DNA of 44,710 nucleotides from Burkholderiales bacterium (GTDB taxonomy: Bacteria > Pseudomonadota > Gammaproteobacteria > Burkholderiales > SG8-39): contig JACZJV010000118.1 of the NCBI GenBank assembly GCA_014860355.1, positions 1-44,710 of the forward strand, given 5' to 3'. A program made the translations under genes and the position numbers. The notes beneath the pieces were generated by a model. It had not been told where the DNA came from and ran no database searches. It was given only the letters and a program-made list of their open reading frames with translations. Below are positions 1-44,710 of the stretch, in pieces. The stretch's first letter is position 1. Every line of letters starts with the position of its first letter.

Positions 1-2
1 TG

Positions 3-284
3 GTGCCGCCGCGCTTCGACGCCGCCTATTTGAACAATCCTGCGCCCGCTTACCCGCGCGCGTCGCGCCTCGCGGGCCAGCAGGGGCAGGTGCTGCTCAA
101 GGTGCTGGTAGGCACGAGCGGCAGCGCGGTCAACATCGCAGTGCAACACAGCAGCGGTTTTGAACGCTTGGACGACGCGGCGCTGAATTCAGTGCGCCAG
201 TGGCATTTTGCGCCGGCCAAACGTGGCGATCAGGCGATCGAAGCCTGGGTGCTGGTACCTATCGTATTCCGGCTCGACGCATGA
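3..284 (+). CDS. tonB: TonB C-terminal domain protein (5' end outside window)
   Basis: The last 93 residues of an energy-transducing TonB-family protein are visible; the gene begins before the window. TonB spans the periplasm and passes energy from the ExbB-ExbD motor to outer-membrane receptors. The visible part is the TonB C-terminal fold: the 'PAYPRASRLAGQQGQVLLKV' segment, a variable strand, then 'LDDAALNSVRQWHFAPA' and a final strand ending in VFRLDA. The proline-rich spacer and N-terminal anchor lie outside. It is followed 37 bases later by exbB and then exbD, the usual tonB-exbB-exbD order, which supports a single operon. Which substrate the system serves cannot be told, because no receptor gene is in view. 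Confidence 0.9.
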   Translation: MPPRFDAAYLNNPAPAYPRASRLAGQQGQVLLKVLVGTSGSAVNIAVQHSSGFERLDDAALNSVRQWHFAPAKRGDQAIEAWVLVPIVFRLDA

Positions 285-321
285 CGCGCACTTGCCGTTT
301 GATTTTGACAGGAGTAATGAC

Positions 322-1053
322 ATGAGCATACCGTTGATCGAGTTTTGGGGGCAGGGCGATGCGATGACGCATGGCACGGCGATCGTCCTGGCATTGCTGT
401 CGCTCGCATGCTGGTACGTGATACTGGACAAGCTGCTGGGGTATGTGCGCGATCGTCGCATCGACGAGCGCACGCTTGCGGCGTACTGGGACGCCGGCGG
501 GGGCGCGGGCGCGGTGGCGGCATTGCGCCGGCGGGATCGCAGCGGCGCTTACGCCGGTCTTGCCCGGACGGCCCTGAACGCCGCCCAGGCGCTCAAACAG
601 GCAACGAGACCCGTAGCGGCCGCTGATGCGAGCAGCTTCGTCAGACAGGCTTTGGCGCAGTCGCTGTTGCAGGCGCAGGCGCGCATGGAGCGCGGCCTGA
701 CTTTTCTTGCCTCCGTTGGCGCTACCGCGCCTTTCATCGGCCTGTTCGGCACGGTCTGGGGGATTTATCACGCGCTGGTCGGGCTCACCGGGCAAACGCA
801 GGTCGTGCTGGAAAAGGTGGCGGGACCGGTGGGCGAAGCCTTGATCATGACCGCGGCGGGTCTGTTCGTGGCCATTCCCGCGGTGTTGGCCTACAACGCG
901 CTGGTGCGCGCCAACCGGCTGCGCCTGGCGCAACTCGAAGGGTTCGCGCACGGCCTGCATGCCTATCTGAGCGCGGGGATCAGACCGGGCGCCCGGGCGA
1001 CCGCGGCGGATGAAGCCTGCGCGTCCGGCGAAGCCGGCGCCGTTGCAGTCTAA
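322..1053 (+). CDS. exbB: ExbB/MotA/TolQ-family proton channel subunit
   Basis: Inner-membrane motor protein (243 aa) that with ExbD uses the proton gradient to drive TonB. Three membrane segments are seen at about residues 18-38, 127-151 and 171-195, with a cytoplasmic loop between the first two. The family signature around 'LASVGATAPFIGLFGTVWGI' (129-148) and the third-helix stretch 'AGPVGEALIMTAAGLFVAIP' are both present. The ATG at 322 is chosen because AGGAG lies about 8 bases upstream and translation from there gives the normal N-terminus; the frame is open further upstream but overlaps tonB. ExbB is preferred over TolQ because tonB lies immediately upstream. Confidence 0.93.
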   Translation: MSIPLIEFWGQGDAMTHGTAIVLALLSLACWYVILDKLLGYVRDRRIDERTLAAYWDAGGGAGAVAALRRRDRSGAYAGLARTALNAAQALKQATRPVAAADASSFVRQALAQSLLQAQARMERGLTFLASVGATAPFIGLFGTVWGIYHALVGLTGQTQVVLEKVAGPVGEALIMTAAGLFVAIPAVLAYNALVRANRLRLAQLEGFAHGLHAYLSAGIRPGARATAADEACASGEAGAVAV

Positions 1054-1063
1054 GGGGATGGCG

Positions 1064-1516
1064 ATGAGCTTTCATACTATCGGGGACGCCGGGGGGCCAA
1101 GACCCATGGCGGAAATCAACACCACGCCTCTGGTCGATGTCATGCTGGTGCTGCTGGTCATCTTCATCATCACCGCGCCGCTCCTGCGGCAGGCGGTGCA
1201 GATAGACCTGCCGCGGGTTGACAGCGGCAGACTCGAAGACAAACCCGCGGCGCTGCAGGTGGCGATCGACGCAGGCGGCCGCCTGTTTCTCGACGGCGTA
1301 GCGATCGGCAGGGACGGGCTGCTTGCGCGATTCAAGCTCGCTGGCCGGGCGGGCGCAGCCGCGCCCGAACTGCATCTGCATGCCGACCGCCATACCCGTT
1401 ACGAGCAACTGACCGACGTCATGGCGCTGGCGCAAGGGGCGGGCATGCGGAAAATCGCATTCGTGACGACGCAGCCGCAGGCAGGAGAGCGAACGCTCGC
1501 GGCACTGCGGCCCTAG
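1064..1516 (+). CDS. exbD: ExbD/TolR-family biopolymer transport protein
   Basis: Single-span partner of ExbB (150 aa), the proton-relay subunit of the TonB motor. One membrane helix at about residues 23-42 begins with 'PLVDVMLVLLVIFIITAP', and Asp25 is the conserved protonatable residue. The 'MAEINTTPLVDVML' lead-in is the family hallmark. The remainder is a periplasmic domain ending in a 'RHTRYEQLTDVMALAQGAGM' helix. Two ATGs are possible: 1064 has AGGGG six bases upstream and is preferred, while 1058 directly abuts that site. It starts 10 bases after the exbB stop, so the two are co-translated. No terminator was found downstream. Confidence 0.92.
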   Translation: MSFHTIGDAGGPRPMAEINTTPLVDVMLVLLVIFIITAPLLRQAVQIDLPRVDSGRLEDKPAALQVAIDAGGRLFLDGVAIGRDGLLARFKLAGRAGAAAPELHLHADRHTRYEQLTDVMALAQGAGMRKIAFVTTQPQAGERTLAALRP

Positions 1517-1519
1517 CCT

Positions 1520-1669
1520 TCAGGCGCAAGGCAGGCAGCGGCGGGGTGCCCAGCGCAGTTCGCGCACGGTGATGAATTCTGCCTGCTCGGCGACAAGGTA
1601 TCCGCGTCTGCGGGTCGACTCCAGCTCCATGGCGCGTCCGAACCGGGTAGAAATCAAAGCATTTGACAT
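1520..1669 (-). CDS. possible small protein (49 aa), unrecognised
   Basis: A 49-codon open frame on the minus strand, convergent with exbD and only 3 bases from its stop. The predicted peptide is strongly basic (an 'STRFGRAMELESTRRRGYL' region) and ends in a Cys-Leu-Pro-Cys motif two residues before the stop. No good ribosome site precedes the ATG at 1669; an internal ATG at 1630 would give a 36-residue version. In GC-rich DNA an open frame of this length can arise by chance. It is listed because it fills most of an otherwise empty 306-base gap and has a compositionally plausible peptide. Confidence 0.22.
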   Translation of the reverse strand: MSNALISTRFGRAMELESTRRRGYLVAEQAEFITVRELRWAPRRCLPCA

Positions 1670-1822
1670 ACCGGATCGCGTTGTCCAGACTTGAACCGGG
1701 GCATTGCCGGGGTGCCGTGGCGAGGCGGCGCCGGGCTCGCGCCTGAGGCCGCTATCAGCCCAGGGTCCCGGCAGCTTCGGCTAGCAGTCCGGCAGGCGGG
1801 TCGCAATCGGAGTCTATCGAAC

Positions 1823-2065
1823 ATGCGCAAGGTCAAGAAATCCAAACCGCTGGTCGTTTGCAACGTCTGCGGCATGTTCAGCAACGAGCGTCAGGACATA
1901 AACCACCGCTGCACCAGAGCGGTTTACGGCAGGCGATGCTCCGGCTCGTTCAAGAGCAGCCTGGGCATGTCGTGGGACGAATGTCTATCCTGCTCCACAA
2001 CCGGAACGCTGGGGTCCGAGACCTGCGTCGAGTGCGCCGGCTGGGGCTGGCGCCTGGTCGGCTGA
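1823..2065 (+). CDS. small Cys-rich zinc-ribbon-like protein
   Basis: An 80-residue cytosolic protein with a basic start (MRKVKKSKP) and eight cysteines. The first group is C-x2-C ('CNVC') followed by single Cys residues around 'HRCTRAVYGRRCSG'. The second is 'CLSCSTTGTLGSETCVEC', which follows the C-x2-C-x-G-x-G...C-x2-C pattern of the DnaJ cysteine-rich zinc finger. Two zinc sites, or one zinc plus a structural disulfide, are plausible. The ATG at 1823 fits the start of the conserved-looking region. It stands alone between exbD and a secreted protein, with no operon partner. I do not recognise a named family, and nucleic-acid or protein binding is inference. Confidence 0.7.
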   Translation: MRKVKKSKPLVVCNVCGMFSNERQDINHRCTRAVYGRRCSGSFKSSLGMSWDECLSCSTTGTLGSETCVECAGWGWRLVG

Positions 2066-2355
2066 GGACCAGCCTGCAAAACCGCTGAACTTCCACCCTC
2101 GTTTTCTTCGCGGGACCGCGCCCTGGCCATGTACCGGCTCAGGACAAATGCACATCTATTGATCATTCTCACAATGCCGGCCATGCCGAAACGTTAGCTT
2201 GTCCGGGGCAAATCCCCGGCCGGTCGGTCCAATCTAGGCAGTATTCGATCAAGACGCATGAATTCCGACACGCCGGCGACGTGCGGACGGCAGCGGCTGC
2301 TGCGAGTCGCGCTTTGCAACAAGGAATTTTTTATCCTGCTGGGAGTACATTCAAT
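2066..2355. other. intergenic region with a GC-rich hairpin
   Basis: This 290-base gap separates two small plus-strand genes and holds no convincing reading frame. A perfect six-base-pair hairpin (CCGGGG, loop CAAAT, CCCCGG) lies at 2203-2219 but lacks a following T-run, so it is at best a weak or Rho-assisted terminator for the upstream gene. GGGAG at 2341-2345 probably serves as the ribosome site for the gene starting at 2356. Nothing else was recognised. Confidence 0.35.
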
Positions 2356-2847
2356 ATGAATTCATCAAAAAAGACTGTCCCTGTCGTGGCTCTCCTGGCG
2401 TTTTGCCTGGCGCTGTCTTTCCCGACGCCGGTCCCGGCGAAGGAAGTCGACAGTTCGATTGCCGCCTGCCTCAAAGCCTGGGGGGATCATCCTTTCGGGA
2501 ACGCACCGCAGTTCAAGACTCTGGAAACATCGGTGACGGTGTTTGGCATCGGCGGGAAAACCGCCGATACGCAGCCCACGAGTACTCCTGCACTGGTATT
2601 GATCAACCCCAGCTTCAATCTGATGGGCGGCTCCACCATTGAGTTGTTGAACCCCAACGGATGGTATTGCCTGCGCACGACGGTAACAGTCATGGGCAGG
2701 GTGGGGATACGCGCGCACTGCAAGGCTCAACTGGCCTCGACCTCGGCGGGGTCCACGGTGCTGGGCAACAACGCCGCAAACAGAAATATCAAGGACCTGA
2801 CTGTAACTGCGATGGGCAGCGTCTCCGTAGCGCGGCCCTGCAATTGA
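2356..2847 (+). CDS. secreted protein of unknown function
   Basis: A 163-residue exported protein. A typical signal peptide is visible: MNSSKKT, then a hydrophobic core (VPVVALLAFCLAL) and a likely signal-peptidase site after residue 28 (PVPA-KE). The mature part contains short repeated beta-type segments, 'SVTVFGIGGKT', 'TVTVMGRVGIRAH' and 'LTVTAMGSVSV', separated by Asn/Gly turns ('LLNPNGWYC', 'LGNNAANRN'), suggesting a small beta-solenoid or repeat sheet. Four cysteines in the mature region could form disulfides. The ATG at 2356 is chosen because it starts the signal peptide and has GGGAG 10 bases upstream. It resembles unnamed secreted proteins of other Gram-negatives; no function is assigned. 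Confidence 0.75.
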   Translation: MNSSKKTVPVVALLAFCLALSFPTPVPAKEVDSSIAACLKAWGDHPFGNAPQFKTLETSVTVFGIGGKTADTQPTSTPALVLINPSFNLMGGSTIELLNPNGWYCLRTTVTVMGRVGIRAHCKAQLASTSAGSTVLGNNAANRNIKDLTVTAMGSVSVARPCN

Positions 2848-3003
2848 ACGCCGGGGGGGCGGCAGGCAGCAGGCGCTATCCGAGGGCGAATGCAAGAGTA
2901 GTCTCGTACCTCGCGCAGGACCGCGCTGGCGCGCCCGCCTGGGTTAGACGCAAGTCAATACGGCCGATACCGGCCCGGATAGCGGCGCTAGTGCAATCGC
3001 GCG

Positions 3004-3318
3004 CTATTGCAGCCACTGCGCCGTGCGTTGCAGCTCTTCCAATGCGCTTTCCATTTGCAGCGCCAGTTCGCGTTCCTGCTCCATCAGAAGATTGTCCAGA
3101 ATCTCGTGGAGTGACTGGCTCTTATGGCACAGCTGCCGCAGGTAGGGATTGGCCAGATGCGGCTTGATGAGGATGCCGATTTGCTGCGATGCGCTGCGGT
3201 AGTTGGCCGCGTTCGCAGGCATGCGGCCGGCATCGTGGTCGTCGAGGTATGCGGCGAGCGGCTGCAGTTCCAGTGCCACCCGAATCGCAATTATTTCGCC
3301 GTTGGTAACAGTGTTCAT
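3004..3318 (-). CDS. small helical protein of unknown function
   Basis: A 104-residue protein without signal peptide or membrane segment. It is almost entirely helical in character, and the C-terminal half ('SLHEILDNLLMEQERELALQ' onward) reads as an amphipathic or coiled-coil helix rich in Glu, Leu and Gln. The ATG at 3318 is preceded by AAGGAAAC at good spacing, which supports real translation. It converges with the secreted protein gene ending at 2847; the 156 bases between them hold no clear terminator. I do not recognise the family. Confidence 0.65.
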   Translation of the reverse strand: MNTVTNGEIIAIRVALELQPLAAYLDDHDAGRMPANAANYRSASQQIGILIKPHLANPYLRQLCHKSQSLHEILDNLLMEQERELALQMESALEELQRTAQWLQ

Positions 3319-3495
3319 AGTGTTTCCTTAAGCCCGCCAGGGCGGTGATTACATTGCGGCCATGAATCTGCGTGTATAGCGTGTGTCTTGAACTTCGGTA
3401 CGTGCTGCGTGGTGTTGCTGCATAGTGCATCAGCCGGAAACATGCGGCCATACAGCGTTTGCCTAAAATGGAGTGCAGATTTTCGACTCTGCAGC

Positions 3496-3510
3496 AGGGT
3501 AAATTACCCT
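3496..3510. promoter_or_regulatory. 15-base palindrome (possible operator)
   Basis: AGGGTAA-A-TTACCCT is a perfect seven-base inverted repeat around a single base. It lies between the divergent genes starting at 3318 (minus) and 3680 (plus), in a locally AT-richer stretch. Such a site could bind a dimeric regulator. The regulator and the gene controlled are unknown. Confidence 0.35.
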
Positions 3511-3620
3511 AGATTACAAGTGCGCCGAGATGGGGGACAGGTAGAGATCCGGCGAAATGATGGGTGCGGTCGGCCTTCCCGCTTGTGCGTCCGGAAATTT
3601 CCGAGCAAGAGCCGCCCGCT

Positions 3621-3658
3621 ATCATTGCGCAATTGTTGATCAATATATAATCAATGAT
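3621..3658. promoter_or_regulatory. nested inverted repeats upstream of the 2-hydroxyacid dehydrogenase gene
   Basis: Two nested perfect inverted repeats sit 22-59 bases before the ATG at 3680: an outer ATCATTG (3621-3627) with CAATGAT (3652-3658), and an inner TTGAT (3636-3640) with ATCAA (3650-3654) around the AT-rich core CAATATATA. The inner pair has a nine-base spacer, so it is not an FNR box. The core also offers a -10-like TATAAT at 3645-3650, so a protein bound here would cover the promoter. Repressor control is inference. Confidence 0.45.
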
Positions 3659-3679
3659 ATCCCTGCGGAGGCGCTGAAC

Positions 3680-4630
3680 ATGATCCCGGCACTGCTGTGG
3701 CTGGACGAAGCCGAAATCTACCGCCAGGCGCTGGACCGCGCCGGTTGCGGGCAGCGCCTGGACATTCAGCTGCTGCGGCCGGATCAGCACCCTAGCCCGG
3801 CGCAGCTTGCGCGCACCGAGATTCTGCTGGCGCGGCAGCCGCCGCCGGGTATCCTGGCAAGCATGCCCAGGCTGCGCTGGATCCAGGCCCTTACCGCCGG
3901 TGTCGAGCACTGGGTTTCACGCCCTGATCTGCGCCCGGACATTGCGCTCAGTTGCGCGCGCGGCACGCATCGGGTGCAAATGCCCGAAAACATCCTCGGC
4001 GCCCTGTTCCATCTGACCAAGCCCTATGCGCAAGCGACCATGGACCAGCGCGACCGGCGCTGGGTAAGGCGGATTTCGCAGACCCTCGCCGGAAAGACCC
4101 TGGGCATACTCGGCCTGGGTGAAATCGGCCGCGAACTGGCGAAGAAAGCCGCAGCCCTGGAACTGCGCGTGATCGGTACGCGCAGTACGGCCGAGCCCGT
4201 GGCGCAGGTCGACAGGATCTACCCGGCCGTAGCCACCGACGAGGTGCTGGCGCAGTCGGATTTCGTATTGCTCCTGCTGCCCCTGACGCCGCTGACGGAT
4301 GGAATCATGAATGCGGCGCGCTTCAGGGCGATGCGCAGCAGTGCCTACCTGCTCAATTTCGGCCGCGGTGCGCTGGTGGTGGACGCCGACCTGGTACAGG
4401 CGGTGCGGGGCGGGATCATCGCCGGCGCCGTGCTCGACGTCTATCGCAGCGAGCCGCTGCCCGCCGAACACCCGTTCTGGGTCACCGAGGGCATAACCGT
4501 GCTGCCGCACATCGGCGGGCTGGATGCGCACCGCGATGAAATCGTCGCGGCCCTGTTCGCCGACAATATGCGCCGATTCCTGGCAGGCGACGCGCTGTTC
4601 GCGCTGGTCGATCGCGCCCGCGGATACTGA
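3680..4630 (+). CDS. D-2-hydroxyacid dehydrogenase (GhrA/hydroxypyruvate reductase-like)
   Basis: NAD(P)H-dependent oxidoreductase (316 aa) of the D-isomer 2-hydroxyacid dehydrogenase family; the likely reaction is reduction of a 2-oxoacid such as glyoxylate or hydroxypyruvate. The nucleotide-binding motif GILGLGEIG is at 142-150. The catalytic set is complete: Arg229 in 'LLNFGRGALVVD', Glu258 in 'VYRSEPLP' and His277 in 'LPHIGG'. The total length and short catalytic domain fit the GhrA subgroup. The ATG at 3680 is chosen over upstream in-frame starts because GGAGG precedes it by 8 bases and the upstream frame crosses an AT-rich promoter-like region. A Nudix gene follows 33 bases downstream, probably in the same transcript. 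Substrate preference cannot be read from the sequence. Confidence 0.88.
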   Translation: MIPALLWLDEAEIYRQALDRAGCGQRLDIQLLRPDQHPSPAQLARTEILLARQPPPGILASMPRLRWIQALTAGVEHWVSRPDLRPDIALSCARGTHRVQMPENILGALFHLTKPYAQATMDQRDRRWVRRISQTLAGKTLGILGLGEIGRELAKKAAALELRVIGTRSTAEPVAQVDRIYPAVATDEVLAQSDFVLLLLPLTPLTDGIMNAARFRAMRSSAYLLNFGRGALVVDADLVQAVRGGIIAGAVLDVYRSEPLPAEHPFWVTEGITVLPHIGGLDAHRDEIVAALFADNMRRFLAGDALFALVDRARGY

Positions 4631-4663
4631 AATGACTGCCTCCCGAATGAAGCAGGCCGCCGC

Positions 4664-5290
4664 ATGACGGACCTGCGCTTCGACGCGCTGCTGCGCTCGC
4701 GTATCGCGGGCAATCTCGCGCTGCGCGCTGCGGCCAGCCTGCCCTTGGGCGGCCTCAAGCGCGCGGCGGTGTGCCTGATCCTCACCGACGACGGCGAGGG
4801 CGGCGCGGCGCTGGTGCTGACGCTGCGCGCCAAGCAGCTGCGCGCGCACTCCGGCCAGTTCGCCCTGCCCGGAGGACGCGTCGACGCGGGCGAATCGGCC
4901 ATAGACGCCGCGCTGCGCGAAGCGCGCGAGGAGATCGGACTGCAACTCCCGCGCGATGCCGTGCTCGGATGGCTGGACGACTACCCCACGCGCTCGGGCT
5001 ACCTGATCACGCCGATCGTCGTGTGGGCGCCGGAGGACGCGCGCATGAGCGCGAATCCGGCGGAGGTCGAGGAAATCTACCGGGTGCACCTGGCCGAGTT
5101 GGGCCGCCCGGGGTCGCCCGAATTCGTGGCGATTCCCGAAAGCGATCAGCCCGTAATCCGCTATCCCTTGCTGGGCACGCTGATACACGCGCCGACCGCG
5201 GCAGTGCTGTACCAGTTTGTCGAGGTCGCAGTACACGGCCGGGCCACGCGAGTAGCGCACCTGGAGCAGCCGGTCTGGGCGTGGAGTTGA
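4664..5290 (+). CDS. Nudix hydrolase, CoA pyrophosphatase (NudL) type
   Basis: Predicted 208-residue pyrophosphohydrolase that would split CoA or acyl-CoA into phosphopantetheine and 3',5'-ADP. The Nudix box is complete at about residues 71-93 (GRVDAGE...REAREEIGL). Just before it, 'LTLRAKQLRAHSGQFALPGG' matches the UPF0035 signature of the CoA-specific branch. The ATG at 4664 is the first in frame after the dehydrogenase stop. The gene converges with the cupin gene, leaving only four bases between the stops. CoA specificity rests on motif recognition; a general Nudix role is certain. Confidence 0.87.
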   Translation: MTDLRFDALLRSRIAGNLALRAAASLPLGGLKRAAVCLILTDDGEGGAALVLTLRAKQLRAHSGQFALPGGRVDAGESAIDAALREAREEIGLQLPRDAVLGWLDDYPTRSGYLITPIVVWAPEDARMSANPAEVEEIYRVHLAELGRPGSPEFVAIPESDQPVIRYPLLGTLIHAPTAAVLYQFVEVAVHGRATRVAHLEQPVWAWS

Positions 5291-5294
5291 GCGT

Positions 5295-5624
5295 TCAGTC
5301 GACCACGAACAACTTCGCGCCCGCACTCGTGGACGAGCGATGCGCTTCGGCGCCGTCGGCAACCTGATAACTCATGCCAGGCTGCAGTACATACCGCCGC
5401 CCGTCCTCGAGTTCGGTATGCAGTTCGCCTTCCAGGCAGAACAGTATGTGGCCCTTCGAGCACCAATGGTCCGCCACATAGCCGGGTGCATATTCGACCA
5501 GGCGCACGCGTATGGCGCCGAACTGGCGCGTGCGCCAGTAGGCGACACCACGTTCTCCTTTGTATTCGACCGGCGCGATCTTTGACCAGTCGGTCGTGGC
5601 AAACGGAATTCCGGTCATTTCCAT
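5295..5624 (-). CDS. DHCW-motif cupin protein
   Basis: A 109-residue single-domain cupin. The motif 'ADHWCSKGHILFCLEGEL' is the first cupin motif in the Asp-His-Trp-Cys variant that names the DHCW-motif cupins; the second motif is 'LQPGMSYQVADGAEAHRSS'. His and Cys near the motif are potential metal ligands. The protein is cytosolic, with no signal sequence. The ATG at 5624 is preceded by AGGGG at 6 bases. It lies 17 bases after the stop of the upstream GGDEF gene on the same strand, so the two may be co-transcribed. The enzymatic role of this cupin group is not known to me. Confidence 0.8.
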   Translation of the reverse strand: MEMTGIPFATTDWSKIAPVEYKGERGVAYWRTRQFGAIRVRLVEYAPGYVADHWCSKGHILFCLEGELHTELEDGRRYVLQPGMSYQVADGAEAHRSSTSAGAKLFVVD

Positions 5625-5641
5625 GAATACCCCTTAGGCCG

Positions 5642-7354
5642 CTAGTCGGCGCAGAATCGATAGCAGGATCCGTGCGCTTTCGCGCTGTACATGGCCGCGT
5701 CCGCAAGCTTGACCAGGCTCTGGTGGTCCTGGGCATGGTCCGGATAGAGCGCGATGCCGATGCTGGTGCCGATATCCACCCGGTGTTCCCGCGGCTCCAG
5801 ATGGAAGGGCTGGGCCAGCGCCGCGACGATCTTTTCGGCGATGGTCACGATGTCTTCACGGCTGTCGATGTCGCGCAGGATCACGGCGAACTCGTCGCCC
5901 CCGACGCGGGCGACGGTATCGGATTCGCGCACCTGCTCGCGCAGCCTGTTGCTGACGATGCGCAGGAGTTCGTCGCCGGCGTTGTGACCGAGGGCGTCGT
6001 TCACCGGCTTGAATTTGTCCAGGTCGAGGTAGAACAGGGCAAAGCGGCGGGCGCCGCGCTTGGCGAAGCTGATCTCCTGGCCCAGACGGTCGTTGAACAG
6101 CAGCCGGTTGGGAAGCCCGGTCAGGTTGTCGTGGTGCGCCAGGTGCTGGATGCGCTGCTCCGCCTGCTTTTGTTCGGTAATGTCGGTCGTGACCGCGTAA
6201 CAGCCGAGTATTCCGCCGTCTTCGGCCACGTGCGGCAGGAGCTTTACCTCGATGTAGCGGGAACTGCCGTTCGCGAATTTGTGCAGCCTCTGGTAAGCGT
6301 CGGGATGTCCCCGCAGTACCAGCGCAAAATGATCTTCGACGTCGCGGAACGCGTGCTCTCCGATGACCTCGCGCACGTGCATTCCCGGGAGGTCCCCGAC
6401 CTCGAGGCCGTAGAACTCGGCGAAGCGCTTGTTGGCAAAAAGGCAGCGCAGATTTTCGTCCCAGGATACCGTCATCGACGGAACGTTGTCGGTGAACATA
6501 CGCATCTGCTCCACGCTGTCGCGCAGCGCCTGTTCCGTCTGTTTTTGCTCCGTGATGTCGATTGCCATGGAATAGCAGCCGGGGATGCTCCCGTGTTCCG
6601 CCGTTCTGGGGACCAGCTTGACATCCAGGTGGCGCAAGGCGCCGCTCGCAAGGCGCACTGCCCGCTGATACGCGACCGGATGCCCAGCCAGCGCCTCGCG
6701 GAAATGCCCCTCGATTTCGGCGTAGGCCGCACGTCCGACGATCTCGACAAACGGCCTGCCGATGATGTCCGCAACGGCAAGCTTGAAAAAGTCCGCGTAG
6801 CGCTTGTTTGCGAAGACGCAATTCATGTCGCTGTCGACGTACAGTATCATCGCCGGCACGTTGTCGGTGAGCAGGTGCAATTCTGCGCCGCTGTCGCGCA
6901 CGGCCTTGTCGGCCTGTCTGCGTTCGGTGATGTCGGTGTAAATGGTGACGAAACCGCCGCCGGGCAGCGGGGTTCCGCGGATCTCCAGCACGACCCCGTT
7001 CGGCCGAGTGCGTTCGAACACATGCGGCTGCATTTCCCTCGCGCGCGCGACCGCTGCGGCGGTGATGGCTTCCGCATCGCCCGGGCCATATTCGCCGCGC
7101 AGCGCATTGAAGCGCAGCAGCGTCGGCAGCGACGGCAATCCGTGGGCAAACAGTTCGTCGGGGAATTCGAGCAGTTCCCTGAGCTTCGCATTGCACGCGA
7201 TCATCTCGAGGTCCGGGCCGAACAGCGTCACCGCGCTGGGCAGATAGTCCAGAAGCACCTGCAGCATCTCACGCGAATCGAGTGCGATTTCGCGCGCGAT
7301 CACCGCGCTTTCCTGCGCCGCCGAACTCGCGCCGCCTTTGCTCATGCCGGTCAT
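5642..7354 (-). CDS. PAS-PAS-PAS-GGDEF diguanylate cyclase
   Basis: Soluble 570-residue signalling enzyme predicted to make c-di-GMP from two GTP. It has an N-terminal PAS-7-type domain (about 30-145), two closely similar PAS domains (about 155-275 and 280-400; each has a 'FTDNVPSM'/'LTDNVPAM' start and an 'ANKR' helix, and ends in 'DITEQKQ') and a GGDEF domain (about 405-568). The active-site GGDEF is intact at 485-489. An inhibitory I-site, Arg476-x-x-Asp479, lies exactly five residues before it, so product feedback is expected. No membrane segment is seen, so the PAS domains sense an intracellular cue or bind a cofactor not visible here. The likeness of the second and third PAS domains suggests internal duplication. 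Confidence 0.92.
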   Translation of the reverse strand: MTGMSKGGASSAAQESAVIAREIALDSREMLQVLLDYLPSAVTLFGPDLEMIACNAKLRELLEFPDELFAHGLPSLPTLLRFNALRGEYGPGDAEAITAAAVARAREMQPHVFERTRPNGVVLEIRGTPLPGGGFVTIYTDITERRQADKAVRDSGAELHLLTDNVPAMILYVDSDMNCVFANKRYADFFKLAVADIIGRPFVEIVGRAAYAEIEGHFREALAGHPVAYQRAVRLASGALRHLDVKLVPRTAEHGSIPGCYSMAIDITEQKQTEQALRDSVEQMRMFTDNVPSMTVSWDENLRCLFANKRFAEFYGLEVGDLPGMHVREVIGEHAFRDVEDHFALVLRGHPDAYQRLHKFANGSSRYIEVKLLPHVAEDGGILGCYAVTTDITEQKQAEQRIQHLAHHDNLTGLPNRLLFNDRLGQEISFAKRGARRFALFYLDLDKFKPVNDALGHNAGDELLRIVSNRLREQVRESDTVARVGGDEFAVILRDIDSREDIVTIAEKIVAALAQPFHLEPREHRVDIGTSIGIALYPDHAQDHQSLVKLADAAMYSAKAHGSCYRFCAD

Positions 7355-7402
7355 GCTGTTCGGACTCCGCCAGGCATGCAGTCGCGCGATTGCGGGCCGG
7401 AC

Positions 7403-8005
7403 TCAGCGACGCACGATGCTGCTGCCGGCGGCCCTCACCGGATCGCCCGCGAGCATCGCCGGGTCGTGATCGAAGTTGTATGCGCGCTCCTCGCCGTTGT
7501 CGAAGCGCACCGAGACGGTCCAGGTCTTGACCTTGTTCATTTTTCCTTCGACCTTGTTTCCTGCATAGGCGCCGCCGGCGACGCCGGCGATGGTGGCGAG
7601 GTCCTTGCCCCTGCCTTTGCCGACCTGGTTGCCCAGAAGCCCGCCGACCACGCCGCCGGCGATCAAGCCTACCGCGCCCGCATCCCCGTCCTTTTCTGTC
7701 ATCCTGACCGAGGTGACATTTCCGCAATCGCTGCAGACTGTGGCGCTTGGTGCGGATATGTTTGCCGCCTCGAGCTTGCTCTGCGCGCTCGCCAGCGCCC
7801 TGGTGTGCTCTTCCTTTGCGTCGCGCAGGCATTGCATGCGCCGGGCGGACGTCGATTCATCGGCGCATAGCTTCTGATCCTCGCTGTAACGGGTGTCCGC
7901 GGCCTTCTTCGCGCTTTCGTAGGCGGACTTCGCTGCGTCGTTGCCCGCCGCGTGGGCCGAGGCAAAGCTCAGCAGCGCCAGCAGTATCAGGCATCGTTGT
8001 TTCAT
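7403..8005 (-). CDS. glycine-zipper (2TM) envelope protein
   Basis: Exported 200-residue protein. A signal peptide is seen (MKQRCLILLALLSFASAHAA). It is followed by a charged helical region with scattered Cys ('DQKLCADESTSARRMQCLRD'), a C-x2-C ('CSDCGNV') and a glycine-zipper segment 'GLIAGGVVGGLLGNQVGKG' continuing into 'LATIAGVAGGAYAGNKVEG', typical of Rick_17kDa/glycine-zipper 2TM proteins. A C-terminal beta domain ends in 'VRFDNGEERAYNFDHDP', as in other members. The ATG at 8005 is chosen for its signal peptide and GGAGG nine bases upstream. It is probably an outer-membrane or periplasmic integrity protein; no lipobox is seen, so it is not called a lipoprotein. Confidence 0.8.
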   Translation of the reverse strand: MKQRCLILLALLSFASAHAAGNDAAKSAYESAKKAADTRYSEDQKLCADESTSARRMQCLRDAKEEHTRALASAQSKLEAANISAPSATVCSDCGNVTSVRMTEKDGDAGAVGLIAGGVVGGLLGNQVGKGRGKDLATIAGVAGGAYAGNKVEGKMNKVKTWTVSVRFDNGEERAYNFDHDPAMLAGDPVRAAGSSIVRR

Positions 8006-8262
8006 CGAGCTTGCCTCCCAGGTATGTCCGGCCGGAGATCTGCCGCCTGGCCGTTGCGGCCGGAAAATCGCGAAGTTGCGTGCATAGGCTACCTTGATAG
8101 GGGCTTGGCGGCAACCATTCGCTGTGCCGACGCGGCCGTGCTTGACGCGCAGGTGCCGGATAGCGTGTAATTTGGCCGCTGCCGGAGAATCCGGCGCCGA
8201 AACGGCCGAGGTAGTGGCTTGCCAGTCATGGATTTCTATACAACGTCGCGCGACCGCCACCG

Positions 8263-9438
8263 GTGATCGGAACTCCGGCACCCATCGAGTTGGCGTCGTT
8301 GCTCCTGCTGCTGGTCGGGATCGGGCTGGCTTTTTCCGACATCCGCCTGTCGGGCTGGGTCGTGGGCTGGATCCTGCTCTCCGGCGCACTGCTGGTGCAG
8401 TGGTTTCGCAGCGTCCTGAGCTATAGCTTGCAGGGAGGCAGCGCCGACACCGAAATATATCGGATCGCCGACGAGTGGATGGGGCTGGGGTTCTCGCTGC
8501 TTGTGGTGGCGTCCATGTACATGATGCGCGAGGTGCTGGCCAGACACAGTCTGGCGGAGGCGAGGGTGCGTGTCGTCAGCGCCGCCGCACAGGATGCCGT
8601 CGTCATGATGGATAACAGGGGCCGGATCGCGTTCTGGAACGCGGCGGGACAGCGGGTTTTCGGCTACAGCCGGCAGGAAGTACAGGGCAAGAAGCTGCAC
8701 GAACTGATTATCCCCGCGCGCAACCGCGCGGAATTCGAAAGGAGCTTTACGGATTTCAGAAGGACCGGCCAGGGGCCGGTCATCGGCAAGACCCTGGAGC
8801 TGCCCGGCCTGCGCAAAGACGGCACGGAGATCGTCACCGAGGTTTCGGTTTCCGGGGTCAACGTGGACGCGAAATGGCATGCGATCTGCATTTTTCGCGA
8901 TATCACCGAACGCAAGCGCGCCGAACAAATGCTCGAACTCGAGTATGCGGTGGCGCGCTGCCTGGATGGTACGGACGCCCCCCCCGAGGCGCTGCGAGCG
9001 GTGATCCGCGCCATATGCCAGACGCAGAACTGGGATTGCGGACACTACCTGGGCGTGGACGCGACTGCCGGCGTGTTGCGCCTGGTCGAGTTCTGGAGCG
9101 TGCCGGATGCGGCCATCCAGGGATTTCTGGCGGCAGCGCGGGACTACACTTACGGCCCGGGCGTGGGCATGGTGGGCAAAGTATGGCAGTCGGGACAGCC
9201 TATGTGGATTCCCGATGTCACCAAGGACGCACGCGCGGTGACGGCGATATTCAAGGCACAGTCCGGGTTGCGCGGCGCGTTCGTGTTTCCGGTGAAAGCG
9301 GAAGGAAAAACCATAGGCGTGTTTGCCTTCAACAGCAAGGATGTTCGAGAACCGCATCCCCAGTTGCTGGCCGCAGTGCAGACGATAGGCGGCCAGGTCG
9401 GCGGGTTTCTGCAGCGCAGGCGCGCAGACAGCGCCTAG
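8263..9438 (+). CDS. membrane-anchored PAS-GAF sensor without output domain
   Basis: A 391-residue protein with about three N-terminal membrane helices (8-25, 30-48 and 72-92), a PAS domain (about 100-222, 'AFWNAAGQRVFGYSRQEV' to 'IFRDITERK') and a C-terminal GAF domain (about 235-385, with 'GMVGKVWQSGQPMWIPDV' and 'FPVKAEGKTIGVFAF'). It ends right after GAF: no kinase, GGDEF, EAL or HD-GYP domain follows before the stop. It would have to signal through a partner, or is a shortened relative of a hybrid kinase. The start is GTG at 8263, since no in-frame ATG exists between the upstream stop at 8212 and the first membrane helix; the ribosome site is weak. It diverges from the glycine-zipper gene, with 257 bases of promoter space. 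Confidence 0.82.
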   Translation: MIGTPAPIELASLLLLLVGIGLAFSDIRLSGWVVGWILLSGALLVQWFRSVLSYSLQGGSADTEIYRIADEWMGLGFSLLVVASMYMMREVLARHSLAEARVRVVSAAAQDAVVMMDNRGRIAFWNAAGQRVFGYSRQEVQGKKLHELIIPARNRAEFERSFTDFRRTGQGPVIGKTLELPGLRKDGTEIVTEVSVSGVNVDAKWHAICIFRDITERKRAEQMLELEYAVARCLDGTDAPPEALRAVIRAICQTQNWDCGHYLGVDATAGVLRLVEFWSVPDAAIQGFLAAARDYTYGPGVGMVGKVWQSGQPMWIPDVTKDARAVTAIFKAQSGLRGAFVFPVKAEGKTIGVFAFNSKDVREPHPQLLAAVQTIGGQVGGFLQRRRADSA

Positions 9439-9458
9439 GGCGGTGTTTCAGGGCACCG
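9437..9458. terminator. possible bidirectional hairpin between convergent genes
   Basis: GGCGGTG (9437-9443) and CACCGCC (9452-9458) form a seven-base-pair stem with an eight-base loop, starting at the stop codon of the PAS-GAF gene and 32 bases past the gshA stop. No T-run follows on either strand, so termination is plausible but not shown. Confidence 0.3.
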
Positions 9459-9489
9459 CCAGCCCCGTGGCGCGCTTTGCAGCGCTTTC

Positions 9490-11079
9490 TTATGCCTGCG
9501 GCTGCAGCAACGCGCCGCTGAGCAGATCCTTGGACAGATACTGCTGACGGTAGGTCTCGAACGGGACCTCGTCCGCGGCTTCGATGCGCCGCTGGGCTGC
9601 GAGCGATTCTTCGGCCATCGCGGCATAGCGCGCCTGCGCCTGCGGCGACAGCGGCAGGTCCTGCAGCGCGCGCCGGTGGCGCAACGACTGCGTCAGGGCG
9701 AAGGCGACGTAGGACTTGTCCTCGCTTGCCTCGATTGCGGCAAGGACGCGAGCCGAGCGCGTGGCCGAGGAATCGGCGCCGGCAGCGCGCGCCAGCGCCA
9801 GCGCCTCGCCGTAGGCACTGCAGGCGTGGGCCTCGTCCATGGCCGCGGCGATCGGCCCGAACTCGTCGAGCAGCTTGCGGCTCCAGTCGGCTAGGCTGAG
9901 TTCCTCGCCGCGCCGGATCAGGCGCAGGTTCGGGTCGCGGCCGCGCAGGGCCACGTTGTGCTGGTTGCGCGACATCGCAGCGATTTCCCCGGGGCTGTCG
10001 GGCGGACTTTCGTGGAGCAGGCAGTGCAGCAGGAACATGTCGAGGAAACGCATCGTGCCGGCGGCGATGCCGACCGGGGAAAAAGGGTCGCTGTCCATGC
10101 AGCGCACTTCGACGTACTCGACGCCGCGCTCGCCCAGCGCGTACAAGGGGCGTTCCCCCGAGCGGAAGCGCGGCTTGGGCCGGATGGTGCCGTAGAACTC
10201 GTTTTCGATCTGCAGCAGCGATGTGCCGAGTTGCCGGTAGTCGTCGCCCTCGCGCAGGCCGATGGCTTCGTAAGGCGGATAGGGTCGGGTCAGCGCGGCA
10301 TTGAGCGATTCCGCGTAGCTCCTTAGGCCGTTGAAGCTCACCGCCAGGGATGCCTGGGCGTCGCTCTGATAGCCCAGCGGCCCCATGCGCAGCGAGGTCG
10401 CGCCGGGCAGGAACAGGGTGCCGGCACTGAAATCCTGCAGTCCGTGCGTGCGGCCGGCGACGAAGCTGCGACAGGCCGTGGGCGAGGCGCCGAACAGATA
10501 AAGCAAAAGCCAGGAATGGCGGCGAAAGTTGCGAATCAGGTGGAAATACGCGCCGGCCTTGTAGGCGATCTCCGGGCCGCCGGCCGCATCTGCGCGCTGC
10601 AGGATCGGCCAGGCCGACTCCGGCATGGAGAAGTTGTAGTGCACGCCGGAGATGGTCTGCATGCGCCTGCCGTAGCGATGCGCCAGGCCCTGCCGGTACA
10701 CCGTCTTGGCGCGGCCCAGATTGGAGCTGCCGTAGCGGCCGATCGGTATGTCGTCGTCGGCGGGCAGGCCGCAGGGCATGCTGCTGCACCAGAGCAATTC
10801 CTCGCCTACATGACGGTAGACGACCTGGTGGATCTCGGTGAGTTCGGCGAGACAGGCATCCACGTCCGTGTGCACAGCGGTGATCAGTTCGAGCTGGGAC
10901 TCGCTGAAATCAGTGGTGATGTGCGGGTGGGTGAGCGCCGAACCGAGTGCGGCCGGATGCGGCGTGTCCGCGAGCATCCCGTCCGGCCTGACGCGCAGGC
11001 TTTCCTTCTCGATACCGCGCCGGATGCCGGTCAGCACCTCGCGCGGAAGCTTGCGCAGCAGTTCATTCATGCGATTCAT
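9490..11079 (-). CDS. gshA: glutamate-cysteine ligase
   Basis: Catalyses the first, ATP-dependent step of glutathione synthesis (Glu + Cys to gamma-Glu-Cys). The 529-residue length and sequence match the proteobacterial GshA type I family: 'GIEKESLRVRPDGMLADTPH' near the N-terminus, 'ITTDFSESQLELITAVH', 'GRYGSSNLGRAKTVYRQGL', 'TISGVHYNFSMP' and 'YVEVRCMDSDPFSPVGI'. The ATG at 11079 is chosen because GAGGAAAT precedes it at 8 bases; a second ATG is three codons further in. It diverges from gor, which starts at 11253, so glutathione synthesis and recycling share a 173-base control region. Confidence 0.95.
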   Translation of the reverse strand: MNRMNELLRKLPREVLTGIRRGIEKESLRVRPDGMLADTPHPAALGSALTHPHITTDFSESQLELITAVHTDVDACLAELTEIHQVVYRHVGEELLWCSSMPCGLPADDDIPIGRYGSSNLGRAKTVYRQGLAHRYGRRMQTISGVHYNFSMPESAWPILQRADAAGGPEIAYKAGAYFHLIRNFRRHSWLLLYLFGASPTACRSFVAGRTHGLQDFSAGTLFLPGATSLRMGPLGYQSDAQASLAVSFNGLRSYAESLNAALTRPYPPYEAIGLREGDDYRQLGTSLLQIENEFYGTIRPKPRFRSGERPLYALGERGVEYVEVRCMDSDPFSPVGIAAGTMRFLDMFLLHCLLHESPPDSPGEIAAMSRNQHNVALRGRDPNLRLIRRGEELSLADWSRKLLDEFGPIAAAMDEAHACSAYGEALALARAAGADSSATRSARVLAAIEASEDKSYVAFALTQSLRHRRALQDLPLSPQAQARYAAMAEESLAAQRRIEAADEVPFETYRQQYLSKDLLSGALLQPQA

Positions 11080-11252
11080 GCGTATTTCCTCGGCCTCGAT
11101 ACCCGTAGGGTAGCAGAAGCACGCTGCCGATTGCTGCCCGGCATGCATCTTTGCGCTACCATGCAGCCGGACAGTTCGGGGCGCGCGCAGGAGAACCCGT
11201 AGACACATCGGGCGGCGCGCGCGATTTTGCCGGGCAAACGGGGAGCGAGACC

Positions 11253-12611
11253 ATGGCGCAGTACGATTACGACCTTTTCACCATCGGCGCCGGCTCGGGC
11301 GGCGTGCGCGCGAGCCGCCATGCCGCGGCGCTCGGCGCGCGCGTTGCCGTCGCCGAGGAGCGTTATCTCGGTGGCACTTGCGTCAACGTCGGCTGCATCC
11401 CGAAAAAGCTGTTCTCCTATGCGGCCCATTATGGCGAGGACATCGCGCATGCCGCGGGCTATGGCTGGAGTTCGGCGGCCCGCGCGTTCGATTGGCGCAC
11501 GCTGCTTGCCAACAAGGACCGCGAGATCGAGCGCTTGAACGGGGTATATGAAAGACTGCTACGCGGCGCCGGGGTCACGCTGCTGCGCGCCCGCGCCGCG
11601 CTTATCGACGCGCATACCGTTGAAGTCGACGGCCGGCGCATCAGCGCGCGCCATATCCTCGTCGCCACGGGCGGGTGGCCGGTAGTGCCGCCCATACCCG
11701 GCGCGGAACTCGCCATCAGCTCGAACGAAGCCTTCCATATGGATGCACTGCCGCGGCGCGTGCTGGTGGTAGGCGGCGGCTATATCGCGGTCGAATTTGC
11801 GTCGATTTTCAACGGACTCGGCGTGGATACGACGCTGATCTATCGCGGGGAGCGGCTGCTGAAGGGGTTCGACGCCGATCTTGGCGGTTTTCTCGCCGGG
11901 GAAATGGAAAACAAAGGCGTGCACATCCGTTTGCGCAGCGACATCGAGCGCATCGAGCGCACCGCGCACGCAGGCGCCCTGCGCGCGACGCTCGCGCAGG
12001 GCGGCGAGCTCGAAGCCGATGGCGTAATGTACGCAACCGGCCGCGCCCCGAACACGCGCGGCCTGGGCCTGGAGTACGCCGGCGTGAATCTGGCGGCAAA
12101 CGGCGCGATCGTGGTCGACGCGAATTTTCAGTCGAACGTGCCCTCGATCCATGCCGTTGGCGACGTCATCGACCGCGTGCTGTTGACGCCGGTCGCGCTC
12201 GCCGAAGGGATGGTCGTGGCCGAGCGCCTGTTCGGATCCGGCGGCCGCAGCATGGACTACGAGTACATTCCGACCGCGATTTTCAGCAACCCCAACATAG
12301 GCACGGTCGGCTGGTCCGAAGCGAAGGCGCGCGAGCGCGCCGGGGACATAGACGTGTACCGCACGACTTTCGGCGCGCTGCGCCATCAGTTGACCGGCAG
12401 CGGGGAGAAAGTCCTGATGAAGCTGGTGGTGGACAGAGCGTCCGGGCGTGTGCTCGGCGTGCACATGGTGGGCCCGGACGCCGGCGAGATCATCCAGGGA
12501 TTCGCCGTTGCGCTCAAGTGCGGCGCGACCAAGAGCCAGTTCGACGCCACCATCGGCATCCACCCGACCATAGCCGAAGAGTTCGTCACCATGCGCGAGG
12601 CGGCAGGGTGA
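11253..12611 (+). CDS. gor: glutathione-disulfide reductase
   Basis: NADPH-dependent FAD disulfide reductase (452 aa) regenerating glutathione. The FAD motif GAGSGG is at 12-17, and the redox-active pair Cys43/Cys48 lies in [14 protein letters not shown]. The second nucleotide motif is '[17 protein letters not shown]', the FAD-binding 'AVGDV' segment is present, and the C-terminal catalytic motif is '[11 protein letters not shown]' with its His-Glu pair. The '[11 protein letters not shown]' form is typical of glutathione reductases rather than lipoamide dehydrogenases. The ATG at 11253 has GGGAG upstream and begins exactly at the expected N-terminus. It is divergent from gshA, consistent with a glutathione module. 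Confidence 0.93.
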
Positions 12612-12777
12612 GCGTCGTCTGCCCGGATCGGCAGGCGCGGGCCTGTTTGCGTTTCGCGCGCGGAGCAGGGCTGCCTGCTGCCCTGATCTTATGCGGGCGA
12701 ATTCGTAGCAAGAAATCGGTAGAATCGAGGGCAGGAACAATGGCGCCCGGGTGAGTGGCGGAAAAAGGAATCGGCAA

Positions 12778-13323
12778 ATGGATCCAGCAATACACCTGCG
12801 ACACGCAGCTGTCGCCGCGCGGACAGGCAAGCGGCGTGCCCGCCTGCATACGATGGCGCTGTTGTGCGCCTCGTTTTATGCCGCAGGCGCAACGGCCGCG
12901 GACGCGGTGCCCGAGTCGTGGCCGCAGGTCTGGCTCAATCCCGGCATCTACTCCTACCATTTCGACACCGACAAGGATTTGCGCAACAACAACGTCGGCT
13001 TCGGCGCCGAAGTCATGCTGGCGAACGAACATGTCCTGATGGCCGGCAGCTTCATCAACAGCAATAGCGCGAGGACGCACTACGCCGGCTACGAGTGGCG
13101 ACCCTGGCACTGGAAGCTTTCCGGCGTCGATTTGGGCGCGGGGATCATGATCGGCGCGTTTGACGGCTATCCGAACTATCGCGACGGCGCCTGGTTCGTC
13201 GCCCCCTTGCCGATGCTGTCGATCGAGGGCAGGTATCTGGGCGCAAATTTCAGCCTGGTCCCGACCTACAAGGACCGCTTCGACGGCGCCCTGTCGGTGC
13301 AGGTCAAGCTGCGGGTGTGGTGA
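12778..13323 (+). CDS. predicted outer-membrane beta-barrel protein (PagP-like layout)
   Basis: A 181-residue exported protein. The N-terminus is basic (RTGKRRARLHT) with a hydrophobic segment (MALLCASFYAAGATAADA) and a likely cleavage near ATA-AD. The mature part is made of alternating strands rich in aromatic residues: 'NPGIYSYHFDTD', 'VGFGAEVMLANEHVLMAGSF', 'HYAGYEWRPWHWKLSGVDLG', 'WFVAPLPMLSIEGRYLG' and a terminal strand ending in aromatic Trp (VQVKLRVW), as outer-membrane barrels do. The 'PLPMLSIEG...' stretch is reminiscent of the lipid A palmitoyltransferase PagP, but I cannot confirm the PagP catalytic residues. The ATG at 12778 has AAGGAA upstream; a shorter start at 12852 would give a cleaner signal peptide. 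Confidence 0.68.
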   Translation: MDPAIHLRHAAVAARTGKRRARLHTMALLCASFYAAGATAADAVPESWPQVWLNPGIYSYHFDTDKDLRNNNVGFGAEVMLANEHVLMAGSFINSNSARTHYAGYEWRPWHWKLSGVDLGAGIMIGAFDGYPNYRDGAWFVAPLPMLSIEGRYLGANFSLVPTYKDRFDGALSVQVKLRVW

Positions 13324-13389
13324 GACGCGCACGCAAGCTACCGGCGCGAGATAGGGACGGCGTGCGGACGGTGCACGGCAAATATTGAA

Positions 13390-14589
13390 ATGGATCTGAA
13401 GCAAATTCCCGTCGACGAACTGCAGCTAGGCATGTACGTGTCCAAGCTCGATCGGCCGTGGACCGAAACCCCGTTCATATTTCAGGGCTTTATTCTGCGC
13501 AGCCAAAAGCAGATCGAGGTGATGAAGCAGTACTGCATCCACGTGTTCGTCGATCCGGAGAAGGAGGATCTGTCCGAGGTGGAAGGCGCGCCCGGGGGCA
13601 GCGCCGCGAGCATCCGCGGCAGCACGGTCTACAAGGAAAGCGCCAGCCTGGACGTCGAGTTGCCGCGGGCGCGCATCGCCATCGCGCAGACGACCGGCGT
13701 GCTCAGGCAGATCAGCCGCGACGTGCAGGTCGGGCGCGTCGTCGACGGTCCCAAGGTGCGGCAGGCGGCGTCGGACATTACCGAAAGCGTGGTGCGCAAC
13801 CCCGATGCCGCGACCCTGCTGGTGCAGCTGCAGGAGAAAAGCGGCGAAGCCTTCAACCGGGCGGTCAATGTATCGGTGATGATGAGCATTTTCGGGCGCT
13901 TTCTGCAGTTGCCGCGCGAGAGCATCGAACAGCTCGGTCTGCTCGGCTTGCTGCAGGATGCGGGCAAGCTCAAGCTGCCGACCGCGCTCCTCGAGAAACA
14001 GGAAGCGCTCAGCGAGGAAGAGGCGGCCTTGTACCAGACGCATGTGGATCATTCGGTCGAGATCCTGAGCAATACTAGCGGCCTGCCGAACGACCTGCCC
14101 GGACTCGCGTCGCTGCACCACGAGCATTTCGACGGTTCGGGCTATCCGCGCGGCCTGCGTGGCGTGGCGATTGCCCTGCCCGGCATGATAGCGGCGATCG
14201 TCGACGCCTTCGACTTGCTGGTCGCGCCGCCCCCGCAGGGCAGGCACATGTCGCCTTCGAACGCGCTGAACCTCATCTACAAGGGACGCGGCACCCAGTT
14301 CCAGCCGGCTCTGGTAGAGCAATTCATTCAATGCGTCGGCGTCTACCCCGTGGGCAGCGCGGTCGAGCTGAATACCGGAGAAGTCGGCATTGTGATCGCG
14401 CAAAATTCCCTGCGGCGCCTGCAACCGCGCGTAATGGTGGTCAAGGACGCAAAAGGCTACGAGCACCGGCCGTACAAGATGCTCGATCTGGCGAAGGAGC
14501 CCAAGGCGGCGCCGGACGAGATATACCGCATCCGCCGCACGCTGGAATACGACGCCATCAAGGTCGACCCGCGGGAACTGTTCCTTTGA
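13390..14589 (+). CDS. HD-GYP family protein with altered HD motif
   Basis: A 399-residue protein with an N-terminal DUF3391-like region ('IPVDELQLGMYVSKLDRPW', about 1-130) and an HD-GYP domain (about 130-330), the c-di-GMP phosphodiesterase fold. The GYP part is kept: 'HHEHFDGSGYPRGLRG' at 243-258, and His218 and Asp272 are present. The HD pair itself is broken: 'LLQDAGK' (Gln189-Asp190) replaces the usual Leu-Leu-His-Asp-x-Gly-Lys (codon CAG is clear). The earlier metal-binding His is Arg157 ('FNRAVNVSV'). Loss of two metal ligands predicts little or no hydrolysis; a binding or regulatory role is more likely. It is coupled to the degenerate GGDEF-EAL gene by a four-base overlap. Confidence 0.88.
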   Translation: MDLKQIPVDELQLGMYVSKLDRPWTETPFIFQGFILRSQKQIEVMKQYCIHVFVDPEKEDLSEVEGAPGGSAASIRGSTVYKESASLDVELPRARIAIAQTTGVLRQISRDVQVGRVVDGPKVRQAASDITESVVRNPDAATLLVQLQEKSGEAFNRAVNVSVMMSIFGRFLQLPRESIEQLGLLGLLQDAGKLKLPTALLEKQEALSEEEAALYQTHVDHSVEILSNTSGLPNDLPGLASLHHEHFDGSGYPRGLRGVAIALPGMIAAIVDAFDLLVAPPPQGRHMSPSNALNLIYKGRGTQFQPALVEQFIQCVGVYPVGSAVELNTGEVGIVIAQNSLRRLQPRVMVVKDAKGYEHRPYKMLDLAKEPKAAPDEIYRIRRTLEYDAIKVDPRELFL

Positions 14590-15887
14590 ACCCGATCGAC
14601 CCCGCCGGGCCGGATGCGGGGTCGGCCGCGCCTTTGCCTGCCGCGCAAATGCCGTTTATCGACCGCCTACGACGCTGCGTCGGGGAGCGGCAGGCGGACG
14701 GGCGCAGCCTCGCTTTGCTGCTCGTCGATTGCGGGGTAATCGGCCGCATAGATCCTCTGTGGGGCTATCAGGTCGGCGACGCCGTGCGTACCCGGATCGT
14801 CGCCAGCCTGCGCACCGAGGCGCTGCGGCCGGGCGATTTCATCGGTGAACTCGGGCGCGACGACCTGGCCTGCGTGCTATCCGAGGTGGAAGGCGCGCAG
14901 CTCGCCCTGCTTGCGGCGGAAAAGACGCTGCGCATCATGAACGCGCCCCTGTGGCTGGGGGAGGACGAGATTTATGCCTCGCCATCGATCGGGATCGCCA
15001 TTTTTCCGGCCAGCGCAGACGGCGCCGAGTCGCTGTTGTGGCAGGCCAGGAGCGCCTGCGCGACGGCTTCGGGCCTGAGCGGGCGCATCGCCTTTTACGA
15101 AGAGGAGCGCAAGCACGGGACATCGCTGCTCGTTGGCGAGAGCCGGCTGCGATCGGCAATCGCGGAAGACGCGCTGGAACTGGTGTTTCAGCCCCAGTTC
15201 GACCTGCGTTTCGGGCAGATCATGGGCGTGGAGGCGATGTTGTGCTGGCGCGACGGTACACGCGGGCAGGTCCCGATGCGCGATGCGATCAAGGCGGCGG
15301 AGGCGGGCGGGCTGGTACCCAGGATGATCTCCTCGCTGCTCAACCGGGCGCTGCACAACTGTTCCGAATTCCGCCAGCGCGCCGGGCTGGATTTGCGCGT
15401 GGCTGTCAAATTGCCCGCGCGCGCCTTGCTGCACCCGGAGCTTGCCGAAATTGTCGAGCGCGCCTTGCGTACCTGGTCCCTGCGTCCGGGCAGGCTGATG
15501 CTCGAGATCGGCGACCTCGCCACGCTGGAGGCGCATGCGCGGGCGCAGGCGGAAATCCGGCGCTTGCAGGAGATCGGGGTGAAACTGTCCATGGACGACG
15601 CGCACGCACCGCTATCGTCCCTGTTCCGGCTTGCGAGCATGCCGTTTCAGGAGATGAAAATCGACCTGTCCGTCGTGCCCGACTGGACCACCCAGGCGCG
15701 CTCCGAGGGCGTGCTGCGATCGCTGATCGAACTGGCCCACCAGCTCAAACTCGACGTCGTTTCGACCGCAGTAGCGGACGAGGCGGCGGCCGCCCGGCTG
15801 CTGGAACTGGGCTGCGATTTCATGCAGGCGGATTTCAGGGGGGCGGCTGTCACTGCCGAGGAGTTCATCGCCCGTTACGCGAGCTGA
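14586..15887 (+). CDS. degenerate GGDEF-EAL protein
   Basis: A 433-residue protein in which both c-di-GMP enzyme domains have lost signature residues. The GGDEF position reads GRDDL (90-94). In the EAL domain the motif is EAML (216-219), the metal-binding Asn of the usual 'VNxS' segment is Lys275 ('VAVKLPARAL'), 'DDFGTGYSS' is 'DDAHAPLSS' (337-345), and the late catalytic Glu region reads 'STAVADEA'. KID (358-360) remains. Catalysis is unlikely; nucleotide or partner binding is the better guess. The start is TTG at 14586 overlapping the previous stop (TTGA), chosen for coupling; an ATG at 14649 has no ribosome site. The pair with the altered HD-GYP protein suggests one regulatory module. Confidence 0.82.
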   Translation: MNPIDPAGPDAGSAAPLPAAQMPFIDRLRRCVGERQADGRSLALLLVDCGVIGRIDPLWGYQVGDAVRTRIVASLRTEALRPGDFIGELGRDDLACVLSEVEGAQLALLAAEKTLRIMNAPLWLGEDEIYASPSIGIAIFPASADGAESLLWQARSACATASGLSGRIAFYEEERKHGTSLLVGESRLRSAIAEDALELVFQPQFDLRFGQIMGVEAMLCWRDGTRGQVPMRDAIKAAEAGGLVPRMISSLLNRALHNCSEFRQRAGLDLRVAVKLPARALLHPELAEIVERALRTWSLRPGRLMLEIGDLATLEAHARAQAEIRRLQEIGVKLSMDDAHAPLSSLFRLASMPFQEMKIDLSVVPDWTTQARSEGVLRSLIELAHQLKLDVVSTAVADEAAAARLLELGCDFMQADFRGAAVTAEEFIARYAS

Positions 15888-15920
15888 CCGGCCCGGGGTC
15901 AGCCTCGCATATTGCTTCCT

Positions 15921-15961
15921 TTGACCAATATCAAACGGTGCGCGCGCCCGGCGCGTAGCCT
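15921..15961 (+). promoter_or_regulatory. FNR/ANR-type promoter of the hox operon
   Basis: TTGACCAATATCAA (15921-15934) matches the FNR/ANR consensus TTGAT-N4-ATCAA at nine of ten positions. A TANNNT -10 element, TAGCCT (15956-15961), starts 35 bases after the start of the box, placing the box centre near -41.5 of a start at about 15969. This is class II activation geometry. It lies about 110 bases before hoxF and implies hydrogenase expression under low oxygen. Confidence 0.65.
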
Positions 15962-16077
15962 GAGTGCCGATATGTCGGAGCAGCCATGATTTCGCACGAG
16001 GCGGCACCTGCCGGGCGCATCGGCCGGGCGTTTGCATGCGCGCCCGCCCGCGCCCGTCGCCGGGTGCCGGGACCAGC

Positions 16078-17889
16078 ATGACACCGGGCCCGCAGGGCGT
16101 CGCGCAGGCGGTAGACGCGGCGCTCGCGCGCCATCGCGGCGATGCGCACTATATCCTGCAGATGCTGCGTGAAATCCAGGAAGCCTGCGACTGGATTTCC
16201 CCGGAGGCGATAGACCGCCTGCAGCAGGCGCTGCGCCTGCCGCGGACCAAGATCGAGGGCGTCGCCGGCTTTTATGCATTTCTCTACACCAGGCCGCGCG
16301 GGCAGTACCGGATACTGTTCAGCGACAACATCACCGATCGCATGCTGGGCAATCTGGAGTTGCTCGACTACATGTGCAGGCAGCTCTGGGTGGAGCGCGG
16401 CAAGACCTCGGAAGACGCGCTGGTGAGCATCGATACCACTTCCTGCACCGGCATGTGCGATCAGGGGCCGGCGCTGCTGGTGAACAATTACGCGATCACC
16501 CGCGTGAGCAGGCAACGCGTGGATGAGATGTGCGAACTGATCCGCAACAAGGTCGCGCTCGCCGCCTGGCCGCGCGAATACTTCCGTGTCGAAGACCAGG
16601 TGCGGCGCAAGGACGTGCTGCTCGGCGATGATTCGGCGCCGGGCGACGCGCTCGCGGCGGCAATCGCACGCGGTGCGCACGGCCTGGTGGAGGAGATAAA
16701 GCTGTCGAATCTGCGCGGGCGCGGCGGCGCCGGATTTGCCACCGGCCTGAAGTGGGAGGCCTGCCGCAATGCGCCGGGCGAGGCGCGCTACGTGGTGTGC
16801 AATGCGGACGAAGGCGAGCCCGGGACCTTCAAGGACCGCGTGCTGCTAGCCGCGCATGCCGACATGGTGTTCGAGGGCATGACGCTGTGCGCGCTCGCCA
16901 TCGGCGCGGGAAAGGGCATGCTCTATCTGCGCGGGGAATACCGCTACCTGCTCGATCACCTCGATGCGGTGCTCGAGCGCAGGCGGCGCGCAAAGCTGCT
17001 CGGCGCCGGCATACTCGGGCTGCCCGGCTTCGACTTCGACATAGCGATCCACCTGGGCGCCGGCGCATATGTCTGCGGCGAGGAGTCGGCGCTGATCGAG
17101 TCGCTCGAAGGCAAGCGCGGCACGCCGCGCAACCGGCCGCCGTATCCGGTGACCCAGGGTTATCTCGGGCAGCCGACCGTGGTGAACAATGTCGAAACCT
17201 TCGCCGCGTGCTGTCTCGTCGCCCGACGCGGCGGGGCGTGGTATGCGGGCGTCGGCACCGGCGCGTCGGCCGGCACCAAGATACTGAGCGTTTCCGGCGA
17301 TTGCGCCCGGCCGGGATTGTACGAGTACCCCTACGGCGTGACGGTGCAGGAGGTGCTGCAAGCATGCGGAGCGAACGAGACGCAGGCGGTGCAGGTCAGC
17401 GGCCCGTCCGGCGTTTGCCTCGCCGCTGCGGAATTCGGCCGGCGCATCGCTTTCGAAGACATTCCGACCGCGGGCGCTTTCATGGTCTTCGACCGCAGCC
17501 GCGACATGTTCGAAGTGGCGCGCAATTTCGTGCATTTCTTCGCCCATGAAAGCTGCGGCTTCTGCACGCCCTGCCGCGTCGGCACGTCGCTGCTCCGCAA
17601 CCTCATGGACAAGCTCAACAACGGCCACGGCTCGCTCTACGATTTCGTCGAAATCAAGAAATTGAATCGCATTCTGCAGTCCATGAGCCATTGCGGGCTA
17701 GGCCACACCGCCTGCAATCCGGTGCTCGATACCATCGCCAAGTTCCGGCCTGCATACGAGCGGCGGCTGCAGCACAAGGAATTCAAACCGGCGTTCGATC
17801 TGGACTGGGCCCTGGAGCCGGCGCGGCAGATGACCGGGCGCGACGACGCCGGGGCGCACTTTTACGCGGGTTCCGGGGAGGACACATGA
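16078..17889 (+). CDS. hoxF: NAD-reducing hydrogenase diaphorase subunit HoxF
   Basis: Flavin subunit of the bidirectional [NiFe] hydrogenase (603 aa), a natural fusion of NuoE-like (about 1-140) and NuoF-like (about 170-600) modules. It exchanges electrons with NAD(H) through FMN. Motifs seen: FMN/NADH site 'LRGRGGAGFATGLKW' (212-226), 'CNADEGEPGTFKDR', 'GAGAYVCGEESALIES', and the [4Fe-4S] motif 'ESCGFCTPCR' with its fourth Cys in 'GLGHTACNP'. In the NuoE-like part only the C-x3-C pair Cys123/Cys127 ('TSCTGMCDQG') is found; the first pair is replaced by 'YRILFSDNITDRMLG', so a normal [2Fe-2S] centre there is doubtful. The ATG at 16078 starts at the expected N-terminus; its ribosome site is weak. 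It overlaps hoxU by four bases (ATGA). Confidence 0.95.
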   Translation: MTPGPQGVAQAVDAALARHRGDAHYILQMLREIQEACDWISPEAIDRLQQALRLPRTKIEGVAGFYAFLYTRPRGQYRILFSDNITDRMLGNLELLDYMCRQLWVERGKTSEDALVSIDTTSCTGMCDQGPALLVNNYAITRVSRQRVDEMCELIRNKVALAAWPREYFRVEDQVRRKDVLLGDDSAPGDALAAAIARGAHGLVEEIKLSNLRGRGGAGFATGLKWEACRNAPGEARYVVCNADEGEPGTFKDRVLLAAHADMVFEGMTLCALAIGAGKGMLYLRGEYRYLLDHLDAVLERRRRAKLLGAGILGLPGFDFDIAIHLGAGAYVCGEESALIESLEGKRGTPRNRPPYPVTQGYLGQPTVVNNVETFAACCLVARRGGAWYAGVGTGASAGTKILSVSGDCARPGLYEYPYGVTVQEVLQACGANETQAVQVSGPSGVCLAAAEFGRRIAFEDIPTAGAFMVFDRSRDMFEVARNFVHFFAHESCGFCTPCRVGTSLLRNLMDKLNNGHGSLYDFVEIKKLNRILQSMSHCGLGHTACNPVLDTIAKFRPAYERRLQHKEFKPAFDLDWALEPARQMTGRDDAGAHFYAGSGEDT

Positions 17890-18602
17890 GCGCGTCCTTC
17901 AGCATCGACGGCAAGTCGGTCGCTTTTGCCGAGGGGCAGACCATCATCCAGGCGGCGCTGGCCGGCGGCGTCTATGTGCCGCACCTGTGCTATCACCCGG
18001 AGTTCAAGCCGCACGGCTCGTGCAAGCTGTGCACGGTCATGGTGGACGGCCGCCAGATCGCTTCCTGCACCACGCTGGCGCGCGAGGGCATGGTGGTCGA
18101 AAGCGACACGGCGGCGCTCAACGACGAACGGCGCACGCTGATCGAGATGCTGTTCGTCGAGGGCAACCATTTCTGCCCTTCGTGCGAGAAGAGCGGCGAC
18201 TGCAAGCTGCAGGCCACCGCCTATGAACTGGGCATGATGTCGGCGCACTTCGACCATTTCTTTCCGCGCCGGCCGGTCGATGCCTCGCATCCGGACGTGT
18301 TGCTCGACTTCAATCGCTGCATCCTGTGCTCGCTGTGCGTGCGCGCGAGCCGCGACTTCGACGGCAAAAACGCGTTCGCGCTTTGCGGGCGCGGCATCCA
18401 CACCCATCTCATCGTCAACGCAAAGTCGGGACGCCTCGCCGACACCGACGTGACGCTGCAGGACAAGGCGGTTCAGGTCTGTCCGGTGGGGGTCATGCTC
18501 AGAAAGGACAAGGGTTTCGCCGTTCCCATCGGCAAACGGGTGTACGACCTGAAGCCGGTGTCGGCCTATGCCGAAGCCGCTGCGGCGCCGCAGAAGGAAT
18601 AG
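17886..18602 (+). CDS. hoxU: NAD-reducing hydrogenase diaphorase subunit HoxU
   Basis: Iron-sulfur wire of the diaphorase half (238 aa), related to the N-terminus of NuoG. It carries electrons between HoxF and HoxY. The plant-type [2Fe-2S] ligands are Cys35, Cys46, Cys49 and Cys61 ('LCYHPEFKPHGSCKLC...C'). They are followed by the His/Cys cluster segment 'GNHFCPSCEKSGDCKLQ' (93-109) and a further 'NRCILCSLCVRAS...VCPVG' [4Fe-4S] motif. The ATG at 17886 overlaps the hoxF stop. HoxY follows after two bases, with AAGGA at the end of hoxU serving as its ribosome site. Confidence 0.95.
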   Translation: MSASFSIDGKSVAFAEGQTIIQAALAGGVYVPHLCYHPEFKPHGSCKLCTVMVDGRQIASCTTLAREGMVVESDTAALNDERRTLIEMLFVEGNHFCPSCEKSGDCKLQATAYELGMMSAHFDHFFPRRPVDASHPDVLLDFNRCILCSLCVRASRDFDGKNAFALCGRGIHTHLIVNAKSGRLADTDVTLQDKAVQVCPVGVMLRKDKGFAVPIGKRVYDLKPVSAYAEAAAAPQKE

Positions 18603-18604
18603 AT

Positions 18605-19171
18605 GTGGACACCGCCGTAAAGACCGGGACCGTGATAAGGAAAGTGAGGGTCGCCACTACCTCTCTCGCCGGCTGCTTCGGCTGCCACATGTCGTTTCTC
18701 GACATCGACGAGCGGCTGTTCGACCTGCTCCAGCTGATCGAACTCGACCGCTCGCCGCTGACCGACATCAAAGAGGTCGGACAGTGCGATATCGGCATCA
18801 TCGAAGGCGGCCTGTGCAACGCCGAGAATGTGCATGTGCTGCGCGAGTTTCGCCGGCAGTGCAGGCTCCTGGTCGCAATCGGCGCCTGCGCCATCAACGG
18901 CGGCCTGCCGGCGCAGCGCAACCACCTGAGCCTGCCCCTGATATTGCAGGAGGTGTATCACACCAGCGTCGGGCTTGCCGACGGACGGATTCCGAACGAC
19001 CCCGAGCTGCCTTTGCCTCTGAGCAAGGTGCGGCCGCTGCACGAGGTGGTGAAAGTCGACTATTTCATCCCGGGCTGTCCGCCCTCGGCCGAGGCCATCT
19101 GGAAGGCGCTCAACGACATACTCGCCGGGCGCGAACCCGAATTGGGCCACGGCCTGATCCAGTACGACTGA
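18605..19171 (+). CDS. hoxY: [NiFe] hydrogenase small subunit HoxY
   Basis: Small subunit of the hydrogenase half (188 aa), carrying the proximal [4Fe-4S] cluster that passes electrons to or from the NiFe site. Cluster ligands are visible in 'TSLAGCFGCHMSFLDID' (Cys24, Cys27), 'AIGACAINGG' and 'FIPGCPPSAEAIWKAL'. No twin-arginine signal is present, as expected for a cytoplasmic enzyme. The start is GTG at 18605, preceded by AAGGA at six bases; the nearby ATG at 18603 is in another frame. The gene lies between hoxU and hoxH in the usual FUYH order. Confidence 0.94.
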   Translation: MDTAVKTGTVIRKVRVATTSLAGCFGCHMSFLDIDERLFDLLQLIELDRSPLTDIKEVGQCDIGIIEGGLCNAENVHVLREFRRQCRLLVAIGACAINGGLPAQRNHLSLPLILQEVYHTSVGLADGRIPNDPELPLPLSKVRPLHEVVKVDYFIPGCPPSAEAIWKALNDILAGREPELGHGLIQYD

Positions 19172-19189
19172 AGACCGAAAGCCGCCGCA

Positions 19190-20683
19190 ATGAGCCAGCA
19201 CCTTGAAACCGCCGCACATCCCGCAAGCCTGCGCCGCGTCGCCATCGACACGGTATCGCGCGTAGAGGGCCACGGCAAGGTCACCATCCTGCTCGACGAG
19301 CGCAACGAGGTGCAACAGGTGAGGCTGCATATCGTCGAATTCCGCGGATTCGAGCGCTTCATCCAGGGCCGCCCCTACTGGGAAGTGCCGGTGATGGTGC
19401 AGCGCCTGTGCGGCATTTGCCCGGTAAGCCATCACCTGGCGTCGTCGAAGGCGCTCGACCAGGTGGTGGGCGCGAAACGGCTCTCGCCCACGGCCGAAAA
19501 GATACGGCGGCTGATGCACTACGGCCAGATACTGCAGTCGCACGCGCTGCATTTCTTCTATCTGTGCTCGCCGGACCTGCTGTTCGGCTTCGACAGCGAG
19601 GTGTCCCGCCGCAACATCGTCGGCGTCGCCGCAGCGCACCCGCAGATTGCCAGGCGCGGCGTGCTGCTGAGAAAGTTCGGCCAGGAGGTGATACGCGTCA
19701 CTGCCGGGAAAAGGGTGCATGGCACAGGCTCGATTCCCGGCGGCGTTAACAAGGCGGTGACGCAGGAGGAGCGCGAGCTGCTGCTGCATGACATCTACCA
19801 GATCGTGGGCTGGAGTCGCGATGCGGTGCAGCTGATCAAGGAGCTGCACGGGCAGAATCCCGCGCTGTACAACAATTTCGGCATCTGCCGGTCGAACACC
19901 ATGTCGCTGGTTGGAGCCAGGGGCGAGCTTGACTTTTATCACGGCAGCCTGCGCGCGCGCGACGCGAACGGCGGCATCCTTTTCGACGGGGTCGATTACG
20001 CCGACTATTTGCAGCATATCCAGGAGGAGGTCAAGCCCTGGAGCTATATGAAGTTTCCCTTCCTGACCGCGTTCGGAAAGCGCAACGGCTGGTACAAAGT
20101 CGGCCCGCTCGCGCGGGTGCAAAACTGCGATCAGATCCCGACCCCGCTCGCCGAAGCCGAGCGGCGCGAATTCGTCGAATACTGCGGCGGACTGCCCACG
20201 CATGCGCCGCTTGCCTACCACTGGGCGCGCATGATCGAAATGCTGCATGCGGCGGAGACGATCAAGGACCTGCTGCACGACGAGGACATCGCCGGCGGCG
20301 AGCTGGTGCGCACCGGGGAGCGCCAGACTGAGGGCATAGGCGTGATCGAGGCGCCTCGCGGCACCCTCATACACCACTACCGCGTCGACGAGGACGATCT
20401 GGTGACCATGTGCAACCTCATCGTCTCCACGACCCACAACAACCAGGCGATGAACGTAGCGATACGCCAGGTCGCCAAACGCTACCTGGACGGATGCGAG
20501 ATCACCGAGGGCCTGCTCAACCATATCGAGGTGGCGATCCGCTGCTTCGATCCCTGCCTGTCCTGCGCCACGCACGCGCTCGGCCAGATGCCGCTGGCAG
20601 CCGAACTGATCGATGCCGAAGGCAGGCTGGTCCACGGCCTCGCGCGCAACGGCGATGGCGCCATCGCCTGCGCCGCCGATTGA
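19190..20683 (+). CDS. hoxH: [NiFe] hydrogenase large subunit HoxH
   Basis: Catalytic subunit (497 aa) holding the NiFe active site for reversible H2 oxidation. The N-terminal ligand motif is 'RLCGICPVSHH' (Cys74, Cys77); the C-terminal motif is 'DPCLSCATH' with Cys456, Cys459 and His462. A 35-residue tail (ALGQMPLAAELID...ACAAD) follows His462 and should be removed by the maturation protease after nickel insertion; its presence fits the hoxW gene directly downstream. The ATG at 19190 lies 18 bases after hoxY. Sequence and gene order place it in the NAD-linked group 3d. Confidence 0.96.
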   Translation: MSQHLETAAHPASLRRVAIDTVSRVEGHGKVTILLDERNEVQQVRLHIVEFRGFERFIQGRPYWEVPVMVQRLCGICPVSHHLASSKALDQVVGAKRLSPTAEKIRRLMHYGQILQSHALHFFYLCSPDLLFGFDSEVSRRNIVGVAAAHPQIARRGVLLRKFGQEVIRVTAGKRVHGTGSIPGGVNKAVTQEERELLLHDIYQIVGWSRDAVQLIKELHGQNPALYNNFGICRSNTMSLVGARGELDFYHGSLRARDANGGILFDGVDYADYLQHIQEEVKPWSYMKFPFLTAFGKRNGWYKVGPLARVQNCDQIPTPLAEAERREFVEYCGGLPTHAPLAYHWARMIEMLHAAETIKDLLHDEDIAGGELVRTGERQTEGIGVIEAPRGTLIHHYRVDEDDLVTMCNLIVSTTHNNQAMNVAIRQVAKRYLDGCEITEGLLNHIEVAIRCFDPCLSCATHALGQMPLAAELIDAEGRLVHGLARNGDGAIACAAD

Positions 20684-21186
20684 TGCAGCCCGGTATCGTC
20701 GTCTTCGCCTGCGGCAACCGCAGCCGCGGCGACGACGCCATCGGCCCTTTGCTGCTCGAGCGCCTCGCATCCTGGCTGGCTGCCGCGGGGCGCAGCAGCG
20801 AGTTCGCGCTGATCGACGACTACCAGCTGCAGATTGAGCACGCGCTGGACCTGCAGGGCAGGCGGCTCGCACTGTTCATCGACGCCGGATGGCAAACGCC
20901 GGCGCCGCTGGTCTTCTATGCCGCCGCCGCGGCGCCCGTACCCACGCGCGGCAATACGCACTCCCTGTCGCCCCAGGGCGTGCTGGAAGTCTACCGGCAG
21001 GTCACGCTCAGCGCGCCGCCGCCCTCGTTCGTGCTGTGCGTGCGCGGCGAACAGTTCGAACTCGGCGCCGGGCTGAGCGAGGCGGCCGGGGTGAACCTCG
21101 AGGCGGCATGGGGCCGGCTGCAGCTGCTGTGCACGCAGGCCGAGGCGGCGCGCTGGCGCGCACTGCTTACGCCGGGCGCCGATTAA
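20683..21186 (+). CDS. hoxW: hydrogenase maturation protease HoxW
   Basis: A 167-residue endopeptidase that trims the C-terminal tail of HoxH. It shows the family start 'GIVVFACGNRSRGDDAIGP' with the GN...DD metal-binding Asp region and a second conserved acidic site in 'LFIDAG', plus the His in 'NTHSLSP'. The ATG at 20683 overlaps the hoxH stop (TGATG), so the two are translated together. No hyp genes (NiFe cofactor assembly) follow; they must be elsewhere in the genome for the enzyme to mature. Confidence 0.92.
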   Translation: MQPGIVVFACGNRSRGDDAIGPLLLERLASWLAAAGRSSEFALIDDYQLQIEHALDLQGRRLALFIDAGWQTPAPLVFYAAAAAPVPTRGNTHSLSPQGVLEVYRQVTLSAPPPSFVLCVRGEQFELGAGLSEAAGVNLEAAWGRLQLLCTQAEAARWRALLTPGAD

Positions 21187-21226
21187 TTTCTCCGGGCCAG
21201 TGTCCGGAACGGCATAATTGCACCCT

Positions 21227-22447
21227 ATGAATAAAGCAAACTCCTGCAGCCACGCGGCGCAGTCCGGCGGCCTTGCGCTCGGTCTGGCGCTCGGGCTGAT
21301 CGTCATCGCCCTGATCGCGGCCGCCGCCTGGTACCTGACGCGCCCGAAACCGGTGGCGGTGACGGTTGCACTGGTCGATACGGGTCGTGTCGAAAATACG
21401 GTGGCGAACACGCGCGCCGGCTCGGTGATGGCCTGCAGGCGGGCCAAACTCGCGCCGCCTGCGGGCGGGCGCATCGAAAAGCTCAATGTCAAAGAGGGCG
21501 ACAGGGTGCGTCCGGGCCAGGTGCTGCTGAGCCTGTGGAGCGACGATGTCGACGCGCGCGAGCGCATGTCGCGCCAGCAGTTGCAGACGGCGAAGGCGCG
21601 GGTGCGCGAGGTGTGCGAGTTGTCCAGGGCATCAGCGCGCGACGCCAAGCGCGCGGATGAACTGAGGGCGCGCAATTTCATATCGCAGGAGGCGGTCGAG
21701 CGCGCCCGCACCGATGCGGCGGCGAAGCAGGCAGGCTGCGAATCGGCCGGCGCCCAGGTGGCCGAGGCGCAGGCGCGCATTCAGGCATCGCGCGCCGACA
21801 TCGATCGCACCGTGCTGCGCGCGCCGTTCGCCGGCATCGTCGCCGAGGTCAACGGCGAAGTGGGCGAGTATCTGACGCCTTCCCCTCCGGGGATTCCGAC
21901 GCTGCCTGCGGTGGACCTGATCGACGACTCCTGTCTCTACGTATCCGCGCCGATAGACGAAGTGGACGCCGCGCAGCTCAAGGTCGGCATGACCGGACGC
22001 GTCACGCTGGATGCCTATCGCGGCCAGAATTTCCCCGGCAGGGTGCGCCGCATCGCCCCCTACGTGCTGGCAGTGGAGAAACAGGCGCGCACGGTGGAGG
22101 TCGAAGTCGAATTCGACCATCCCGGCGAGGCCAGGCATCTGCTGGTCGGCTACAGTGCGGATATCGAAATTGTGCTCAGCGGACATGAGGACGTGGTGCG
22201 CTTGCCGACACCGGCGTTGATGCCGGGCAATCGCGTGCTGGTGCTGGGCGCCGGCGGCGTGCTGGAGGAGCGCAGCATCCAGGCCGGCCTTTCGAACTGG
22301 GAGTACACGGAAGTGAAAGCCGGCCTCGGCCGCGGCGACCGGGTCGTCACCTCGCTCGAGCGCGAGGGCGTCAAGGCCGGTGCGCGTGCGGTGACGGAGA
22401 ATGCCGCGGCGCAGAAGAAGGAGGCCGCCCCGGCCCGAGCGCAATGA
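21227..22447 (+). CDS. periplasmic adaptor of an ABC exporter (MacA/HlyD family)
   Basis: Membrane-fusion protein (406 aa) linking an inner-membrane transporter to the outer membrane. One N-terminal anchor helix (about 15-40, 'LALGLALGLIVIALIAAAAW') is followed by a barrel-sandwich/lipoyl half ('RIEKLNVKEGDRVRPGQVLL'), an alpha-hairpin coiled coil (about 105-190), the second lipoyl half ('LRAPFAGIVAEVNGEVGEYL') and beta-barrel domains. It begins 40 bases after hoxW; the CATAAT at 21213 hints at its own promoter. It overlaps the ATPase gene by four bases (ATGA), forming a MacA-MacB-like operon. The exported substrate is unknown; antimicrobial, lipid or peptide export are all possible. Confidence 0.85.
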   Translation: MNKANSCSHAAQSGGLALGLALGLIVIALIAAAAWYLTRPKPVAVTVALVDTGRVENTVANTRAGSVMACRRAKLAPPAGGRIEKLNVKEGDRVRPGQVLLSLWSDDVDARERMSRQQLQTAKARVREVCELSRASARDAKRADELRARNFISQEAVERARTDAAAKQAGCESAGAQVAEAQARIQASRADIDRTVLRAPFAGIVAEVNGEVGEYLTPSPPGIPTLPAVDLIDDSCLYVSAPIDEVDAAQLKVGMTGRVTLDAYRGQNFPGRVRRIAPYVLAVEKQARTVEVEVEFDHPGEARHLLVGYSADIEIVLSGHEDVVRLPTPALMPGNRVLVLGAGGVLEERSIQAGLSNWEYTEVKAGLGRGDRVVTSLEREGVKAGARAVTENAAAQKKEAAPARAQ

Positions 22448-23118
22448 TCCGTCTCACCGGCATCGCGCGGACTTTTCTGGTGGGGGGCGAAGAAGTGCAC
22501 GCCCTGAAGGCGGTGGATCTGGCGATCGCGCACGGCGAATATCTCTCGATCATGGGCCCGTCCGGGTCGGGCAAATCGACGCTGCTCAACATAATCGGCC
22601 TGCTCGATCGCCCCGACGCGGGCAGCTACGAACTCGACGCCAGGAACGTCACCGCCCTCAGCGACGACGAGTTGGCGCGGGTGCGGCGCGAGAAGATCGG
22701 TTTCGTGTTCCAGTTCTTCCACCTGGTACCGCGGCTGACTGCGGGGCAGAACATCGAACTGCCCATGGTCCTGGCGGGGATCGACCCGGCGGAGCGCAGG
22801 ACGCGGCTGACGCGACTGCTCGCCGAATACGGCCTGGAGGAGCGCGCGGGGCATCGTCCCGACCAGCTCTCGGGCGGCCAGTGCCAGCGCGTCGCGATTG
22901 CGCGCGCGATGTCGATGGGACCGACGGTGATCCTCGCCGATGAGCCCACCGGCAACCTCGACCGCCATACCGGACAGGAGGTGCTGAGCGTGCTCGAGCG
23001 CGTGCACCACAACGGCGGGACCGTGGTGATCGTGACCCACGATCCGGAAATCGGCGCGCGTTCGCACCGGCGGCTGCGCATGCTCGACGGCGCCGTCGTT
23101 GCCGACGAGAAGGGCTGA
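22444..23118 (+). CDS. ABC transporter ATP-binding protein (MacB/LolD type)
   Basis: A 224-residue ATPase powering the adjacent permeases. Walker A 'GPSGSGKST', signature 'LSGGQCQRVAIARA', Walker B 'VILADEPTGNLD' and the switch His in 'VIVTHDPE' are all present. The 'DEPTGNLD' form and short length are typical of MacB/LolD/FtsE-type ATPases. Here the ATPase is a separate gene, unlike E. coli MacB where it is fused to the permease. It starts inside the adaptor stop and ends two bases before the first permease gene. Confidence 0.93.
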   Translation: MIRLTGIARTFLVGGEEVHALKAVDLAIAHGEYLSIMGPSGSGKSTLLNIIGLLDRPDAGSYELDARNVTALSDDELARVRREKIGFVFQFFHLVPRLTAGQNIELPMVLAGIDPAERRTRLTRLLAEYGLEERAGHRPDQLSGGQCQRVAIARAMSMGPTVILADEPTGNLDRHTGQEVLSVLERVHHNGGTVVIVTHDPEIGARSHRRLRMLDGAVVADEKG

Positions 23119-23120
23119 AA

Positions 23121-24329
23121 GTGCGCTTCGCCGACCTGCTCAATTTCGCCTGGCAGGTGCTGCGCGGTTCGGTCTCGCGCACCCTGCTGATCCTGCTCGC
23201 GATGGGCATAGGCGTGGCTGCGGTGGTGGTGGTGACTGCGCTAGGAGAGGGGGCGCGGCTGTATGTGGCGAACCAGTTCGGTTCGCTCGGCAGCAACCTG
23301 GTGATCGTGCTGCCCGGGCGCAGCGAAACCTCCGGCGCGATGCCCGGCGTGCTGATCGGCAAGACGCCGCGCGACCTGACGCTGGAGGACGCGCTTGCGC
23401 TCGGGCGCAGCCACGCCATCCGGCGATTTGCGCCGCTGATCATCGGCGCCGGCGACGTGCGCGCCGGCGGGCGCAGCCGCGAGACGCCGGTGCTGGGATC
23501 CACGTCGGAACTCATGGACATCCGGCACATGGAAGTGGCGCAGGGCCTGTTCCTGCCGCAGGGCGACCCGCGCCACAGCCAGCCGGTTTGCGTGATCGGC
23601 GCCAAGGTGGCGAGCGAATTGTTCGGGTCGCGCACGGCGCTGGGCGATTGGGTGCGCATCGGCGAGCGCCGCTTTCGCGTGATCGGCATCCTCGCCGCGC
23701 AGGGCCAGTCGCTGGGCTTCAATACCGATGAAATCGTCATCGTGCCGCTGGCCGCGGCGCAGGCGCTGTTCAACACCGAGTCGCTGTTTCGCATCCTCGT
23801 CGAAGCCAAGAGCCGGGAGCAGATTGCTGCGGCCAAGGCCGACGTCGAGGAGATCGTACGGCTGCGCCACGAGGGCGAGCGCGATGTCACGGTGATCACG
23901 CAGGATGCGGTGCTGGCGACCTTCGACCGCATACTGCGCGCGCTGACCCTCACGGTGGCGAGCATTGCTGCCATCAGTCTGGCCGTGGCGGGCATCCTGA
24001 TCATGAACGTCATGCTGATCGCGGTGACGCAGCGGCGGCGCGAAATCGGCCTGCTGAAGGCGCTGGGCGCCACCGGGGGGCAGATCCGCCTGGCGTTTTT
24101 CACCGAGGCCATGATGCTCGCGCTCGGGGGGGCGGCTGCCGGTCTGGTCGTGGGCGAGCTGGGGCGCAGCCTCGCAGTGCAGTTGTACCCGACGATTCCG
24201 TTCCAGGCGCCGTGGTGGGCACTGATCGCCGCACCGCTGACGGCGATTGCCACTGCGGTGCTGTTCACGGTGGCGCCGGCGCGGCGCGCGGCCAGGCTCG
24301 ATCCGGTGCAGGCGCTGTCGCGCAGGTAA
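23121..24329 (+). CDS. ABC transporter permease 1 (MacB/FtsX family)
   Basis: Inner-membrane subunit of 402 residues: one N-terminal helix ('TLLILLAMGIGVAAVVVVTAL'), a large periplasmic MacB core domain (about 50-270), and three C-terminal helices in the FtsX domain ('LTVASIAAISLAVAGILIMN', 'MMLALGGAAAGLVVGELG', 'WALIAAPLTAIATAVLF'). It ends in 'PARRAARLDPVQALSRR', the cytoplasmic end typical of the family. The start is GTG at 23121, two bases after the ATPase stop. It is homologous to the next gene, suggesting tandem duplication and a heterodimeric pore. Confidence 0.88.
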   Translation: MRFADLLNFAWQVLRGSVSRTLLILLAMGIGVAAVVVVTALGEGARLYVANQFGSLGSNLVIVLPGRSETSGAMPGVLIGKTPRDLTLEDALALGRSHAIRRFAPLIIGAGDVRAGGRSRETPVLGSTSELMDIRHMEVAQGLFLPQGDPRHSQPVCVIGAKVASELFGSRTALGDWVRIGERRFRVIGILAAQGQSLGFNTDEIVIVPLAAAQALFNTESLFRILVEAKSREQIAAAKADVEEIVRLRHEGERDVTVITQDAVLATFDRILRALTLTVASIAAISLAVAGILIMNVMLIAVTQRRREIGLLKALGATGGQIRLAFFTEAMMLALGGAAAGLVVGELGRSLAVQLYPTIPFQAPWWALIAAPLTAIATAVLFTVAPARRAARLDPVQALSRR

Positions 24330-24343
24330 GAATCGGTCCCCGC

Positions 24344-25543
24344 ATGCGCTACGCCGATTTCGTCAGCTTTACCTACACTTCGCTCAGGGCGCAGCGGCTG
24401 CGCACCGCGCTCACCGCCCTGGGCATCGCCGTCGGCATCGCCGCGGTCATTTTGCTCACCTCCATCGGCGAGGGCCTGCACCGCTTCATCATCGACGAGT
24501 TCACCCAGTTCGGCACCAATATTATCGGCGTCAGTCCGGGGCGCATCCAGACCCATGGCGCGCCGCTGGGCGCGGTCAACACCGTGCGCCCGCTCACCAT
24601 CGACGATGCGCTGGCCCTGCGCCGCGCGCCCTATGTGCAGGCCGTGGTGCCGGTGATCCAGGGCAATGCCGAGATCACCCATACCGGCAGGAGCCGCCGC
24701 GTCACGCTGTACGGCGTCGGCGCGGAATTTGCCGCTGCTTTCCGCATGCGCGTGGCGCTGGGGAAGTTCCTGCCCGAGGACGACCCGCGCACGCCGCGCG
24801 CTTTCGCCGTGCTGGGGTCCAAGGCCGCCATGGAACTGTTCGGCGACAACAATCCCCTGGGCGACCGCATCCGCGTGGGCGGCGAGCGTTATCGCGTCGT
24901 CGGCGTCATGCAGGCGAAAGGCCAGGTGCTGGGCTTCGATCTGGACGATACGGTGTTCATACCGGTAGGGCGGGCGCTGGAGATGTTCAACCGCGAGAGC
25001 CTGATGGAAATCGACGTCACCTACGAGCCGACCGCGCCGCTGGCGGAAGTGGAGGAGGGCATCAAGCGCATTTTGAGCGCGCGCCACGGCTCCGAAGATT
25101 ACACCGTCACCCCGCAGCAGAAAATGCTCGAAGTGTTCGGAACCGTGCTCGACGCGGTAACTTTCGCCGTCGCCGCGATCGGCGGCATTTCGCTGGTGGT
25201 AGGCGGCGTGGGCATACTCACCATACTGACTATCGCCGTGGCCGAGCGCACCTCCGAGATCGGTTTGCTGCGCGCAGTGGGCGCGACGCGGCGGGGCATA
25301 CTGATGCTGTTTCTGGGCGAGGCGGCGCTGCTGGCGGCGCTGGGCGGCACGGCGGGCCTGTTGCTGGGCTGGGGTGCGGCGCTGGCGCTGCATCTGCTGG
25401 TGCCGGCACTGCCGGTGCATACGCCGTGGAGCTATGCAGTGCTGGCCGAACTGGTGGCCTTGTGCGTCGGACTGGCGGCCGGCGTGCTGCCGGCGCGGCG
25501 GGCGGCCCATCTGGATCCGCTCGAAGCGCTGCGCAGCGAATAG
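24344..25543 (+). CDS. ABC transporter permease 2 (MacB/FtsX family)
   Basis: A 399-residue paralogue of the preceding permease with the same plan: N-terminal helix ('LGIAVGIAAVILLTSIGEGL'), periplasmic core, and three C-terminal helices including 'AVAAIGGISLVVGGVGILTI' and 'GEAALLAALGGTAGLLLG', ending in 'PARRAAHLDPLEALRSE'. The two share matching blocks, for example 'AKGQVLGFDLDDTVFIPVGR' here against 'AQGQSLGFNTDEIVIVPLAA' there. The ATG at 24344 is 14 bases after the first permease stop. Both probably assemble with one ATPase dimer. Confidence 0.88.
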   Translation: MRYADFVSFTYTSLRAQRLRTALTALGIAVGIAAVILLTSIGEGLHRFIIDEFTQFGTNIIGVSPGRIQTHGAPLGAVNTVRPLTIDDALALRRAPYVQAVVPVIQGNAEITHTGRSRRVTLYGVGAEFAAAFRMRVALGKFLPEDDPRTPRAFAVLGSKAAMELFGDNNPLGDRIRVGGERYRVVGVMQAKGQVLGFDLDDTVFIPVGRALEMFNRESLMEIDVTYEPTAPLAEVEEGIKRILSARHGSEDYTVTPQQKMLEVFGTVLDAVTFAVAAIGGISLVVGGVGILTILTIAVAERTSEIGLLRAVGATRRGILMLFLGEAALLAALGGTAGLLLGWGAALALHLLVPALPVHTPWSYAVLAELVALCVGLAAGVLPARRAAHLDPLEALRSE

Positions 25544-25601
25544 TGCCGGACTTGCTCTCACCCCGCCGTGATTGCCGTATTTTCAAAAGGACCACGAGTA
25601 A

Positions 25602-27242
25602 ATGAATAGTTCCTCCCATGCGCTGTTGTCCGTGTTGCAGCAGCACGGCATCGATCGGGTATTTCTGGTTCCGGGCGAGAGTTATCTGGGCATTCTGGAT
25701 GCGCTATGCGACTTCCCCGGCATCGACGCCGTGACCTGCCGCCACGAATCCGGCGCCGGGTTCATGGCCGTGGCCGACGCCAGGCTCTCGGGGCGGCCCG
25801 GGGTAGCGCTGGTGAGCCGGGGTCCCGGCGCAAGCAACGCGTCGATCGCCGTGCACACGGCGCAGCAGGATGCGATTCCCCTGATACTGGTCGTGGGGCA
25901 GGTGCCGCGCGCAGATCTGCGGCGCGAGGCGTTCCAGGAGATCGATTACCGGCGCATGTACGGCACGATCGCAAAATGGGTGTTCGAAGCGACCGACCCG
26001 GGCCAGCTCGCCGAGGCGGCGTTCAAGGCGGTTCGCATCGCCACCGCCGGCACGCCGGGGCCGGTGGTGCTGGTGATACCGGAGGATCTGCAGCAGCAGC
26101 AAGTGGCGCAGCCGCAATGGCGCGCGCAGGAACGCGCGCGCACGCAGCCTGACGCCGCTACCCGGCATGAGTTGCTGCGCCGCATCGAGGCGGCCGAGCG
26201 CCCGCTCATCGTCGCAGGGGGTGCATTCGAGGAGGCCGGCGGCAGGGAGGCGCTGTGCGCCCTGGCCGAGGCGTGGCAGATTCCGGTTGCACTGTCGTTC
26301 CGGCGCCACGATCTGTTCTCCAATCGTCACCCGCTTTATGCCGGCGAACTGGGGCTGGCAAATTCGAAGTTGCAGATCGATGCGTTCCGCCAGAGCGATC
26401 TCATACTCGCACTGGGAACCCGCTTCGGCGACATTCCCAGCCAGGGATACGCATTTCCCGATCTGCCATCCCCGGCACAGACCTTCGTGCATGCCTACGC
26501 CGACGCCCATATCGTCGGGCTGCACTACGCCCCGGATTTCGGCCTGGTGTGCGATCCGGTCGAACTCGCGCGCGCCCTGACCCCGGCGGACAAGGCGCTC
26601 ATTGCGCAGCCCCGCGCCGACTGGGCGAGGCGCCTGAGGGAGATACGCGTAGCACACGCAGCTTGGCCGCAGCGACAGGCGGCCGACGGCATAGATTTCG
26701 CGCAGGTGGTGCGGGCCGTGAGCGAGCAGGCGAGCGCAGATGCCATCGTCTGCGTGGACGCGGGAACCTTCGCCGCGCCGGTCTATCGCCATTTCGGTTT
26801 CGTGCCGCCGCAGCGGCTGATGTCGCCGCTATCGGGCACCATGGGCTACGGCACGCCCGCGGCGATCGCCGCGCAGCTGCGCTTTCCCCGCAGGCAGGTG
26901 ATCTGCATGGTGGGTGACGGCGGCTACATGATGACCGGCAACGAAATGATCGCGGCGGTGGAACGCAAGCTGCCGATTTTGTTCATCCTGGCCAACAATG
27001 GCAGTTACGCGTCGATCCGGATTCAGCAGGAACTGCATTACCCGGGGCGCGTGCTCGGTACCAGCCTGTTCAATCCGGATTTCGCGCAGATCGCGCGCGC
27101 TTTCGGCATGCGCGCACAATGCATAGCCGGCGAAGAAGAAATAGCGGGCGCGGTCGCGAGCGGCCTCGCCGCAGCCGAACCCTCCTTCCTCGAGGTCAAG
27201 GCCAGCCTGTCGGTCACCCTGCCCGAACGGCGCTCGGATTAG
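25602..27242 (+). CDS. ThDP-dependent enzyme, acetolactate synthase-like
   Basis: A 546-residue member of the thiamine diphosphate family with the standard three domains: N-terminal Pyr domain with the catalytic Glu in 'CRHESGAGFMA', a central domain, and a C-terminal PP domain with 'GDGGYMMTGNEMIAAVERK...LANN' (the GDG-to-NN cofactor motif). It likely decarboxylates a 2-oxoacid or a related C-C bond substrate. It is not clearly biosynthetic IlvB, since no small-subunit gene (ilvH) follows. It lies 58 bases after the exporter operon and is followed by a hairpin and a convergent gene. The exact substrate is unknown. Confidence 0.85.
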   Translation: MNSSSHALLSVLQQHGIDRVFLVPGESYLGILDALCDFPGIDAVTCRHESGAGFMAVADARLSGRPGVALVSRGPGASNASIAVHTAQQDAIPLILVVGQVPRADLRREAFQEIDYRRMYGTIAKWVFEATDPGQLAEAAFKAVRIATAGTPGPVVLVIPEDLQQQQVAQPQWRAQERARTQPDAATRHELLRRIEAAERPLIVAGGAFEEAGGREALCALAEAWQIPVALSFRRHDLFSNRHPLYAGELGLANSKLQIDAFRQSDLILALGTRFGDIPSQGYAFPDLPSPAQTFVHAYADAHIVGLHYAPDFGLVCDPVELARALTPADKALIAQPRADWARRLREIRVAHAAWPQRQAADGIDFAQVVRAVSEQASADAIVCVDAGTFAAPVYRHFGFVPPQRLMSPLSGTMGYGTPAAIAAQLRFPRRQVICMVGDGGYMMTGNEMIAAVERKLPILFILANNGSYASIRIQQELHYPGRVLGTSLFNPDFAQIARAFGMRAQCIAGEEEIAGAVASGLAAAEPSFLEVKASLSVTLPERRSD

Positions 27243-27291
27243 GAGGCGGGGACTTGTCCGCATAGCCGAAATGCCGCTGATCGAGGGCGGG

Positions 27292-27311
27292 CGAGGGGTG
27301 AAATCCCCTCG
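27292..27311. terminator. hairpin between convergent genes (CGAGGGG/CCCCTCG)
   Basis: A perfect seven-base-pair stem, CGAGGGG (27292-27298) and CCCCTCG (27305-27311) with loop TGAAAT, lies between the stops of the ThDP gene (27242) and the minus-strand gene (27327). There is no T-run on either strand. The same stem occurs in the terminator at 37520-37539, with only the first four bases of the six-base loop differing. Confidence 0.4.
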
Positions 27312-27326
27312 TGCTGTACCGGACTT

Positions 27327-28571
27327 CTAGAAACGCAGGATCCCGCGCAACGCCTTCACGCCTTCCTGTACGGCTTCTGCAGGATCCGGGGTTTGCGGCT
27401 TGTCGGCTTGCGCGGGCGCCGTGTCCGCCTGCGGCGCAGGCGCTGCCGCGGGTTCCGCCGCAGCGGATCTGCCGCGGCGCCCGCCGCCGCCTTCGCCCTC
27501 GGCAAGCATGGTCATCGCAGTCGACTTGAGGCGCAGTTTCACCGCCCATTCCTGTTCCCAGACCTGCTTTGGATCCTTCGGGCGCGGCGGGTGCACCAGA
27601 TTCAACTCGTTGCCGTAAGCGATGAAATTGAACATCGACGCCTCGCTCTTGAACACGCCGGCGGGAACCGTGCACTCGGTGGTTTGCGGCGGCATCACCA
27701 CTTTCTCGTGAATCAGGCGCTCGAGCTCCGCCGGCGGGATATAGTCCATCAGGACCTGGCCCATCTCCTGCACTTCGCTCGAAGACCAGGTCACCAAATC
27801 GTTCTGGCTGTCCCCCTGGCCCATCGCGGTGGCGAAGTAGCCGAGCGCGCCGGGTATGCTCTTCCATTGGACGGCATAGGCGCCGCCCGGGGTCTTGCGC
27901 ACGGGGTCGAAGACTACGGGGTCCATGAAATCATGGCGATCGCCGACCGAGAAGCGGATGTCAGGCGAGTAATTTCCGCTGATCGCGTGCTCGCCCTGCA
28001 GCGACCCGGCCGCCGGTATCGCCTTCGAGTCTTCCTGGTTGGGCCAGTTGCCATAGCTGCGGCTGCGCCCTGGCGCCGGTCCGCGCGGCCGCGAAATCGC
28101 GCGGCTGCGGAACGCGCGCGCGGCATCCTGCGCGCTGAGGCTGGCGAAGTCGACAATCACCGGCTGGCCGGCGCGCACCGATACGCCGCAGCCCCAGTAG
28201 ATCAGCATCCTGCCCTTGGGTCGCTGGTACTCGGGTTCCTCTTCGCGCTCGCGCGCCGCTGCGCGTTCGGCCTGCGGCGTGACCAGAGGCAGGCTGGAGC
28301 CCATCGACAGCCCCGGCGGGATGGCGTGCGCTGCCCGCGGATCGCCTCCGGCTTGCCGCGTTGAACCGAGTTCCAGCCGCATGCGCTTTCCACCCTGCAT
28401 CCCGGGCGGCATCAGAGCGCCCATCCCCGGCGGTACGTCCATGCCCATGCCACCTGCGGTCTCCACGCTCATCCAGTAGCGCGCGATCGGCGGTTTTATC
28501 TGTTGCGTCTGCGCCTGCAGCGGCAGGGGGAGAGCCACGGTCAGGGCCGCAGCAAGGAGGCGGGTTTTCAT
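27327..28571 (-). CDS. exported protein of unknown function
   Basis: A 414-residue protein with a clear signal peptide (MKTRLLAAALTVALPLPLQAQ). The mature part begins with a Met/Gly/Pro-rich stretch ('GGMGMDVPPGMGALMPPGMQ'), contains a beta-rich central domain ('GRMLIYWGCGVSVRAGQPVI' and 'YAVQWKSIPGALGYFATAMG'), and ends in an Ala/Pro/Gln-rich low-complexity tail (about 350-400). It is probably periplasmic or surface-associated. The ATG at 28571 is chosen because it starts the signal peptide; the ribosome site is weak. I do not recognise the family. Methionine clusters can bind copper, but that is only a suggestion. Confidence 0.72.
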   Translation of the reverse strand: MKTRLLAAALTVALPLPLQAQTQQIKPPIARYWMSVETAGGMGMDVPPGMGALMPPGMQGGKRMRLELGSTRQAGGDPRAAHAIPPGLSMGSSLPLVTPQAERAAAREREEEPEYQRPKGRMLIYWGCGVSVRAGQPVIVDFASLSAQDAARAFRSRAISRPRGPAPGRSRSYGNWPNQEDSKAIPAAGSLQGEHAISGNYSPDIRFSVGDRHDFMDPVVFDPVRKTPGGAYAVQWKSIPGALGYFATAMGQGDSQNDLVTWSSSEVQEMGQVLMDYIPPAELERLIHEKVVMPPQTTECTVPAGVFKSEASMFNFIAYGNELNLVHPPRPKDPKQVWEQEWAVKLRLKSTAMTMLAEGEGGGGRRGRSAAAEPAAAPAPQADTAPAQADKPQTPDPAEAVQEGVKALRGILRF

Positions 28572-28765
28572 TGGGCACCATGTCATTGTCAGAGGGTTTC
28601 ATTATGCACCTGCTTGCCCCGCATGCGCGTGCGCAAGAGCGGGCACGGACGGGCCCGCAGCCGGACTCTCCTCCGGCAACCCCCGTTTGGCAGGCGTGCC
28701 ACCGACACTACGCGATCGACGGTCCAGTTTATCTTCGGCTGATGGCGCCGAAATCCGCACTGCAT

Positions 28766-28806
28766 TTGACCTTGATCAAATTGCCGGCACGTACGCCGCA
28801 TACCAT
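28766..28806 (+). promoter_or_regulatory. FNR/ANR-type promoter upstream of a candidate small RNA
   Basis: TTGACCTTGATCAA (28766-28779) matches TTGAT-N4-ATCAA at nine of ten positions. The -10-like TACCAT (28801-28806) starts 35 bases after the start of the box, predicting transcription from about 28813 with the box centred near -41.5. No gene start follows within 300 bases; instead a strong terminator lies about 80 bases on. Confidence 0.65.
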
Positions 28807-28812
28807 AGCTAC

Positions 28813-28896
28813 ACCCTTTTGCTGATTTCCTCCCATCCTTCTGGGCAGAAGGGATCTTGCGGACACTCGATATTCTGAATTCGAGTGTCCGTTTTT
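28813..28896 (+). ncRNA. candidate FNR-controlled small regulatory RNA (~84 nt)
   Basis: A predicted transcript running from the FNR-type promoter to a Rho-independent terminator, with no ATG open frame of any length. It starts with an unpaired pyrimidine-rich segment containing TTTCCTCCC (28826-28834), complementary to strong Shine-Dalgarno sites. An internal hairpin follows (CCTTCTG/CAGAAGG, 28837-28852), then the terminator hairpin. This layout resembles known bacterial sRNAs that block translation starts, and the oxygen-linked promoter recalls FnrS-type RNAs by arrangement only; no sequence similarity is claimed. The 5' end is predicted, not measured. Confidence 0.55.
28860..28896 (+). 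terminator. Rho-independent terminator
   Basis: A perfect 11-base-pair stem, CGGACACTCGA (28860-28870) with TCGAGTGTCCG (28881-28891), a ten-base loop, and TTTTT at 28892-28896. The T-run is on the plus strand. No plus-strand protein gene ends nearby: the closest upstream plus gene stops at 27242 and a minus-strand gene lies between. It therefore must end a non-coding transcript. Confidence 0.88.
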
Positions 28897-28943
28897 CTTT
28901 CCACGGCGGCATTCGGGCCGCCTGCGCGCGCCCCGACGGCAGC

Positions 28944-28985
28944 TTGATTTTCATCAACATTCGCGGCCCGACTCCGCGCTATGGT
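28944..28985 (+). promoter_or_regulatory. FNR/ANR-type promoter of the tandem universal stress protein gene
   Basis: TTGATTTTCATCAA (28944-28957) is a perfect TTGAT-N4-ATCAA box. The -10-like TATGGT (28980-28985) starts 36 bases after the start of the box, predicting a start near 28992 and a leader of about 146 bases before the ATG at 29138. Confidence 0.72.
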
Positions 28986-29137
28986 GAAATCGTGGCGCGA
29001 CCGCAATGCACGAAACGGATAAGCGCCGCGGTCATGCTTGCGCTCGGCCTGATCGGTCGGTTTGAAGCTGCGCAATGGGCGAACCCCTGGCGGAGGCGCC
29101 AGGCCGTGCATGGACTACGCAAATGGAAGGAATCACT

Positions 29138-29968
29138 ATGGGCTACAAAACGATTCTTGTTCACATCGACTCGGGCAAGCGCTGTGCGGTGCGCGTCGAG
29201 GTGTCGATCCGGCTTGCGCAGCAACATGACGCGCATCTGGTCGCGCTGCACACGATCGCGCCTTTCGAACCGCCCGGGTACGTGATGGCGGAGATGGGAC
29301 CCGCGCTGGTCGAGGCGCAAAAGCGCGCGGCTGCGGTGGCGATGGCGCAGGCCGAGAGCGAATTCACCAAACAGACTGCAGCAGCGGGTTTCAGCAATAT
29401 CGAATGGCGCAGAGCCATTGACGATCCAGTCGAGGCGACGACACTGCACGCGCGCTACGCCGATCTGGTGGTGATCGGCCAGGCCGAATCAGCCGCCGGC
29501 TTGGGCATCGATTCGGATTTTCCCGCGCGCCTGGTACTAGCTGCCGGCCGGCCGGTGCTTATCCTGCCCAGCGTCGGCCGTTTCCCCACGATCGGAAAAC
29601 GCATACTCGTCTCGTGGAATGCGAGCCGCGAGGCGACGCGCGCGCTCACCGACGCGATCCCGATGTTGCGGCTCGCCGAGTCCGTACATGTCATGGCGGT
29701 GAACCCGAAGCACGGTATGCACGGCAACGTGCCCGGCGCCGATATAGGCCTGTATCTCGCGCGCCACGGCGTGCGCGTGGAGGTAAAAACGGATCAGGGC
29801 GCCGAGATCGACGTGGGCAACGAACTGCTGTCGCGCGCGGCTGACCTGGACGCCGACCTCATCGTCATGGGAGGCTACGGCCATTCGCGGCTGCAGGAAT
29901 GGGTATTGGGCGGCGCGACGCGCACTATCCTGGAATCGATGACGGCGCCGATTCTGATGTCCCATTAG
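29138..29968 (+). CDS. tandem-domain universal stress protein
   Basis: A 276-residue cytosolic protein made of two UspA-type domains (about 1-140 and 150-276). The first begins 'GYKTILVHIDSGKRC' and appears to have lost the nucleotide loop. The second begins 'GKRILVSWNASREATRAL' and keeps the ATP-binding pattern G-x2-G-x9-G in 'GGYGHSRLQEWVLGGATRTI'. The ATG at 29138 has AAGGA seven bases upstream. A perfect FNR-type box precedes it, consistent with anaerobic induction known for some Usp genes. Pyruvate phosphate dikinase follows after 219 bases. Confidence 0.88.
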   Translation: MGYKTILVHIDSGKRCAVRVEVSIRLAQQHDAHLVALHTIAPFEPPGYVMAEMGPALVEAQKRAAAVAMAQAESEFTKQTAAAGFSNIEWRRAIDDPVEATTLHARYADLVVIGQAESAAGLGIDSDFPARLVLAAGRPVLILPSVGRFPTIGKRILVSWNASREATRALTDAIPMLRLAESVHVMAVNPKHGMHGNVPGADIGLYLARHGVRVEVKTDQGAEIDVGNELLSRAADLDADLIVMGGYGHSRLQEWVLGGATRTILESMTAPILMSH

Positions 29969-30187
29969 GGACCGGCCGCGCAGCAACAGGGCTCGAATTG
30001 CGCGCCGCGCTTGCGGCCCTGCGGGCGTGCACTGCGGCGCGATTCGGCGCGCGTTCGCGGCCGGTGCCTATCGCGCCGGGCGCATCCTGTGCGAAAATCG
30101 CATGCTTACGCGGGCTGCCGAGTTCGAATCCGCCGTCTGCCTGTTCAATGGACAATCCAAGTTCGGACAATTTCTAGAGGCGTCATC

Positions 30188-32980
30188 ATGAACACCAAAA
30201 AGTACATCTACGCGTTCGAAGAGGGCAACGGCAAGGACAAGATCCTGCTGGGCGGCAAGGGCGCAGGTTTGTGCGAGATGACGCAGATCGGCCTGAACGT
30301 GCCGCCGGGCTTCACCGTGACCACCGAGGCCTGTCTTGCCTACCTCGAGTCGAACAAGCTCCCCGAGGGCTTGATGGAGGAGCTCAAGACCCATATGGCG
30401 GCCCTGGAAAAGAAGACCGGCAAGGGTTTCGGCAGCGGCAAGCATCCGCTGCTGGTTTCGGTGCGTTCCGGCTCGGCGATCTCGATGCCGGGGATGATGG
30501 ATACCATACTCAACCTCGGCCTCAACGAGGCCTCGCTGCAAGGCCTGATCAAGCAGACCGGCGATCAGCGCTTCGCCTATGACGCCTATCGCCGCTTCAT
30601 CCAGTTGTTCGGAAACATCGCGCTCGGCATCGAGGACAAGCAGTTCAAGGAAAAGATGGAGGCGCTCAAGCGCAAGCACGGCGCGCGCCTGGATCTGGAC
30701 CTGTCCGCCGAGCAGCTGAAGGAGCTGGTCGGGGAATTCCTCGACATCGTCAAGCGCCACACCGGCAAGCCGTTTCCGCAGGATCCGTACGAGCAGCTCG
30801 AAATCTCGGTCGGCGCCGTATTCCGTTCGTGGATGGGCAAGCGCGCGCTCGACTATCGCAAGCAGTTCAAGATCACCAAGGACAAGGCCAACGGCACGGC
30901 GGTCAGCGTCTGTACCATGGTGTTCGGCAATATGGGCAGCGATTCGGGCACCGGCGTGGGCTTTACGCGCAATCCCGGCACCGGCGAGAACGTGATCTAC
31001 GGCGAATATCTGACCAATGCGCAGGGCGAGGACGTGGTTGCGGGCATCCGCACGCCCAGGCCGATCGCCGACATGGAGCAGGAAATGCCGGAGATCTACC
31101 GCCAGCTGCTGGATTTGCATAACCGGCTGGAGTCGCATTACCACGAAGTGCAGGATTTCGAGTTCACCATCGAAAAGGGCACGCTTTACTGCCTGCAGAC
31201 CCGCAACGGCAAGATGAACGCCCGCGGCATGGTGCGCAGTTCGGTCGAGATGTTCAAGGAGGGGCTGATCACCAAGGAGCGCGCACTGCTGCGTGTCGAG
31301 CCGCCCATGCTCGAGCAGCTGCTGGTGCCGCAGCTGTCGCCGAATTTCCACGGCAGATCGCTGGCGCAGGGGCTGCCGGCTTCGCCCGGCGCGGCCTCCG
31401 GCAAGATCGTGTTCGACGCCAACACCGCCGAGGCGCGCGGCAACGCGGGCGAAAAAGTAATCCTGGTGCGCGAAGAGACCAAGCCGGAAGACATCCACGG
31501 ATTCTTCCGCGCACAGGGCATCCTCACCAGCCGCGGCGGCAAGACTTCGCACGCCGCGGTGGTCGCGCGCGGCATGGGCAAACCCTGCGTTTCGGGCTGC
31601 GAGCAGATCGTGATCGACGACAAGGCGCGCAGCGCCGTCATCGGCGAGACCACGCTGCACGAGGGGGACGTGATTACCATCGACGGCGGCACCGGCCACG
31701 TCTATGCCGGCGAGGTGCCGACGGTGGAAGCCGAGTTCTCGGAGGAAATGGCCACGCTGCTCGCCTGGGCGGACGAGACGGCGACGCTCAAGGTGATGGC
31801 CAACGCCGACACGCCCGAGGACGCGATGCGCGCGCGCGAATTCGGCGCCAGGGGAATCGGCCTGGTGCGCACCGAGCGCATGTTCAACAGCACCGACCGG
31901 CTGCCCATCATGCAGGAAATGATCCTGGCCGAGACGGTGGAGCAGCGCCAGGCGGCTCTGGACCGGCTGCTGCCGATCCAGCGCGCGGATTTCAAGGGGA
32001 TATTCAAGGCGATGAAGGGCCTGCCGGTGACCATCCGCCTGCTCGATCCCCCGATGCACGAATTCCTTCCGACCGCGGCGCAGCTCGAACTGGAGATCGC
32101 GCAGCTGCACCATCTGCGCGACACGATCAAGGGGCTGGAGGAGCTGCCGGACACGCTGAAACTGCTCAATCCCAAGCTCTACCAGCAGTACGCCGACGGC
32201 CTGACCAAGCTCATGGGCGGACTGCACAACTTCAAGGAATCGCACCTCGAAGAAGACGTGATTCTGAAGAAGGAAATAACCCTGAAAAAGGTGCGCGCCC
32301 TGGCCGAGGTCAATCCGATGCTGGGACATCGCGGGGTGCGCCTGGGCATCACCTACCCGGAAATCTACACGATGCAGATCCAGGCGATACTCGAAGCAGC
32401 GGCGCTGTGCGCCCGCGAAGGGGTCGAAATCTATCCCGAGATCATGGTGCCGCAGGTGGCTACGGTGGAGGAGCTCCTGCGCATCCACAGCAAGGTGCAG
32501 CGCGTCCACAAGGTGGTGGAGCTGACCCACGGCATCAATGTGAAATTCAAGTTCGGCTCCATGCTCGAAGTGGTGCGCGGCTGCCTGCGCGCCGGGCGCA
32601 TGGCCCAGGATGCGGAGTTCTTCTCTTTCGGCACCAATGACCTGACCCAGGCGACTTTTTCGTTCAGCCGCGAGGACGCGGAAAACAAGTTTCTGCCGGC
32701 CTACAACGAGACCGGCATCCTGCAGGACAATCCGTTCGAGGTGCTGGACATCAAGGGCGTGGGGCAGCTGATGAAAATGGCGGTGGAAAGCGGGCGCCAG
32801 ACGCGGCCGGAACTGAAGGTAGGCATTTGCGGCGAGCACGGGGGCGACCCGGCGTCGATCCATTTCTGCCACAGCATCGCCATCGACTATGTGTCCTGCT
32901 CGGGCCCGCGCGTGCCGATCGCGCGCCTGGCGGCGGCGCAGGCCAAGCTGATGGAAGGGAGCTACGTAGGCCTGAGCTGA
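30188..32980 (+). CDS. ppdK: pyruvate, phosphate dikinase
   Basis: Reversible enzyme (930 aa) converting pyruvate, ATP and phosphate to phosphoenolpyruvate, AMP and PPi; in anaerobes it can run toward pyruvate to save energy. The N-terminal ATP-grasp domain starts 'GGKGAGLCEMTQIGLNVPPG'. The phosphohistidine motif 'SRGGKTSHAAVVARGMGKPC' carries the catalytic His at residue 455. The TIM-barrel PEP domain contains 'GLVRTERMF' and ends with 'ICGEHGGDPASIHFC', whose catalytic Cys is at about 881. The length is that of bacterial PpdK, longer than PEP synthase. The ATG at 30188 has AGAGG upstream. No PpdK regulatory kinase gene is nearby. Confidence 0.95.
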   Translation: MNTKKYIYAFEEGNGKDKILLGGKGAGLCEMTQIGLNVPPGFTVTTEACLAYLESNKLPEGLMEELKTHMAALEKKTGKGFGSGKHPLLVSVRSGSAISMPGMMDTILNLGLNEASLQGLIKQTGDQRFAYDAYRRFIQLFGNIALGIEDKQFKEKMEALKRKHGARLDLDLSAEQLKELVGEFLDIVKRHTGKPFPQDPYEQLEISVGAVFRSWMGKRALDYRKQFKITKDKANGTAVSVCTMVFGNMGSDSGTGVGFTRNPGTGENVIYGEYLTNAQGEDVVAGIRTPRPIADMEQEMPEIYRQLLDLHNRLESHYHEVQDFEFTIEKGTLYCLQTRNGKMNARGMVRSSVEMFKEGLITKERALLRVEPPMLEQLLVPQLSPNFHGRSLAQGLPASPGAASGKIVFDANTAEARGNAGEKVILVREETKPEDIHGFFRAQGILTSRGGKTSHAAVVARGMGKPCVSGCEQIVIDDKARSAVIGETTLHEGDVITIDGGTGHVYAGEVPTVEAEFSEEMATLLAWADETATLKVMANADTPEDAMRAREFGARGIGLVRTERMFNSTDRLPIMQEMILAETVEQRQAALDRLLPIQRADFKGIFKAMKGLPVTIRLLDPPMHEFLPTAAQLELEIAQLHHLRDTIKGLEELPDTLKLLNPKLYQQYADGLTKLMGGLHNFKESHLEEDVILKKEITLKKVRALAEVNPMLGHRGVRLGITYPEIYTMQIQAILEAAALCAREGVEIYPEIMVPQVATVEELLRIHSKVQRVHKVVELTHGINVKFKFGSMLEVVRGCLRAGRMAQDAEFFSFGTNDLTQATFSFSREDAENKFLPAYNETGILQDNPFEVLDIKGVGQLMKMAVESGRQTRPELKVGICGEHGGDPASIHFCHSIAIDYVSCSGPRVPIARLAAAQAKLMEGSYVGLS

Positions 32981-32999
32981 ACGGGTTCAAGCTGCGCGC

Positions 33000-33254
33000 A
33001 TGGCCTGGTTTGTCTACCTGATCGAGTGCAGGGACGGCAGCATCTATACCGGCATCGCAGTGGACGTGAGCGCGCGTTACGCCGCGCATCTGAGCGGCAA
33101 GGGCGCGCGCTATACCCGGTCCCACCCGCCGCGGCGCCTGCTCGCGGCGATCGAATATGCCGACCGGTCTGCCGCATCCAAGGCGGAATACCGGATCAAG
33201 CGCCTGTCGCCGCGCGACAAGCGCGAATTGGGCCGCCGGCACCCGGCGCGATAG
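33000..33254 (+). CDS. GIY-YIG nuclease-fold protein (YhbQ-like)
   Basis: A small 84-residue single-domain protein. The GIY-YIG core reads '[20 protein letters not shown]', with the second motif as Y-T-G, a following Arg in 'SARYAAH' and a Glu in '[11 protein letters not shown]' that fits the catalytic metal ligand. It belongs to the UvrC-like/YhbQ group found as stand-alone small proteins, whose cellular role is poorly known. It starts 19 bases after ppdK and is followed 13 bases later by arfB, so it may be read through from ppdK. Confidence 0.88.
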
Positions 33255-33267
33255 CCTGAGCGCAGTC

Positions 33268-33681
33268 ATGCTGCATATCTCAAATAGCGTAAGCATCCCG
33301 GCACGGGAAATCGAGATCAGCGCGATTCGCGCCCAGGGGGCCGGCGGGCAGAATGTAAACAAGGTTTCCAGCGCAATACACCTGCGCTTCGATATCGCCG
33401 CATCGTCGCTCCCGGATGTATTCAAGCTGCGCCTGCTCGGCGTGCGCGACCAGCGCATCACCAAGGATGGCGTGGTCGTGATCAAGGCGCAGCAGCACCG
33501 CAGCCAGGAAATGAACCGGGAAGAGGCGCTGCAACGGCTGCAGGAACTCATCCGCAGCGTTGCCGTACCCCGGAAGAAGCGCAAGCCCACCCGGCCGACG
33601 CGCAGTTCGCAAAGAAAGCGGCTCGACAGCAAGACCAGGCGCGGCGCGGTCAAGCTGATGCGGGGCAAGGTCGTGGATTGA
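33268..33681 (+). CDS. arfB: peptidyl-tRNA hydrolase ArfB (ribosome rescue)
   Basis: A 137-residue GGQ-type hydrolase that releases nascent chains from stalled ribosomes lacking a stop codon. The motif '[20 protein letters not shown]' contains the catalytic GGQ. The C-terminus is a basic tail ([19 protein letters not shown]), as needed to occupy the empty mRNA channel. The short length and the tail separate it from RF1/RF2. The ATG at 33268 directly starts the conserved domain. Confidence 0.93.
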
Positions 33682-33744
33682 AACCGCGCCCGGCCGCTGC
33701 GCCGGTGCTGGCGCGCGATATTTTCGCGCTGCCGATGCCTGCGA

Positions 33745-33786
33745 TTGACGTAAATCAAAAGAGCCTCGCAGGCTTATGGGTAAATG
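33745..33786 (+). promoter_or_regulatory. FNR/ANR-type box upstream of the cytochrome c gene
   Basis: TTGACGTAAATCAA (33745-33758) matches TTGAT-N4-ATCAA at nine of ten positions. The -10 region is less clear than at the other sites: TAAATG at 33781-33786 starts 36 bases after the start of the box. The predicted start near 33793 precedes the ATG at 33852 and rules out longer starts for that gene. Confidence 0.55.
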
Positions 33787-33851
33787 GCGGATATGCCGGA
33801 ATGAAAATCGGCGGCAGCCGCGGGCTGAAGCGCTCTCAGCTAGGGGGTCGC

Positions 33852-34373
33852 ATGAGCATGGATGTACGCATACCTTTTCGTGTACCGGGTGTCCACGCCG
33901 CTGGCAGCAGGGCGGGAGTAAAACCGGTGCCGGGGTCGAACGTTCTTTTGCAGGCCGTTTGCGGCATCGGGGCCGCATGCGCTTCGGGTTTGCGGCCGCG
34001 AGTATCGACGCGGGGCAAGGCGCAGTTCGGCGCTCGCGCAGCCGCGATGCTGGGCCCGATGATTGCGTTCCTGGCCCTGGGCTTTTTCAGCTTGTCCGGC
34101 CGGGTGATGGCCGCGGACGCGGAGCGCGGAGGCTTACTCTATGGAACGCGCTGCGTAGCCTGCCACGAAGACAGCGTGCACAACCGCAATTCGCGCAAGG
34201 CCGGGTCGTACGGCGCCTTGCGCGCGCAGGTGCTGCGCTGGAGCGCGCAAGCGGGTGGCGTCTGGACCGAGGAAGAAATCGACGATGTGGCGCGCTATCT
34301 CAACGAGCGCTATTACCGCTTCCCCTGCCCGCAGATCATGTGCAAGGCAGACCAGGCCCTGATCACACGCTGA
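33852..34373 (+). CDS. c-type cytochrome (single haem)
   Basis: A 173-residue protein with one haem-binding site, C-x2-C-H at residues 101-105 ('GTRCVACHEDSVH'). The export signal is unusually far in: a hydrophobic segment 'MLGPMIAFLALGFFSLSG' (about 66-83) precedes a likely cleavage at VMA-AD. The true start may therefore be the ATG at 34047; 33852 is listed because AGGGGG lies five bases upstream. The mature domain is about 85 residues and ends in 'CPQIMCKADQ', with a Met that could be the sixth haem ligand. It is probably a periplasmic electron carrier. An FNR-type box precedes it. Confidence 0.8.
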   Translation: MSMDVRIPFRVPGVHAAGSRAGVKPVPGSNVLLQAVCGIGAACASGLRPRVSTRGKAQFGARAAAMLGPMIAFLALGFFSLSGRVMAADAERGGLLYGTRCVACHEDSVHNRNSRKAGSYGALRAQVLRWSAQAGGVWTEEEIDDVARYLNERYYRFPCPQIMCKADQALITR

Positions 34374-34474
34374 ATGCGGCGGCGCCCGCGCGCCCGGCGC
34401 GTGCATTGCGGGTGGACGTAGCTCCCGGGAAAAGCGAAAATCGACTTCGCTACAAACTATTACAGGGCACCCCA

Positions 34475-36163
34475 ATGACCCAAGTCACCGGCGGCGAGGC
34501 CTTCGTGCGCATGCTGCAGCTGCATGGCGTGAAGCATATTTTCGGCCTGTGCGGCGATACTTCGCTGCCGTTCTACGATGCGATGTACCGGCTGGAGCAC
34601 GGGATGCAACACATCCTTACCCGCGACGAGCGTTCCGCCGCCTATATGGCCGACGGCTATGCGCGCGTGTCCGGCCGCGCCGGTGTCTGCGAAGGGCCCA
34701 GCGGCGGCGGCGCGACCTACATCCTTCCGGGCATCGTCGAGGCGAACGAGTCCTCCATTCCGGTGCTGTGCTTCACCAGCGACATTTCGGTGTCGGCGCG
34801 CGGCAGGTATGCGCTCACCGAACTCGACCAGCAGGCCCTGTTCAAGCCACTGACCAAATGGAACACCGTGCTCGACGCCGCCGCCGACATACCGCGCGTC
34901 CTGCGCGGCGCGTTCAAGCAGATGAGCACGGGCCGGCCGGGCGCGGTGCACATCGGCCTTCCCTACGACGTGCAGAAGCAGTTGGTCGACGAGGCCGAGA
35001 TCTGGGGCGATGCGAGCCTGAATCAATTTCCATCGCGCCGGACCTGCGCCGATGCGGCGGCGATCGCCGAGGCCGCCAGGCTGCTCGCGCAGGCCGAGCG
35101 CCCGCTGTTCATCGTCGGCGGCGGTGTGGTGATCTCGGGCGCGGAGCAGGAACTGATCGCCTGCGCGGAGCGCCTGGGCGCGCCGGTCGCCACCACCATC
35201 AGCGGGCAGGGCAGCATCGGCGATGCCCATGCGCTCGCCCTGGGCGTGGTCGGCTCCAACGGCGGCACCCTGCCCACGCGCGCAGTAGTGCAGGCGGCTG
35301 ATCTGGTCGTATTCGTGAGCTGCCGCGCCGGCTCGGTCACGACCGAACGCTGGCGCTATCCCGCGCCGGGCAAGGTGACGGTGATCCAGCTGGACGTCGA
35401 TGCTGCGGTAATCGGCGCCAACTATCCGGTGGCGGTGGGCCTGGTGGGCGATGCGAAGCTGACGCTCGCCGCCTTGAGCGAGGAACTGCAGGCCGCCGGC
35501 GGGAATTTGCGCGGCTGGGGGCGCGAGGCGGTGGCGGCGGCGAAGCGGGAGAAATTCGCCGCGTTTCGCCTGCTCGCCGCATCGAGGGAACGCCCGATCC
35601 GGCCGGAGCGCGTGGTGGCCGAACTCAACCGCCTGCTGCCCGGTGATGCCGTCGTGGTCGCCGACCCGGGCACGCCCTGTCCGTATTTTTCCGCGTATTT
35701 CGAAAACGAGCGCACCGGGCGCCACTTCATCAGCAACCGCGCGCATGGTGCATTGGGCTATTCCATGGCCGCCGCTGCCGGCGCCTATTTCGGCCGCCCG
35801 GGCGCGAAGATCGTCGCGGTCATGGGCGATGGCAGTTTCGGTTTCTGCGTGGGGGAACTGGAGACCATCCGCCGGCTGAAAATTCCGCTCGCCATGGTGG
35901 TGATCTCGAACTCCACTTATGGCTGGATCAAGGCAGGGCAGAAAACCGGCTTCGGCGAGCGCTATTTTTCGGTCGACTTTTCGCGCACCGACCACGCCGC
36001 GGTGGCGCGCGCGTTCGGCGTCAGAAGCTACCGGGTGGAAGACCCGGAGAAGCTGGGCGAGACGCTCAAACTGGCGCTGGAGGCGAATGAACCGGTGCTG
36101 GTGGATGTGCTGTGCCAGTCGCTGGAGCAGGCGAAGGCGCCGGTGAGCGAATGGATAGCCTGA
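34475..36163 (+). CDS. ThDP-dependent enzyme, acetolactate synthase/oxalyl-CoA decarboxylase superfamily
   Basis: A 562-residue protein with full ThDP architecture: Pyr domain with the catalytic Glu in 'LTRDERSAAYMADGYARVSG', central domain ('FIVGGGVVISGAEQELIACA'), and PP domain with 'GDGSFGFCVGELETIRRLK...NSTYGW'. In the GDG-to-NN motif the last pair is Asn-Ser, a variation. It clusters with a class III CoA-transferase and a crotonase, which suggests an acyl-CoA or 2-oxoacid route; the pairing resembles oxalyl-CoA decarboxylase plus formyl-CoA transferase, but the sequence does not clearly match that enzyme. The ATG at 34475 begins the conserved domain. Confidence 0.82.
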   Translation: MTQVTGGEAFVRMLQLHGVKHIFGLCGDTSLPFYDAMYRLEHGMQHILTRDERSAAYMADGYARVSGRAGVCEGPSGGGATYILPGIVEANESSIPVLCFTSDISVSARGRYALTELDQQALFKPLTKWNTVLDAAADIPRVLRGAFKQMSTGRPGAVHIGLPYDVQKQLVDEAEIWGDASLNQFPSRRTCADAAAIAEAARLLAQAERPLFIVGGGVVISGAEQELIACAERLGAPVATTISGQGSIGDAHALALGVVGSNGGTLPTRAVVQAADLVVFVSCRAGSVTTERWRYPAPGKVTVIQLDVDAAVIGANYPVAVGLVGDAKLTLAALSEELQAAGGNLRGWGREAVAAAKREKFAAFRLLAASRERPIRPERVVAELNRLLPGDAVVVADPGTPCPYFSAYFENERTGRHFISNRAHGALGYSMAAAAGAYFGRPGAKIVAVMGDGSFGFCVGELETIRRLKIPLAMVVISNSTYGWIKAGQKTGFGERYFSVDFSRTDHAAVARAFGVRSYRVEDPEKLGETLKLALEANEPVLVDVLCQSLEQAKAPVSEWIA

Positions 36164-36280
36164 GGCGCAGGGCACAGGAGCGGGTGAAAGGCACGGAAAT
36201 GCTTGCGGTGCGCGGGCGGCGACGCGATAATCGCTAGCGCAGCATCCCCTCCACTTGCAACCGTCAACACGACCCCCACA

Positions 36281-37474
36281 ATGACCCATATTCCCGCTTC
36301 AACGGCGCTCTCGCGCTTTCGCGTCCTCGATCTGTCGCGCGTACGCGCAGGTCCGACCTGCGTCAAACAACTCGCCGATTTCGGCGCCGATGTGATCAAA
36401 ATCGAATCTCCGCCCAGCGTGGACGCGAACGAAGGCATGGGCGGACCGCGCGAAGGCCCCGATTTCCAGAACCTGCACCGCAACAAGCGCGCGATGACCC
36501 TCAATCTCAAACTGCCCGAGGGCCGCGAGGTGTTCGCCCGGCTGGCGAAGAATGCCGATGTGGTGGTGGAGAATTATCGTCCCGACGTCAAGTACCGTCT
36601 CGGCGTCGACTACGAGTCCCTCAAGGCGATAAACCCGCGCATCATCCTTGCCAGCATCTCCGGTTTCGGCCAGGACGGCCCCTACGTCGCGCGGCCGGGA
36701 TTCGATCAGATCGCGCAGGGCATGAGCGGACTGATGTCGGTCACCGGCCGGCCCGGCGAGGGTCCGATGCGCACCGGAGCGGCGATTGCCGACGTGAGCG
36801 CCGGCCTGTACGCGGCGCTGGGCATCCTGACGGCGCTGCTGGAGCGCGAGGCTTCCGGCCAGGGTCAGTGGGTGCAATCGTCGCTGTTGATGGCGGGCAT
36901 AGCGCTGCTCGACTTTCAGGCGGCGCGCTACCTGATGGACGGCGAGGTGCCGCCGCAGGTCGGCAACGACCATCCGACCAGCATGCCGACTTCGGCTTAC
37001 ACCACGTCCGACGGATACATCAATATCGGCGCGTCGGGCGGCGCCATGTGGAAGCGCCTGTGCCCGGCCGTAGGACGAGCGGACCTGCTCGAGCGCGCGG
37101 AGTTCGAAAACGGCGCCGATCGCGCCAAGAACCGCAAGGCGCTCAACGCGGAACTGAACGCGGCGCTGAGCGCAAGAACGAGCGAGGAATGGATCGCCAT
37201 CCTCAACGCGGCGGGCGTCCCCTGCGGACCGATCTACAGCATGGACCAGGTGTTCGCCGACCCGCAGGTCCAGCACATACACGCGGCGGCAAAGGTGAAG
37301 CATCCGGCCCTGGGCGAGATTCGCCTGGTCAACCAGGCGGTGGGCCTGTCGCGCACACCGGCGACGATGGCCAGTGCGACCCCGGAAATCGGCCAGCATA
37401 CGGACGAGATTCTGGCCGAGGCGGGCTACAGCGGCGCGGAAATCGCAAATTTGCGCAATGGCCAGGTCATCTGA
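36281..37474 (+). CDS. class III CoA-transferase (CaiB/BaiF family)
   Basis: A 397-residue enzyme predicted to move CoA between carboxylic acids. Family features include 'RVLDLSRVRAGPTCVKQLAD' at the N-terminus, 'FGADVIKIESPP', 'NKRAMTLNLKLPEGREVFAR', 'NYRPDVKYRLGVDYE', and the segment 'GAAIADVSAGLYAALGILTA' with the conserved Asp expected to form the acyl-enzyme anhydride. The ATG at 36281 is the natural N-terminus. It lies 117 bases after the ThDP gene and ends in a strong terminator at 37518, so the terminator marks the end of the cytochrome-ThDP-transferase group. Substrates are unknown. Confidence 0.88.
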   Translation: MTHIPASTALSRFRVLDLSRVRAGPTCVKQLADFGADVIKIESPPSVDANEGMGGPREGPDFQNLHRNKRAMTLNLKLPEGREVFARLAKNADVVVENYRPDVKYRLGVDYESLKAINPRIILASISGFGQDGPYVARPGFDQIAQGMSGLMSVTGRPGEGPMRTGAAIADVSAGLYAALGILTALLEREASGQGQWVQSSLLMAGIALLDFQAARYLMDGEVPPQVGNDHPTSMPTSAYTTSDGYINIGASGGAMWKRLCPAVGRADLLERAEFENGADRAKNRKALNAELNAALSARTSEEWIAILNAAGVPCGPIYSMDQVFADPQVQHIHAAAKVKHPALGEIRLVNQAVGLSRTPATMASATPEIGQHTDEILAEAGYSGAEIANLRNGQVI

Positions 37475-37517
37475 GGCCGGGGATCGAACGACATTTTTTC
37501 CAGCTGAAATGGCGGGG

Positions 37518-37543
37518 CGCGAGGGGAAGGATCCCCTCGTTTT
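37518..37543 (+). terminator. Rho-independent terminator after the CoA-transferase gene
   Basis: Stem CGAGGGG (37520-37526) with CCCCTCG (37533-37539), loop AAGGAT, followed by TTTT (37540-37543). It lies 45 bases after the CoA-transferase stop. The same stem appears at 27292-27311. Confidence 0.7.
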
Positions 37544-37574
37544 GCTGGAGCACAGATTCTAGAGAAGGAGCAGC

Positions 37575-38357
37575 ATGGCCGAACTGATTACACGCAAGGA
37601 AAACGCCGTCGGCTGGGTGATCTTTTCCAACCTGGCCAAGTTCAACGCGGTCTCGCAGGACATGTGGATGGCGCTGCCCGGAGCGATCGCCGCGTTCGAC
37701 GCCGATCCCGAAGTACGCCTGGTCGTAATCACCGGCGACGGCGACAAGGCGTTCATTTCCGGCGCCGACATTTCCCAGTTCGAAAAGGCACGCGACAGCG
37801 CCGAGGCCCAGGCGATCTACAACCAGGCGGTGGTCGACGCCTATGAAGCGCCGGTGAACTGCAGCAAGCCGGTAGTGGCCAAGATCCGCGGCATCTGCAT
37901 GGGTGGCGGGCTCGGGCTCGCCGCCGCCTGCGACGTGCGCATCGCCGCGGCGGACGCGGTGTTCCGCATGCCCGCGGGCCGGCTCGGGCTGGGCTATAAC
38001 TACACCGGAATCAAGCGCTTTACCCAGATCATCGGGGCAGCGAACACCTCCGACATATTCTTTTCCGCGCGCAAATTCAATGCGGCCGAAGCGCTAGGCA
38101 TGGGTTTCGTCAACCGCGTGCTGCCGGTGGCCGACCTGGACCGCGAGTTCGCGGCGTACTGCGAATTGATTGCGGAAAATGCGCCGCTCACCCTGGCTGC
38201 GGCCAAGTTCGCGATCCGCCAGACCGGAACGGACCCCGGGGCGCGTGACCTGGATACGGCTGCGCGCATGATCGAGGCGTGCTTCAACAGCGACGATTAC
38301 CGCGAAGGCCGGCGCGCCTTCATGGAAAAGCGCAAACCCGGTTTCAAGGGAAGATGA
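37575..38357 (+). CDS. crotonase-fold protein lacking both hydratase glutamates
   Basis: A 260-residue member of the enoyl-CoA hydratase/isomerase superfamily. The oxyanion-hole segments are clear ('AFISGADISQF' and 'GICMGGGLGLAAACDVRIA'). The two catalytic glutamates of true enoyl-CoA hydratase are absent: GGGLGL stands where GGG-x-E-L is usual, and 'RMPAGRLGLGYNYTG' where the 'PE' motif is usual. Hydration is therefore unlikely; another crotonase reaction (isomerase, hydrolase, decarboxylase or C-C lyase) or a binding role is possible. The ATG at 37575 is preceded by GAAGGAG. It sits just beyond the terminator of the CoA-transferase gene, so it is at least partly separately transcribed. Confidence 0.82.
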   Translation: MAELITRKENAVGWVIFSNLAKFNAVSQDMWMALPGAIAAFDADPEVRLVVITGDGDKAFISGADISQFEKARDSAEAQAIYNQAVVDAYEAPVNCSKPVVAKIRGICMGGGLGLAAACDVRIAAADAVFRMPAGRLGLGYNYTGIKRFTQIIGAANTSDIFFSARKFNAAEALGMGFVNRVLPVADLDREFAAYCELIAENAPLTLAAAKFAIRQTGTDPGARDLDTAARMIEACFNSDDYREGRRAFMEKRKPGFKGR

Positions 38358-38429
38358 TTGCGTTCTGCAGCGCCTTAATTCGCGTATGAAGACCCGCGCT
38401 GTCCCTGCCTTTAACCATGACCGCCGCGG

Positions 38430-38873
38430 CTAGCGGCAAACCAGCACCGGGATCTTGCTGTGGACCAGCACCTTGTGCGTCTCGCTGCCCAGCACCAGTG
38501 CGGACAGCCCGCGCCGGCCGTGCGAGGCCATGACGATCAGATCGCATTTCTTCTTCTTTGCTGCGTCGACGATGGCTGCAGACGGACTGTCGTTGATGGT
38601 ATGGAAAACTTCGCAGGGTACCTTTTCCACCTCGGCCTCGACCTCAATCACGGACAGGTACCTGCGCGCCTGCTTCTGTACGAATTCAGCCTGCGCCTTG
38701 GCCCCGGGTGCGCGCAGGATATAGCCGTCGCCGTAGTAGGTCGAGCTGAAGTCTGGGGCAGCATGAAAGCCCGTGATTCTGGCGCCCAGCGACTTGGCCA
38801 GCTTGACCGCCTGTTTGGCTGCCTTGGCCGAAAGCCTGGAGCCGTCGGTCGGGACGAGGATGTGCTTGAACAT
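38430..38873 (-). CDS. single-domain universal stress protein
   Basis: A 147-residue UspA-family protein. It starts 'FKHILVPTDGSRLSAKAAKQ' and holds the ATP-binding loop 'ASHGRRGLSALVLGSETHKV', so it belongs to the nucleotide-binding class. The ATG at 38873 has GAAAGGAG upstream at good spacing. An FNR-type promoter lies about 110 bases upstream on the same strand. It converges with the crotonase gene, separated by 72 bases without an obvious terminator. Confidence 0.92.
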   Translation of the reverse strand: MFKHILVPTDGSRLSAKAAKQAVKLAKSLGARITGFHAAPDFSSTYYGDGYILRAPGAKAQAEFVQKQARRYLSVIEVEAEVEKVPCEVFHTINDSPSAAIVDAAKKKKCDLIVMASHGRRGLSALVLGSETHKVLVHSKIPVLVCR

Positions 38874-38956
38874 GCTGTCTCCTTTCGCGTTGGTCGAGTC
38901 GGGCTTGCGCCCGTGCGCCCGAATGCCCGCTCTTGCGGGGGATCGACGCCTCTACC

Positions 38957-38997
38957 AGCTTAGGTCCCCGGGGCGGCCGCGGTTTGATCAAAATCAA
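38957..38997 (-). promoter_or_regulatory. FNR/ANR-type promoter of the single-domain universal stress protein gene
   Basis: Read on the minus strand, TTGATTTTGATCAA (38997-38984) is a perfect TTGAT-N4-ATCAA box. The -10-like TAAGCT (38962-38957) begins 35 bases after the start of the box. The predicted start is about 38950, giving a leader of roughly 77 bases before the ATG at 38873. Confidence 0.72.
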
Positions 38998-39045
38998 CGC
39001 GGGCGGCAATGCAGGCCGCGGGGGCAGGACGTATATCCAAAGGTC

Positions 39046-39864
39046 CTAGTCGTCGGTATTGACGCTGCGTATGGTGACGCCGCCGGACTTCTCGTCGCGG
39101 TCCAGCTTGATCAGTTTCCTTGCCTCGGCCTCGTCCAGCAGTTTGCCGAAGGAGCGAAAACCGTAGAAGGCCTCGTTGAAGCCGGGGTTGCGCCGCTTCA
39201 GCGCCTGTTTCACCATCGATCCCCAGATCTTCTCCTCCTCGCCGCGCTCGGCGATGAGCGCTTCTATGGTTTCCATGGCGATGTCCAGCGCCTCCTGCTT
39301 CTTGTCGTTTTCCTCCTGCGGCAGCGTCTTCGCCTGGGCGCCGGAACCGGCCTTGGGCGCGGCTTTCTTGCGCGACTGCTTTTTCGCCTTCTCCCGCGCC
39401 AGGTCGTCGTAGTAAATGAATTCGTCGCAGTTGGCGATCAACAGGTCGGAGGTCGAATTCTTTACGCCCACGCCTATCACCGTCTTGTTGTTCTCGCGCA
39501 GCTTGGATACCAGCGGGGAGAAATCGGAGTCGCCGCTGATGATGACGAAGGTATCCACGTGCGACTTGGTATAGCACAGGTCCAGGGCGTCAACCACCAT
39601 GCGGATGTCGGCTGAATTCTTGCCCGACTGGCGCACATGCGGAATCTCGATCAGCTCGAACGCTGCCTCATGCATGGGGGCCTTGAACTCGCGATAGCGT
39701 TCCCAGTCGCAGTAGGCCTTCTTGACCACGATGCTGCCTTTGAGCAGGAGGCGTTCGAGCACTTTGTTGATGTCGAACTTGTCGTACTTCGACTCGCGCA
39801 CCCCGAGCGCGACGTTTTCGAAATCGCAGAACAGGGCCATGTTGATGTCGGCTGCCGCGCTCAT
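39046..39864 (-). CDS. NYN-domain putative ribonuclease with C-terminal LOTUS/OST-HTH domain
   Basis: A 272-residue cytosolic protein of the LabA/DUF88 group. The NYN (PIN-like) domain (about 5-155) has its acidic catalytic set in 'LFCDFENVALG' (Asp14), 'KNSADIRMVVDALDL' and 'ISGDSDFSPLVSKLRE'. A Lys/Ala/Gln-rich linker (about 155-190) joins an OST-HTH/LOTUS domain ('LIAERGEEEKIWGSMVKQAL' to 'YGFRSFGKLLDEAEARKLI'), which in related proteins binds RNA. Predicted activity is Mg-dependent RNA cleavage; the RNA target is unknown. It lies upstream of the stress protein gene on the same strand, with the FNR-type site between them. Confidence 0.87.
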   Translation of the reverse strand: MSAAADINMALFCDFENVALGVRESKYDKFDINKVLERLLLKGSIVVKKAYCDWERYREFKAPMHEAAFELIEIPHVRQSGKNSADIRMVVDALDLCYTKSHVDTFVIISGDSDFSPLVSKLRENNKTVIGVGVKNSTSDLLIANCDEFIYYDDLAREKAKKQSRKKAAPKAGSGAQAKTLPQEENDKKQEALDIAMETIEALIAERGEEEKIWGSMVKQALKRRNPGFNEAFYGFRSFGKLLDEAEARKLIKLDRDEKSGGVTIRSVNTDD

Positions 39865-40035
39865 GATGGTGATCTCCAGTAATCAAAGCCTATGCGAAAC
39901 GGGACGATGCGCGGGCCCGGCGGGCCGGGGCGCGGCGAGCGCATCGACCGCCCCCGCGGCGAATTGTGCATCGGAATCGACATCATGCTAACGCGAAATC
40001 GGCGCCGGTGGCCAATTCCGGCGCGGGCTGCAGAC

Positions 40036-42156
40036 TCAGGCCTTGCGCACCCACACCGCGGTGTCGTGAAACACGGCGCCGCCGTTGGGCGGGCCGGGCT
40101 CGGCGCTGACCAGGGCGTTGACGCCGACGCCGCCGTCGAAATCGGAATTGGGCCAGATGCTTTCGACCACGATCACGCCGGGCTGCAAGCCGTCGAAACG
40201 CTTCGCGTGCAGGCGCACCTCGGCGCGTTCGTTGCCGATGACGATGCGATCGCCGCTCGCGATCCCGAGCCGGGCGCAATCGGCTGGATGGATCAGTGCG
40301 CTCGGGCGCTGTTCGCGCCTGCGCGAGCCGGGCGTTTCGGTGAACGTGGTGTTGAGGAACGAGCGTGCGGGCGCGGCCACCATGCGAAACGGGTGCTCGG
40401 CGCCCGCAAGCTCGATGACTGCATGGTGATCGGGCAGTGCCGGCATGCCGGCGTAGTCGGCGCCGCACTTCGACCAGTCCGGCCTGAAATGGAAGCGCGC
40501 ATCGGGCTGGGGAAAGCCGTGGATGAAATGCGCGCTGTCAAAATCGGGCTGCAGGTCGATCCAGCGCAGCCGGTCGAATTCGTCGAAGCCCGGATAGCCC
40601 GAGGCCTTCAGCGTGTGATCGATCATCTCGCGCGCGCTCATGCGAAAGCCCGGATGTTCGGCGCGCAGGCGCTGCGCCAGGGCGCAGATCACCTCGTGGT
40701 TGGAACGCGCCTCGGCGTAGGGTTCGATGATCTTCGCGCCCAGCTGCAGGTGCGAGTGGCCGCCGGACTGGTACAGGTCGTCGTGCTCGACAAACGTGGT
40801 GGCGGGCAGCACGATGTCGGCCAGCTTTGCGGTGTCGGTGAGGAATTGCTCGTGCACGCAGACGAACAGGTCGGCGCGCCTGAAGCCTTGCTGCACTTTC
40901 AGCACTTCCGGCGATACCACCACGGGATTGGTGTTCTGCACCAGCATCGCGGCGACCGGAGGCCCGTCGCCGAGGTCGCGTTTGTCGCCGCAGAGTATGG
41001 GGCCGACGCGCGACTGGTCGAGGATGCGTATGGACGCGTCGCAGCGGTCCAGGCCCTTGATCAGCGTGCGGTCGACCTTGTAGATGTCGCCGTTGCTGTA
41101 GAAGGTGCCGCCGCCCCTGAGCTTCCATTTGCCCGCGACGGTGGCGATACAGGACACGGCGTGCACGTTGGCGGCGCCGTTGCGGCTGCGCGACATGCCG
41201 AAGCCCAGGCGGATGAAGGCGCGCTCGGCGCGCGCATAGCATCCGGCCAGGCGCTCGATCGCGTCCACGCCCAGGCCGCAGATTGCCGCGGCCCACTGCG
41301 GCGTGCGCGCCGCAAGATGGGCTTCCAGTTCCTGCGGCGCGTCGGAATGGCTGCGCATGTACGCACGGTCGGCGTAGCCGTCGCGGAACAGGATGTGCAT
41401 CACGGCGCAGGCGAGCGCGCCGTCGGTGCCCGGACGCAGGCACAGGTGTTCGTCGGCGACCTTCGCGGTGGCGGTGCGGTAGGGGTCGACCACGATCAGC
41501 CGGGCGCCGCGCTCGCGCCGCGCGCGCGCGATGTGCGTCATGACGTTGACCTGCGTTGCCGCCGGGTTGGTGCCCCAGGCGATGATCAGGTCGGATTCGC
41601 CCATCTCGCGCGGGTCGGGGCCCATCTTGGCGCCGACGCCGGCGCGCCAGCCCGCATCGACCAGGGTATTGCAGATGGTCGAGTGCTGGCGCGACCAGCG
41701 CATCACATGGCGCAGGCGCTCTATGCCGTCGCGCTGCACCAGCCCCATGGTGCCGGCGTAATACAGCGGCCAGACGGCTTCGCTACCGCGGCGCTGCGCG
41801 GCGCGGATGAACGCCTCGGCGACCTCGTCCAGCGCGGCATCCCAGCTTATGGTTTCGAATTCGCCGCTCGCCTTCGCACCCCTGCGCCGCAGCGGATGCC
41901 CGAGCCGGTCCGGATGATGCACGCGCTCGGCGTAGCGCGACACCTTCTCGCAGATCACGCCGGCGGTGTAGGAATTGGCCGCGGCGCCGCGCACCTTGCC
42001 GATGCGCGTATCATCGAGCCGCTCGAGCTCGAGTGCGCAGGTGCTGGGGCAATCGTGCGGGCAGGTGCTGTGTAGGTAGCCAGGCGGTCTGTTCACCTGC
42101 GGATTATATGCTGGGCCAGGAAGCGCCGGTGCGCGCGGGCTTGGCATATAATGCAT
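40036..42156 (-). CDS. molybdopterin-dependent oxidoreductase with [4Fe-4S] cluster
   Basis: A 706-residue catalytic subunit of the DMSO reductase family. The N-terminal cluster motif is C-x3-C-x3-C...C ('STCPHDCPSTCALELE', Cys32, Cys36, Cys40 and Cys69). Molybdopterin-binding regions include 'DLIIAWGTNPAATQVNVM', 'LIVVDPYRTATAKVADEHL', 'LVQNTNPVVV' and 'LADIVLPATTFVEHDDLYQS', and the C-terminal domain shows 'SALIHPADCARLGIASGD'. No twin-arginine signal is seen, so it is probably cytoplasmic. No electron-transfer or membrane subunit gene adjoins it. The ATG at 42156 has AGGA upstream; it leaves only 37 bases to the divergent transporter gene. Substrate is unknown; formate or another small oxidant/reductant is possible. 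Confidence 0.88.
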   Translation of the reverse strand: MHYMPSPRAPALPGPAYNPQVNRPPGYLHSTCPHDCPSTCALELERLDDTRIGKVRGAAANSYTAGVICEKVSRYAERVHHPDRLGHPLRRRGAKASGEFETISWDAALDEVAEAFIRAAQRRGSEAVWPLYYAGTMGLVQRDGIERLRHVMRWSRQHSTICNTLVDAGWRAGVGAKMGPDPREMGESDLIIAWGTNPAATQVNVMTHIARARRERGARLIVVDPYRTATAKVADEHLCLRPGTDGALACAVMHILFRDGYADRAYMRSHSDAPQELEAHLAARTPQWAAAICGLGVDAIERLAGCYARAERAFIRLGFGMSRSRNGAANVHAVSCIATVAGKWKLRGGGTFYSNGDIYKVDRTLIKGLDRCDASIRILDQSRVGPILCGDKRDLGDGPPVAAMLVQNTNPVVVSPEVLKVQQGFRRADLFVCVHEQFLTDTAKLADIVLPATTFVEHDDLYQSGGHSHLQLGAKIIEPYAEARSNHEVICALAQRLRAEHPGFRMSAREMIDHTLKASGYPGFDEFDRLRWIDLQPDFDSAHFIHGFPQPDARFHFRPDWSKCGADYAGMPALPDHHAVIELAGAEHPFRMVAAPARSFLNTTFTETPGSRRREQRPSALIHPADCARLGIASGDRIVIGNERAEVRLHAKRFDGLQPGVIVVESIWPNSDFDGGVGVNALVSAEPGPPNGGAVFHDTAVWVRKA

Positions 42157-42193
42157 GCAGCAACATCCTCGTACCCTCCCTCAGGAGCAATAG

Positions 42194-43363
42194 ATGATCA
42201 ATTTCAAACGCAAGACCATCGTTTCCTTGATAGGCCTGGGCCTGGCGTTCGCCGCCGGCGCGGCCGGGGCCAAGCAGACGGTAAAGCTCGTATTCATCGG
42301 TCCGCTCACCGGCGGCGTATCCGCCAACGGCATCGGCGGGCGCAATTCCGCCGATCTGGCGGTGCGCCTCAGAAACCAGGATCCCAAGGCCAAGTACAGC
42401 TACGAACTGGTCAGCTACGACGACGAGTGCAAGCCCAATATAGCGGTGCAGGTGGCGACCAAGGCGGCCGCCGACAATTCCATCATCGCCGGCGTGACGC
42501 ACTATTGCTCGGTGACGGCGGTGGCGACGGTGGACACCTACCACAAGTTCGGCCTGCCGGTGGTCGTCTGGGGCGCGGTGCTTCCGTCGATAACCTACGG
42601 CAACAAGTATGCCGAGGTGCATCGCGTCAACGGCACCATGATCAACCAGAACGACGTCGCGGCGAAATTCATGACGGGCATGAAATACAAGAAATGGGTG
42701 GTCATCCATGACACCACGGATTACGGCAAGGGTCATAACCAGTACTTCAGCGAGCACCTGAAGAAAGACGGCGGACAGATACTCGCCACCTTCGGCGTAA
42801 CCGCCGATCAGCAGGACTTCACCACCGAACTCACCAAGGCGAAGGAACTCAAGCCCGAAGTGATTTACTTCGGCGGCCTGACGCCGCTGGGTGTACGCAT
42901 TCGTTCGCAAATGGAGAAACTCGGCATCAATGCGGTGTTCGAGGGTACCTCCGGGATAAAGTCCGATGCGTTCATCGAAGGCCTGGGCAATAAACTCGCC
43001 GAAGGCAGCCTGTCGTTCATCGAGGGCGCGCCCTGGGAGAAACTGCCCGGCGGCCTGTTCTTCACCGGCAAGTATTCGCTGCAGAAATACAACGAAGCGC
43101 CCGAAGCCTATGGCCCGTTCGCCTATGCCGCCGCCAACCTGATCATCGACGCGATCGAGAAGGTCGGTCCCAACCGCAAGAAAGTGACCGCGGAGCTCGG
43201 CAAGACCAAGGACAGGGACTCCATCGTGGGCAAGATCACCTTCGATGATCATGGCCAGAACATCGTGCCGCTGATTACCAAATACGTGGTGCAGGACGGC
43301 AAATGGCTGGTGTGGGAAGAGAGCGAGTACGGCTCCGGCAAGCGCAAGCTGAAAGGGCAATAG
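42194..43363 (+). CDS. Liv-type ABC transporter substrate-binding protein
   Basis: A 389-residue periplasmic binding protein with a signal peptide (cleavage near AAGAAGA-KQ, residue 26). The mature protein has the type I fold typical of LivJ/LivK: 'VKLVFIGPLTGGVSANGIGG' at the start, 'DECKPNIAVQVATKAAADNS', 'VIHDTTDYGKGHNQYFSEHL' and 'YFGGLTPLGVRIRSQMEKLG'. The ligand could be leucine/isoleucine/valine, an amide, or an aromatic acid; the binding pocket cannot be read from sequence alone. It is the first gene of a liv-type operon; livH- and livM-like permeases follow after a strongly structured 217-base gap. Confidence 0.9.
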   Translation: MINFKRKTIVSLIGLGLAFAAGAAGAKQTVKLVFIGPLTGGVSANGIGGRNSADLAVRLRNQDPKAKYSYELVSYDDECKPNIAVQVATKAAADNSIIAGVTHYCSVTAVATVDTYHKFGLPVVVWGAVLPSITYGNKYAEVHRVNGTMINQNDVAAKFMTGMKYKKWVVIHDTTDYGKGHNQYFSEHLKKDGGQILATFGVTADQQDFTTELTKAKELKPEVIYFGGLTPLGVRIRSQMEKLGINAVFEGTSGIKSDAFIEGLGNKLAEGSLSFIEGAPWEKLPGGLFFTGKYSLQKYNEAPEAYGPFAYAAANLIIDAIEKVGPNRKKVTAELGKTKDRDSIVGKITFDDHGQNIVPLITKYVVQDGKWLVWEESEYGSGKRKLKGQ

Positions 43364-43377
43364 CGAGAACGGCTTTT

Positions 43378-43558
43378 GCGCGGACGAAAGTCCGTCCGCG
43401 CGGATCGCCGATTGTGAGCGGATGAAAAACAATCCGCGCACAATCGGCGATCTTGCATAAGCCCTCCCGCGCCGTGTTTGGTGTTTACTATAACCGTGCT
43501 ATCCGTGCGGATGCGCTTTTCATCCGTACGGATAGCACGGTTGGCGCGCGCAGCGCGC
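43378..43558 (+). other. intergenic cluster of large RNA hairpins in the liv-type operon
   Basis: Four hairpins fill the gap between the binding-protein and permease genes. H1 (43378-43401): GCGCGGAC/GTCCGCGC, or alternatively CGGAC-GAAA-GTCCG with a GNRA tetraloop. H2 (43403-43452): a 14-base-pair stem, an A-G mismatch and a further 6 base pairs (GCGGAT/ATCCGC). H3 (43492-43542): a 15-base-pair stem (AACCGTGCTATCCGT and its complement), a G-T pair and 6 more base pairs. H4 (43544-43558): GCGCGC/GCGCGC, followed by a T-run at 43563-43567. The sequence CGGATGAAAA in H2 (43419-43428) is exactly complementary to TTTTCATCCG in H3 (43517-43526), allowing an alternative fold. It may stabilise the upstream mRNA, attenuate the permease genes, or act as a switch. 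Confidence 0.75.
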
Positions 43559-43580
43559 AAGGTTTTTCTAGAATGCTTCC

Positions 43581-44516
43581 ATGACCCTCGGCCTCCTTAG
43601 CCAGTACGTCTTCAACGGCCTGATGCTGGGCATGATCTACGCCATGGTGGCCGTCGGCTTCACCTTGTTCTTCGGCGTCCTCGACGTAATCAAGTTCTCC
43701 CACGGCGACGTGCTGATGGTGGGCGCGTTCACCGGGCTCGCCACCTATCTGGGACTGCAGGCGCTGGGCGTGGACTCGGCATTGGTGCAGTTGCTGGTGA
43801 TGACCCTGGTCGCGACGCTGTCGATGGCGCTGCTGGGCGCGCTGATCGCAAAATACCTGGTGCTGCCGCTGCGGCTGGCGCCGCCGCTCAATACCCTGCT
43901 GATCACGCTGATGCTGGGCACGGTCCTGCGCGAAGCGGTGCGCCTGTTCTATCCCCAGGGCTCCAACCCCAAGCCCTTCCCGCGCCTGCTGCCCGCGGAT
44001 TCCCTGAGTTTCGGCAGCTTCACGCTGCGCGCCGACAGCATGATCCTGCTGCTCGCGGGGCTGGCAGCCATCGTCGCCGTGCATCTGGTGATCAATCGCA
44101 CCAAGCTCGGCCTGGCGATACGCGCGGTGGCGCAGGATGCGGAGACGGCGCGCATCATGGGCATCAATTTCGAGTTCATCGTGCTGCTTACCTTCGCCAT
44201 CGGCTCGGGCATGGCGGCGCTGGGCGGGTTGATGAACGGCCTGTACTACAACGAAATCAACTTCGGCGTCGGCCTGCTGCTCGGCGTGATCGGCTTTTCC
44301 GCCGCGGTGGTCGGCGGTCTGGGGAACATCTACGGCGCTATACTCGGCGGGTTTCTCTTTTCGGCGCTGCAAAGCCTAGGCGCGGTGACGCTGCCTGCCT
44401 TGTTTCCCGGCACCTCCACCGCCTACAAGGACGTATTCGCGTTCGCCGTGGTGATCATCTTCATGGCCTGGCGGCCCACCGGCCTCATCGCCGAAAAGAA
44501 AAGCGAGCGCGTATGA
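43581..44516 (+). CDS. livH: branched-chain amino acid-type ABC permease (LivH)
   Basis: Inner-membrane permease of 311 residues with about eight hydrophobic segments ('LMLGMIYAMVAVGFTLFFGV', 'LLVMTLVATLSMALLGALIA', 'LLLAGLAAIVAVHLVI', 'LLGVIGFSAAVVGGLGNIYG' and others). The LivH hallmark 'GVLDVIKFSHGDVLMVGAFT' and the cytoplasmic coupling segment 'GLAIRAVAQDAETARIMGIN' are present. The ATG at 43581 follows the hairpin cluster closely, so a structure there could affect its translation. It overlaps the next gene by four bases (ATGA). Confidence 0.92.
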   Translation: MTLGLLSQYVFNGLMLGMIYAMVAVGFTLFFGVLDVIKFSHGDVLMVGAFTGLATYLGLQALGVDSALVQLLVMTLVATLSMALLGALIAKYLVLPLRLAPPLNTLLITLMLGTVLREAVRLFYPQGSNPKPFPRLLPADSLSFGSFTLRADSMILLLAGLAAIVAVHLVINRTKLGLAIRAVAQDAETARIMGINFEFIVLLTFAIGSGMAALGGLMNGLYYNEINFGVGLLLGVIGFSAAVVGGLGNIYGAILGGFLFSALQSLGAVTLPALFPGTSTAYKDVFAFAVVIIFMAWRPTGLIAEKKSERV

Positions 44517-44710
44517 AGCGCCTGCTGGCTGCGGATTCGGCGTTTCCCGCGCTCGCGAGCATGGCGGGCATCACCCTGTACGCGGTGCTGTTTCTGTACG
44601 CGGAATCCCAGGAAGAGGTGATGGGCCTTGCGGCGGGCGCCGTCGCCGTGCTGTTCCTGCTCGCGCGCTTCGGCTGGAGCGCGCGCGCGGCAGTCTCGTT
44701 CGCGGGCAAC
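44513..44710 (+). CDS. livM: branched-chain amino acid-type ABC permease (LivM), cut by window end
   Basis: The first 66 codons of the gene after livH. The ATG at 44513 overlaps the livH stop. The visible part starts 'MKRLLAADSAFPALASMAGI' and has two hydrophobic segments ('MAGITLYAVLFLYA' and 'GAVAVLFLLARFG'), as expected at the start of LivM-like permeases. Assignment rests mainly on its position in the operon; too little sequence is visible for family motifs. Confidence 0.65.
   Translation, partial: MKRLLAADSAFPALASMAGITLYAVLFLYAESQEEVMGLAAGAVAVLFLLARFGWSARAAVSFAGN

Follow-up and report, generated by a model that had tools for sequence, protein, structure and literature searches.

A candidate FNR-controlled small RNA with a loop-borne anti-Shine-Dalgarno seed in an uncultured betaproteobacterial genus

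Our analysis indicates that the plus strand at 28766-28899 is likely to hold a free-standing gene for an oxygen-controlled, trans-acting small RNA (sRNA) that pairs with Shine-Dalgarno regions. The window, by which we mean the whole stretch of 44,710 nucleotides that was analysed, lies on contig C168 of the 5.09-Mb genome G000, and the gene itself, about 85 nt in length, occupies 28812..28897 on its plus strand. An FNR/ANR-controlled sRNA had been proposed for this place in the initial annotation, and the proposal is supported by a conserved box, a conserved spacing, a conserved transcript and terminator, and a second copy that keeps a box of its own. It is confirmed that the arrangement is much more than chance. 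Although an FNR-driven or anti-Shine-Dalgarno sRNA is of a known kind, the family appears to be new: it is well defined, unclassified in Rfam, and comes from an uncultured betaproteobacterial genus, and it joins an FNR-type promoter to an anti-Shine-Dalgarno seed borne in a loop. As such it provides a concrete way to probe oxygen-dependent riboregulation in bacteria of groundwater and lakes.

The right neighbour, which is not part of the RNA, is usp, a universal stress protein gene on the plus strand (29138..29968; Pfam PF00582, 2e-17), and a pyruvate phosphate dikinase gene lies on the same side. The left neighbour is a minus-strand gene (27327-28586), whose 419-aa protein has no Pfam or NCBIfam match; this gene or a relative adjoins the sRNA in 9 of the 11 genomes that carry it, and is missing there in G013 and G004.

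Promoter, fold and terminator

The promoter comprises an FNR/ANR-type box, TTGACCTTGATCAA, at 28766..28779 (plus strand, one mismatch to TTGAT-N4-ATCAA), and a -10 element recognised by its sequence, TACCAT, at 28801..28806 (plus strand); both elements are present where they had first been placed, and their spacing is fixed across the copies. Thirteen of the 16 columns 28765-28780 are invariant among 11 genomes, and the sRNA boxes depart from the consensus at one of ten positions in 11 of the 12 copies and at two in the remaining one. Eleven of the 12 copies have the box centre 41 nt ahead of the transcript's first stem base, and the twelfth has it 40 nt ahead; -41.5 is the class II position, at which an FNR dimer activates together with RNA polymerase. 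Within the -10 element A28805 and T28806 are invariant (11 of 11), and each of the 12 copies has a hexamer with one or two mismatches from TATAAT at most two bases from the -10 place. A simple promoter scan found no -35 hexamer, as expected for class II activation. The simple scan for promoters and terminators reported neither the promoter nor the terminator of the sRNA, because it demands a -35 hexamer and a terminator loop of 3-8 nt, and the loop in question has 10. From the position of the -10 element and the -41.5 spacing of the box, the start of the RNA is placed at about 28812-28814; its end lies in the T run.

The stretch 28813-28897 folds with -35.3 kcal/mol (z = -5.27), an energy equally low in none of 200 shuffles. 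Its first element is the 5' hairpin (28814..28853, plus strand), with a stem of 10 bp (28814-28823/28844-28853) and a loop of 20 nt (28824-28843); taken alone, its energy is reached by 9 of 2000 mononucleotide shuffles. All cells of this stem (100%) are paired in the 12 sequences, one pair being U-G in nine and U-A in three of them, and the free consensus fold of RNAalifold gives the same 10-bp stem. The loop carries the pyrimidine sequence GAUUUCCUCCCAUCCUUCUG, which contains the anti-Shine-Dalgarno seed UUUCCUCCC (28826..28834, plus strand). This seed is invariant except that one copy has A instead of C at 28834, and its predicted mean unpaired probability is 0.92 in 11 of the 12 copies and 0.86 in the twelfth. 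In two respects the fold differs from what had been described: the seed had been assigned to an unpaired 5' region, but is predicted to sit in the 20-nt loop of the 10-bp hairpin, and the internal hairpin, presumably 28837-28842/28847-28852, lacks the pair between alignment columns 30 and 37 in three of the 12 copies.

The perfect 11-bp Rho-independent terminator, on the other hand, is confirmed; it spans 28860..28899 (plus strand), with arms at 28860-28870/28881-28891, a variable 10-nt loop and a T-rich tail, its T run starting at 28892. Its stem is paired in 98.5% of cells, and the pair 28863-28888 occurs as A-U, G-U or G-C. Compensatory changes in the stems, which had been suggested as a check, are thus present in this one pair, but they do not amount to covariation above that of shuffles: one of 21 pairs is changed on both sides, which shuffles match in 365 of 500 cases, and they match the covariation score in 122 of 500. 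The covariation is thin because the sRNA sequence hardly varies, and the structure is supported instead by full pairing, low energy and the drift of the terminator loop.

Distribution and conservation

The sRNA unit was found with blastn in 11 of the 14 genomes of the window's genus, in 12 copies, the second copy of genome G009 included. The gene has a mean column identity of 94% across the 12 copies, and the conservation of box, stems and seed that the initial annotation expected among relatives was observed in these near-identical sequences. The carriers on record are MAGs of uncultured Burkholderiales, Betaproteobacteria or Proteobacteria, and the isolate names of several point to groundwater or lakes. 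As to the three genomes in which the sRNA was not found, usp starts 14 nt from the apparent contig end in G001 (locus L085, 2342 bases), and no usp match was obtained at E 1e-40 in G008 and G010, which are 77% and 84% complete. No genome of the genus was seen in which the usp place is present and the sRNA absent.

Conservation drops at the edges of the box and of the transcript. Among the 11 genomes, identity is 57% in the upstream spacer, 95% in the box, 63% in the spacer between box and -10 element and 77% in the -10 element; it is 99% in the 5' hairpin (39 of 42 columns invariant), 92% in the linker, 93% and 98% in the terminator arms, 75% in the terminator loop and 95% in the T tract. Downstream, the next spacer has 63%, a second box 96%, the following stretch 77%, the 130-nt leader of usp 52% and the first 80 nt of the usp gene 85%. 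The non-coding sRNA stretch therefore varies less than the adjoining coding sequence.

The search of the family covered 98 genomes, 14 of them from the window's genus, and found a homologue at E 0.01 or better in none of the 84 genomes of other genera. The covariance model R1 matched G000, G009 and the foreign genome G315 among 399 genomes drawn from the order, and G000 alone among 398 drawn from the phylum, both searches having been run with stricter filters that lose weak matches. The match in G315 (30.6 bits) was rejected, because its likeness to the model is limited to a terminator and a short hairpin, both downstream of a transporter gene that we take to be amtB. At that place (L045 1300-1800, minus strand) a hairpin whose loop reads CCUCCCC and a strong terminator come after the 3' end of the transporter gene, and they may belong to an anti-Shine-Dalgarno RNA derived from the 3' UTR.

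Within the family the seed pattern GCTGATTTCCTCCNATC, with one mismatch, occurs at 25 places, of which 12 are the sRNA itself. The other 13, ten in nine genomes of other genera and three in G004, G005 and G008, were rejected as sRNAs because the nearest FNR-like site within 110 nt upstream has at least three mismatches; 12 of them cross a long reading frame. When genome contigs were scanned for the exact pattern, 11 contigs from 10 MAGs matched, all already among the known carriers. Rfam 15 gave no match in the window at gathering score, and with E values up to 10 the locus matched only four eukaryotic families, two of snoRNAs, one of a miRNA and one of a lncRNA, none of which reached gathering. 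That the sequence had not been recognised as a known family agrees with this search, which found no bacterial family, and open-licence literature on FNR and sRNAs in Rhodocyclales or betaproteobacteria, on Accumulibacter RNAs and on UUUCCUCC yielded nothing recognised on the sRNA.

Proposed mode of action, targets and known counterparts

We propose that at low oxygen an FNR-type regulator would bind the box 41 nt upstream and activate the -10 element at 28801-28806, and that an RNA of about 85 nt would be made that ends at its own terminator. In this RNA GAUUUCCUCCCAUCCUUCUG would be kept open in the loop of the 10-bp hairpin and, probably while Hfq occupies the U-rich tail, could pair with GGGAGGAAAUC-like Shine-Dalgarno regions, which would block ribosome binding on messages unwanted without oxygen. 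Anoxic induction, transcription, Hfq binding, pairing and targets are what we infer from the sequence. The genome G000 possesses an Hfq gene (PF17209, 103.7 bits, G000:C160), and the anatomy of the predicted transcript, which is short and intergenic and has a Rho-independent terminator and a U tail, fits an Hfq-dependent sRNA. Among the 12 proteins read of the 14 matches to the Crp/FNR family in G000, two are of FNR type with C-X2-C-X5-C and ETVSR, and a third has the cluster with ATVSR, motifs that we take to be marks of FNR-type regulators.

FnrS of E. coli is reportedly an sRNA tied to anaerobic metabolism and FNR; the FNR link is alike, whereas the window is without any Rfam match at gathering score. 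The Neisseria sRNAs AniS and FnrS are betaproteobacterial and made under oxygen limitation, AniS being FNR-controlled and Hfq-dependent (PMC4176332, PMC5362039). They resemble the window's candidate sRNA in being betaproteobacterial, and AniS also in its FNR link. NmsRA and NmsRB of N. meningitidis possess UC-rich anti-Shine-Dalgarno stretches, of which one separates stem-loops and the other lies in a loop, and repress TCA-cycle messages (PMC5362039). They share the betaproteobacterial origin and the anti-Shine-Dalgarno stretch with the window's sRNA, but are two siblings for which three stem-loops are predicted and -35 and -10 boxes are marked, and in the sections available FNR control is not described (PMC5362039). 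In alphar14 (NfeR1 of Sinorhizobium) an ultraconserved anti-Shine-Dalgarno motif stands in unpaired parts of hairpins; it has three hairpins with CCUCCUCCC, highly differing stems, and control by LsrB and NtrC, all in Alphaproteobacteria (PMC10746234). The window's sRNA, in contrast, has a single such loop and a stem as invariant as the loop.

The closest match found in the literature is the core of the alphaproteobacterial family alphaR8, which comprises MmgR of Sinorhizobium and SisA-D of Caulobacter and has the core UUUCCUCCCU; SisA represses messages via this core upstream of the start codon, with compensatory mutations for one target (PMC12559287). The RNA of the window agrees with this core in 9 of 10 bases (UUUCCUCCCA), and both have a Rho-independent terminator. 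The core itself is not matched in full: UUUCCUCCCA, in which the tenth base differs, is present in 11 of the 12 copies and UUUCCUCCAA in one. Moreover, the alphaR8 core is described there as single-stranded and downstream of a weak hairpin, whereas that of the window is predicted to lie in the loop of the first, 10-bp hairpin, and alphaR8 is reported from Alphaproteobacteria, SisA-D without a shared promoter motif, whereas the sRNA of the window is betaproteobacterial and has a fixed FNR-type promoter. Since the tenth core base differs and the core has another place in the fold, we do not file the sRNA as alphaR8. With regard to descent from that family, R1 matched, under its strict filters, only the window's genome among the 398 of the phylum. 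The sRNA may be a UUUCCUCCC regulator that evolved independently or has diverged very far. SisA, NmsRA/NmsRB and NfeR1 are anti-Shine-Dalgarno precedents, and by analogy the RNA of the window probably works alike.

Among the 14 genomes of the genus, no orthologous target was found to carry the complement throughout. The pattern GGGAGGAA-N2-9-ATG occurs at 14 places in the genome of the window, compared to 3 for a reversed control pattern, as expected of real ribosome sites. Two of the 14 have a 12-base complement, GGGAGGAAATCA, ending at the ATG. The frame that begins at the first has 49 codons and presumably resembles the N-terminal part of a MetX-like hydrolase, while that at the second presumably resembles an internal part of an HlyD-type protein. 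A third site in G000, GGGAGGAAAATAATG, stands upstream of what we take to be a ccmF-like gene. Across the 14 genomes 101 places with GGAGGAAAT-N0-9-ATG were listed and 98 read, 68 of them with an open frame of at least 40 residues, and the largest orthologous groups among the sites read span five genomes and then four. The group of five presumably represents internal rpoN sites, the groups of four groES and mixed solute-binding proteins. Several single target matches also resemble solute-binding proteins, but since these are numerous in such bacteria we attach no weight to them.

Complements to the 14-mer with at most one mismatch occur at 25 places, of which 12 are the sRNA gene and 9 of the other 13 cross a long frame on either strand. 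At about 1500 of locus L140 a 13-base perfect complement to the loop (in CATGGGAGGAAATC) lies inside a reading frame, which we assume to encode an NrfD-type membrane subunit. The neighbour usp was considered as a target and rejected, its pairing being weak and uneven (-8.0 to -14.9 kcal/mol) and without a constant site. Complementarity alone proves little, because CCUCC matches any strong Shine-Dalgarno site.

Two other modes of action deserve attention. On the one hand, the FNR-driven RNA might bind protein or act as a sponge, with the pyrimidine loop as a landing site for a protein or another sRNA. All 42 nt of the hairpin, in the stem as well as the loop, are kept more strictly than a pairing seed alone would need, and the lack of a conserved mRNA target in the 14 genomes points in the same direction; the loop, however, complements a Shine-Dalgarno site exactly and is the longest element left unpaired, and the GGA motifs that CsrA would need sit in or beside stems, which leaves this explanation improbable. 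On the other hand, and with a chance a shade smaller still, the RNA may be a broad brake under anoxia, in which the loop competes for strong Shine-Dalgarno sites across the transcriptome and not for a few chosen targets. The invariant 20-nt pyrimidine loop is, in our assumption, similar to the 3' tail of 16S rRNA. If the brake were real, there would be no conserved target list, and the whole hairpin would be under near-absolute constraint.

A gene of its own or part of a neighbour

In each of the 11 genomes that carry the sRNA, usp follows it in the same orientation, and the sRNA could accordingly be regarded as the 5' leader of usp: transcripts from the FNR promoter would run toward usp, with the hairpin and terminator as an attenuator. 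Against this arrangement speaks a second FNR-type box, TTGATTTTCATCAA (28944..28957, plus strand), which would serve usp, apart from the sRNA promoter, and lies after the terminator and ahead of usp in all 11 copies that adjoin usp, perfect in eight and with one mismatch in three; in the copy without usp, the best site has three mismatches. Furthermore, in the consensus fold, which covers 86 nt, the terminator forms completely and no helix competes with it, and the 130-nt usp leader is only 52% identical.

The copy without usp is the second one of G009 (L015, L052 about 2015-2093). It is preceded at 40 nt by an FNR-like box of its own, TTGACCCATATCAA, lies downstream of an MFS transporter gene and is not followed by usp. 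The two contigs of G009 have similar coverage (6.1 and 5.6), which argues that both belong to this genome; G009 would then have two sibling sRNAs, the second copy being known from one MAG. Given the own box of the second copy and the separate box of usp, a leader or attenuator of usp is unlikely, and the sRNA is most likely a free-standing gene. In sister genera, an FNR-type box with at most one mismatch precedes usp by 62-106 nt in 10 of 18 loci, and the simple scan found no terminator there, although several of the 18 are shortened by contig ends and their positions may be off. The sRNA thus looks like an addition within the genus beside an older FNR-linked gene.

The second neighbour to be considered is the closest plus-strand gene upstream, which encodes a TPP enzyme and ends in the window at 27242, about 1.6 kb from the sRNA, with the minus-strand gene between them. 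The initial annotation had stated that no plus-strand gene upstream could use the terminator, which is true of the window and eight relatives, but not of G013 and G004. There the minus-strand gene is missing, the TPP-enzyme gene ends 164 and 342 nt, respectively, before the seed hairpin, and the terminator could also serve it. The hairpins might therefore be the 3' end of the TPP-enzyme transcript, that is, its terminator and a processed 3'-UTR RNA. Against this explanation, which we hold to be very improbable, the minus-strand gene intervenes in 9 of 11 genomes, and an FNR-type box and a -10 element precede the RNA in 12 of 12 copies with a spacing of 41 nt (40 in one), including G013 and G004, in which both still lie between the TPP-enzyme gene and the sRNA.

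It had also been stated that no open reading frame lies between promoter and terminator. Mechanical frames do cross the region, among them a TTG-started frame (28687-28878), which runs through the 5' hairpin, and a minus-strand frame (28589-28960), but the flanks that these frames need are poorly conserved. A short peptide gene or other coding feature is hardly credible, given that the RNA of the window lacks ATG and has its only GTG in the 3' arm of the terminator, that the TTG frame would encode different residues where columns 23, 45 and 48 vary, and that one copy has a 7-nt deletion; the usp-linked copy of G009 has an ATG in the terminator loop. A conserved mobile or selfish element, or an assembly artefact common to MAGs, as might be suspected from the two places in G009, is similarly improbable, since one copy adjoins usp in 11 of 11 genomes of distinct MAGs and neither plasmids (blastn) nor viral contigs (exact pattern) gave a match to the sRNA.

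The wider surroundings hold further FNR-type boxes: five are seen in the window, at 15921-15934, 28766-28779, 28944-28957, 33745-33758 and 38984-38997. Sites with at most one mismatch are expected 0.50 times, and five were reached in none of 100 shuffles; judged by these sites, the window looks rich in anaerobic control. The last of the five boxes is perfect and lies about 110 nt upstream of a second universal stress protein gene (38430-38873, minus strand; Pfam Usp).
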